Positions 1 through 64,000 of a DNA stretch of 64,000 nt are shown here, piece by piece. The position numbers and the translations under genes were made by a program. Positions within the stretch are counted from its first letter, which is position 1. The number at the start of each line of letters is the position of its first letter. Origin of the DNA: Plasmodium malariae. Lineage: Eukaryota; Apicomplexa; Aconoidasida; Haemosporida; Plasmodiidae. Below the pieces are notes generated by a model that was given only the letters and a program-made list of their open reading frames with translations, was not told where the DNA came from and searched no databases. The stretch lies in the NCBI RefSeq assembly GCF_900090045.1, contig NC_041788.1, positions 2,785,501 through 2,849,500 on the forward strand. Direction: 5' to 3'.

Positions 1-2
1 GG

Positions 3-179
3 GGAGAGCATATCATAAACAGGAGTCAAAACAATAAGAGATGGCAAAGAAGAAGAACGTATGTAAGTCATAAGTAATAAATATGGAACAAGAGTAACCT
101 TTCCTTAGAACCGTGAAAACATATATACGGGGAAAAAAAAAAAAAAAAAAAAATTAGGTGTAAATACACAATATACATA

Positions 180-214
<35 letters not shown>

Positions 215-252
215 GTGCATTTATTAACAATAAAGAAATTATTAAGTCCTGC

Positions 253-283
<31 letters not shown>

Positions 284-407
284 TGCGTATTTTCACATTT
301 ATTATACAGAAAAGGTCATTAAGAGGGTAAAAAGATTTAGGCGAAATTTTATGATAACACAAAACAGGTTTAGAAAAGAATATGTCGTTTTTCGAAACAT
401 TGTTTAA
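3..407 (+). CDS. Possible 3' end of a gene truncated by the window edge
   Basis: A short open stretch at 310-407 follows an acceptor (AG at 308-309) and reads as a Lys/Arg-rich tail (KVIKRVKRFRRNF, then MITQNRFRKEYVVF) to TAA at 405-407. A donor GTATGT at 59 ends an upstream segment whose phase can join it (one base before the donor, two after the acceptor). The upstream frame carries a stop at 16-18, so the preceding exon would have to begin at the AG at 21-22. The join is phase-compatible but unproven, and I do not recognise the product. A second donor, GTAAGT at 63, gives an immediate stop in the matching frame. Confidence 0.25.
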
Positions 408-948
408 AAGACAAAAATACTATCAAATTGATAAGCACATTTTGCTGTTTCGTCTGGGTATTTAAAATGCTGTAAAAGGCACTGTTAATGTTTTTACGTG
501 CTCAGGTAGAAGATATGGTTATTAACAACTTGTGCTAGGAGTAAAAATAAGCTTACATATATTGTATATATACACATATATAAGTATGTACGAACGTGTA
601 ATTACATCCAAGTCTGCAGCAAAGGGAAGAAAAATCCAAAACATTACGATTTTGTATTTCCTATTTTGTATTTCCTATTTTGTATTTCCTACTTTGTATT
701 TCCTATTTTGTATTTCCTATTTCCTGCATTTGTTAATTTTTTTCCTCCTTGGGTATCTGCGTGACGCTCTCAGCATTTTCTCTTTATTACGGCCATTCAT
801 GTTTGCTCACTTTTACAACATACATATGTACGTACATATATATATATAGATAGATATAGATATATAGATATACATTTTATTTATAACTGTATTATTTCCC
901 CCATCTGGACAGTTCTTTATTTATTTAAAATCTATAAAATTTTCCAAA

Positions 949-1309
949 ATGTCGAAGGTACGATATGGTGCTGATTAAAAAAAGGCGTAAAATTTATTTC
1001 TTTTTTTAACCTTTTTTTTTTTTCTTTATTTTTTTTTTTTTTTTTCTTTATTTTTTTTTCTTTATTTAAATTGAAGAAATACCTATTTATATAAATGAAA
1101 CGGATCTCAGGGGCATTATTTATACATATAAATAATATCCTATTGTGAGAACATTATTAAAAAATTAGATGGATTTTCGGAAGCACGAATTTTCGTTTAC
1201 ACTGGGGAGCTTATAAAAATAGGCGGAACGAAATTAGGAGATAAATTAAAATTAAAATACCTTATTATGCATAGGTTACATTCTGTTGAACAGAAAAAAA
1301 AAAAATAAA
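949..1309 (+). CDS. Possible small unrecognised gene (5' exons)
   Basis: ATGTCGAAG at 949-957 is followed directly by a GTACGA donor. The next open piece begins after AG at 1148-1149 and reads NIIKKLDGFSEARIFVYTGE, then LIKIGGTKLGDKLKLKYLIM, a non-repetitive composition typical of real coding sequence, running to TAA near 1307. A weak donor (GTTACA at 1275) could instead splice onward, for example to the coding-like piece at 1851-1962. The two first pieces are both phase 0, so they join cleanly. I recognise no family. The exon set is uncertain, and only the 1150-1274 part looks convincingly coding. Confidence 0.3.
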
Positions 1310-1751
1310 TAAATAAATAAATAAATATAAAATTAAAAAAAATAAAACTAAAAAAAATAAAACTAAAAAAAATAAAATTAAATTAAAACAAGATGATGTT
1401 AATTCTCTATATCTGTATTTATACTACAACGAGGGTAATTTCATCATCATGTCATAGTAATTATTAAAATATGAGGTTTATTTAATTTTTTAATTTTTAT
1501 TTGTTTTTCTTTCATTTTTACTGCTTGTACATGACAAAGTAATATTTACATATGTATGTTTGTAAATTTGTATATACATTTTGGTAGGGGAATTTCTCCT
1601 TTTACGCCTGAAATTTTGAAGCTTTTTTTTTCCATATTTTTTATATATATATTTATACCTACATGTATGTAAATATATGTACATAAGTGTTACACAGTTC
1701 TATGTATGTGTATGTGTATGTGCCCATTGCATACATACATACGTACATACA

Positions 1752-1787
<36 letters not shown>

Positions 1788-1848
1788 GTATATACTACAC
1801 ATAAATGTATGTATATGCATATGTACACGTGCGTCCGTTGGTCCTTTT

Positions 1849-1962
1849 TTAGTATGCCCTTTTATGAGAAACCAGGAAGCGCAAACCTACTCATTACAGT
1901 GCGTCCATCATTTTGTAGTTGCAAATGTGAATGAAAAGAGGGTTGTTCTTAAGAACCCATAA
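1849..1962 (+). CDS. Coding-like terminal exon, gene unknown
   Basis: After a pyrimidine-rich acceptor (CCTTTTTTAG, AG at 1850-1851), one frame is open to TAA at 1960-1962 and reads CPFMRNQEAQTYSLQ, then CVHHFVVANVNEKRVVLKNP. The richer codon content and lack of repeats stand out from the surrounding AT microsatellites. It needs an upstream exon ending one base into a codon. The only obvious upstream candidate (1150-1274) ends two bases in, which would put this segment in a shorter alternative frame. It is probably a real terminal exon with an unresolved partner. Confidence 0.28.
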   Translation, partial: LVCPFMRNQEAQTYSLQCVHHFVVANVNEKRVVLKNP

Positions 1963-3376
1963 CTGCCTTTCTTCTCGTGCGTAAATGCAGCAGCTATAGT
2001 AGAGCTACACGTCTATATAAGAAAAAGTTTTGTAAATGAACTACGCTTGTATTTTACTCCTGTGTTTTATTTTTTTATTTTATTTTACTCCCATTTTTTA
2101 TTATATTTTTTTAGTGCTCATAAAATTTTAGTGGTGCTCTCAGGGAGCGCTTTAGCTTAATGTCAAGATATGACTGTAAAAGTTGCTACACACATATATA
2201 TATATATATATATACATATATACATATATATACATATATACATATATAAAGTGCAAATTTTTAAATAATTTATTTTAAAATTTTTACTCAAATTAACATA
2301 GTGATACTGTTACATAGTTGTTTTGTTTTATATTTTTTTTTTTCCCGTGTCTTCGAGATTATTTGTTGAAATCTATGCCCACAGAAAGGAGGGGTTTTGA
2401 CAGAGGAATTAACATTCTAAAGGGGATTTTGAATTAACGAGAAGGAGATTAGTGCAGGAGTTTATATATAGTACATATACCCGCACGTGTCTACGTAGTT
2501 GTAAAGCTCGCATACTTCGTTATATGCAGTTGTACGTGTGGCTCGTATGATATAGGGAAGATGCGGCGTTCAGCGTAAAGAGAAAATTGGGTTTAAATGA
2601 AAACGTATGCATATATATACACATTTACATACCCGTACATATGTGTCTGTTCCATTACTTGTAATTCTTTTCTGTGAAAGAAGAGAGACTAGGTTTTTTG
2701 TGCTTACTTTGACCAACGAAGGAGCAAAAAGCCGCGTGAACGTGAAATAACATTTGCGGAAAATTTAAGTGCTATTATTTTTGCCAAAGTGATACACAGC
2801 AGAGAAGTGAAGATACGTGGACACGTACGCATCATATATTTGGAGTGAAAAAAGACTTAGAAAAAAATATTAAAATAACGAAATAGGTAAATGAATAGTT
2901 AAATGAATAGTTAAATGAATAGATAATCGAATAGATAACTGAATAGATAATCTAATAGATAACTGAATAGATAATCGAATAGATAACTGAATAGTTAATC
3001 GAATAGATAACTGAATAGTTAATCGAATAGATAACTGAATAGATAATCGAATAGATAACTGAATGAATAGTTCAAAAAACATGTATACATATGTATGCAT
3101 AAAGGAGCAAGTGAAATGCGTCTGAGTAATGACTGAAAAGAAGTAGTATCATTCCACTTTAATAACTGCATAATTGGAATGCATGTGTGTGTATGCGTTT
3201 ATGTACTTATGCATATGTATGTATGCGTTTATGTATATGCTCATCTGTATACCGCACAACGCTAAGCAGATATCCCCTATTCTGAGAAGCCGCTTTTTTT
3301 AGCCGTGCTACCGCTTTTTTTTATTTTTTTATTTTATCTTATCGCTTTTGTAAGCATCTAAACAATTTTTAGAAGG
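1963..3376. other. Upstream region of the SF3B3 gene
   Basis: This A/T-rich stretch contains (AT)n runs near 2193-2235, the 12-bp tandem array at 2876-3066, and mixed-sequence DNA with no supported gene. It is the likely promoter and 5' UTR of the downstream SF3B3 gene; the pyrimidine-rich stretch just before the start codon could belong to a 5' UTR intron. Confidence 0.4.
2876..3066. repeat. 12-bp tandem repeat array
   Basis: About 190 bp of head-to-tail units alternate between forms of AATAGATAACTG and AATAGATAATCG, giving a 24-bp higher-order period. It lies about 310 bp upstream of the SF3B3 start codon. The apparent reading frame on the minus strand (repeated Ser-Ile-Gln-Leu) is a by-product of the repeat. 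Confidence 0.85.
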
Positions 3377-6300
3377 ATGCCCGTGTTGTATCATCTAACA
3401 TTACAAAAACCAACTGCCATTACAAGAACGGTGTATGGGAATTTTTCTAATCCTAGAGCGCACGAAATAATAGTTGCTAAGGGTCAGGTGTTGGAATTAC
3501 TAAGAGCAGATAAACAAGGAAAATTAAATTTGATCGTTTCGAAGGATATATTTGGTATAATAAGATGCTTGCAAACATTTCGGTTAACTGGAAGTAATAA
3601 GGATTATATAGTTATAGGTAGCGATTCAGGTAGATTAGTTATATTAGAATACAGTAATGATAAAAATGATTTTATAAGAGTACACTGTGAAACATATGGT
3701 AAAAGTGGAATACGAAGGATAATACCAGGGGAATATATTGCAGTAGATCCTAAGGGAAGAGCATTAATGATATGTGCTATAGAAAGACAGAAATATGTAT
3801 ATATTTTAAATAGAGATAATAAAGAAAATTTAACTATTAGTAGTCCATTAGAAGCACATAAAACTCATTCTATATGCCACGATGTAGTGGGTGTAAATGT
3901 AGGTTTTGAAAACCCAATGTTTGCATCTATTGAACAGAATTATGAACACTTAGATAAACAATTATCAAGTAGTCCTAACGATTTAGAATATCCTAAAAAA
4001 GGATTATGTTTTTGGGAAATGGATTTAGGGTTAAATCATGTAATCAAAAAATTTACCTTGCCTATTCATATTTCTGCACATTTACTTATTCCAATACCTG
4101 GTGGACAACAAGGACCTAGTGGTATTATAGTATGTTGTGAAAATTATTTGGTTTATAAAAAGTTAGATCATGAAGATGTATTCTGTTCATATCCAAGAAG
4201 ACTTGAAATAAGTCAAGATAAAAATATTTCAATAGTTTGTTGGACTATGCATAGAATAAAAAAATTTTTTTTTATCCTTGCCCAGTCAGAATATGGAGAT
4301 TTATATAAAATTGAAATGGATCATGAAGATGGTATTGTAAAACAAATAATATGTAAATATTTTGATACAGTTCCTATTGCCAATTCGATATGTGTATTAA
4401 AATCTGGTTCACTTTTTGTAGCAGCAGAATTTGGAAATCATTTTTTTTATCAATTTTCTGGAATAGGAGATGATAACAATGAAGCTATGTGTACATCTAA
4501 TCATCCCATGGGCAAAAATGCAATCATAGCTTTTAAAACGCAGAAGTTGAAAAATTTATTTTTAGTAGATCAAATATATTCCCTCTCTCCAATATTAGAT
4601 ATGAAAATATTAGATGCAAAAAATTCGAATTCTTCACAAATATATACTTTATGTGGTAGGGGTCCTAGATCCTCGCTCCGTATTCTTCAACATGGATTAA
4701 GTATAGAAGAGCTAGCGGATAATGAATTACCAGGTAAACCCAAATACATATGGACAGTTAAGAAAGACAATGCAAGTGAATATGATGGATATATAGTAGT
4801 AAGTTTTGAAGGGAATACATTAATACTAGAAATAGGAGAAACAGTAGAAGAGGTATACGATAGTTTACTCTTAACAAATGTTACAACGTTACATATAAAT
4901 ATTTTATATGACAACTCGTTTATTCAAGTGTACGATACTGGGATTAGACATATTAGAGGAAAGGTAGTACAAGAATGGGTATCTCCAAAAAATAAACAGA
5001 TAAAAGCAGCTTCATCAAATAATGCACAAATTGTTATATCCCTTAGTGGGGGTGAACTCATTTATTTTGAAATAGATCAATCACATACCTTAACGGAAAT
5101 TTTTAGGAAAAATTTAAATGTGGAAGTTTTATGTTTGTCTATGCAACAAACTTCTGAGAATAGACTAAGAGCGAATTTCTTAGCTGTTGGTTGTTTAGAC
5201 AATGTTGTAAGAGTCTTATCTATTGAAAAAGATAAATATTTTAAACAACTGTCGACTTATATCTTACCGAATAACTCTTCACCACAAGATATATGCATTT
5301 CTGAAATGAAAGAATTAGGTAATGACAAAGAAAGGAATGTATTGTTTCTAAATATTGGATTGAACACAGGGGTATTGTTAAGAAGTATTGTTGATCCTAT
5401 TGCAGGCACATTGAGTAATCATTACTCTAAATATTTAGGAGCAAAAAGTGTAAAAATTTGTCATGTTAATGTAAATAAAAATCCTGCTCTCTTAGTTCTC
5501 TGTGAAAAAACATATCTATGCTATGTACATCAAGGAAAATATGTATACACTCCTTTAAATTATGATATGTTAGAATATGCTTCTTCTTTTTATTCTGAAC
5601 AATGTTCAGATGGATATGTAGCTATATCTGGAAATAGCTTACGAATCTTTAGATTTTACAGATTAGGTGAAGTGTTCAGTCAAAATATTTTACATCTTAC
5701 CTTTACTCCGAGGAAGATTGTACCCTTGCCTTTCCCCTCTTTGTTTTATGACCATGATACGTCCATCGAAATAGAAACAAAGAGGGATATACGAATGCTA
5801 GCAGTCATCGAGGCAGATCATAATTCCTATGATGAAAACACACAAAAGGAAATTCAAAGAGCGTTAAAAGATATCAAGCTAGATGTGGACGATTCGAACA
5901 ACAATAGTGGAGAACCGAATGTATTGTCCGATTCACATTCAAGTATGGAAAAAAAAGGAGAAGTTGAAGGAGAAGAAGAAGTAGAAGGAGAGGTAGAAGT
6001 AGAAGGAGAGATAGAAGTAGAAGTAGTGGATGGTAAAAAAAAAAAAAAAAAAAATTCCATAAATGAGGGTGCTTCGGAGCAATGTGGTGAGAACAGTGAT
6101 AAAGAGGAGGATGATGACGAAGAGGAACTATTGTATGACCGCATTGGTACGTTGAAAGCGGGGTACGGAAAATGGGGATCATGCATCAAAATTGTGAACC
6201 CGATAAATTTAGAAATTGTAGATAAAATAGCTCTAGAAATGGAGGAGGCAGCACTGAGTGTATGTGCATGTGAGTTAGAAGCATTACATTGTTTAATAGT

Positions 6301-7294
6301 AGGTACAACATCTAATATGTCTTTAAAAAATAGAACTGTGCAAGCAGCTTCTTTACGTGTATATACTTATGATATAAACTATAAACTAAATTTATTACAT
6401 ATAACACCGATAGAAGATCAACCTTTTTCCTTTTGCCCATTCAATGGAAGACTTATAGCTTCTGTTGGAAATAAATTAAGAATTTATGCATTAGGGAAAA
6501 AAAAATTACTAAAAAAATGTGAATACAAAGATATACCAGAAGCCATTGTATCTATCAAGGTTTCTGGGGATCGTATATTTGCATCTGACATAAGGGATTC
6601 TGTCTTAATTTTTTTTTATGATTCTAATCAAAACACATTAAGATTAATTTCGGACGATATTATCCCCAGGTGGATTACCTGCTCTGAAATTCTTGATCAT
6701 CACACTATCATGGCTGCGGACAAGTTCGATTCTGTATTTATCCTGCGGGTGAGGAACGTTGACCCCCCATGCGTACTGCAGCATACGCGGTTATGCGTAT
6801 ATGAATTATATACGTACATGTGTTTTTGCATATGTGCAGTATATACATATACATAAGTTTATGCGTGTACGCGTTTGTATGTACCGTATGTATAACGTGT
6901 ATGCACAACCGCATGCCGCGCCGACAACACATAGAAGTTGTACGTGAACAGGTTTATACGCATGTTTCTAATTGTGTGGAAGGCACGTCCATTTTGATAA
7001 AGCCTCCTTTGAGGAGTGGCAAAGCAACGTTCTCAAATGGAGTGTTCGTACTACGTATTGTATGACTACATGCTCATTCGCTAGTGCATACGCCAGTGCA
7101 CCACCTATACATTACCGCGTGTTCTTCCCTTTTAAGGTGCCCGAGGAAGCAAAGCAAGAAGAATATGGCATATCGAACAAGTGCTGGTATGGTGGGGAGA
7201 TCATGAATGGTTCAAACAAGAATAGAAGGGTAAGGAAAATGCGACAGAACAGAAGCATGTATCTGTATCTATTCATCTGTCTATCTATCTATCT

Positions 7295-7344
<50 letters not shown>

Positions 7345-8216
7345 GTGTGTATGTGCGTACGCGCAACTATTCAAAATTTCCATTCCATTCCTTTGTAGCT
7401 GGAGCATATTATGAGTTTCCATATCGGAGAGATAGTAACTTCTTTGCAAAAGGTCAGGATGTCACCTACCAGTAGTGAATGCATAATATACTCGACCATT
7501 ATGGGAACTATCGGGGCTTTCATTCCGTATGATAATAAAGAAGAGGTACAGGAAAAAAGAGAACAATTTGCGTAGGCCTTTATATACTTGTTCGAGAATG
7601 TATAAAAAGATGATCATCGATGAGGAGATATATTTTTCTTTTTTTTATTATGACAATACTAATTTCGTAATGCTTTTTCTCTTCCTTTTTTCGCAGCTGG
7701 AATTAACACAACACCTAGAAATAATTTTAAGGACCGAGATGCCTCCACTTTGTGGTAGGGAGCACATATTTTTTCGCTCGTATTACCACCCTGTCCAGGT
7801 AAAATAAGCAAAAAAAGGGGGATAGCAGTAAAATGGAGGAACTGTGGTCGTTACGTTTTTGTTTCATTATGATTATTTTCATTTGACTGATACCATTTGC
7901 AGTTGTGTGTACTTATAAGTTGATCCTGCGCATCGTATGCATCATATTGGTGTGAGGATAGTGTATATGTGTGTGTGCGTATATGTATATGTACATGAGT
8001 ACTTTGAGCATATGCATGTGTATACCTCTTGCGCAGCTTAACAAACTAGTGTGTGTATATTATGTCAAACTTTCTCAGCACGTTGTCGACGGGGATTTAT
8101 GTGAGCAGTTTTCAAGTTTATCATATGATGTTCAGAAAAAAGTTGCTGCAGATTTAGAGAGGACACCAGACGATATTTTAAGGAAATTGGAAGATATCAG
8201 AAATAAAATACTTTAG
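3377..8216 (+). CDS. SF3B3: Splicing factor 3B subunit 3 (SF3B3/RSE1/SAP130)
   Basis: SF3B3 is a core component of the U2 snRNP SF3b complex, a WD40-like triple beta-propeller scaffold acting at the branch site in the nucleus. I model five exons: 3377-6748, 7137-7229, 7399-7545, 7697-7798 and 8079-8216, all phase 0 with GT-AG borders, giving 1283 residues (human about 1217). The N-terminus (MPVLYHLTLQKPTAITRTVYGNF) and the C-terminus (PPLCGREHIFFRSYYHPVQ, then DGDLCEQFSSL and KLEDIR) are family hallmarks. The C-terminal exons restore conserved sequence that would be lost if the first exon were read on to its own stop at 6856. The extra length is mostly a Glu/Val/Gly-rich insertion plus a poly-Lys run at about residues 855-920, which probably lies in a surface loop. 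It is followed downstream by genes on the same strand. Confidence 0.95.
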
Positions 8217-8283
8217 TCCATGCATCATTTATTTCGAAAATGTCTTTGCATGTTTGTCATACCACGCACACATATACGTACCA

Positions 8284-8323
<40 letters not shown>

Positions 8324-9036
8324 AATTATGCATATACATATTGTATATCTTTAGAGAAAATGCAAGGAAAAAAAAATGCTTAAAATTTTATTTACCCTTT
8401 AAAATGGTACTTATTAACGACTAAGGAGGGGGTTTCCCCTGGTACATATCCATGTATGCGTATGTGTGTGTGTGTGTATGTATTTATGTGGTTATGTCTG
8501 TTCGTACGTGCACGTATATGAGAATAGGTATATAAGTGTATTCGTTTCACAATTAGTTTTCAATTAGTTTTCAATTAGTTTTCTTTTCCTATTTTGTTTT
8601 TATTTTCTCGACCTTGTTACTTGTTAAAATAATAAACCTTTTTCCTGTTTTTCACATAAGAAAGAAAAAAAAAGAAATGTCCTAGTATTATCATATTATA
8701 TAACTTAAAGAAAGAAGGCCCCTAAAATTACCTCTTCAAATTTTTAATTATCAAGGTTCATAAAGCCACTACGTATTTTGCGCGCGCAACTTGCAACGGC
8801 AAAATAATATAATAAAATGTAATATAATATAATAAAATATAATATAATAAAATATAATAAAATGTAATATAATAAAATGTAATATAATAAAATGTAATAT
8901 TATAAAATGTAATATAATAAAATGTAATATTATAAAATGTAATATAATAAAATAATAAAGACGAACATATGAGGTATTTATTGCAAATAAAAATAAGGAA
9001 TCCTACAAATCACCATTTTGAGGTAGCTCTTAATAT

Positions 9037-9069
<33 letters not shown>

Positions 9070-9813
9070 TTTTGAGAACACAAAAATGTAACTTTTTCTA
9101 ATTTACTACGATGCTTTAAATGTAATAATAATTACATATATTGTTTTGTGAGGACTAATTTAAAAAAATCATTTTTTTTTTTTTTTTTTTTTATTTGCTT
9201 CCTTTTCAGTGTAATTAAAAATTTAATTAGTATAATATATTTCATTATTTTAAAGTATTTGCGATGAATTGTTTAAATAAAGTTAAATTTTGACGAAAAG
9301 TAAAAAATAAAAGCTCTGAAAAAAATATACACCATTTTCCCCCTATTCGGATGTTCATCTTGTGTATACACTTGTTACACGGAACAAATATATACATACA
9401 TACGTACATATTATATATATATATATATATAAATACATATATATATGCATAATATGTAGCAGAAAAAACAAAAAATTTTCAAAAAAAAAAAAAAACTAAA
9501 CAAAGTAAACGTAAACACAAACAAACGAAAACGAAATAATATATTTTTTTTTTTCTTACTTTTTTTTTTTTTTTTTGTTGAACTAAATAAAACTTTAAAC
9601 ATTTTAAAATTATCTTAAATTTCTTTTCATTTAAAAGGAAAAAAGAACGGACATAATTTTCATTTAACTATTTATATCTTTGAAGTGTCAAGGGTTTATA
9701 AATAAATAAATAAATATATATATATATAAAACATCTTTATGCGTTTTGCGCGTGTATTTGCATTTAAAAATAAGGCTTTAGCTATTTCTCATTTTGCATA
9801 TATCTGATTAACT
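8217..9813. other. Intergenic region with AT-rich repeats
   Basis: It contains the SF3B3 3' UTR and the upstream region of the CHCH-domain gene. It holds (AT)n at 8290-8322, a 15-bp array at 8808-8955 (AATATAATAAAATGT units), and A and T homopolymers of 20 or more bases near 9041 and 9173. I see no gene. Confidence 0.5.
8808..8955. repeat. 15-bp AT-rich tandem array
   Basis: Imperfect direct copies of AATATAATAAAATGT run for roughly 150 bp, with variants ending in TATAAAATGT. It is non-coding and lies between SF3B3 and the CHCH-domain gene. Confidence 0.8.
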
Positions 9814-11180
9814 ATGGGACGATCATCAAAGAGCCGTTCAGGAGGTTTAAGTAAGAGAAAAAAAAAGTGAAGAACAAAAGGATGAGTAGAGAAAAACATG
9901 ACAAAAATATTAGAAAAACATGACAAAAATATGAGAAAAACATGACAAAAATATGAGAAAAACATGACAAAAATATGAGAAAAACATGACAAAAATATGA
10001 GAAAAATATATTTCTTTCATTTCAAACGCTCATGTTATTATTATGGCCTCTAAGCATGTGTAAGATACGCAGGGGAACTGTTACAAATGAGCGCTGAAAA
10101 ATGGTTTTAGCTCGAAAAAAAAAAAAAAAATAAAATAAAAATAAAGATAAAAATAAAGATAAAAATAAAGATAAAATCGAAAACAAAAACAAAAACAAAA
10201 ACAAAAACAAAAAATATATATAGAGTAACATCCTTTTTAATGTTTTAGGTACGAGGTCCTCTTTTATGAAGCAAGCTCCTTCAAGTGGAATGAGTAGAGG
10301 TAATAGTAACAGTACACAAAGCTATTCAGGAGGTGTAATGCAGCAACAACAAAAGTCAGGTGGTTTTTTGTCCAATGTAATGGGGACAGTTGCCAGTGGA
10401 ATGGCATCAGGTGTAGGATTTGGAGTTGCACAAAGAGCCGTTGACTCACTTTTAGGTCCAAGACAAGTAGAAGTTTCACACGGAAATAACAACGCACAAT
10501 TGAACCAAGCGGCTGCATTGAACAGCGAAAGGAACAATGAAATGAAGTGCAGGACGTTTAAAGATGAACTTAATCAAGTATAAGAAATTAAGCAAATATA
10601 AAAGAAAAGAGCAAAGCTGACCACTCTGTACATATTTTTTATACTTTGATTCAATTTTACACATAAACCGAGAGGAGGAGTTTTAATATATTTTGTGTTT
10701 CACGTTTTTACAAAATATTCCATACCATGTTTTCCTATTTTTCTCATTCATATTGTTTTGATGTTGCACATTTTATTTTATATTGTTTTATATTGTTTAT
10801 TTTATTTTGTTAGCTTTATTTTGTTTGCTTTGTTTTGTTTGCTTTATTTTGTTTATTTTATTTAGTTTATTTTTTTTGCTTTATTTTTTGCTTTATTTTG
10901 TTTGCTTTATTTTGTTTATTTAATTTAGTTTATTTTGTTTGCTTTATTTTGTTTGCTTTATTTTGTTTGCTTTATTTTGTTTGCTTTATTTTGTTTGCTT
11001 TATTTTGTTTGCTTTATTTTGTTTTCCTTATTTTGTTTGCCTTATTTTGTTTGTTTTATGTTATTTGTTTTATATATTTATTATTTTTTTTTTTTTTTGC
11101 AGTGCTTAATGAGACATTCCGACATTAGCATGTGCCAAAACTACGCAGACTCGCTAAAGTCATGCCAGCAAAGCATGTAA
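9814..11180 (+). CDS. Twin CX9C (CHCH-domain) mitochondrial protein, CHCHD2/CHCHD10/MIX17 type
   Basis: Three exons (9814-9850, 10249-10577, 11103-11180) give a 147-residue protein. The N-terminus is Ser/Arg-rich, followed by Gln-rich sequence and a Gly/Ala/Met hydrophobic stretch (GGFLSNVMGTVASGMASGVG, then FGVAQRAVDSLLG) as in CHCHD2/10. The C-terminal domain has twin CX9C motifs: C-RTFKDELNQ-C and C-QNYADSLKS-C. Such proteins are imported into the mitochondrial intermembrane space and oxidatively folded by Mia40/Erv-type machinery; family members act in cristae organisation and respiratory function. Exon phases are 1, 0 and end. The second intron falls exactly between residue 9 of the first spacer and its second cysteine. 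Both introns are packed with tandem repeats. It is short, but every splice signal and the cysteine spacing agree. Confidence 0.9.
9886..10010. repeat. 22-bp tandem repeat in intron 1 of the CHCH gene
   Basis: About five copies of ATGAGAAAAACATGACAAAAAT-like units lie inside the first intron (9851-10248). They are followed by AAAATAAAGAT and AACAAAAAC short repeats. Confidence 0.85.
10790..11060. repeat. 14-bp pyrimidine-rich repeat in intron 2 of the CHCH gene
   Basis: TTGCTTTATTTTGT units and close variants fill about 270 bp of the second intron (10578-11102), extending the polypyrimidine tract upstream of the acceptor. The Phe/Leu/Cys-rich frames that cross it are artefacts of the repeat. 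Confidence 0.85.
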
Positions 11181-12053
11181 ATTGAAGGCACCCAAATATT
11201 TGAGAAATAATAAAATAGTAAAAAGTGGAAAAGAAAAGGAGGAATTACAAGAAGTAACGTAGTTCTAGCTAAGAGCAGAAAAGGAAGTGTAGCTTTTTAT
11301 GATAGTTAATTGCTGTAGTCATAAAAAGCCTCTAATCGTTTGAATGGGGGAATGTACATATATACGTGTGTATATGTACTACGTGCGTTTGTTTATATAT
11401 ACTTGTTCGCGTGCATATATTTACGTTTACGCACGTGTGTACATTCTTTTTGCCCCTGTGAAGAGGATGTCTTGTTAACTACACGTTTATCCGTTCTTCA
11501 TATGCACATACACAGTAGTTTACTCATTATTATTTTTTACCATATTTTACTATTAGCAATGAAAGCAATTTTTTTTTTTTTTTTATAGCTGTTACTCTTT
11601 TTTTTTTTAATTGTAACAAGGAAAATATTTTTGTAAAAACAGTATAAATGTGTAAACAAGGGGAGATGTTAATTTAAAATGTATGTAGTAATTTAGCCGT
11701 TTACTGTTCTTTTTTTCGCAATTTTGCACATTTTTCCTCAGTTTTCCACATTTTCCCATATCTTTTTTTTTTTTTGCTAATGTTTGGAAGCAATCAAAAG
11801 AAAGGGTAAACGTGGAAAATTTATAACATCGCTTCTCTTAAATGATTCTTTTATATAGGGAATTATTTTTACAGTATATAGTATTATGATATATACTATG
11901 TATTGTATTCGTATACACACGAATAAGGTTTAAGGCAATTTTATTTTTTATTTTTTCATATGTTTGTAAAACTCGTTTAATTTAAAGGTGTTCTTTCTGT
12001 GTGCGTATCTTAAAGTATTTTTTCTTCTGTACTGTTAAGTTGAAAAGGGAAAC
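11181..12053. other. Intergenic region between the CHCH and PIH1 genes
   Basis: It contains mixed A/T-rich DNA with T tracts near 11567 and 11764. I see no coding signal. It presumably carries the 3' UTR of the CHCH gene and the promoter of the PIH1 gene. Confidence 0.45.
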
Positions 12054-13817
12054 ATGTACGAGCAGTACATTACGCAGAGAAATAAACACTTCCAATTTTC
12101 TTCTGACAAGTTAAACGATTTGGTGAAAAACGAAAAAACAATAAAAATAAGTCCGCAAAAAGGGTTTGTAATAAAAACATATGAAAAGGATGGTGGAAAA
12201 GTTTACTTTAACATTTGCTCTTCCAATTTAATTGCTGAGTTTCATTTTAAAAAAATACCTGACTTAAATGACCAAGAGGGGTTGAGAATTCCTTTAAGTA
12301 TAGGCGAAGAAAAAGTCAAAGAAGATAAAAAGGGGAATAAATACAAAACGTACGATATCGTTCTTAATACAAAAGTTGTGGTACAAAGTAAAAAAAATGT
12401 AGAGTTAAAAAAAGTTATAGCTGAACTTGTTCAGGTAGCTATAAAAAATAAGTACAAGACAGAAACCTGCACAAATTTGTTTTTTTTTCCTGAACATAAA
12501 TATAAAGGCAAGGTTTTTTTTTCTTTTTTTTATAAAAAAAAAAAAAAAAAAGAAAAGCACAACTAATAAAAAATAAACAGTTATGCATTATATGCACATA
12601 CAAAAAAGCAAGACCAAGTTTGAATATTGTGTGAATATTTACTTGAAATTTTTGAAGATGAATAAAATATATTTTGTTTTTTTTCCTTTTTTTTATAGGC
12701 AATAACCCAGATGACCAGTGCATAAAAGACGACCAACAACATAAATTTAACTTTGTGGAGGAAAATGAAGGAGACAACAAAGGAAATAAAATTTCCAGCA
12801 AGGGGAGTAATAATAACAACAATTCTTACAATGGATGGGACAACTGCAACGACAATGGTGATATTTCCAAAGGGGGAAAGGACATAGATAACTACTTAAC
12901 AGTTAAAAAGCCTGAATGGGACATGTGGTTTGTGAATAAAAAAGTGCTAGAAGATAAACACAAAACAATGGAAAAATTTTATCTACCTTATGTGCGTATG
13001 TTTCCACTGGATGATGCAATTGACGCTTTCGATTTTAAACCTCCATTTTTAAACTCTAATGAAAAAAAAAATAAAGTAAAAGATAGAGACAATGCAAAAG
13101 AGAAAGGGGAGAGAAAAAAACAAGTTTTTAAATCCTTTTTAAATGATTATAATATCGAACTAGATGATGAGTTTTTATCTTATGAACAAGTCCTAAATAC
13201 CATATGTGTAATTCAAGTTCAACTCCCTTTTTTCATCCTTGCTGAACGTAGCAAAACAAATCCTGATGATGTGTTTGCACTCCATCAGTTTGTAAACCTT
13301 TATATAAGTGACGATCATTTAAGTATTTTTTTCAAAAAGTAAGAAAGAAAAAAGATAGAATATTTAACCTGTACATTCCACTGACAGACAGTTGCATGGG
13401 AAATATGTAAATGTGTTAATGCTTGGGTATATATGTTTTGCACACATATAAACATAAATACCTGCATATTTACGCGCGTACATATTTCTACTCACAAATA
13501 AAAGCCTACATACGTACACACATAAATATGTAAGTACGTCTATACACACATCTAATGTCTCCACCACCCCCTTTAGGTCTCCCTTTTTCCCGTTAGGATA
13601 TAACCCCCCTTACAAAAATTTTAACATTCGCTTCCCATTTTATTTCGAATCCGCAAATGCTCTGTCACAATACCTAGAAAAGTACCATCTTTTAAATATT
13701 ATAATACCTGTTAGTAAAAATTCTGCTGCTTCTGTAATTTTTAAAGAAATAACTCAAAACGCATACAATGATGTATCCCCAGATAATACGGAAACGAGTG
13801 ATAGCTCTATATTTTAA
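12054..13817 (+). CDS. PIH1-domain protein (R2TP / dynein-arm assembly co-chaperone family)
   Basis: PIH1 proteins link Hsp90 and the RuvB-like ATPases to client complexes (snoRNPs, PIKKs, axonemal dyneins). Residues about 30-155 match the domain: ISPQKGFVIKTYEKDGGKVY, NICSS, LRIPLSIGEE, then TYDIVLNTKVV and FFPEHKYKG. The tail (GYNPPYKNFNIRFPFYFES, LLNIIIPVS) resembles the CS-type C-terminal domain of these proteins. My model is 12054-12507, 12699-13338 and 13577-13817, giving 444 residues. The first intron has a GC donor (AAAG|GCAAGG) with acceptor TTTTTTTTATAG; using it keeps the frame exactly (Gly codon split 1+2). A GT donor six bases later (AAG|GTTTTT) would need a weaker acceptor at 12717. 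The centre is Asn/Lys/Asp-rich low complexity. Whether it serves R2TP or flagellar dynein cannot be settled from sequence alone. Confidence 0.85.
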
Positions 13818-14579
13818 GCATCAAGAGTAAGAAATAGAAATAGAAATAGAAATAGAAAAACTGGTTCATCAGCAAAACATAAAAAAAAAAAAAAAAAAAA
13901 AAATTTCTCAATTATTCAAAATATCAATAAGCAAAAATTTCATTTTTTTAACTGCACACAATATGCAATGCTTTTCCTTCTGCATATATAATCAAACAGG
14001 AGACATTAATCAAAAAGGAGCAAATCAAGCATGTACATTCTTGTTTGCTACTACGTATTCCATGCGATTGTAATATATTAATTGTTAACATCACTCGGGT
14101 AGAGTTCATTAAAGATGTAAAAATAAATTACACTTTTTAATATCACATGATAAAAAATCTTAAAAAATTTTGTAATGGCAATTTTTTTTTTTTTTTTTTT
14201 TTTTCTATCTTCTTGTTATTTAGTATATGAAAGACATCATGAAATATATTATATTTCGAAAGCACTACATCACTATATAAGTGTAAAAAACGAAATAACT
14301 ATTAAACCAAGATACGTCGGCATTTTTTATAATGATGATTAAAAAAAAAATAAAAAAAATTAAAGTTCGTAAAATATACAAGAAAAGGTAAAATAATGAT
14401 AGTAATAGTAATAATAGTAATAATAGTAATAACAGTAGTAAAAGTAGTAAAAGTAGTAAAAGTAGTAAAAGTAGTAAAAGTAGTAAAAGTAGTAAAAGTA
14501 GTAAAAGTAGTAAAAGTAATAATAATTATAGTACTATATGAAAAAAAAATTTTGTTTTCTTCAACAATATTTTTTATTT
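13818..14579. other. Convergent intergenic region
   Basis: This region separates the PIH1 gene (+) from the Stm1-like gene (-), so it holds two 3' UTRs. It contains A23-type and T20-type homopolymers near 13884 and 14180 and an AGTAGTAAA array at 14430-14517. I see no coding region. Confidence 0.5.
14430..14517. repeat. 9-bp AGTAGTAAA tandem array
   Basis: About nine near-perfect direct copies lie just beyond the stop codon of the Stm1-like gene, probably in its 3' UTR. Confidence 0.85.
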
Positions 14580-15287
14580 TTATTTTTTTCCCGCTTTACT
14601 AATTTTTTCCAATTCGCTGTCATACATAGGATCTTTTTCGTCTATGAGGTTGGAGTTTGTAACTACAACATCTGTCGTTGTGTTTCCTGAATATATATGT
14701 GGAGGGAAAAAAAAAAAAAAAAAATAAAATAAAGCAATGAAACAATGAGGCAGTAAAACAACGAAGCAGTAAAACGACGAAGCAGTAAAACGACGAAGCA
14801 GTAAAACGACGAAGCAGTAAAACGACGAAGCAGTAAAAACGACGAAGCAGTAAAACGACGAAGCAGTAAAACGACGAAGCAGTAAAACGACGAAGCAGTA
14901 AAACGACGAAACAGTAAAACGACGAAGCAGTAAAACGACGAAGCAGTAAAACGACGAAGCAATAAAACGGTAAAGTAATAAAATTATTTTTGTTTTTATA
15001 TTATATATAACAAAAATTGGAATTTTTTTTTTTTTTTTTTTTTTCAAAGATAGTGATGTGTTAGTGTGTGTGTAACGAAATGACAAAATAAAGACAAAGA
15101 GTGTTCTTACAAAAGTGTAGTTCTTTATCTTTCATTCTAATAACAATATATTTTCTTTTTTTATGAAATGTTAACCCCAGTTGTATTTCCCCGTTCCTGC
15201 GCGGACGCTTGTGTCACCATAGGCAGGTCTCTTACCTGCGCTGTGTCTTTCCAAACGAATATTTTTATCTTTGTTTGGATTTACCAT
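14580..15287 (-). CDS. Small Stm1/SERBP1 (hyaluronan/mRNA-binding)-like protein
   Basis: Two exons on the minus strand (15287-15176 and 14686-14580) join in frame (Gly codon split 1+2) into a 72-residue basic protein. Residues 11-21 read RLERHSAGKRP and residues 27-38 SVRAGTGKYNWG, matching the (D)RHSGxG...GxG.xNWG core of the Stm1/SERBP1/HABP4 family, proteins that sit in the mRNA channel of non-translating ribosomes. The C-terminus (DEKDPMYDSELEKISKAG) is acidic then basic. It has only the core motif and lacks the long RGG-rich arms of animal homologues. The donor is GTTAAC and the acceptor ATTCAG. The intron contains a 16-bp minisatellite. The family call rests on short motifs, but reading-frame continuity across the intron is good. 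Confidence 0.75.
14755..14975. repeat. 16-bp minisatellite in the intron of the Stm1-like gene
   Basis: About 13 copies of GCAGTAAAACGACGAA occupy the intron 14687-15175, with one copy gaining a base and a few substitutions (GCAATAAAACGG). It is more GC-rich than the flanks. The Arg/Phe/Ser-rich frames seen in it come from the repeat. Confidence 0.9.
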
Positions 15288-16135
15288 TTTTTATTCCCCT
15301 ATAACAATTCACTTTAAAACAAAACTTGTAGGTGAAATATATTTTTACGTTTGCCAAAATATTAAAGCTCAATAAAGATTAAGAATAATATATCCGTATG
15401 TTGATATGTGTACTATATTGCACTTGCAACTTAGAATTAATTTTAAAAGATTAAAGTATAAAAAAAGAAAAAAAAAACTTTTTTTCAGTATGTGTAATTT
15501 TCTTTAATTACAAAATTAAAGAGAATTTAAATTTAAGCATAATAAATAAAAAGAAAATAAAAAAATAAACAAAAAATTTCGTAAAAATTTTGTAAAAAAC
15601 TGGCAAAAAAAAGGGAAAAATAAAAAAGCAAAATAGGCTTTTCCAATTGAGCTTTTAATTTTCAAGTGGCTAATAGTAACAATGCAATCGAAAAATATTA
15701 TTCATCATTTAAAATTTAAAAAAATTATGTTTCTCTTTATTCTTCGTTACGATTATACTTGTAATCTTTAAAGTAAAATACAATTTTTTTTTTTTTTTTT
15801 TGTATAGTGTATATGTGTACTTGTACATTTATACTTGTATACATATATATATACATGCTACACAAATGCAAAAAAACATTCGTATATATACATGCATACG
15901 CACAAACACACTAACATAAACATATATATGCGTATACATATATGCGTAAATAAATATATATACATACATATATATGTATACACAATGTACATAATTGGAT
16001 GTATACGGAAATATCCCCACTAGGATATAAGAATGAATTACTACTAATAAAAAAAAAAAAAAAAAAAAAAAAAGAGATTTTTTAGGTGTGTACAGTTTTA
16101 AAGAGCTCAAAAAAAAAAAAAAAAAAAAAAAAAAA
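15288..16135. other. Divergent intergenic region
   Basis: This is the shared upstream region of the Stm1-like gene (-) and the 84-residue gene (+). It contains T and A homopolymers near 15785, 16050 and 16109, and TATACATA-type repeats at 15835-16000. I see no gene. Confidence 0.45.
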
Positions 16136-16287
16136 ATGAGCAAGAGTTTCAACGAGGACCAAATAAAGTAATTTCATTTTTACATTTTGTAATATCATAC
16201 AACATACAGTCATATATTTAATAAAAATAGTACTTTATGTGTTTTTTTATCATTTTAAATGTATACATATATACATACGTATTCATA

Positions 16288-16344
<57 letters not shown>

Positions 16345-17151
16345 TTTATTACATTTTTTTTATGTTTTCCACTTTTTGCTCTTATCTCAGTTTTCCTACT
16401 ATTTAACAGTTATAATCTTACACAGGGTTTACATTTCCGATACACGTACTTGTCGAATGCAGTAGTTACGTTGCACGATACATCGTTTTTATGGTAAAAG
16501 GGATAACCAAAAAAATTAAGCTATAACTGAACATATGAAAATTTTGTTTCGTATTATCTTAAAATTTTATTAATTGAAAAGAATAGTGTACAAAAAAAAA
16601 AAAAAATATATATACAGGGGCTATAACTACAATACAATGGAAGAAATAATATAATGAAATGTTTAGTTCCATATTATTATCAATTTAGTGATTTCATTAA
16701 ATTGTACCACTGCCTGAATAGGTCATGTGAAAAAAAATAAAAAATAAAATGAGACATATAAGCACATTTATGTTTTACCTGAACAAGCAATGTTATTATT
16801 AATACACTTATTTATGTTTATATACTTAGGTTTTATTCCTAATTATTAAATCATTATATTTTTTGTGTGGAAAATGGGGAATGAGGAAAAAAGAAAAAAA
16901 AAAAAAAAGAAAAAAAAGAAAAAAAAATTCTTCGCTTAAAACATATTTCCAATTTTAGCACATAAGGGAAATAACTTTATATATATTCGCCAATGAATAT
17001 GCATAAAAAAAAAAATTATGTACATTCTTATTCTGACTTGTTCAGAAAATATAAAAAAAAATTTATTAATGCTACAATTGCTGCTTTTTCATTTGCCTTA
17101 TTGGCACATATTAATCTGAAACTGTATACCTCATTTCTGGCAAAACAGTAA
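16136..17151 (+). CDS. Small four-exon protein with a C-terminal hydrophobic segment, function unknown
   Basis: I assemble exons 16136-16167, 16410-16493, 16689-16721 and 17046-17151. Each junction joins phase 2 to a one-base remainder, giving one 84-residue frame: MSKSFNEDQI, then NYNLTQGLHFRYTYLSN, AVVTLHDTSFL, CDFIKLYHCLNR, KYKKKFINATIAAFSFALLA and HINLKLYTSFLAKQ. The last third contains a likely membrane segment (about residues 56-72) preceded by a basic patch, like a tail-anchored protein. The third exon is only 33 bases, with a poor donor (GTCATG). The final codons overlap a strong donor (CA|GTAAGA at 17147-17148), so a further exon is possible. I recognise no family. Confidence 0.5.
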
Positions 17152-17973
17152 GAAACAAAATGAAAATAATAATATATTTCATGTAACTCCACCATGTTAC
17201 CATTTCATTGATATATCACCTGGTGTCATATGAGCATGCATAAGAAGGGTGTAATTTGTCATAAATTGTATACAACTATTTATGCATCATTCATTTAGTA
17301 AGAAAATATTACAATCAAAAGTTAATTGTTTGCCTTAAGTGCTGAGGTTGATTTGAGGGAACAAAAAAACAAAATAAAAAAATGCATACATCATGCATAT
17401 AGTATATTATAATGTAGAATAAAGCAGTATGATGTGATAGAATAATACAATACAATGTTCTATAATGCAGTATATTGTACTATGACATAATATGGCAATG
17501 ATCAAACCGCATTATAACATAATTTCTACGGAAACAACGAAATGAATAGCATGAATCGGTTATACTGTTTTCATTTTTGCAAACTAACGTAAGAAGAATT
17601 CAAAAAAAAAAAAAAAAAAAATTATACATATTTTCAGGTATCCTTGTTCATAATACCCACTAATAATGATGCGCAAAGCTAAACAAAAATTAGAAAAGTT
17701 GAAATGTACACTTTGACATATACACATAAGTACATATATAGATATCGTTGTACAAAATGAACATATATAACAAAACAAATTGTTTATTTGCAAAAAGTTG
17801 ATAACGTTTTTGTACTGTCTTGAATTTTTTTTTTTTTTTTTATTTGGCGGATAATATAATAAATAGACAAAGTTAAAAAAATTTAGTGAATACTAAAAAA
17901 CTTGCTTACCTTAATCTTTATCAAAAGAAAAAAATCAAACAACTAAAATGAAAAGAGGGATTAGGCTCTAAAA
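17152..17973. other. Convergent intergenic region before VP2
   Basis: It has irregular TATGATGTGATAG-like repeats near 17400-17490, A17 near 17602 and T20 near 17826, but no supported gene. It holds the 3' UTRs of the 84-residue gene and VP2. A minus-strand open stretch at 17640-17690 (LRIIISGYYEQGYLK) has an acceptor-like TTTTTGTTTAG before it but no partner exon. Confidence 0.4.
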
Positions 17974-20900
17974 TTACTCTGTCGCGGTCGATGCAATTAA
18001 CGGAGTCATCACCTAAAGGAAGGGGGAAGATAAAATAAAATGAAACAGGAAATATATAAATGTAAAGGAAATGCATCTTTTACATACAGTAAAAGCATTT
18101 GCTTATTTGTGCATACATACATGGAAGCATATATACGTACGCATATTCGCGGAAGCATACATCCACACTTGTGCACATCAGCGCATCTTTACTTGATGTT
18201 GTCAAATTATTACCATTGTTATGGTCGATATGAGCTTGATGAGAACATGGATTGAAGGTCCAGCGGTGTCTTTGCAAGGATCTCCTACAGTATCTCCTAT
18301 GACACTGGAAACATGCGCAGGACTATTTTTCCCCCCGTAAAAACCTGATTCAATATACTTTTTGGCATTATCCCATGCACCACCGGCATTATTTAAAAAT
18401 AGGGCCATGAGGATACCAGTGGATGTGGAAAACATAATAAAAGAGGCAATAACTTGTGCACCTAGGAGTTGATTATTTTGTAAGAAACCAATATATTTAA
18501 ACAACATACCAACAATTATTGGAGCAAAAATTCCTAGAAGTCCAGGTTTTACTGTTTCTGATAATGCTCTTCTACTTATTATAGCTACACAAGTATGGTA
18601 GTCAGGTTTTTCTTTATATGTTAGAATACCTGGGTGTTCATTAAATTGTCGTCGTACTTCATTCAATACTTCTTCAGCAGTATTACCTACAGCATCTAAG
18701 GACCATGCTGCAAAAAGAAAAACAACAACAGAACCTAAAATCCCACCTATGAACACCTCCGGTATTGCAATGTCAACAGTCTGAAGAGGCGTTTTTGAAT
18801 ATATAGATACTTCACTTAAAAAAGCAGAAAAGAGTAGAAAACATGCAAGTGCAGCAGACCCTACACTAAAACCTTTAGTATTAGCTTTAGTTACATTTCC
18901 AACAGCATCTAGTTTGTCTGTTATAATACGAACATATTCTGGTTGTTTAGACATCTCTACGATTCCTCCTGCATTGTCAGCTATCGGGCCAAAATTAGAC
19001 ATACTTAAAATAAATACAGCCGTTGATAACATACCCATTGTAGCAACAGATGTACCATATAACCCATTTATAACACCACTATCTCCTGTTATATTTCCTT
19101 TTATACCTAAATAATATGACAACAATAGAGATATTGAAATAACGATTACAGGAAAAAAGGTAGACTCTAAACCTACGTACAAACCTGCTATTATATTTGT
19201 GGCAGGTCCACTCAAAGAGGCATGTGCTATTTTTTTTACCTTTGGATATGAATAGTCTGTGTAGTATCTTGTCAAGATAACAAATAAATATGAACAAGTC
19301 ATACCAACTAATCCACATAAGGAAAAATATGCCCATGTATAGTTTTTCCCCCTCTCTTCATCTAATGAAAAAAGAATTCTACATAAAAGCGAAAATCCTG
19401 TAATGGAAAGTAAGCATATAAAAAAGTATGCTTTAAGCATAACTTTTAAAGGGCTTTCTAAATTTTCTGATTTTATTTTATCATCATACTCATAATTATA
19501 ATCAAATTGATCATAATGATCATGATCGTCCGCATAATTTTCACACAGCAGTAAATCTACTTCTTTACTGTTCATATTTTTAGTAGCCCTAGATTTTTCA
19601 TAAAAACATGTTTTTATGTCATTACTGCTGTAAGTGTGCTTCTTCCCATACTCCGCCTTGTCCGCTTTCTTCGCTTTTTCCACCTTCTCTATTTTTTCAT
19701 TAGCCCCTTTGTAATAAGCTTCCCTATTTCTTTTGGAGCCATTCCATTCATCATTACTGCTTGTATATACTAAATAAACACCTATGGTAGAAACAAGTAA
19801 ATCCATGGAATGAACAAATAAGGGGAATAGAACAAAATAGCTAGCACTTTTTTCAGATATTATACCATTAACACATAAATTCCCTCCTAAAATCATAGAA
19901 GCAATAATTTCAGCAGATATCGATTCAAATAAATCTGCACATTGACCTGCACAATCTCCTACATTATCACCTACTAGGTCGGCTATAACTGCAGGATTTC
20001 TTGCATCATCTTCAGGTATATGTCTTTCTATCTTCCCAACCAAATCTGCACCTATATCTGCTGCTTTAGTATATATACCACCAGCTAACTGATATAACAT
20101 TGCAACTAAAGAAGCTCCAAACCCGTACCCTACTATTAATAAAGGATGTTTCGTAAAGGCCAATGAAGGATACAACACGCTTACGAACAGTAGTAATATA
20201 CAGATACCTAAAATAGCTAAGGATACATTCACAATTGCACTTACTGCACCACTTCTAAAACATGTAATTAATGCTTTATTATATGAATAGGTTGCAGCTT
20301 TAGCTACTTTCACATTAGCTCTAACAGCAACATATATTCCATTATATCCTGCTATTGAGCTACAAATAGCCCCTAATAAAAAAGACACAGCTGTTATAAG
20401 ACCATATGCACATGGTGATATGACAACAGACTTATCACTAACATGTTTCATTCTTACACTCTTCTCCTGTGGTAGTTTTGTATAATCTCCTCTCATAATA
20501 TATAAGAGGAATATTAATAGACTAAAAAGTAAGGAAATTCTAAATATTGAATTATACTGAACAGCAAAAAATCCTTCTGCTCCTTCTCTTATTGGCTTTG
20601 CTATGCTATCAAAGGTGAACATATCGTATCCTTCGAAAGCCTCACTGTCCTCGTTACTTTCCCCTACACCCTCGTTACATGCCCCTGCCCTTTTGGTATT
20701 TCCCCCCTTACGAACCTCCACGATATTTTTACCATGTGGGCTTTTTTTTTTGTCATTTCCATTTTCACTCATGCTGATACTTCTGTAGCTACTCCTATTG
20801 GTAGGAATACCCTGCTCATGTGCACTTCCTTTCACCGGACTACTGGGATTTGTTCCTTCCACTGCGTCCCTGCCTTTTGTATAATTTTTCTCTTCTAATT

Positions 20901-21540
20901 TATGCTTGATCCTGTACTGACTATCCTTAAGGGGGATACTTGCCCCATACCCATGGCTTAAGGCGTTTCCATGTCTGTTCATTTGTTGTGAATTCGCTAC
21001 TTCATTTTTATTTAAAATGTTTAACTGTCTTTCATGTGTTATGTTATCACTCATAAGGTCGTCTCTTTTTACTGTATTATAAACTTCGTATTCATCATTT
21101 AATATTGTACTCAACATATAAAGGGAAAAAAGTAAAAAGTATATGCTGTAAAGTGCTAGCCCAATTAAATAAACAGTCCTTATATTGTCAATGCGTAGGA
21201 ATGATATATATACTATCAATAAAAATAAGAAGAGAATTATTGTATTAATTAATATCCTTTGCTTTGCTGATTTGTTAATATATATTTTTAAGAACTTTAT
21301 AACTTTTAAATCTTCTTTTTCCTCCACCTCATCTTCCATTTCTTCTCCTGGCGCAATAGCACATGTTGCGTCTAATGTTGCTCGACTCTTTCTATAATCT
21401 CTTTTTATGTTTTCTTTATATACATTTCTAGTTTTATCATTTGTAAAAAAAGACTTCGAACATTTGTTGTCATTTGAATGTGTTAAATTTTTATATTTTC
21501 TTGTTTTTCCATTTAATGTTTTTTCATGTAAAGGTAGCAT
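17974..21540 (-). CDS. VP2: K+-independent vacuolar-type proton-translocating pyrophosphatase (VP2)
   Basis: VP2 is a membrane PPase that couples PPi hydrolysis to H+ pumping. Two exons (21540-18214, 18012-17974) give 1121 residues; the short last exon supplies the tail [12 protein letters not shown], while reading on past the donor would stop after two extra codons. The conserved loops are present: [54 protein letters not shown] and [16 protein letters not shown]. The segment [11 protein letters not shown] (about residue 885) carries the Lys that replaces Ala in K+-dependent enzymes, so this is the type II, K+-independent form. There are some 16 hydrophobic helices. A Ser/Asn/Gly-rich N-terminal loop (about 180-300) and a Lys/Asp/Tyr-rich loop (about 595-690) are lineage inserts. 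It is divergent from NOT4, about 4.5 kb apart. Confidence 0.97.
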
Positions 21541-21821
21541 TTTATTATTCTATCCCTTTTTCTTTCTCTCTGCCTGTTTTTCCTTTTTGTTGCTTTTTTT
21601 AATCTGGGTGCTATGCATGAACAAGTGCATGCGAAAATGCCACTTTGCCTGCACAAGGGTTGATATATTTTTTCTTCCTTTTTGTTGTTTTGTATATATG
21701 CGTATATGTAAATGGGTATATATGTATATATATATGTGTGTGTGTATATATGTAAATATATATGTATGTAAATATATATTATGTATATATATATGTGTGT
21801 ATATATATATATATATATGTG

Positions 21822-21853
<32 letters not shown>

Positions 21854-22126
21854 TGCTGTGCCGCTAAATTTCGCAATTAAGGCTACTTGCTGTTCCTTGT
21901 GCTGCTTATTGCTACTTTTACCACTTATACTGCTATTTCCATTTATGATTTTAAAATTTATATTGTCATGTTCATTTTATTTTTGATAATTATTTGTTTG
22001 CATTCATTCTGAATACGTGCATTTAGGCGTGAGTGTTTTTGCTACCTTGAACTAATACTTTGCCTCTTTTTTTTTTCCTTTTAAATTGTAATAAAGTATA
22101 TAATAAACTTCTTTGTTCAAATATCG

Positions 22127-22161
<35 letters not shown>

Positions 22162-22344
22162 GAACTTGAAAAACTTGTACTAGGAAGGTTTAAAATTTAA
22201 GCATCATCTTTGCATAATACACTGGAAAAATAGTAGAGGGAATATTACCTTTTCATAATTCAGCAGACGAGTTGTTAGGGAATGGATGTTTGCTTTAATT
22301 CTAGCATTTGCACAATGCTTATAAATTCGCATGTACAGTACATA

Positions 22345-22465
22345 TTTACACATTCACATGTTCTGTTCATATTTTCACACACACCCGTACTGTTCATATT
22401 TTCACACACACCCGTACTGTTCATATTTTCACATTTACCTGCACTGTTCATATTTTCGTACACAC
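22345..22465. repeat. 27-bp tandem repeat upstream of VP2
   Basis: About four copies of a unit containing GTACTGTTCATATTTTCAC and a CACACACCC run lie 0.8 kb upstream of the VP2 start. Apparent short reading frames on both strands follow the repeat. Confidence 0.8.
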
Positions 22466-24369
22466 CTGTACATGTGCATATATACATGGGTACACATATC
22501 TTTTCTAGGAGACAAAATGACTTAGCAGCAGAAAAGTAAAAACAAAATTCAAAAAGTAGGATGCATGAAAAAAAAATATTAAAAAAATAACGAAAATAAG
22601 GTGTATATAACTAAAATTCAAATTTACAAAAAAAAAAAAAAAAAAAAGTGATTACAAAAAATGAAGCAAAAAAATTAGTAAAAAATGTTGGAAAAAATAT
22701 GCAAAACGTGTAGCAAAGAATCGCAAGTATTTTCGAACAAATTACACTGTTAATTATCAGTATGCACAAAAAAGAGCGTAATAATATAAATGATCGAAAT
22801 ATAGTTGGAACGTTTTATTCTTAAAAAGAGGGGTTTTAACAGGTGACACCTGCTCTCACAAATTATTATTTGTTCTTATTTTTACATCATTAAGATTTAA
22901 AAAAGAAAAAATAAAATATAATAAAATAAAACACCCAATTAATTGAATATAATTGCGTATAATCTTTCTCCTATTTAATTTGTGCTTTGTAAACGATTTA
23001 AAAAAAACCTTTCCTGTTCTGATTTTTTCTTAAAAGAAAAAATATTTACATGTACATAAATATGTATCTAATAAATAAATAAAAAAAAATAAAAATAAAA
23101 ATATATATATATATATAAGTATATTTATACGTATGTTTCCCTATTAATTTTTATAATTATAAAACGTATGATTTTTCGCATTTTTGTATTTTCCATGTAT
23201 CTTAAACAATTAAAAGTGTAGAATACCCAAAGGGTGTATTATATTTAAGAGGTGTCTATTTTGTATTCAAAAAATGAAAGTTTAAATATTTTTGAGCAGT
23301 AAAATATCATTATCCTTTGAATAAAAGAGAAATTCTGTACAATGCATAAATAAATATGTACACGCAATAAAAAATGAAAGAAGAATAATCAAAATTTGTA
23401 AAAGTGTTTTTTTTATGTTTTTTTGGAGAAGTAAAATATGTAGTTCGTTTAAAAAGCGACGAAAATTGGTATGTCGATATGCACGTGCATATTTTTGTTT
23501 GTCTACCTCTCCCGTTTTTCATTTTTCTCCACTCCTTCCTTTTTTTTAACTTGGCATTATTTGTTAGGAAAAATGAGAAATTTCTATTTTCATGTTATAA
23601 TGAGAGAAAAGAGAGAGCCAATAACGTAAATATAGAATAACAACATCATACATAAATGTGCTATATTTAACTACGATTTTCGAATTATAAGTATGTTACA
23701 TTTGCTTCTTTAGCTCATTTTGTTTTGCTCTCCATATGGAATACGAAAGAAAGACACATAAAAATGTGTGCAAAAGTAAATCGTTTATTTCTTCGTTTGA
23801 AAGCGGGGATGCACGAATGTTGTCATTGCACGTTTCTTGCAAACGTACAAACATACATGAATACGTACATACATATGTACATATATACGTACATAAAATA
23901 CATACATGTATAAAAGTTATATATCCAAATAAACCATGTACATTGTGTGTACTACTTAAGGTCGATTTTTACCTAAAACCTTTTCCACATAATTGAATAA
24001 GAAACAGTACTCTCTTCTTTCAAAACAATCCTATAACAATTTATGTAACGCATAACATATCCTTTTAAGATATTTCCAAAAATTGGGAAAATAGTATTTT
24101 TTTATTTGGGAGGATATTATATAATTATCTGAAATTTGTATCTCTTAAGACTATTTCGTTTTTTCCTTCTTTTTCTTATTTTTTTTTCTTATTTTTTTAT
24201 TTTCTTTTTTTTCTTATTTTTTTATTTTCTTTATTTTCTTATTTTTTTTTTTTTTTTCTCTTTTAATATTATAATGCCATACATAACTGTGTTTTGACAG
24301 TACGCCTATATATATATAAAGTTGGTAAAAATGTACATTTGCTTCTACAAATTAAAAGGAAAAGAATAA

Positions 24370-24505
24370 ACATACAAAATAAACAAAATAATACAAAATA
24401 AACAAAATAATACAAGATATACAAAATAATACAAGATATACAAAATAAAACAAGATACAGAAAATATTACAAAATATACAAAATAATACAAAATATACAA
24501 AATGA
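24370..24505. repeat. ACAAAATAATACAAAATA-type tandem repeat
   Basis: Imperfect copies with GATATACAAAATAATACAA variants run for about 135 bp in the VP2/NOT4 intergenic region. Confidence 0.75.
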
Positions 24506-25029
24506 ACAAGTCAAACACGTAAAACAGTATAAAAGGAATAAAATAAAACGAAGGGAAGAGAAGCGTAAAAAAATAAAGAGAAAAATAGAAGAAAAAATAA
24601 AGGAAAAAAAATGTGCCCTTGGCATGCCTTTTTTTTTCCCTTGAATGAGAAAAAACCTTCGGCGAAATTGCTTCTTTTAAGTCTAAAAAAGGAATAAGCT
24701 TATTTCACTTTTACAGTGACTGTGCATATACATGTATACATATACATTCATAATACATATGCATATATATATATATATATAATACATAATATTCATAAGG
24801 AGAAATAATCTGAAGTAATTTTTATTTCCTTATAAATATTTTATCTCGCGTTTATTTAATCTCTTAATTCTTCACAAGTATATTAATTTTTTCATTTCGT
24901 AATTTTGCATAAAAATACATTTTTGTGAAAATCGTTAATATATGTAATAAATATAATATTAATATAATTAAATATGAAAATCGCAGCATTTTCCTTTTTC
25001 TTTTTTTATTTTGCCTTTTTTTCCAACTT

Positions 25030-25200
25030 GTAATTTTCTTATTTTTCATAATTTTCATAATTTTTATAATTTTCATAATTTTTATAATTTTTATAATTTT
25101 CTTACTTTTCATAATTTTCATAATTTTCTTACTTTTCTTACTTTTCTTACTTTTCTTACTTTGCTTACTTTTCTTATTTTTCTTATTTTTATTAATTTTT
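25030..25200. repeat. TTTTCATAATTTT / CTTACTTTT repeat tract
   Basis: It is a low-complexity pyrimidine-biased array in which CATAATTTT units give way to CTTACTTTT units. Long Phe/Ile frames on one strand and Met/Lys/Ile on the other are by-products. Confidence 0.75.
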
Positions 25201-25864
25201 TTTTTTTTTCCTTATTCTTTTTTCTGAGTTTTGTAATTCAAAACTGCTCCAACTTCTGCGTTTCCACTTTTTTTTCTTTTTTTTTTTAATATAATAATAT
25301 AAATGTTAAAGGAAAGAAAGATATAACAAAAGGAGTATATAATGAGAAAATATACAAGAAAAGGAAGAGGATATAAAACAGTACATATAGAGTTAACGTT
25401 CAAGTGTATATGTATTGTAAATAAAGCGAAAGGAGGTAGTTTTTCCTTTTATTTTTACTCGTTCGTTATTTTTTTTTAATAAATATTTTTTTTAATATTT
25501 TTTTTTAATAAATATTTTTTTTAATATATTTTTTTAATATTTTTTCTTAATATTTTTTTTTATTATTTTATATCATTATTAATTTATGTACTATAATTTT
25601 ATATACGATTATATTATATTATTTTTTTTTTTGTTAACGCTGCTTTATTGGTAACGCAAAAAATAGTACATAGTGTACTACGAAGGCGTTACGATATATA
25701 TTCAATACGTATGCATAAATAGCATGTAGTTAAGTATCTATGTACAAAGAGTGTATGTGTATATATATGTATAAACGTGTACATGTGTATATGCGTACAT
25801 GTGTACATGTGTACAACATATGGGTAGCGTGAATTATTAGTATGTATAGGTAACATTTGTTCAT

Positions 25865-25896
<32 letters not shown>

Positions 25897-26065
25897 TGCA
25901 TATATATATGTATATTTACCGCATCTGAATGGTATGTAGCTTATGCGGTGTGTATGTATATGCATAACGTATATTCTCGTAATACATAATAACATCATCA
26001 GCACATGTACCATATATGTATAAAACATATATGTATATAGACATATATGGAAAGAAAGGAGGAAA

Positions 26066-29000
26066 ATGAGGAGAGGGGGAGGTAGTGACAAAAGGTTCTT
26101 GAGAAGAACGTTTAATCGCTTGTATTATTACAAAAAGAATGAGAAGATGGAAGAGGTAGGTGCTAGTAGTAGCAGAAAGATGAACAGCACCACTGGTGGT
26201 GTTAACAGTAACAACAGCAACATGAATATGAACGTCAACGTTAATAGTAACATTAATAGTAATATTAAAAACAACAATAAGACTAAGAGTAACAACAATG
26301 GTAGCTTCAATAGTAGTGTCAATAGTAGTATCAACAGTAGTGTCAATCGTAATAGTAACAACAAAGGCGAAAGAAAGGGTAACCCGCGTGGAAGCTACAA
26401 CAGCGAAAAGGAAGGAGATGAATTACAGGTATATGAAATGGGGGTTGGAGAAAGAAAATATGATCATGACGATGATGCAGTTTACTTGGAAGAGCTGTAT
26501 GACGAAAAAGAGGATAAATATGAAGAAGAAAAAGAAGAAGGACAAGAGGAAGAAGCACAAGAAGAAGATGAACAAGAAATAGATGAACAGGAAGAAGAAG
26601 AACAACTACAAGAAGAAGAAGTAATAGAAAAAGATCTAGAACTAGAACTAGAAGAACTAGACGAATTAGACGAAGTAGAAAAAGAAAAAAGAAAAAAAAA
26701 AAGAAGTAATAAAACACTTAAAGGAATAAAAATAAAGGAAAAGAAAAACATTTATATAGATGAAAGAGAAACAGGAATGAAGAATGGGGAAGATAGTAAT
26801 GAAAAAGGACAAGATAAAAATAATATTATATGTCCTTTATGTGTAGAAGTGTTAGATGAAACAGACAGAAATTTTTATCCATGTGATTGTGGTTATCAAA
26901 TATGTTTATGGTGTTTATATTATATAAGAGATCATATGAGTAATAAATGTCCAGCATGTAGAAGAAGTTATAATGAAAAGAAATTTATATATAATAGAGA
27001 AACACATGAAAAGTTGATTAAAAAACAGAAAAATCAGCATAAAAATAAAAATGAAAATAATAATAGTAGTACTATATTGTGTAAATATGATTTATATAAA
27101 AACTCGAACATATATAATATTCATGAGTATGACAATCTGTTAGAGATAATTAAAGGAATTAGAGTTGTACAGAGAAATTTAGTATTTGTTATAGGTATTA
27201 CTACTGCATATGCAAAAAAGAACATTTTAAAAAAAAATGAATATTTTGGTAAATATGGTCAGATATTAAACATCATAATTAACAAGTCACAGGCATATAA
27301 TCCACACTATAATGGTCCATCCTTTAGTGCATACATAACATATAGTAATGAAAAAGAAGCTATTAATGCTATTTACTTTATTGATGGTATGATATTAGAT
27401 GGAAAAGTTTTAAAAGCTTCTTTTGGTACTACGAAATATTGTTCATCCTTTTTAAAAAGTTCATCATGTGGTAATGAAGATTGCTTTTATCTACATGAGC
27501 TAGGAAATGTTATTGATAGTTTTTCTAAAGATGATATACATGGTCCCAAACATATATATCATGATCTGTTATATTTTTATTTTAAAAAATTGCCCGATAA
27601 AAAAAATGATACTACTGGTGATACAACTGCTAGTAGTGCACTGTTGAAGGGAATCAAAAAGTTAGAGGAAGAACCAAGCCTTACCACTTCATTAGCTGCC
27701 ACAGCAGCCGCTTCTTCGTCTGTAGCTCCGATAGCAGTAGCTTCTACATCCGGAGATGTTATAACTGTAGGTGGATGCATGGGAACCACCAACTCGAGTG
27801 TTTTCCAGACGGAGTATTCGAAGAATGACAATAAGGAAATTAAAAAAAAAATCGAAGGAAGGAATGAAGAGATGGAAAGTATTCATATATTTACGTCAAG
27901 CAACACAGAGTATAAAATTTACAATGAATGGAAATCCCAAAGTGCAGAGTTAGCAAAAGGGATGACTGGAAAGAGCACCGAGTTAACGAAAGAGGGTGTT
28001 AGCAAAAGTGTTGAGGATATAAGAAAGGACTCAAAGATGAAAAATGTAAAAGATACAAAGGAAAAGAATGTTGAAGAAAAAAAAAAATGGAATTCGGAGG
28101 AAAAGTTTTCCAGTGTAGTAAAAAATGTGGGTGTTGTTTCGACTGATGATTTAGATAACGAAAAGGCAAATATACTAAATAAAAATAAAAAAAAAAAAAA
28201 AAAAAACAAAAAGTGAAGATATTCTAAACGTAGATTTGGGAAAATACGATGACACGAGCATTAATGTATCCGCATGGGCAGCTACTGCTGCAGCTTCTTC
28301 CTCAACTACGGGTGCTTATAATAAGGAGAAGAATTACTTAAGCTCCTTGCAGAATATTCCCTACAATAAGGACAGTACTACTACTCCTGATGCCTGTAAT
28401 AATAATAATTCCAGTACGTTTAACATCAAAAACGAAGAACTTTTAAACAGAAACAACAGTGATGAGGCGGATGCATATTACCTGGACGAAATTTCGGATA
28501 ATTATCCTCTTATAACGGATGTGCGGTATGATAAGGAAAAAAAGAAAAAAATGAAAAAGAAAATGGAAAAAAAAAAAGCTAACGAGAAGAAGAAAAATAT
28601 TGAAAAGGAAAAACTTAATGAAAGGGAAAAACCTAAATCGGAGGAGATCATTAACCGGAATGAAAAGAATGATCAGCAACAAAAACAAATAATGGAGGGT
28701 GAAAAGGATGCAAAGAAGCAAAAAAAAAAAAATCAAAATAGTGCCATTACTATAGATGGTAGTTTAACTACTGCTTCCACAACTACTAATAATAATAATA
28801 AGGGAGAAATCGAAAAAAAATTAGCGAACAGTGGAAAGGATAAGGTAAAAGGAATTGAAAATGAGGAAGAGAAAAAGAAAACATCAAAAATGGCCCTCAG
28901 GTTAGGTAACTTTTTCAATGATTTATTTGATAAAAGCAAAAAAGGATTAACAGTAACAGAACTGGGGAAAAGTACTGGTACCCACACAGTTTTAGATGAA

Positions 29001-31118
29001 AAGAGAAATAATGGACAAGACGTAAAAAATGGTAGTAATGTTATTCCCAAACAATTTTATGAAGAAAGTTCTAAAAATGAGAAGAAAAAAGAAGAAGGAA
29101 TTTTAAGAGATGATCTGACGAATTGTAAAAAGAGTCGAGACCATGAAGATGATGAAAAGAAGGAAATTAAAGGAAAGGAAGAGAAACACGCAAATGGTAA
29201 AGTAACAGATAGTAAAGCAGCAAATGAAAAAATGGCGTATGCTAAAATCGTTGAAGAGGAAGAGGAAAAAATAAAAATAAATAAAGTTAGCAAAAAAAAA
29301 GAGACAGAAAAAATAGCAAGAGCAGAGGAAAAAGGAGGGAGTGAAGGTGTAAAGAAAAAGATGGGGAAACAGAAAGGAGGTGAGGTGCACCCAGAGGATA
29401 TAGGTGATGAGGATAACGACGATGATGATTATGATGACGATTATGATGACGATTATGATGACGATTATGACGACGATGATGACGACGATGATGACGACGA
29501 TGATGACGATGTTGACTATGATGAGGAGGATGAGGAGGATGACTATGATGAGGATGACCATGACAAAGAAGATATAAATTTGGGTAAAGATAGGGGTGAT
29601 GTACAGTTGAAAAAGGAAAGGAACAACTTAAAAAAGTATACAGAAGAACAAATGATACATGTGGTTGAAATCTTGAAAATAAAAAATTGCAATGCAAGTA
29701 TGACAGTTTGGGAGGCAATACAGGAATACTGTAGCAAACTGAGTGATAAGGAAAAAAAAGGGGATATAAATAATGACGCATTTCACGATATTGTGATTTC
29801 GTATATGAAAGAAAATAAGCATCCAGACAGTGAAAAGAAGAAGAACAAGAAAAATAGCAGCAGCATGAATAGCAGCTTCAACAACAACAACACCAGCAAC
29901 AGCACCAAAAGTAAAACAAAACAAAGGGATAGCTATAATAACCCTAAAAATAGGGACGTGCACGAAAAAAAGAAGAAAGCGGTAAAGGATGTAGTGAACG
30001 AAGACCAGCACGCTGTAGATAAGGAAAACTCAAAGGGAGTGATCTTGGATGCAGTTAAAGAAGTATTACATAGTAAGGGAAAGAAAAAGAAGAAGAATTC
30101 TTTAAGTAAAAAAAGTAAATTCTGTAGAAAAGTTGAGGATGACGTTATGAGCATAATAAAAGAGATGATGATGCATCGAGTGGAATTGAAAAGTAAGAAA
30201 AATGTAAATGATAAGAAAAAAAGGGAGTCGGATGAAAGAGAAGGAACAGGCGAAAGCGATGAAAACTCGGAAAAATGTGCGTTATTCGACGACCTTAACA
30301 TTTTCATCAGGAATTTATGCATTGCTAAGAGCAAAGCGATTCAAAATAACTTGAAGGACAACGATACAGTGTACTTAATAGAAGATAACAAGGTTGACAA
30401 TAAAAAAAAAGATAGTAATAGTAATAGTAATAGTAATAGTAGTAGTAATAATAATAATAATAGTAATAACAATAGTAATAACAATAGTAATAACAATAGT
30501 AATAACAATAGTAATAACAATAGTAATAACAATAATAATAATAGTAATAACAGTAGTAATAACAGTAGTAATAATAATAATAATAGTAATAACAGTAGTA
30601 ATAATAATAATAGTAATAACAGTAGTAATAACAATAGTAATGACAGTAGTAATAATAGTAGTAATAGTAATAATGACTATCTGTTATATGCCAAGGATGA
30701 TCGTTTTTTTTTAAAGGCTTATAAAGGAATAATGGAATATACACTAGAAAAAAATACAAATTTAAAATATAAAAAGAATCTTAACGAAAATAACACATTT
30801 GATATTTATAAAAAATTAATTTTATTAAAAAATTCAGACCTACACAATGCCAATGATATCCTTTTTGACAAAATATTTAATGAACAAATAAACTTTGTTC
30901 AACAGTTATGTAAATCCGATTTTCACCTGAACAGGTCAGAAAATTTATTATCAAGTCAGAAAAAAGGAGATACCAATATTTTTCAAAATAATATCAATAA
31001 TGCTGATAAAAAAATCTCAAAAAAAATACAACTAACTAATTTCCCAAAATTGTGGGTTAATTTTAATAGATCCTTTCATACGAAAGAGGTAAATGAAAAA
31101 GTCAATCTAAGTGCTTAG
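26066..31118 (+). CDS. NOT4: CCR4-NOT complex subunit 4, RING E3 ligase (NOT4), frame interrupted at a poly(A) tract
   Basis: NOT4 is the ubiquitin ligase of the CCR4-NOT complex, linking mRNA decay and co-translational quality control. Residues about 255-300 form an all-cysteine C4C4 RING (CPLC, CDC, CLWC, CPAC), followed by an RRM at about 370-455 (RNLVFVIGI; SFSAYITYSNEKEAINAIYF) and a C-x8-C-x4-C-x3-H zinc finger. That order is diagnostic. The frame from 26066 stops at 28214-28216, just after 20 consecutive A's (28187-28206). The +1 frame is open across the tract (KSEDILNVDLGKYDD) and continues to TAA at 31118; the total length has one extra base relative to a 1683-residue frame. I therefore treat it as one gene with an A-tract indel or frameshift. 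The C-terminal part is disordered: Lys/Glu-rich, an Asp run (29401-29560), and an Asn/Ser run (30405-30680). Confidence 0.88.
28187..28206. repeat. A20 homopolymer at the NOT4 frame break
   Basis: Twenty uninterrupted A's code for Lys on either side, but the downstream frame is offset by one base. Confidence 0.95.
30405..30680. repeat. AATAGT/AAT trinucleotide tract encoding Asn/Ser
   Basis: About 275 bp of AAT, AAC and AGT triplets form an Asn/Ser run in the NOT4 C-terminal half. The poly-Leu and poly-Tyr frames opposite are shadows. Confidence 0.9.
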
Positions 31119-32429
31119 GATACAAAGCCATTTTTAATAATATTTTGCTGTTAGTGGTATATTTCCATATTTATTGTGTCTTCGTGGCTCGGAAGATTTA
31201 TTCATGTGAATATTACGTGGACTATTCACACTTGTCATTATTAGGTAATCGACTGAATGGATATAAGCGCTGCAGCAAAAAAAATAAAAAAAAAATGGCA
31301 GTGCTTTTTGGGGATATATATACAAATATATGTACATATATATATATGAAATATATATACGAAATTGTGAAAACCTGCTGAAGTCGCAGGTGAGGACGTT
31401 GATAATTCAGCTGTGTATTTTTTTTTTTTATTTTATTATATATTTTTTTTTAATTAAAATTCATTTTGAAATATTTGCAGTTTTTTAAACATCTTTATTA
31501 TGAACATTTAAATGCTTAGCGCATTTTAGCTGCATATTCATATTTATTTTTACATTTACCCTCATTTCGTTTGCATTTCATCCATATCATTCATATCATT
31601 CGTATCATTCATATCATTCGTATCATTTGTATCATTCGTATCATTCGTATCATTCGTATCATTCGTATCATTCGTATCATTCGCATCATTCGCATCATTC
31701 GCATCATTCGCATCATTCGTATCATTTTCAAATTTTTTTATTTTTTTTTTTTTATTTTCGCTGTAAAGTTTCAGCCATGTCGTAATTAATACACATAATT
31801 AAAAACTAAATGAATTTGGATTAAAAAAAAAAAATGAAATAAAATAAAATAATGAAGTTATTTGTGAAGCAATATATAATATACTGTTAATTATTTAACT
31901 TGAAAATCAATGCAAAAATATAAACAAAAAAATTAATGCTCCTACGAATGAAGGAGGACCAATTGTACCTGTTGGATAAGATGTATTAAAAAAAAAAAAA
32001 GAAAACTGAAAATATATCTGCAATGATATAATACAAATTAGTAACACTTTAAAGAAGTATACGTTTATGTTATTCATATCGCTGCTTATGACAGTTATGG
32101 CACGCCACCTCTGTACAATTTGACGAGTACGCTGGAGGAAAATGTGCAATCATACGTGTGCACATGATGTGAACAAGTACATGAATACATATACTTGCTC
32201 CTAATTCACACATACATTATGCTTGACGCATATACATATATATGTAAGCCAAATGCGACGAAAGAGGCATATAAATTATTGCGCATAATGAAAACTATAA
32301 ATATATGCTCATGAATACTCTACTTGTAAATATACTCATAAATGACAAAATATATATATAGAATAAGAGATTTACCCCCATCATCACCACCACCACAACC
32401 ACACACACACACAAATATATAACTTTTAT
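31119..32429. other. Convergent intergenic region between NOT4 and the EF-G-like gene
   Basis: It contains the 3' UTRs of NOT4 (+) and the EF-G-like gene (-), the 9-bp array at 31575-31728, and CA-rich sequence at 32385-32420. I see no gene. Confidence 0.5.
31575..31728. repeat. 9-bp TATCATTCG tandem array
   Basis: About 17 copies of ATATCATTC, CGTATCATT and CGCATCATT variants occur. Blocks of CGT- then CGC-type copies suggest successive expansion. The Ile/Arg/His frames crossing it are artefacts. Confidence 0.9.
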
Positions 32430-35400
32430 CTAATCTTTTTTGTAGCCACAAAAGGTCATGAAAAAGTTCGCATGGCCACTCGAAATAGACCTCAGTATAG
32501 AAGCATAATTATTCGTAAACTTAACAGGAATAATGGCAATAATTTTCATAATTTTAAAACCTTGTTGCTCTGTATTTTCCATGATTTGAATAATAGATCC
32601 ATTTCTATATTGAATCAAATCCTTTACTATAATGCCAACATAAGATTCGTCTGTATGTATTTGCAGCAGTGATAAAGGACTTGCTATACATACATTTGCT
32701 TTCCTAATCATCTTATAATACAAATCATTGCATGCATATTTAGCTACTGCTATGGTACAGTCTTCTGGTATTTCTAATTTTGTTATTTTAATTTCTGTAT
32801 TAATAATATTTCCATTCGTTTTGTAACCATTACTTAAACAATTTTTTAATGAAATAATACAATTACGTAAAATCTCATTATAAAAATTTTTTTTTTTTTT
32901 TTTTTTTTCCTTTAATTCGTTAATATATAACTCTACATTTTTATCAACACTTACCGTACTTCGGAATAAGTCTTCGTAGTTAAGGTTTTGAAGGTACTCG
33001 TCTATGTTTCCATCATTAACTTCATCATGTTCTACCTTTTCACATCTTACTTCATCATATCCCCCCTCATTTGGTTCCTTAATCCGTTCCATTTCTTCCT
33101 CCCATGCTCTTTTTTCACACCAATGGTTATATTCATCCATCTTAAGCGAATTAGCCTTACCAGTTCGATCTCCTGCATAACTCGAATGAAATATTTCCCC
33201 TACAGTAAGCTCCTTTTTTAGGTTTTCCATCTGTTCATTTGTATGACAGTTACTATTAATTTGTACTTTTCTTTTGAAATGGTTCATTTCGTTGATTGTA
33301 CCTTTAAAATAGTTACTAATTTTCCTTTCAGCGCCAAAATTGTACTTATGCAATGTGGAACTCTTTCTTCTTAAGGAGGAGCTGCTAATATCTTCGTTTT
33401 TCAGAAACGTTACATCTTCCTCATCATTTACTTCGTCTGCTTCGTCTTCTTCTACTCCCCCCGTTTCCCCTTCCATTTCCCCTTTCAGTATTTTAGAGGA
33501 TGTAGAATAATATGTACTGTCATACTTCAAGATACTTTGAATATACTTGGAGATGTCTACGAATTCCTTTTCCTTAATACTCAAACCGATCGTGATACTA
33601 GAAAAGTTCGAGTTAACTTTCATCTGTTTTTTAATAGTATCTTCATAATTGCCTATAATATATTCCTTCTGGATGATTTCAACATCCTCCGTCCGAATGT
33701 CAATATTATAATCACACCTGATCTTATCTAGGGTAACTTCAATATTTAGAATACCAATTGAGCCAATAATTAATTTATTATTTTTGTCTGTGTAGGAAAT
33801 TATACTATTATCTTCTAAGCATATATTATTTAGAATTTTCTTCAACTCTTTTTCTTTCCTACAATCCCTTGGCTCTATTGCACATGTACAAACAACGATA
33901 TTTTTTCTTATTCTTTTTTTGTAACTTTTTAAAAAATACCATAATTCTTTATTCTTTATTTCTCCTTTCATTAATTTATATATATCATTGAAGGAGTATA
34001 CATCATCATGGGGTACCTTTATCTTTCCACCATCGTCGTACTCATTATCCATTATGAGTTCTCTACTTTTGTTGTCTTTGATCATTCTTTTGTTTTCTTC
34101 TCTTTGGGACACATAATCAATAAGCCCCTTATTACATAGCTTCTCCTGAACATCCCCTTTTTGTTCTTCCGTTTCACATATGATATCACAAACTAGTATG
34201 TTTTGAAATCCCCTGATCATTCCTATATCGTTCGTCTTTAACTCTTTCGTCATTACATATCTGTCTGCTTTTACTTTATATATATTTTTAACTATTTCAT
34301 TTTTATTATTCCTAATATTAAGAAGATTCGAATTTTTCGTGATTTTTCCTTTAAGCACTTTACAAAATGTGTTATATCCATTTTTTTCCTTTACTAACTT
34401 AAATATAAATATAATCGTTTTAAAAAAATGCCCAGGTTCATATTTTTTATTAAGTAAGCTATTTTTCATTGACATGATTAACCGGGAAGAAATTGCATTA
34501 GGAGTGTTCGCTGTTCCGCGGGATTGGTCGCTTCCTCCAGCCTTCACTTCGCTCCTACCACTGATACTGCTACCACTGCTACTGCTACCACTGCTACTGC
34601 TACCACTGCCATTAATGCCGCCAACGATATTTCTTTCCTTGTTACTTAACAAACACATACCGGTTTTATCACTCCATTTGGGTGCACACAAACTCATATT
34701 ATCGTGCTCTTTGCCCTTCCTTTGGGTGCTATTGTAAGGGTAATTATAACTGGCATCGGTATATGTAACATAGTCAAGGAGAAGATGCACCCCGCATGAG
34801 TTGAGGGCACTCCCCGAAAAAATAGGGAAAATATGCTTCATATTTATACATTTAATCAAGGATTTCTTAACATTGTCATAATTTATTTTAATATTATTTA
34901 AATATTTATACTCTAGCTCAGGGTCTAAATCACATAAAACTTCCACGATTTCTTCTCTTTTCTTTACAACATAATCAACTATGTTATAATTCAGAATATT
35001 CAAAATTTTAAAATTTCTTGTTTGTTCATCTTCTCCTGATGGTATTATATTATCATTACAAAATTCAATTGAATCAAAATGATTATGTACATTTTCAAAT
35101 TTGGAAGCTTTTAAAACTGGCCCTAGGGGTATTTTTTTAAAAATTATCTTTTGACCATATTTAACTTGGGGATACGAATATAACAACATAGATGGCAGAT
35201 CTAATATATATTTTAATTTTTTATTTTCATAAATTGGATATGTTATGAGCAAACTTTTTTTACTTAAATTATTTTTGATACTTGTACAATTATACTCAAT
35301 GTCTGCTTCGTGTATATCCATTTTATTTAAAAAAAAATATATAGGAATATTTTCTTTTATATAACGAAAAATATTTATTGTTTGAATTTGTAATCCTTCC

Positions 35401-35768
35401 TTTGCATCCACAACAATGACACATTTATCAGATACACACAAAGATAAGAAAGTTTCATTGCTAAAATCAACATGCCCTGGGGTATCAATTAAATTTACGT
35501 GCACTTCATTCCATTTAAAACATGAATAAGCTGTTTTAATTGTTATTCCCCTTTCTCTTTCTTGTTTTAAAAAATCCAACTGAGTGTTCTGGTCATTTAT
35601 GTTTCCTTTTACCCTTATTTCATTGGCATTATATAAAATATCTTCTGATATTGTTGTTTTTCCTGCATCAATATGTGCAAGAATTCCTAAGTTTACTAAT
35701 TCATGGCAAAAAAACCTTTTCCTATATTTTGCACAAATATTATGAACAGTTAATATTTTTTTTAACAT
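32430..35768 (-). CDS. Elongation factor G-type GTPase, probably organellar (EF-G2/RRF2-like)
   Basis: One uninterrupted exon encodes 1112 residues (typical EF-G about 700-800). GTPase motifs: AHIDAGKT (about 31-38), QERERGITI (switch I), DTPGHVDF (about 95) and NKMD (about 149). GSAL at about 318 is the G5-like element. Residues about 660-720 resemble domain III/IV (IGILNIEVTLDKIRCDYN), and the C-terminus (TKLEIPEDCTIAVAKYACND, then FFMTFCGYKKD) resembles domains IV/V. A Gly/Ser run (about 393-410) and acidic insertions (about 790-930) account for the extra length. LDFLKQERERGITI is nearer to EF-G2 (mitochondrial ribosome-recycling GTPase) than to translocase EF-G1, but divergence is high. 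The first 25 residues are basic and hydrophobic, as a mitochondrial presequence would be. Organelle assignment is inference. Confidence 0.85.
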   Translation of the reverse strand: MLKKILTVHNICAKYRKRFFCHELVNLGILAHIDAGKTTISEDILYNANEIRVKGNINDQNTQLDFLKQERERGITIKTAYSCFKWNEVHVNLIDTPGHVDFSNETFLSLCVSDKCVIVVDAKEGLQIQTINIFRYIKENIPIYFFLNKMDIHEADIEYNCTSIKNNLSKKSLLITYPIYENKKLKYILDLPSMLLYSYPQVKYGQKIIFKKIPLGPVLKASKFENVHNHFDSIEFCNDNIIPSGEDEQTRNFKILNILNYNIVDYVVKKREEIVEVLCDLDPELEYKYLNNIKINYDNVKKSLIKCINMKHIFPIFSGSALNSCGVHLLLDYVTYTDASYNYPYNSTQRKGKEHDNMSLCAPKWSDKTGMCLLSNKERNIVGGINGSGSSSSGSSSSGSSISGRSEVKAGGSDQSRGTANTPNAISSRLIMSMKNSLLNKKYEPGHFFKTIIFIFKLVKEKNGYNTFCKVLKGKITKNSNLLNIRNNKNEIVKNIYKVKADRYVMTKELKTNDIGMIRGFQNILVCDIICETEEQKGDVQEKLCNKGLIDYVSQREENKRMIKDNKSRELIMDNEYDDGGKIKVPHDDVYSFNDIYKLMKGEIKNKELWYFLKSYKKRIRKNIVVCTCAIEPRDCRKEKELKKILNNICLEDNSIISYTDKNNKLIIGSIGILNIEVTLDKIRCDYNIDIRTEDVEIIQKEYIIGNYEDTIKKQMKVNSNFSSITIGLSIKEKEFVDISKYIQSILKYDSTYYSTSSKILKGEMEGETGGVEEDEADEVNDEEDVTFLKNEDISSSSLRRKSSTLHKYNFGAERKISNYFKGTINEMNHFKRKVQINSNCHTNEQMENLKKELTVGEIFHSSYAGDRTGKANSLKMDEYNHWCEKRAWEEEMERIKEPNEGGYDEVRCEKVEHDEVNDGNIDEYLQNLNYEDLFRSTVSVDKNVELYINELKEKKKKKKNFYNEILRNCIISLKNCLSNGYKTNGNIINTEIKITKLEIPEDCTIAVAKYACNDLYYKMIRKANVCIASPLSLLQIHTDESYVGIIVKDLIQYRNGSIIQIMENTEQQGFKIMKIIAIIPVKFTNNYASILRSISSGHANFFMTFCGYKKD

Positions 35769-37659
35769 AATATGAACAAAAGGTGAAAAAAATTAAAAAA
35801 AAAAAAAAAAAGTTAACTAGCGATTGTATAAGAAAATTTCGCTATCTCGTAGAACAAGCCTGAATGCACATTGATGTGCCTGCATTCTCGCATAAATGTG
35901 TATATGTATCGGCGCCGGTATGTATGGACATTTGTACATATGAACAAGTGTATGTATATACATATTTATGCATGTACATATATGAGTGAGTTATGCTTTT
36001 TTTTTCCCCCAATTTATGCTTTGACGTGTTGGGTGTTCTTAAATTTTCTGAAATATGAGGAGGAGCCCTTGTTAAAGCACAAATTAATATGAAGTTAAAA
36101 AAATTAAAGGCTACAACAATGGGCATTTTATTATTATTTTTTTTTTTTCTTTATATTAATTTTTATTAAATTGTTCATATTGATTTGCTCGTATTAACGT
36201 ATACCCTTATTCCCTACACAATGTCTTAAAACTTTTTGTAAATAGCAATTTGAAAAAAACTAGCTAACATATATATTACCCCCATTCTTTCCGCATTTCT
36301 GTTCACGCTGTAGGTTTGTTAAGTACATTTTTCTCGCCTTCTGAATACATGTACGTGGGGGCATGTGCATTGGTGTATACTTGTAGGCAAAAACATACCG
36401 GTATTTGTATGTATTTATGTATGTATGTTTATACGTATGTATGTATGTATGTATGTATGTATGTATGTATGTATGTATGTATGTATGTATGTATGTATGT
36501 ATGTATGTATGTATGTATGTATGTATGTATGTATGTATGTATGTATGTATGTATGTATGTATGTATGTATGTATGTATGTATGTATGTATGTATGTATGT
36601 ATGTATGTATGTATGTATGTATGTATGTATGTATGTATGTATGTATGTATGTATGTATGTATGTATGTATGTATGTTTATATGTATGTATTTATGTATGT
36701 ACGTTTATATGTGCGTACGTGTGTTTATATGTATGTATGTACGTTTATATATACGTATATACATATAGTAAAATTACGTATTACAGAACTGCCCATTTAA
36801 ATGATCATTTTCCCTCGTGAATATAAAAAATTGAACTGAAAAAAATTACCTACTACTTCCAAAACTGTTGTATACAAAGGTGTGTTTTCTTTCAATAGGT
36901 GAACATTTTTTTTTTTTTTTTTAAATATGTACAACACGATCTTACATTATTCATATTTTTTTTTTTTTTTTTTTACAAACATGGATTTCATTTGTTTTCT
37001 CAAATGGTGTTCTATTTCTTAAAAAATGCGCAAATTGCATTTTTAAAATGGAAAACAAATTTACAGTTCCTATGCATATATACTTATGTAATATTTACTT
37101 ACGTATAAAAATATATTACGTGTATTTTGTAGTTCCCTTCACAGAGCAAGCGAATAAACGATTATTTTTTTTTTTTTTCCCCATTCATTTCTTATATTTT
37201 TCCCCTTCTCTACAACAAAAATGTATTAAAGTTTGAATGTAATATTATTTTTAAGAAATTCATTTTATATATGCTGATTTTTTTTAGAAAATGCTTAGTG
37301 ATAATGAAAAATATTTTCAGAAGAAATATAAATGGAAAGAAGTACAACATTTAATTTTTTTTTTTTTTTTTTTTTTTTTAAATAATTGGCATATATTTGT
37401 TATTTTAAATCTTCAACATGAACATTATTAAGCGTAATTCGTGAGATATTTATGTGAAACATGTATAATAATACATTTACCACATGTACGAAATTTGCAT
37501 AAATATAAATTTATATATATGTATATGCATGTATATATATAAATATAATTGTACATATTTGCATATACATGTGCTTATACTTATGCGTATAGATATGCTT
37601 ATACATATGCGTATAGATATGCTTATACATATGAGTATATTTACGTTTTTAAGCGCAAA
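35769..37659. other. Divergent intergenic region upstream of the EF-G-like and METTL14-type genes
   Basis: It holds both promoters. It includes the (TATG)n array, T and A homopolymers near 36905, 36957 and 37355, and just upstream of the METTL14-type start a 24-bp repeat (TATGCGTATAGATATGCTTATACA, 37573-37640). In-frame ATGs exist from 37549, but the residues they would add are encoded by this repeat, so I place the start at 37660. Confidence 0.5.
36433..36676. repeat. Long (TATG)n tetranucleotide microsatellite
   Basis: About 60 uninterrupted TATG copies are followed by degenerate TTTATATG copies to 36760. Because 4 and 3 are coprime, all three frames are open, giving spurious Met-Tyr-Val-Cys repeats of 130-150 residues. 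Confidence 0.95.
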
Positions 37660-40600
37660 ATGAAAAACCCCAATAGTGAAGATCCGAAGGACAGTATCCA
37701 TAAAAACATTAACTCGGCAAATTTCAAAACGAACATAATTAATAGCAACAAAGGAAACGTAAATTTTAACCAACCAAATTTCCAAAATTGTGTTCCTTAT
37801 AATAATGCTAAGCAGTCGAATAATAACGTGGCATACCATCAGTATGCAAATAAAAACTATGCCAATCCAAGTAGTTATGTTAATAATAGTAACAGTAATA
37901 GTAATGCTACCCCGAATTTCCCCAAAATTATGAATTACAGTAATAGCGGGAATTTTACAAATAGTTATAATAAAAATTATAATTACGATTATAATTTGAA
38001 TTACCCGAATGCAGGTGGTAACAGTAATAATAAAGATAATAATGGCAGTAGTAGTCATCAAATCAGTAGCAGTCATAACATTAATAGTAACCCCTACATC
38101 AATAGTAGCCCCTACAGTAGTAGTAACCCCTACAGCAGTAGTAACCCCTACAGCAGTAGTAACCCCTACAGTAGTAGTAACCCCTACAGTAGTAGTAATC
38201 ATCAGGGAAGTGTAAAGGATCCAGTGAACTATTATATAAGCATGAACATGAATAATAGTAGTATGAATAACCCTGTGAACCACAATATGAGCACAGCCCC
38301 AAACAATAATATGCCAAACAATATGTATACGAACAAAAACTATAACTTTGCTAAATCCCCTTATATAAATTATGCACACGGTAATACTAATATTATAAAA
38401 AATGGTAGCACCAATAATGCTTACTCAATAATGCCAACAGCAGACAGCCTAAATATTGAAGGACAAAACACTTTTTCGTATGACAAGAATTTAAAGAATA
38501 CAAAATATGGAGGTGTGAATAATAATAATGAAAAGGGTAAAAGTATATTACCAGATTTTAATAAAAGTAATTATCCATACATAAATTATAACGTAAATAG
38601 TAGTGTAAAGATGAATGGTATATCTAGCTCTAATGTAAAAAACAATAGCAGTAACAGTGCTATGTACATAAATTATAGTCATAGAAGTAGTGGTAATTTG
38701 AGCAGCAATTGCAACAGTGGTAGTAATAAATGCAGCACTATGCGAAATCACAAGGCAGTTGTTCCTCCGCCAAATATGGGTATTTTTCCCCCAAGCACGA
38801 ATAACAGTGCATATAGCTTCATAAATGGTAGTAATAGTAGTAGTAGTACTAAAAATGTCAATAATATGAATAATAATGTGAATAATAATATGAATAATAA
38901 TATGAATAATAATATGAATAATAATATGAATAATAATATGAATAATAATATGAATAATAATATGAATAATAATATGAATAATAATATTAATAATAATATG
39001 AATAATAATATGAATAATAATATTAATAATAATATTAATAATAATGTTAATAATATTAATAGTATTAATAATATGAGTAGTAGTACCACCAGTAGCAATA
39101 ATTTCCATGGGCAAAAAAATAACTCAGTCTTATATGCACCAGCTCCTCCGAGTGACAAGGACTGTATGAAGTATGACAAAAGAAATAGTGCAGCGATGCA
39201 TACCTCTGAGGATACTATTATGAAAGATATGAAAAAACATGATCATTTTTTTTATGAAAATTCACAAAGCCTACAGTATTCGAGGCAAGCCTTGCCTACC
39301 CGCAGCCATGGTGGCATACACAGTAAGACATATCAAAATGAAAGGAGCACAAACAGTATAAACCGCTTAAACAGTGCAAGCAATGTGGGTAGTGTGAGCA
39401 ACTTTAATATTGCAAATGATATGTACAATTTGAACAATTCAAATTATGTAAATAATTTCAAGCACATGAGTAACGACCCGAATACTGGTCCAGGTAACAA
39501 CTCGAATAAAGGACCGAATAACAATCCGAATGGCATCCTGAATGATATCCCGAATAACAGCCCAAATAACAACCAGAGTAGCTATTTTGCGAACGTTGAT
39601 TCTAGTAACAGTAGGACGTCGTCAAATGTAAATATGAAAAAAGAAGAGAATTGCAAAAGTAATACTTGCAATATTAATGTAGATGGTCGAGAAAGACTAC
39701 AGAATGATTATAATCAAAATTTTGTAAATACAGGAGAGAGACCACAAAATTTCATAAGAGATAGTGATGAAAATAAAAGATTTACAAAATACCCAAAACT
39801 TAAACAGTTATTAGAACTGAAAAATATTATTATAAAGAAAAGGTCAACACCTGCTCGATATATTAGCTGTGACTTGAGAACATTTGAATTAGGAAGTTTA
39901 GACATAAAATTTGATGTGATTCTAATAGATCCACCATGGAAAGAATATTATGATAGAAAAATACATAACTTAGATATATTAAATAATATGCATATAGATA
40001 ATTATGATTTAAATAATGATATAAATGATGAAAAAGATAAATATTGGTCTTTAGATGATATAGGAAATTTGGAAATTGAAAAGATTGCAGAAATACCATC
40101 TTTTCTTTTTTTATGGTGTGGAGTAACACATTTAGAGGATGCAAGAATTTTATTAAATAGATGGGGATATCGAAGATGTGAAGATATATGTTGGTTGAAA
40201 ACTAATATAAATGAAAAAAATAAAAAAATTAAATACTTAAATGAAATAAATAATGAAAATTCTTATTTACAAAGAACAACGGAGCATTGCTTAGTTGGCA
40301 TCAAAGGAGCGGTTAGAAGGTCATACGATATTCATTTAATTCATGCAAATTTAGATACAGATGTTATTATAGCTGAAGAGACAGATGAAAATATTTATAA
40401 TAATAACAAACCAGAGGAATTATACAAAATTATTGAAAAATTCTGTTTAGGAAGAAGAAAAATCGAATTATTTGGTACTAATAGAAATATAAGAAATGGG
40501 TGGTTAACCCTAGGTAAAAATATGGATACAACTTTGTTTAATAAAGAAGAGTATATAAGCTGGTTCGAAGGGGATATCGCCTGGCCTGAAGCCACATCTT

Positions 40601-40683
40601 ATGTAGGGGGGAAATATATGGGTACGACAAGTGAAATTGAAAATCTGCGCCCTAAATCGCCTCCAAGAAACGCAAATGGGTAG
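37660..40683 (+). CDS. METTL14: MT-A70 family m6A methyltransferase subunit, METTL14 type
   Basis: This is a subunit of the nuclear METTL3-METTL14 writer that makes N6-methyladenosine in mRNA. With the start at 37660 the protein has 1007 residues. The first ~700 are disordered, rich in Asn/Ser/Tyr, with NPYSSS hexamers (38090-38190) and MNNN tetramers (38860-39060). The MT-A70 domain spans about 735-1000 and follows METTL14, not METTL3: WSLDDIGNLEIEKIAEIPSF, LWCG, WGYRRCEDICWLKTN, RTTEHCLVGIKGAVRRS, HANLDTDVIIAEE, FCLGRRKIELFG, GWLTLG and ENLRPKSPP. Unlike the EPPL of animal METTL14, the position after DVILI reads DPPW (about residues 757-760), the catalytic motif of METTL3. The orthologue call is secure. 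Whether this subunit is active is open. Confidence 0.95.
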   Translation: MKNPNSEDPKDSIHKNINSANFKTNIINSNKGNVNFNQPNFQNCVPYNNAKQSNNNVAYHQYANKNYANPSSYVNNSNSNSNATPNFPKIMNYSNSGNFTNSYNKNYNYDYNLNYPNAGGNSNNKDNNGSSSHQISSSHNINSNPYINSSPYSSSNPYSSSNPYSSSNPYSSSNPYSSSNHQGSVKDPVNYYISMNMNNSSMNNPVNHNMSTAPNNNMPNNMYTNKNYNFAKSPYINYAHGNTNIIKNGSTNNAYSIMPTADSLNIEGQNTFSYDKNLKNTKYGGVNNNNEKGKSILPDFNKSNYPYINYNVNSSVKMNGISSSNVKNNSSNSAMYINYSHRSSGNLSSNCNSGSNKCSTMRNHKAVVPPPNMGIFPPSTNNSAYSFINGSNSSSSTKNVNNMNNNVNNNMNNNMNNNMNNNMNNNMNNNMNNNMNNNMNNNINNNMNNNMNNNINNNINNNVNNINSINNMSSSTTSSNNFHGQKNNSVLYAPAPPSDKDCMKYDKRNSAAMHTSEDTIMKDMKKHDHFFYENSQSLQYSRQALPTRSHGGIHSKTYQNERSTNSINRLNSASNVGSVSNFNIANDMYNLNNSNYVNNFKHMSNDPNTGPGNNSNKGPNNNPNGILNDIPNNSPNNNQSSYFANVDSSNSRTSSNVNMKKEENCKSNTCNINVDGRERLQNDYNQNFVNTGERPQNFIRDSDENKRFTKYPKLKQLLELKNIIIKKRSTPARYISCDLRTFELGSLDIKFDVILIDPPWKEYYDRKIHNLDILNNMHIDNYDLNNDINDEKDKYWSLDDIGNLEIEKIAEIPSFLFLWCGVTHLEDARILLNRWGYRRCEDICWLKTNINEKNKKIKYLNEINNENSYLQRTTEHCLVGIKGAVRRSYDIHLIHANLDTDVIIAEETDENIYNNNKPEELYKIIEKFCLGRRKIELFGTNRNIRNGWLTLGKNMDTTLFNKEEYISWFEGDIAWPEATSYVGGKYMGTTSEIENLRPKSPPRNANG
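38090..38195. repeat. 18-bp coding repeat (NPYSSS) in the METTL14-type gene
   Basis: Five near-identical copies of AGTAGTAACCCCTACAGC encode Asn-Pro-Tyr-Ser-Ser-Ser in the disordered N-terminal region. Confidence 0.9.
38860..39062. repeat. 12-bp coding repeat (MNNN) in the METTL14-type gene
   Basis: About 16 copies of ATGAATAATAAT, some with ATT or GTT for ATG, encode Met/Ile/Val-Asn-Asn-Asn. Confidence 0.9.
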
Positions 40684-40718
40684 AAGTTGCTTTGATATAA
40701 GTTCGTGCGAGAAGGAGT

Positions 40719-40750
<32 letters not shown>

Positions 40751-41336
40751 GTCTTTTATATCCCTGTCGTAGTTATATATATGTATGTACGTATATGTAC
40801 GTATATGTATGTATATGTACGTATATGTACGTATATGTACGTATATGTACGTATATGTGTGTATGTATATATTTTGTTTGTACTACCGTGCGAGCCAGAC
40901 TTTTAGCATTTGCTGCTAGCTTTAGTATTTTCCTATGCAACCAGGAATATGACGTAGTTAGTTGGAGATCCCCGTGCTTCGTTTTGAAAGGCATGCCCAT
41001 ACATACAGCTAATGTATGTATGCGGGGAGACCTTACCCGCAATGTACATATGTTTGTCTCTTTTAGTTTTTCCACGTTGTAACGTAGTCCATTAGTAGCA
41101 TTGTTATTTAGCGGCATCATCGTTGGTCATTTTTTTTTTTTTTTGTTAAAAGAAAGAATTGTTATTTATTCCCCTCATTCATTATTCATAAGTAACAGTT
41201 CGTTGAAAAACAAGAAAGGTGTGCCATTTAGTATTACACTCTTTTTTTTTTTTTTCTTATTGCAAGTTTTGTGTTATTTCGCCGTACATTGGATTACGTC
41301 CAGCGTTTTTCTGTGTTTTTCATACTGCACACAGAC

Positions 41337-41379
<43 letters not shown>

Positions 41380-42585
41380 TAAATATGTATATATCCGTAT
41401 ATATGCTTGTGTGTGGATGTATTAGTTTTTAGTTAGCCAACTTTTTAAACAACTTGAAGTCTAAGAGGCATTGTACCTTTTAACTTTTTCTTTTTTATAA
41501 AAAATTTCACGTATTATATTATAATGGCTAAAGTAGCTACAATAGAAAAGAAAATAGAGTGTACACATTTGTTAGCGGCTATTTGAAGGAAGAAAAGCGC
41601 TAGTAGGCTTAAATTATTTTATTTAACTTTTAGTTTCATTTTTTTTTTTTTTTTTTTTTATTTATTATTATTATTTTTTTTTTAAATAAGCCCATATTGC
41701 ACATTTGCAAAGCTAGCCATGTTACTACATAACGCACTTCTTACCTACGCAGGTACCCGCTAAATATTTTTACGCGTGCTCCTTTCATTGTGTGCGTACG
41801 TTCAAAAAAGAGAAATGCTGCTTCCATAAAACTTTTTAGCATTCGAAGGTTATTCAGTGTTTATTTTATAATATATATACATACATATATATACTTATAT
41901 TTACATACATATATATACTTATATATTCATACATATATAACTTATATTTACATACATATATATACTTATATACACATACATATATCGTATGTCGGTATTC
42001 CCCAAACTTCAGCTTTTCGCTGGATGATGTATATTATATGTATATACATTTTAACACGTACATATTCACATGCGCACATTCAAATATATATATATGTAAT
42101 ATACTTGCGAAAGAGAAAATCGAGTCTACTCGCCTTCCTATTCGGCTTTTACAGCATCGCGATATCGTACAAAAATAAAAAAATATGAAGTATCATACAT
42201 ACGTGCACATGACGATTAATGTACAAACGACAGTTCTGCATTAATCACTTTGTACATATCGCAAATGTGTACGTATATTGAAAATAAAAGAGAATAAACA
42301 TTGAGTGTTCCGCACTATTTTAAGTTACACTCTCCCAACATTATTTTACACAAAAAAATATTTATCCAAAAAGAATCAAGAGAAAATATTTTTGTAAACT
42401 TAACGTTTGTTAATTCTTTTTTATTGAACAAAAAAAAAAAAAGAGGAGGAAAAAAAAAAAGAAAGCAAAAAGAAAGCAAAAAAGAAAGAGATAGTAAAAG
42501 AGAAAACAAAGGCGAAAATAAAAACAAATTATAAACGTCCATCACTAATCCCTTAACTCGGTCAAACCCTCCATTTATAATCAAA
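40684..42585. other. Intergenic region between the METTL14-type gene and SHMT
   Basis: It contains T24-type runs at 40727-40750 and 41640-41660, a GTATATGTAC 12-bp array at 40780-40862, (TA)n at 41340-41376, and TACATACATATATA repeats at 41880-41985. One set of small exon-like pieces lies at 41719-42188. The more GC-balanced stretch at 40885-41075 is open on both strands but shows no usable start or family match. Confidence 0.4.
41719..42188 (+). CDS. Possible small multi-exon membrane protein gene
   Basis: ATG at 41719 reads MLLHNALLTYA up to a donor (GCAG|GTACCC at 41753). The last piece reads SSLLAFLFGFYSIAIS then YKNKKI to TGA at 42186-42188, a hydrophobic helix with a basic tail. Tiny candidate middle exons (acceptors TTTTTAG near 41842 and AACTTCAG near 42011) keep the phase. 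The acceptor before the last exon is poor. Composition is suggestive, but splice choice is guesswork, and I recognise no family. Confidence 0.22.
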
Positions 42586-44415
42586 ATGGTAACTTCCAAA
42601 TGATAAAGAATGAATGAAAAATTTTTTAAAGATTCGGAATGATCATTTAGCCAGAGTTTGTAAAACTGCCTGTTTTATTCATATGCATAGTAATACGTAT
42701 AATTATATAACAGTATTAATGGCATATATATGGAATAAGCTTTATTTTTTTTCATTTTTTTTTTTTTTTTCTGTATTATTCCTCCATTTCATTACTTCTC
42801 TCAAGTCCAATCTTCTCCACGAGTTACCAGAATGCATTATGTATATCCATTTCAAATATTACGTTTTTATTTCAGTTTAACAATGACCCTTTGGAAAGTT
42901 TGGACAAGGAGCTGTATGATATATTAGTGGACGAGGAAAAAAGACAGAGAGAAACTATAAATCTCATTGCTTCAGAGGTAGTGCATTTGTAAAACATTAG
43001 ATGATAATTGTGTGCATATGTGTATATGCATATCTCCATGCAAATGATGATGAGGTGTGAACTAAGAAAGGCAGACTCCATATATATTTCTAGTGTGTGT
43101 GTGTGCATTCGTGTGGGTATTTACATGTGGGTATATGCATGCGTACTCTGTTTATAAACTGTCTGCGCTGGTGTATTTCTTCTACGAGCAGAATCTAATG
43201 AACAATGGAGTGCGCGAATGCTTGGGAAATCGCGTGAGCAACAAATACTCGGAAGGATACCCAAGGAAGAGGTATTACGGAGGTAACGACTACATTGATA
43301 AGATTGAAGAGCTGTGTTGTAAAAGAGCATTGGAAGCATTCAATGTAAGTGATGAAGAATGGGGGGTTAATGTTCAACCCTTGTCAGGATCTGCTGCTAA
43401 TGTACAAGCCTTATATGCTTTAGTAGGAGTAAAAGGGAAAATTATGGGTATGCATCTATGTTCTGGAGGGCACTTAACACATGGTTTTTTTGATGAAAAA
43501 AAAAAGGTATCAATAACATCTGATATGTTTGAATCTAAATTATATAAATGTAATAGTGAGGGATATGTAGACTTTGATAATGTTCATGAAATGGCATTAT
43601 CATTTAAACCAAAGGTAATAATATGTGGTTATACAAGTTACCCTAGAGATATAGATTACAAAAAGTTTCGTGCTATTTGCGATGAAGTAGGGGCATATTT
43701 ACTAGCAGATATTTCACATATATCAAGTTTTGTTGCATGCAATTTGCTAAATAATCCATTTATATATGCAGATGTAGTAACTACAACTACACATAAAATA
43801 TTAAGAGGACCTAGAAGTGCTCTTATATTTTTTAACAAAAAAAAAAATCCAGGATTAGATCAAAAAATTAATAGTGCAGTTTTTCCAAGTTTTCAAGGTG
43901 GACCTCATAATAATAAAATAGCTGCTGTTGCTTGTCAGTTGAAAGAAGTACATTCTGATTTTTTTAAAGAATATACAAAACAAGTCTTACTAAATAGTAA
44001 AGCTTTAGCACAATATTTAATTAATAACAACATTGATCTTGTTACTAATGGTACCGATAATCATCTTATTGTTGTAGATTTAAGAAAATATGGTATTACA
44101 GGATCGAAATTACAAGAAACATGCAATTCTATTAATGTAGCTTTAAATAAAAATACTATTCCTTCTGATGTGGATTGTGTATCACCAAGTGGTATCCGTA
44201 TAGGTACTCCTGCTATGACTACTAGAGGAGCTAAAGAAAAGGATATGAAATTTATTGCTGACATATTGGCGAGAGCAATAAAAATAACTGTAGATCTACA
44301 ACAACAGTTTGGAAAAAAATTAGTGGATTTTAAAAAAGGTCTTACCAATAACGCGGATATTGATCAGTTAAAAAAGGAGGTCGTTCAGTGGGCGGGCAAT
44401 TTGCCTTTCCCCTGA
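42586..44415 (+). CDS. SHMT: Serine hydroxymethyltransferase (cytosolic type)
   Basis: SHMT is a PLP enzyme converting serine and tetrahydrofolate to glycine and 5,10-methylene-THF for the dTMP cycle. Three exons (42586-42588, 42876-42977, 43192-44415) give 442 residues, the expected Plasmodium length. Exon 1 is only the start codon, before GTAACT; exon 2 begins FNNDPLESLDKELYD. The PLP lysine is Lys237 in VVTTTTHKILRGPRSALIFF. Other conserved blocks are GNRVSNKYSEGYP, RYYGGNDYID, NVQPLSGSAAN and HLCSGGHLTHG. Cys125 (HLCSGG) and Cys364 (DVDCVSPSG), the pair reported as a redox switch in Plasmodium SHMT, are both present. There is no organelle-targeting extension. The numbering agrees with known parasite enzymes, which supports the exon model. 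Confidence 0.97.
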
Positions 44416-47884
<3,469 letters not shown>

Positions 47885-48198
47885 GTATGCCATTTCGACG
47901 TCCGAGCACATGCGCATGTGTACATCCACAAATACAGGCGTATGTGCACAATTCCATATATTTGTTTGCCTACGCGCGTACAACAACGAAGCTATTTCCT
48001 TCCATAGGGGTATAGTATTTTCCACCTTGTTTTCCTTTACGCACGTGCATAACTGAGAAAAGTGTAGTATGCCTATTCGTTTTGGTTCTTTTGAATTGTC
48101 GATTGGATATATCTATGTGTATGAGACTATGGCGTATGTATATGCGTGTAGAGTGATAACCTTTGTATAACTACTCGTATTGTATTCCATTGTAGAAT

Positions 48199-48229
<31 letters not shown>

Positions 48230-48674
48230 CATAACAACTTGACCATATTGAACTTCTCATATTGAAAAAAAAAAAAAAAAAATTAGCTTAACCAAATTTA
48301 GCAGTAGCTACAGTTTGGTATCGCCATCTTTTTTTTTTTTTTCTTTTTTTTTTTTTCCCCTGGTTGATGCAAAATTATAATAAAGACACAATCAGCATGT
48401 ACTATATTTAATCTGTAAATGAAACTAGTGTGGAGGGGAAATGCGTCCATTTTGTTGAACTGCTGGATGAGCGTCGTTTGGTTACGGGGTAGCCGTAATT
48501 AAATAGTAAAAAAAATAAAAAAGAAATAGAAGTGGAAATAGAAGTAAATGTAGCAGCATGAATAGAAGTATAAATTGAAAAAAAAAATAATACATCTCGT
48601 AACATACGTTTTATAGCAAATAACCGAAGCCGTTGTCCAGACGAAACGAGCAGAAGTGTCAATATATAAATACG

Positions 48675-48731
<57 letters not shown>

Positions 48732-48852
48732 TTGTATGCATGTGCACATATTCGCATATGTGATGTTGTATATGCATAAGTTCACCTGTATGTAGCCCTA
48801 TCAAGTAAACCGAGCTCCCTCAACGAGGTGGAGAGCACATGCACAAATACTT
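47885..48852. other. Convergent intergenic region between ATP synthase beta and CFAP61
   Basis: It contains the 3' UTRs of both genes, with interrupted T tracts near 48200 and 48330, A17 at 48266 and (TA)n at 48677-48722. I see no gene. Confidence 0.5.
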
Positions 48853-51800
48853 TTAATTGGGTAAGTAATATCCATTGAGCAGTTCGTGGTTCTCCTTAAT
48901 ATATTCAACCAAATGTACTTGGACATTTTCTTTAATATTTTTCGTTAAATTATTTTCCCTTTTAAATAGTTGTTCTTTTACGTAATTCCTAAATGAAGCT
49001 GTGTCCTTTACATCCTTACGTATATGTGCATATATATATAAATATAAATATATTTACATATTTATTTATATGCATATATGTATATATATGGAAAAAAAAT
49101 ATATATTTAACGTAAGCATGTACACAGTTGTGCATATGAAGATGTTTGGACGTATATACGACATTTATGTAAGGCATTACTTTTAGTAACAGTTTTATAT
49201 CCTCCTTTATTTGTGGCAAGTTGATCATTTTTTTTTTGAGCTTTTCCTTAAACATTTGAAATCTGCAATATGGAGATGGGGATAAAAATGAGTGTAAAAT
49301 TAGGGTAAAATAAATGTAGACACAAGTAGAGTTCAACTGAAGCCCCATATGTGTGTATGCCACTTTTCCTGTTCTTTTCTAATATGTTCGAAATTACTTG
49401 TAGTGAAAAATGGACTTATCTCTTTCTTCATTTAGTAAATTTAAAATATCGTATTGTGGCTCATTTTTTATGCCCTTAAGGATTACGTAAAAGTAATTTA
49501 TGGACATGTTACAAAGTTTGTACAGATTATGGAAGTTAAGCTTTTCAGAGCCTGCCATTAATATTTCCAGGGAAGAAGTGTGCATGTGTACGAATGGGTG
49601 CTGCGTATTTGTGTAGTGCGTATATGTATGCACATACATATATATATACACGTGCACATGCACATAACTGCGTAAAGTGCATCTGCAGAATGATATTTTC
49701 CCTACCCAGGTAAGTGAATGAGTTTATCAAGTTAAACGAGTTAGTTGTAACTTTGCAATAATACCCTTCCGTATGAATATTTCGTGATGCCTGGAAATAC
49801 TTAACATTAAAGAATTCACTTAAGTACTTTTCTTTTTTTACACTTATTTTTAATGTGTCTGTAAAAAATGCTTCATTGTATACTTCTCTTCCACTCTGAT
49901 TGTTTTTATATTCTTCCTCATTCTGTGCTATGGATGAATCATGAAATTTGTACAAGTCACCAATTGAAGCTTGGAAATGATAAAAGTACAAATTGCATGG
50001 AAGACTATTAAAATATACTACAGGCATATCAAAAACCTTCAGCATTTTATAAAGATGAATGTTGTTATTTATATTTTCATTTTTCACTTCCTCCAATTCT
50101 TGCTTCGTCTCCGTCTTGATTTCCTTCTTCAATTCGTCCATTAAGTTTGGTTTAGTTACCCCCTTCATGTCTTCCCTTTCTTTTCCTCCTTTTTTTTCTT
50201 TTCCATTTTTCAAGTTAAAAATACTGTAAGATAAGGAGCATTGATCAACTGCTATTCTTAGAAAACGCTTGCTAACCAGCTTTCCTATTTCAATACTGCT
50301 ATAATGTTCATGATTTAACATGTTATCTTTACTTATTCTGTATTTATTTGAAAAGGAGCACAGCTCCCCCGCGCTGAAAATAAACTTGTCATTTGTCTGA
50401 GAAGGGTGAGAAAGAAAAGGATGAAAAAGTGGGGGCATTTGTGAGTGCATATGTGTGTATACTGGGTGGTCAATGTATGTGCACACGTGGGTATATTAGA
50501 TGGTCAATGTATGTGCACACGTGGGTATATTAGATGGTCAATGTATGTGCACACGTGGGTATATTAGATGGTCAATGTATGTGCACACGTGGGTATATTA
50601 GATGGTCAATGTATGTGCACACGTGAGTATATTAGATGGTCGATGTATGTGCACACGTGAGTATATTAGATGGTCAATGTATGTGCACACGTGGGTATAT
50701 TAGATGGTCAATGCATACGTAAACGTATGTACGTTCTTGCGCACACGTGTTTTACTTTTTTCCCCTTTTTGCAGTGTATCACCTGGAAATTGTGGTTGAC
50801 GCATATGTATTGATTGTACACGATTGAGGACTTGTTGAGAATGTAGTGCAAATGATTACTTATGTCAAATATGTAGGATGACAACAAGACTCTACATGGA
50901 ATTAAAACGGTGTTTTTACAAAGATACTTGTACGTTTTAAAGATAGATTTGTCTACTTTCCTGTGTTTACAATAGCGAACTACAATATATTTTAAACGAT
51001 TTTTTTTATTTTTTTTAATTGCTATAATTTGTCCATGAATTATTCGAATTTTTAAAAGATGAAATAAAAAAAATATTTTATTTAATGCATATTTTATATT
51101 TTCAAAAACTGCTTGTTTATGATAAAAATTTTTTTTCTGTATATTATTTGAAAATAGGTAGTTGTCTTTCAAGTGTCCCTCATTTTGGTAATACGTTCTG
51201 TCGTCGCTGATGTTTTTCTGGATGTTTTGGGGGCCATCTTGCTGGAAATTTTGACTATTTTTTTGGAAATGATGACTATTTTTTTGGAAATGATGATTAT
51301 TTTTTTGGAAATGATGATTATTTTTTTGGAAATGATGATTATTTTCTTGGAAATGATGATTATTTTCTTGGATAGATGATGATTATTTTCTTGGAAATGA
51401 TGATTATTTTCTTGGAAATGATGATTATTTTCTTGGAAATGATGATTATTTTCTTGGAAATGATGATTATTTTCTTGGAAATGATGATTATTTTCTTGGA
51501 AATGATGACTATTTTCTTGGAAATGATGACTATTTTTTTGGAAATGATGACTATTTTCTTGGAAATGATGATTATTTTCTTGGAAATGATGATTATTTTC
51601 TTGGAAATGATGATTATTTTCTTGGAAATGATGACTATTTTCTTGGAAATGATGACTATTTTCCTGGCAATGATGACTATTTTCCTGGAAAATTTCTTGA
51701 CCATTTTGACTATTATGACTATTTTTCTGTGTATTTTTCCTTGCACCCCCCTTTACTCTCTTCCTGACTATTTTCTTGTCACATACATCACATGTATATG

Positions 51801-54800
51801 GAGAAATGATGATTAGCTTATATGTGTTTGTGTTATTCTTCAAAAAGAAATTAACCATATTAAACATATTCATATTATTGCTGTAAATAACAATATAACT
51901 AACGCAATTTTTTACAATATTCATATATTTACTTGCTTTGTCAAAATATTTTTCAAGAAAAGGATCGCTAATGCTAAAAACGCCATCAACATTTCTGTGT
52001 ACGTTCATATTGGTTCCGTCCATTTTTTCCTTGCATCCGTCTTTAAGTTTTTCCTCCCCATTTCTGTCCTTCTCCTTCTCCTTCTCGTCCTCCTGTGCCA
52101 GTTCCAACCCCCTTTCCTTCTCTTTTTTCTTAGCTTTTTCCTCGTGTCCGTATGACATGCTTTCCTTTTCGCTACTCATATCATCATTCTTGTTATTAAA
52201 ATGGGTACGGGTAGCATATGATTCCTTTATCTTGTTACAGTTTCTGTTCTCCTCATTTTGTACTTCACTTTGTATATTATTTTTTATGAAGCTGTTGATG
52301 GTGGTACCTTTTCTGCTGAACCCTTTGTCAATCTCATCCATTTTTCCTCTTTTTCTTTCAACCACATTGTTATCGTTGTTGTTGTCATTCTGCACAATGG
52401 CATCGCTACGTACCTCCTCCTTCTTCCCTTTGTCTTCATCATCATTATCACTCGTATCACTTGTCCGTAGACAGCTAGATGATAAAGAGGAGTAACTAGA
52501 GTACTCCTTTTCTGTGTTTCCCTCCTCTGTGTTTTCCTTTAACTCATCTCCTTTATTTCTTCTCTTTTTTTTTTTTATTCTTTTTTGTCTCACCTCCTCC
52601 TCATCTTCTTCGTTAGACTTTATCTTCTGGGCACAGTTACTATCTTTATTTTTCCTTTTATGTTTGCATGCATTGCTTTTTATTTTTTCCTTTTTATTTA
52701 ACTCATTCATATTGTATTCCCTATCCGCGTAATTTGCCTGGACACCCTTAAATTTGCCCTTAAACTGGTCCGCTTCGTTCGAATCACAGCTGGAGCTCTC
52801 ATGTGAGCAGTGAGGCGAGCAGTGAGGCGAGCAGTGAGGCGAGCAGTGAGGTGAGCAGTGAGGTGAGCAGTGAGGTGAGCTGTGAGGCTTTGCCTTTGAC
52901 ATCTCCCTTTTGGTATCATTATTACGGCCAGTCTTACTTCTAGTCCCATCGCTAACCCTTGGATGTTCGAACTCTTCGTACTTTTCGTAGTCCTTGGCCT
53001 TAACCAGGAAGTCCAACTTCTCATTTGCGTACATGACCCGTTGGTGGTGTTCAATAAAATTATAATTTTTTTTTTTACCCGCTTCGTAGCTATTTAAATT
53101 GAAGGAGTAAGTAGTGATGTCTTCTTTGTCAAAGCATATAAAGAGGTAATCATAGAATACAAAATTGTTGTTATTTAGTTCAAGTTTTTTGTTTTCTCTA
53201 TCAATATTATAAACATCATCATATAATATCTTTATCCTTTGCTTTAACATAATATTTTTTAATTTCCTGTACATAAGTGAGCTTTCGAGCGAGTAGCTCT
53301 TTATGGAGTCGTATTCCTCCATACTGCTATCGTCATCATTACTTGCAATGTTATTGTAATTACCACTACCATTTCTACTGCCACTATAACTGCTAGTTCT
53401 ACTGAAATGCTTATTTCTGTATGCTATGATGAGGGTTATATTATTAAATATATACTCATTGTTTACAAGGATTTTATAAAGTACACATAAACACATATCG
53501 TTAATACCCCAAAGGACTAAATTATGATCAATGTTAATACATTTCTTTGAACACATTTGTTTTGTCAACAATAAATATTTTTTATGACATCCTTTTTTCC
53601 TCTTGGATGCTTTCATTTCTTCTTTATATTCATCAAACACATTTCCCTTTTTAAAAATACTCACACTGTTATCTTTTTCGTTTAAGAATTTAAAGTGGTT
53701 ATACACCTCTCTATAGATGTTGTCCTCTACTGACACATGGCAAGAACACGATTTCGTCAGCCTGAAAAGGAAGCGAGCGTTCGCGCTAATGAGAACACGT
53801 ATATGTGCTTATAAATGTATATATACACCATACATATACATATATACCAAAATATTCGCTCAAACGTAAGCAAAAGTACACCCACATATGCATATATACC
53901 CAAATATGAACACAATTAGTAGCAAAAAGTACACCCATACAATGCAACAACAAAGCATGCAGCTTTTGGTTCTTTCATTTTACACTAATATGTTATGTAT
54001 AATCTTTTTATCGTAATATTTGAAAATAATTATGGAGGAAAAAAAGTAAAGTAGAAAGTGCTTAGTTTCTTCATTGTCGCTTTGAAGAATTATATTTTTA
54101 AAATTGAAATATTTCGTTTTATAGTAAAAGTCAATATTGTTAAGTAGACATCCTGACGTTATGTTTATTATTTTGCTTCCACACCTACTCACAAATATAT
54201 AATAATTATTTGATCGATAGAAGTCCAGCTCTGAGAAGGGAAAAAATAATATGACAGTTATGTCCTTCCAAGCGCTTGTATATGCACACATACATGCACC
54301 CATACATTTCCAAATACATTTCCAGATACATGTCCAAATACATGCACATATACACTTCCAAATACATTCCCAAATGCATGCACACATATATGCATATATA
54401 TTTATACATACATACATGCACATGTATACGGCCCTATGCGTGCAACGCAGCCGCTTATCTTTGTCTCATCTGACCTGGAAACGAACCCGCGGGGTGCTTA
54501 ACCGGGTTGTTGCTGTTCCCCCCCGTCTTGCAATATTCCTTAAGAGACAAAATAATTTCATTAATTTTGTTCTTCTCAGAATGATTAATACCATCTAGTA
54601 GTTTCCGAACCTCATCTTCATCACTTAGTTTCATGTAATCCGTTGACGGGGGTAAGAATAAAGTGTATTTATTTAATACATATAAAGACTCCAAAATATT
54701 AGCTTTTTTTTTTTTCTTAACTCTATTGAAATAGTTTAATATATAAGGAATATTTCCCCTTTCGTTATTAGTGGCAATAATATAGTCGACTTCGTCATAG

Positions 54801-57800
54801 TACTTTTCTATTTTTAGTAAAACGTCCTTACAGTTGTTCCAGTACTGGTATAAGTGGTTTGGATGAGGGAAAAAAAAAAAAAAAAATATATATATGAGGT
54901 GTAATGTGCACAGAAAAAGTGCGAGTAGAACTGCACATGGGTAAAATTCAAGGTGTAATATACACGGGTAAAACACAATGAGAAGTGTACACTATATTGT
55001 TCATGTGATGCTAATAAGGGGAATGCATTTTGCATGTGCCCTATGACGTTATCTTTACATCCAGAAAACAAATGATACAATGTCTTCTCATCATTTAGAT
55101 TTACCTTATCATTCAAAATAAACATGTTAAGAGAAAAGGCATTTTTGTCCTTATCGATTAGGTTAGATAACCAGTCGATATGTTTGTACTTACATATAAA
55201 ATAATTTTTCTTTATATTTACTAATTCGTCCAAGTGTAGCTGTGAGCATGTAGAGGGGTGATACAGGTGGACAAAAAGAAAAAAAAAAAAAAATAGATAT
55301 GAGATATGAGAAACAATAAAATAAATTGAAATGAAGTAAAATGAAATAAAAAAATTAATTAATGAATAAATTAATGAAAAAATTAATGAATAAATTAATG
55401 AAAAAATTAAAGAAAAAATTAAAGAAAAAATTAATGAAAAAATTAATGAAAAAATTAATGAAAAAATTAATGAAAAAATTAATAGAAGAAAAATCATGCC
55501 CTTACTTTAAAAGAAACGCAGTCGAACATGGTCGACTCCTCCACTGTAACTAACTCGTACAAGTCGAGGAACAAAAACAGAAGTATTATTTCGTTCTGAA
55601 ATGTGTAAAGAGATGAGAGAGAAAAGTGTGTTCATGTAGGTGTATGTATATATATATATATATGTACAAATGTTACGCAGAACCTTGTCTTACTGACACG
55701 TTAACATGTTCATTTATTTCTCCTTTTTTTTTTTTTTTTTTTTTTCTATCCTTACCTTTTTAAACGTCTCCGGGTATATATTTTGAAGTAATAAAAAAAT
55801 ATCGTAGTACGAGAGGTTTATAACTTCCTTAAAATTTCTGTCGGGTTTCTTTTTCCCACCATCGTGGTTAAACTTGATTATATTTATTTTGCTGCCACCT
55901 ATTAAATTATAAGGATCAATATATTCAACCATGTATATATATATGTATGCACATATACGTACGTGTGGACACTATGCAAATATGCAATACCATTTTCAAA
56001 TCCCTCGTCGCTTTTCGCCCCCTCCTTTTTCTTTTTTATCTTTTCGTATATTTTTTTGTACGTCTTGTCCTTGTTAAAATTAAAATATAATATCTCAATT
56101 TTTTCGAAATTCTTGTGAAACTTTTTGCTCACTTTCTCGATCTGATTCAAAAAAATAAAATAAAATAAAAAAATAAAAGGTGTTACAACATGTGTTACTA
56201 GAGTATTAACAGGAGTCGTTCCTTTAAGAAATGAAGCATATGATCACATGCATATACCCATATATACATGTTTACACGCACGCACACATACATACATACA
56301 TTTACATATTTATGCATTTGTAAACGAATTTGCATCCTTTGCACATACGTCGGAAAAGCTGATATGGGAATACAAATATAATAATTTTTTTAAGAGAGAG
56401 ATGTTGACATTATTGCCATCGGAGTCTTGTTTGTTGTGTTCGTAATCATACTGAAGCTGTTTTTAAAAATTAAATGAACAGCATGTACATATGAAAACAT
56501 ATGTATTGCACAATAATGGAGTGACGAAACAATGATATGCACCCAATCTACATTCACTGAGTAAGCGGTACTACATTTTACGCATGTGCTTATGTAGTAC
56601 GCGTATGTAATTAAGCATGGGTGCGTATTCTTATACATGTTTGTGCTTTATTTTATTTTATTATATTATTCTGTTTCCTTCTACATACGTGGTTGTAAAT
56701 ACTCCTTATCACAGTTCTTGTGTCTAAATTTTTCTTAACAAAATAATCGGCGTAGATTTCCACGTCATCAATTAAATGCTCATTTAAGAAGCCGTAGATA
56801 ACTGCATCGTTGATTTCATATCTCTTATGTAAATCGTTCAGATTTTCTATTCTTATTTTCTTCAAAATGAATTGCTTAAATTCTATAAACAAGTATTTCT
56901 TTTTTTTTTTGTTTAACGTTTTTGTTCCTTCCTTGTATGATGTCTAAAAAAAAAAAAGAAAAAAAAAAAATAAATAATCCACACAAAAAATGTTAGAGCC
57001 ATGCGTACCTACACGATTGACCTATGTAATTACGGTTGTTCGTTGTAGCAACTCTTTTGATATTTCTAACTGGTTTGTTTATTTGCTGTCTTTATGCTCT
57101 CGCTGCTAATACTGCTAATGCTGCTAATGCTGCTAATACTGCCTATAAGCACTTGCTTCTAATACATCCTTTATGTACTCCCTTTTTGCAGTTTTTTTGA
57201 GACTATTTCCCGCTACATGGGGTGCATGAGCAACACTTACCAGAGCTGGAGCTATGTCAGTATAAAATTCATTTTTCAGGAGGTAGTTATAGTTCTTCAA
57301 ATTGTAAAGCTTGACTAGTATATTCACATCTATATTTTTCTTTAACCATATAAACCCTATGATTTTTTTCTTACTATTTAGTACTGTTAATAATATATCA
57401 TCTTTTTTTTTTTTTTCAATAATATCATAGATAAGATAGTGATTTGTTTCCTCTACATCTTGTCGGGAATATCTCTTAAACAGTTCATGTAAATCATATA
57501 TATCAGAACTACAAGTTAAACGCAGGAAAATTTTACTAACATATGAGTATTTATTTAGCAGGAAAAGATGTTTGTACTCACTTTTTAGTAGTAGATCGTT
57601 TTCTAGATCTACTACTATCCCATGAGTAGTATGTAATAACTCTTCTTTCAGTGTTAAATTGTTATCTTTTAAAAATACTAATATGAATACTAAATCCTCA
57701 AACGAACGAAACAAATATGAAAAGAGAGAATCATAATAACTCACATGATCAGTTAACAGCAAATTTACTATTAGCGTATTATTACTATTAACATTTGATA

Positions 57801-58182
57801 TGATATTATGCTTCTTTATATGCAATGATAAGGAGTAATAGAAATCTTCTAAAATAAACTCCTTATTTTTTACAATATCTTTTTTATAGGATGAAGACAG
57901 CTCATAATCAAGAGAAGCAATACCCAAAATATTCTTCTCCTTTTCATTATCAATTTTCCTTTTTTCAAATATTGTTATACAAATAGATGAATACTGAACT
58001 GTGTTAATTATTTCGGAGTAAGCTGATTTAGACAGGCAGCTATTCCTTTGGATCTCATATGACTCCTCTTTATTCTGAGCAATATTATTTAAAGCATAAA
58101 CTACATACTCATCAACAAATTTGCACTTATCTTTCAATCGCATCAAATGTTTGTGTTTGTAAAATTTAAACGTGTATTCCAT
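48853..58182 (-). CDS. CFAP61: Cilia- and flagella-associated protein 61 homologue (CFAP61), 14 exons, frame interrupted in a coding repeat
   Basis: CFAP61 is an axonemal protein of the calmodulin- and radial-spoke-associated complex. Exons, in coding order: 58182-57241, 56943-56689, 56456-56349, 56141-55991, 55898-55756, 55595-55506, 55239-54991 (end uncertain), 54844-54475, 54230-53984, 53761-50783, 50396-49706, 49551-49398, 49262-49181, 49014-48853. All phases match; the total is about 2206 residues (human about 1240). Exon 1 matches the N-terminal GNAT-like part (IIGFIWLKKNIDVNIL). Exon 10 carries the nucleotide-binding-like fold (NLVLWGINDMCLCVLYKILV, FNNITLIIAY, YDYLFICFD). NHNFQ|TNDKFIFSAGELCSF spans exons 10-11. 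SEKLNFHNLYKLC, then YVILKGI, matches the C-terminal region. Exon 10 is broken by two extra bases near 51371-51378, in a 21-bp repeat. Expected role: male gamete axonemes. Confidence 0.8.
50463..50715. repeat. 34-bp tandem array in CFAP61 intron 10
   Basis: Seven copies (plus a degenerate eighth) of a 34-bp unit, GATGGTCAATGTATGTGCAC followed by ACGTGGGTATATTA, lie within intron 50397-50782. Copies differ by single bases (GTGAG for GTGGG; TCGATG for TCAATG). Each holds the palindrome GTGCAC. Confidence 0.95.
51243..51705. repeat. 21-bp coding repeat (HHFQENN) in CFAP61 exon 10
   Basis: About 22 copies encode His-His-Phe-Gln-Glu-Asn-Asn/Ser on the minus strand. One unit (51364-51386) is two bases longer (CATCATCTATCCAA instead of CATCATTTCCAA), shifting the frame. 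Beyond it the original frame reads Ser-Lys-Lys-Ile-Ile to a stop, while CFAP61 homology continues in the other frame. Confidence 0.95.
52800..52885. repeat. 12-bp coding repeat (CSPH) in CFAP61 exon 10
   Basis: Six to seven copies of CAGTGAGGCGAG / CAGTGAGGTGAG encode Cys-Ser-Pro-His on the minus strand, in a low-complexity insertion rich in Lys, Glu and Ser. Confidence 0.9.
55355..55492. repeat. AATTAATGAAAA repeat in CFAP61 intron 6
   Basis: Tandem 12-bp units (AATTAATGAAAA, some AATTAAAGAAAA) fill most of the 55240-55505 intron. On the minus strand this is a long pyrimidine tract leading to the acceptor. Confidence 0.85.
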
Positions 58183-59349
58183 TTTTTAATTTTTACTTTT
58201 GATCTTCATCTACGAATATTTAGCGCCCTCCTTAGGGGGACTGTACGACAACGTGCACCTCAAGGAGGTCCAAGAAGGTACAAGAAGTCCTCAAAACACG
58301 CATAAACGCATCAGAACACGGCGTAGGCACTAACCTAACTTACAAGTATGTAAAAAACATATTATAAAATATTCCATAACGCGCTATTCACCCCAAGTTA
58401 TTCACTCCTACTAGTAGTACTATCTCTAATCGAATTACGGATCGCGAAATACAGTAAGGGGAAATATTTTAAAAACATGAATGATAAAAGAAGCCCATAA
58501 AAGTAGTATATTCAATCTTAATTATGCATGTTAAGACAGAAATATTTATGCTTTTTTCCCTTTTTTCTTTTTTCTTTTTTCTTTTTTTTTTTTTTTCTTC
58601 TAAATTAGCACTGATAAGGCTAAATGATAAACTGATGTTTTACTGTTCATTTGTTTGCTTGTTTGATTCTTTTTCTTTTTTTCCCATTTACGCACAGTAA
58701 GCGCGTTTTTTTGATTACTCTGCGTGTGCCGCTTATTCTATGTAATTAGCTATAATACCTTTTCGATGGTACGTTTTGGACATTTAACAAATAATTAGCG
58801 CACTGCATGTATTAGCAAATACATACTTAAGTAATAAATATGGAAGAGAAAAAAAAAAAAAAAAAAAAGGAAAGGAAAGAAAAGAAAAGAAAAGAAAAAG
58901 GGAAAGAAAAAAGAAAGAAAAAAAGGAAGGAAAAAAAAAAAGAAAAAAAGGAAAGAAAAATGAAAGAAAAAAAGAAAGGAGGAAAAACTAAAAAACACAA
59001 AACAAAACATAAGAATATTCATATAACAAATACTATACAAGGATAATAATTTAAAATTTTTTTAAAATGCAGAAACAAAGTGGTACATCATGTTTATAAT
59101 GGAATTCCTTTTCCTACTTATAATTTTTATATTGTCACTTTGCATTTAATTATTATGAAAAAATTGCGCACAGTTACCCTCGTACATATAATTGACCTAT
59201 ACACGCATATGTACATATATATATGCACACATTTATATATTTATGATAACACACACAGTCGAGTGCGAACATTGACATAAGCATCTTCTGGACTATTGCT
59301 AATTTAAATAGTAACATCATTCTATAAAAAGTGCTAAATAATTAAAGGA
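58183..59349. other. Intergenic region between SYF1 and CFAP61
   Basis: It is the likely CFAP61 promoter and SYF1 3' UTR. It includes a 150-base purine-only stretch of A and G (58840-58985) that opens as Lys/Glu/Arg on the plus strand and Phe/Leu on the minus strand, and T runs near 58570. No gene is supported. Confidence 0.5.
58842..58985. repeat. Polypurine (AAAG/GAAA) tract
   Basis: About 145 bases are almost purely A and G, in AAAAG and GGAAAG units. Such a tract can form triplex DNA; no coding evidence. Confidence 0.8.
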
Positions 59350-62300
59350 TTAGCCATTTTTAATTTTTTTTTGAAGCCTCTCTTCATTTTCAATCATTTC
59401 CTGCAGTATCCTCTTCGTGTTTTCTATTACGTTCAAGTTCGAGTTTTCGTCTTTTTCTATCTCCTTAACTCCCCTGTGCGAACTCCTGAAGTGAGAAACG
59501 AGGAACAAGCGAATGTGATGCGTGTAACTAGGCAGTGAACACAGAAAAAAATATGAACAGTTAAACAAGTAGCTTAATACAATTCAAAAGAATGAACTAG
59601 CACTTCTAGTTAATAATATTACGTAAATATGCTTAGGACGCTTCTTTTTATTCTTATCATGTCTCTGAAGGTGTGCTCGTTTCCATGCAATGCTTCAAAT
59701 TCTCTCCAATCCTGAGGGGGGTGGGGAAAATACAAAATATGAAGAAAAATGCAGAAAAGGCTCGAAAAAAAAAAAAAAATAAAAAAAAAAAATAAACATG
59801 ACAGAAAAAAGCTCGAAAAGAAAAAAAATATGTACACGAATGGATACACCAACAGTCTAATACAATCTTAACGCTCATTGTGTCAAGGTTTGCAACCTGG
59901 TAAAACTTCGAATAGGCCAATGGATTAGTAAACTGAGCCGTGTAAATGTAAAGCGCCCTGACACGCTCATATTCGTTTAACTTATATTCCATGTCAATAT
60001 ATAACAAACAAATTTCTCTCGCCTATAAATATTTGACAAAAAAACGAAATGACAATCAAAAAAAAAAAAAAAAGAAAAAATTTGTAAGTTCATTTTTATG
60101 CGTTTGAAGAACATATGTGCATGTGTTTACATCGTCATCCTTTAGCGTTTGAATAGCCTCCTCAAATGCTTCCCTGGCTTTGTGAACTCCATAGGATTTG
60201 GATATCTAAAGGGAGCACGGGAAAAAAAAAATATAAAGTAAAAAATAAAATATATGCATATGTATGCATTTATATTTGTATTTGTGTATGCATTTATATT
60301 TGTATTTGTGTATGCATTTATATTTGTATTTGTGTATGCATTTATGTATGTACACCTTGGCACTCGAGAAAGAATGCTGGAACATTACTAACCTTCCAAA
60401 TGAACATCTTATAAAATGTAGCTTTGTCCTTTTCCTCCAGAAAGGGAATAGCCTCTTTATAAATACTCAGTGAATTCTTCAAAAAGCCATAATTTTCTTC
60501 AAATAAAGCATACATGAAAAAAATATACTTAGCAAATTCTTTTGGAATATACGTTTTGTTGTCAATACCATAAATAGCTTGTTTAAACAGTTCACGCACA
60601 TATGAAATATTTTTGTCTTTATATCTCTCAATGTATTTATTAATATAATTGGCATAAATGGGGTATAAATAAGGGTAGTGAAATATAGAAATAGCTTTCT
60701 CGTAAATTTTAAAACATTCATTAAAGTATTTATGTGTGTACAGAAAATTAGCAAAGGACAAAACCATTTTCACAGTAATACTTTTTGCATGATACAAAAC
60801 ATCAAACATGCTTATGGACGTTTCAACTGTGCCGTAATTTATTTCCATATCAAGAATTAAGCACATCAATTTGGTTGAGTTTAGAAGGTTAAACTCGGTA
60901 TGTGCGAGCACATCGCCATCAGTACTGTCCCGTAGACCTCTACTGTAAATACTGATTGCATTGTTTTCCCCGCTTCTACTAGTATTGTGCACATTAAATG
61001 TAGTTCCATTTTCTGCTTTCCCTTTAAAGGATTTTCCTCTGCCAATATCAATAGCCAACCTGGCTACATTCAACGCTTCCTTGTAATTTGCTTGCAGTAA
61101 TTCTAGTTCAACCCATGAGCAAAATATATTTGCCATTTCGTTGACATTTTTGAAATTTTTTTCTTTTATAGCTCTATGGAAAACCTTTACAGATTCGTCA
61201 TATTTGTTCCTGTTATAATAGTAGTATGCATAACTAATATATACATCACTCAATCTCCCTATGTATTCATTATGCTCAAAATGTATTAAACACTTGTTGA
61301 AGAGATCTACTTTATCAGTATCATTTGCAACTGCATCAATTTTGCTTAACCATATGTACACATTATTTTTATTGTTTTTCAGTTTAATATCAGCTATAAA
61401 TATTTTCCTTACATCCAAAAGGTAGTTTATTTTTTCCATATACAAATCGATTACAAAATCATCATTTGGTTTTATTCCCTCTGAAATTAGTTCATTGTCT
61501 ATTGCTTCTTTCTCCTCTTCAACATATAAATCACTTGTGCTAGTATTCCTTTTTTCCTCTTGTTGATTTATTTTCAAATCTATCAACACCTTCAACGTTT
61601 CAATGTAGTTTTCAAAAAGAATTGAAAAGTCATTAACTGTGTAACATTCTGATATCCCCTCTTCATATGAATCCATAGCCTTATTCCATCTACCCTCGTA
61701 CACATAATTATTTGCTAATAGAATGAAAATAGATGTAACATTTTCATAATTTTTAAAAATATTTATATTTTTTTTCAAAATTTCCATAACGTCATTATTT
61801 AAAACTTTAGCTGAACTAATTAAATTAAATATTTCTTTATATAAATCATATTTTGATTTATTTCCTAAATCTAACGTCTCCTCTTCACAATTAAGTATAT
61901 AAAAAAAAGTACCTATTGCATGTTTATACATTTTATATTTTACATAATGATCAAATAAAAATATGACTTGTTCAGGATAAATTGTTATATATCTTTTAAT
62001 ATATTCATAATTAATTAACTTATTGTTTATTTTCTCATTATATTCTAATTGATAAAACCATAAATCTTCATGTTGATTTAAAAAAACATTCTGTAAAGAG
62101 CGATTGAATACTTCTCTTATCTTTTGAACTTTCCTTTGAATATATAAAAATTGAATGTACATAATATAGATGGACTTAAAATGGTACATATATAATAGAC
62201 ACTTTTCAAAAATCGCATTCACTTGTTCATATTCTCTTCTGTTATCGTAATAGACATCCTTTATCATCTCTATGCTATCTCTTATGTAGTTATACCACAG

Positions 62301-63017
62301 CTTGAAGCTGAACGGGAAGTACTTCAGAACAACTTGGTAAATTCTGCGCAAGTAGTACTCCTTCGTGCGCGCACTGCCATTGCTACTGTTATTTTCATCT
62401 TCATCGCTGCTCTGCTCTTTACCATACCCACGTGCTTTAACCTCACCCACATCATAATCCTGTTCTTCCTCCTCATAACCTAGCTTTTCCTGTTCGTGCT
62501 CCTCCTCATCATCCTCATTTCCAATATGTGAACACCCTAACTGGACAGTACTATCATAATACATGATGCCCTTTTTTAGACCCCCCTTTACGTTACTCTT
62601 TCTACCTCCATTTATTAACTCTGTCAAACAGTACTCCACGATATTGTTCTCTGTTTCCAACACGTTGAGCTTATCTTTTTTTAAATGTATATCGTACATA
62701 TTTAAAACATACAAATTGTTTTCCTTCTTTATATTCTTTTCCTTAAATTTATTAATATATAAAAATAAGTATTTTGTAGACACTTTTTCTAAATTGCTCT
62801 TTATATCTATTTCAATACTTTTCAAATAATTCTCATTTTCTGTATTTTTGTAACTGTTTATAAACTTATTACTGTAATTCATCTCATCGACAAAATAATC
62901 TTTTTCTTCATAAAACGCTTCCTCCCTCGAGGTAACATTGTTCTCGTTAAAAAATAAATCATCATAGTCGTACAACTCTCCGTACAGTTCCATTATGCTG
63001 CTATTACTTGTGTACAT
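59350..63017 (-). CDS. SYF1: Pre-mRNA-splicing factor SYF1 (XAB2), HAT-repeat protein
   Basis: SYF1/XAB2 is a HAT-repeat scaffold of the Prp19/NTC and intron-binding complex in the active spliceosome. Five exons (63017-60393, 60205-60131, 60022-59897, 59711-59623, 59485-59350) give 1016 residues (human 855). HAT signatures start at about residue 235 (LKYFPFSFKLWYNYIRDS; YERGISLF-like YEKAISIFHYPYLYPIYANY). ISKSYGVHKAREAFEEAIQ, AREICLLYIDMEYKLNEY and QDWREFEALHGNEHTFRDMI (across the exon 3-4 join) match the family's conserved C-terminus, so the four small exons are secure. The phases are 0,0,0,2. An acidic insertion lies at about 170-215. It is tandem with CFAP61 on the minus strand. Confidence 0.95.
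60262..60352. repeat. 24-bp tandem repeat in SYF1 intron 1
   Basis: Three to four copies of TGCATTTATATTTGTATTTGTGTA lie in the intron 60206-60392. Confidence 0.9.
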
Positions 63018-64000
63018 TCACATATATATTTATATATATGTATAATACCATGCACGTATAACGCTACATAAGCGTAATACCATATATATACAATATTATA
63101 TATGTATATTACTATATATTTGTAATATCATACATATGTATAATATTATATATTATTTTGCCCCATGTTGACATTCTTTTTATAGCCTTTTCAAAACGAG
63201 TACTTCATAGGGGCATGGCATCCACAGGATGATGCATAATATACGAGCAAGAGTTATAAAAAGTAAAAATTAAATTAAGTAAAAATTAAATTAAGTTAAA
63301 ATAAAATAAATATTTGGTATAAATAAAATTAAATAAACATAAAATATATTAAAAATAAAAGATCCTATATTTTCTACTACTACGCCCGGTGTTACCTTTT
63401 ACTCTTCTGAATATATAGAACTTTTATTCTTTTCTTGTTTTGCTCTCATTCGATTTTGTAACAAATTGTGAGATTGTAAAAATATTTGTATGTACGCCCT
63501 ATGTACATCGGGTATAAATATGCATACGCCACTGCTTTTCTGTATGCTACATTTGGAAAAGAGTTAACTGTTCATTCTATCTTTTTAATTTTTCAAATTT
63601 CCTCCATATATAGATAAAGTAACAAGTAAAAAAAAAAAAAGAAAAAAGAAGACGAAGATGAAAAAGTAAAAAGTTAAGTGAAAGGTAAGGAACGCTTAAA
63701 ATTTTTGGGTTACCGTTTGCTCCTCGACCGTTTTAATACCAATTATACCTACTTATCTCTATTTTTCGTCCTATTTTTTTTTTTTTTTTTTGAATAAAGC
63801 TCCCTTTAAAATTTATTTTTTTCGATAGAGCAACAAAATGGTGCGGGTGTAAATATGTAAAAGTATTCAAAGTATTCAAAAAGCTATACATATAGTAGTA
63901 TTTGTATATATATATATATATTATATATATACGCATAAATACATATCCGTTTAGGTATTTAAATTTATATACACTTAAGTACAAATATGTTCATTCATAT
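63018..64000. other. Upstream region of SYF1
   Basis: It contains (TA)n-rich sequence at 63020-63150, AAGTAAAAATTAAATTAAG repeats at 63260-63300 and mixed DNA. It is the likely promoter of SYF1. I see no gene to the window end. Confidence 0.45.

What the first reader, a model, noticed from the sequence alone, without database searches (positions are those of the whole stretch)
48853..58182. A CFAP61 homologue reconstructed from 14 exons
Separate short open segments over 9.3 kb link with consistent phases into one ~2206-residue protein with CFAP61 order: GNAT-like N-terminus, nucleotide-binding-like fold, TNDKFIFSAGEL core, C-terminal helices. Plasmodium builds 9+2 axonemes only in male gametes, in the cytoplasm and without usual transport, and reduced radial-spoke sets are of interest. 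Gene prediction is likely to split or mislabel such a gene as hypothetical proteins.
Basis: partly seen in the sequence, partly recalled or inferred. Interest (0 to 1): 0.75.

Follow-up and report, generated by a model that had tools for sequence, protein, structure and literature searches.

The report
Malaria parasite CFAP61 flagellum gene
A 14-exon gene in the malaria parasite Plasmodium malariae encodes the parasite's version of CFAP61, a part of the radial spokes that control flagellar beating; the protein family is known, but in these parasites the protein is mostly filed as of unknown function.

Summary
Fourteen exons on the minus strand (58182 to 48853), joined by 13 GT-AG introns, encode a CFAP61 homologue. 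The window lies in Plasmodium malariae. Orthologues from ten other Plasmodium species align along the whole gene. A profile of them finds only CFAP61-type chains among solved structures (5 of 5, best E 2.6e-19).
Exon 10 carries a 21-base tandem array with one unit 2 bases longer than the rest (51381-51367). The reading frame changes there, and a plain reading stops after 1677 residues. The part beyond the array shows no decay. The break is recent, a sequence error, or hidden in an unannotated intron; I cannot tell which.
CFAP91, CFAP61's docking partner, is encoded in the same genome (106.6 bits). The text of a 2023 survey credits Plasmodium with RSP3, RSP9 and RSP4/6 only and does not mention CFAP61. 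So Plasmodium probably keeps an RS3-type spoke base. This is a new member of a known family; some orthologues already carry the CFAP61 domain name in databases.

The parts
57241..58182 (-). exon 1 (314 codons, start ATG at 58182): GNAT-like CFAP61 N-terminal region
   Evidence: Pfam CFAP61_N 51.7 bits, E 1.3e-13
57274..57816 (-). match to Pfam PF16092 CFAP61_N (profile 76-263 of 264)
56689..56943 (-). exon 2
56349..56456 (-). exon 3
55991..56141 (-). exon 4
55756..55898 (-). exon 5
55506..55595 (-). exon 6
55105..55239 (-). exon 7; donor at 55105 (AAG|GTAAAT) matches the orthologues (FILNDK|Y); a donor at 55059 is out of phase
54475..54844 (-). exon 8
53984..54230 (-). exon 9
50783..53761 (-). 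exon 10: Rossmann-like segment, long low-complexity stretch, 21-bp tandem array with frame change, start of the conserved core
53137..53535 (-). Rossmann-like (FAD/NAD-binding-type) segment; the last glycine of the nucleotide loop reads cysteine in 11 of 11 Plasmodium rows
51243..51691 (-). tandem array, period 21, 21.3 copies (NNHHFQE-type units); ten orthologues have a 39-46-residue linker here and no array
51367..51381 (-). irregular unit, 2 nt longer than the usual unit: the reading frame changes here
51218..51756 (-). candidate unannotated intron (539 nt, GTAAAG...CCAG) that spans the array; if spliced, the linker would be 37 residues; one of several in-phase pairs, not shown to be used
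50259..50869 (-). most conserved CFAP61 core, from FDISNHLHY... through TNDKFIFSAGELCSFSNKY to ...VSKRFL (interrupted by intron 10)
   Evidence: (8j07 chain d0, E 1.9e-4)
49706..50396 (-). exon 11
49487..50033 (-). weak match to Pfam PF23150 CFAP61_dimer (23 bits, cut-off 27.9), exons 11-12
   Evidence: P. vivax orthologue passes the cut-off
49398..49551 (-). exon 12
49181..49262 (-). exon 13
48853..49014 (-). exon 14, stop TAA at 48855-48853

Best explanation
[quoted passage not shown] Shown here: gene structure, family membership, conservation across Plasmodium, and presence of CFAP91 in the same genome. Inferred: the protein is made in male gametocytes and docks with CFAP91 on doublet microtubules when the axoneme is built in the cytoplasm. 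There it would hold an RS3-type spoke and nearby inner dynein arms in register. Its GNAT-like and Rossmann-like folds most likely act as structural modules, not enzymes, because the nucleotide loop is degenerate.
For: CFAP61_N over its curated cut-off in the window. C-terminal half matches only CFAP61-type chains in PDB, 5 of 5 up to E 1. Profile of 10 Plasmodium orthologues matches only CFAP61-type chains, 5 of 5 distinct sequences at E 0.01 or better, best 2.6e-19; in the two alignments printed the N-terminal (weak), Rossmann-like and core segments follow the CFAP61 order. Thirteen Plasmodium homologues, 49-66% identical over the part aligned. Foldseek ranks the CFAP61 chains of Chlamydomonas and human first and second for the Rossmann-like segment. 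CFAP91 at 106.6 bits in the same genome, matching 7 CFAP91-type PDB sequences. Role of CFAP61 and CFAP91 in Tetrahymena RS3 from PMC9776847 (passages) and in human sperm from PMC8841411 (passages). The P. falciparum MAATS1-domain gene PF3D7_0714100, which by locus number is CFAP91 (P. gaboni PGSY75_0714100), is among genes downregulated in a mutant that forms no exflagellation centres (PMC9602455, passages).
Against: No expression or localisation data for this gene were seen. CFAP61_dimer stays below its cut-off here. Two of 4 orthologues scanned, P. gallinaceum and P. falciparum, hit no Pfam family at E 0.1. The N-terminal 1040 residues alone reach only E 0.041 in PDB. Both structure models are of low confidence (mean pLDDT 50.8 and 51.9), and the TM-scores to CFAP61 chains are low (0.38 or less by query length). 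CFAP251, the third CSC protein, was not tested. The exon 10 frame change means this assembly does not encode the full protein by plain reading.
Confidence: 0.87

Rival explanations
1. In the sequenced P. malariae isolate the gene is truly frame-shifted in the exon 10 array and yields a 1677-residue protein without the conserved C-terminal core, i.e. a recent pseudogene or null allele.
For: Frame change at 51381-51367 and a stop after 1677 residues. No P. malariae CFAP61 protein appeared in two searches that would be expected to find one (only the 7985 and 7987 candidates sharing most words were scored), although the P. malariae CFAP91 protein did appear; a pseudogene annotation would explain that but was not seen.
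Against: The part after the array shows no decay: it differs at 4 of 165 columns invariant in the other 10 sequences, against 19 of 347 in the N part and 1 of 30 in the stretch just before the array. All C-terminal splice sites and frames are intact.
Confidence: 0.2
2. The array lies in an unannotated, P. malariae-specific intron, so the frame change is harmless.
For: A 539-nt GT-AG pair (51756 to 51218) is in phase on both sides and would give a 37-residue linker, where ten orthologues have 39 (8 of 10), 43 or 46 residues. Its donor score (6.6) and acceptor score (5.8) lie within the leave-one-out range of the 13 accepted introns. Tandem repeats sit in other introns of this gene.
Against: Another open in-phase pair scores higher (13.9 against 12.4 in sum) and one equals it; a third, at 14.1, leaves a stop. 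So the pair is not singled out by score. Expanded low-complexity stretches in coding sequence are common in Plasmodium (established knowledge).
Confidence: 0.3
3. The 2-nt difference is an assembly or sequencing error in a repeat, and the real allele is in frame and codes for the array.
For: The break falls inside a 21-copy array and the sequence on both sides is conserved.
Against: The irregular unit also differs by substitution, which is not the simplest error type. No reads were available.
Confidence: 0.45
4. Not CFAP61 but a Plasmodium-specific protein with generic GNAT and oxidoreductase folds.
For: Foldseek also lists many GNAT enzymes, ranked above CFAP61 for exon 1, and sulfide:quinone oxidoreductases. 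Pfam misses 2 of 4 orthologues scanned. One search lists three oxidoreductase sequences at E 0.59-0.62.
Against: Sequence profile hits are CFAP61-type only, 5 of 5, including the core outside both folds.
Confidence: 0.02

Closest known systems
CFAP61 (Chlamydomonas FAP61/CaM-IP3; human and mouse CFAP61; T. brucei 9e5c chain 5d)
   Same: CFAP61_N domain, Rossmann-like middle, conserved core (pattern NF.TND..I..AG.L..FSN.Y in the alignment to 8j07), C-terminal region, same order
   Different: 1848-2015 residues in ten orthologues, 2168 here, against 1147-1347 in the PDB chains, with long low-complexity inserts; three unnamed relatives also have 1739-1783. In 11 of 11 Plasmodium rows the last glycine of the Rossmann loop is cysteine, while the 3 unnamed rows keep it.
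Plasmodium orthologues P0001-P0010 (P. vivax, P. falciparum, P. gaboni PGSY75_1235800 and others)
   Same: Same gene; exon junctions agree (one row differs at one junction); identity 47-93% over exons other than exon 10, and 44-57% over exon 10, in the eight rows printed
   Different: None of the ten holds the array at that place; linkers are 39-46 residues.
CFAP91 (MAATS1/AAT-1), the CSC docking partner
   Same: Present in the same genome at C14:1384654-1385058, 106.6 bits; P. malariae protein record P0017, 100% identical
   Different: A separate gene, outside the window; annotated 'unknown function'.

Membership tests
CFAP61 | CFAP61_N (PF16092) over curated cut-off | tested here: met
   51.7 bits against 27 on exon 1
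CFAP61 | CFAP61_dimer (PF23150) over curated cut-off | tested here: inconclusive
   23.0 bits against 27.9 on the window's C-terminal piece; six-frame genome search found none at E 1, where the domain is split by an intron; P. vivax 29.6 passes, P. vinckei 26.8 does not, P. gallinaceum and P. falciparum not listed
CFAP61 | Best and exclusive relatives among solved structures are CFAP61 chains | tested here: met
   5 of 5 sequences; one of them, 9fqr_Xg, is labelled CFAP20 but aligns like the CFAP61 chains, so I take the label as a slip
CFAP61 | Domain order GNAT-like, Rossmann-like, conserved core, C-terminal region | tested here: met
   two alignments printed (GNAT part weak; low-confidence models)
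CFAP61 | One continuous coding sequence in this genome | tested here: not met
   2-nt frame change in the exon 10 array; continuous protein models in 10 other species. This bears on this allele, not on the family.
CSC / RS3 base | CFAP91 present in the genome | tested here: met
CSC / RS3 base | CFAP251 and calmodulin present and bound | not tested
   no family model or query sequence for CFAP251 was at hand
CSC / RS3 base | Location at the RS3 stalk/base on doublet microtubules | not testable with these tools
   needs imaging

The most novel reading that the evidence does not exclude
Plasmodium's minimal radial spoke is an RS3/CSC-docked spoke: the parasite kept CFAP61 and CFAP91 as the docking base under an RSP3/RSP4-6/RSP9 head while losing most RS1/RS2-specific parts. 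In P. malariae, moreover, a minisatellite in this gene has turned into a spliced intron or a length-polymorphic on/off site.
Probability: 0.2. Interest if true: 0.6.

Novelty: new member of a known kind. Interest (0 to 1): 0.4.

Why it matters
Plasmodium male gametes build their axoneme in about 10 minutes without intraflagellar transport, and loss of the spoke head protein RSP9 blocks axoneme formation there but not in Leishmania (PMC10309588: abstract, section 6 and part 1 of section 11 read). That paper's text credits Plasmodium with RSP3, RSP9 and RSP4/6 only and does not mention CFAP61. Adding CFAP61, and CFAP91, which was among its queries, changes the expected make-up of the 'minimal' spoke, points to an RS3-type base, and gives two likely male-gamete genes to test. 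The P. malariae frame change is a practical warning for annotation.

Tried and rejected
Exon 7 alternatives: the donor at 55059 (GTAAAG) is out of phase with exon 8; 55105 was chosen and the orthologues agree. An in-phase donor GTCATA a little further on was considered and dropped for the same reason.

Generic oxidoreductase/acetyltransferase reading: rejected.

Negative genome searches that prove little: RSP3 (PF06098), although a paper reports RSP3 in Plasmodium, so a miss in intron-containing genes is not absence; likewise FAP206 and NYD-SP28/DRC1-2 (a drc1 gene is named by PMC11144265, section 9 read). Positive: RSP4/6 and GAS8/DRC4-type.

Paper searches: CFAP61 with Plasmodium, 0 papers; CFAP91 with Plasmodium, 0; PF3D7_1235800, 0; Plasmodium with radial spoke and calmodulin- and spoke-associated complex, 0. 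Guessed P. berghei locus numbers occur in none of the 20 papers listed of 27 (7 not listed). FAP61, FAP91, MAATS1 or AAT-1 with Plasmodium: 7 of the 21 papers hold Plasmodium, none of them with FAP61. I opened passages in 4 of those 7 (PMC10309588, PMC9602455, PMC4345034, PMC3499766); the other 3 were seen in the listing only. All this covers only the open-licence library; supplementary files were not read. One search ('1235800' anywhere) gave only unrelated papers among the 20 listed of 79.

One search's donor/acceptor ranking used a failed anchor and was replaced. The leave-one-out score ranges rest on 13 introns only. One search counted intron 10 in the wrong frame; one search recounted it (5 stops).

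Full report
What was claimed.

Gene structure. I rebuilt the gene from the sequence. Exons (high to low): 58182-57241, 56943-56689, 56456-56349, 56141-55991, 55898-55756, 55595-55506, 55239-55105, 54844-54475, 54230-53984, 53761-50783, 50396-49706, 49551-49398, 49262-49181, 49014-48853. All 13 introns are GT-AG, 92 to 386 nt; 11 of 13 hold in-frame stops.

The flaw. Exon 10 is not one open frame. It contains a 21-bp array (51243-51691, 21.3 copies) read as NNHHFQE-type units. One unit, 51381-51367, is 2 nt longer than the usual one, so the frame that enters the array is not the frame that leaves it; plain translation stops after 1677 residues. The two pieces are 1609 and 559 residues.

Species. 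The genome holds 33.6 Mb in 62 contigs and the window lies on contig C14, which is 3,564,281 bases long. A gene elsewhere on C14 encodes a protein 100% identical to a record named Plasmodium malariae on a contig of exactly that length. I conclude that the window is P. malariae.

Orthologues. A protein search with the N-terminal 1484 residues returned 13 proteins, all Plasmodium, among 7985 candidates scored. Ten of them, 1848 to 2015 residues long and from ten species, were aligned; P0011-P0013 (1847, 1728 and 856 residues, further P. falciparum isolates matching 36-40% of the query) were left out. In the 8 rows printed, 13 of 13 junctions are free of a gap at the junction itself, except that P0007 has extra residues after exon 4/5. 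NCBI names are 'unknown function', 'hypothetical' or 'uncharacterized'; the truncated UniRef names begin 'Cilia- and flage...' for P. gallinaceum, P. inui, P. coatneyi, P. vivax, P. fragile and P. ovale wallikeri ('Cilia- and f...' in the last), and 'Uncharacterized' for P. falciparum, P. gaboni and P. relictum. A profile of the 10 added only three unnamed proteins of 1739-1783 residues with both CFAP61 Pfam domains, among 7987 candidates scored. No P. malariae record of this protein appeared in either search; I infer, but did not see, that it is annotated as a pseudogene or not at all.

Family. Pfam CFAP61_N scores 51.7 bits (cut-off 27) on exon 1. CFAP61_dimer scores 23.0 (cut-off 27.9) on the C-terminal piece; of 4 orthologues scanned, P. 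vivax passes that cut-off, P. vinckei just fails it, and P. gallinaceum and P. falciparum hit no family at E 0.1. Against solved structures the N-terminal 1040 residues alone give only a weak best hit, again CFAP61 (E 0.041), followed by three oxidoreductase sequences at E 0.59-0.62. The C-terminal half gives 5 sequences up to E 1, all CFAP61-type, best E 1.9e-4. The profile of 10 orthologues gives 5 of 5 CFAP61-type sequences at E 0.01 or better, best 2.6e-19; in the two alignments printed, a weak GNAT-region match, a clear Rossmann-region match and a clear core match follow in order. One of the five (9fqr_Xg) is labelled CFAP20; its alignment is that of CFAP61.

Folds. AlphaFold models of exon 1 and of the start of exon 10 are of low overall confidence (mean pLDDT 51.9 and 50.8). 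Foldseek nevertheless puts the CFAP61 chains of Chlamydomonas and human (8glv_LZ, 8j07_d0) first and second for the exon 10 model, followed by sulfide:quinone oxidoreductases (8 of 781 matches at E 0.001 or better; TM-scores by query length 0.38 and 0.34). For exon 1 it lists GNAT enzymes first, with human CFAP61 at rank 15 (19 of 790 at E 0.001 or better). In the Rossmann loop the 3 unnamed non-Plasmodium rows read G-x-S-D-T-G, whereas 11 of 11 Plasmodium rows end in cysteine, so nucleotide binding is unlikely and a structural role is more likely.

The array and the frame. Where P. malariae has the array, ten orthologues have a linker of 39 residues (8 of 10), 43 (P. ovale wallikeri) or 46 (P. 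vinckei) (the pattern had caught nine of 13 proteins, all 39). A 539-nt GT-AG pair (51756-51218) that spans the array is in phase on both sides and would leave 37 residues if spliced; its scores (6.6, 5.8) are ordinary for this gene, but one other open pair scores higher and one the same. After the array the protein differs at 4 of 165 columns invariant in the other ten sequences, against 19 of 347 in the N part (P. ovale 15 of 176 and 36 of 364). The downstream part is therefore not decaying. Sequence error, cryptic intron and recent break all remain open.

Partner. CFAP91 is encoded on the same contig (106.6 bits; 16 further homologues; 7 CFAP91-type PDB sequences, best 1e-45). In Tetrahymena CFAP91 is needed for CFAP61, CFAP251 and CFAP206 to stay in cilia, and axonemes without CFAP61 lack all or, more often, part of RS3 (PMC9776847, passages). 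In infertile men with CFAP61 variants, spokes, central pair and inner arms are missing from sperm tails (PMC8841411, passages).

What is in print. The RSP9 paper (PMC10309588: abstract, section 6 and part 1 of section 11 read; figures not held) searched most of RSP1-23, FAP91, FAP251 and three uncharacterised proteins, and states that Plasmodium has RSP3, RSP9 and RSP4/6, with a tentative RSP7/11 protein judged unlikely to be a spoke part; 'FAP61' does not occur in its text. I cannot see whether its Fig. 1A marks FAP91. PMC9602455 (passages) names PF3D7_0714100 as a MAATS1-domain protein downregulated in a mutant without exflagellation. No paper in the library holds both CFAP61 and Plasmodium. 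The Pf locus PF3D7_1235800 is recalled and agrees with the P. gaboni number.

Verdict. A real CFAP61 gene, a new member of a known family, with a frame peculiarity in P. malariae that I did not find described, and support for an RS3-type spoke base in Plasmodium. Interest is moderate.

Noticed in passing
window 51367-51381: One unit of a 21-bp array is 2 nt longer than the usual unit and shifts the reading frame in exon 10 of the P. malariae CFAP61 gene.
   Followed up: partly
window 50445-50713: A 34-bp minisatellite (7.9 copies) fills most of intron 10 of the same gene.
   Followed up: no
window 53137-53535: Last glycine of the Rossmann loop is cysteine in all 11 Plasmodium CFAP61 rows, glycine in 3 unnamed relatives.
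   Followed up: partly
G000 C14:1384654-1385058 (L002): CFAP91 gene in P. malariae, annotated 'conserved Plasmodium protein, unknown function'.
   Followed up: yes
G000 C14:3107209-3108211 (L005, L007) and C11:1447171-1447407 (L006): Matches to the GAS8/DRC4 family (78.2, 32.9 and 39.7 bits; cut-off 32.3), a nexin-dynein regulatory complex protein, although PMC4150949 (section 16 read) says no nexin links have been described. The family also rang, below cut-off, in 4 of 14 control genomes, so the weaker two may be coiled-coil chance.
   Followed up: no
window 60342-63017 and 46232-47884: Neighbouring genes: SYF1-type splicing factor (HAT repeats, minus strand) and ATP synthase alpha/beta-family subunit, plus strand.
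   Followed up: yes
PDB 9fqr chain Xg: Chain labelled CFAP20 aligns as CFAP61; probably a naming slip.
   Followed up: no
P0008 (P. falciparum orthologue): Pfam finds neither CFAP61 domain in the P. falciparum protein at E 0.1, which may be why it is still called uncharacterized.
   Followed up: partly
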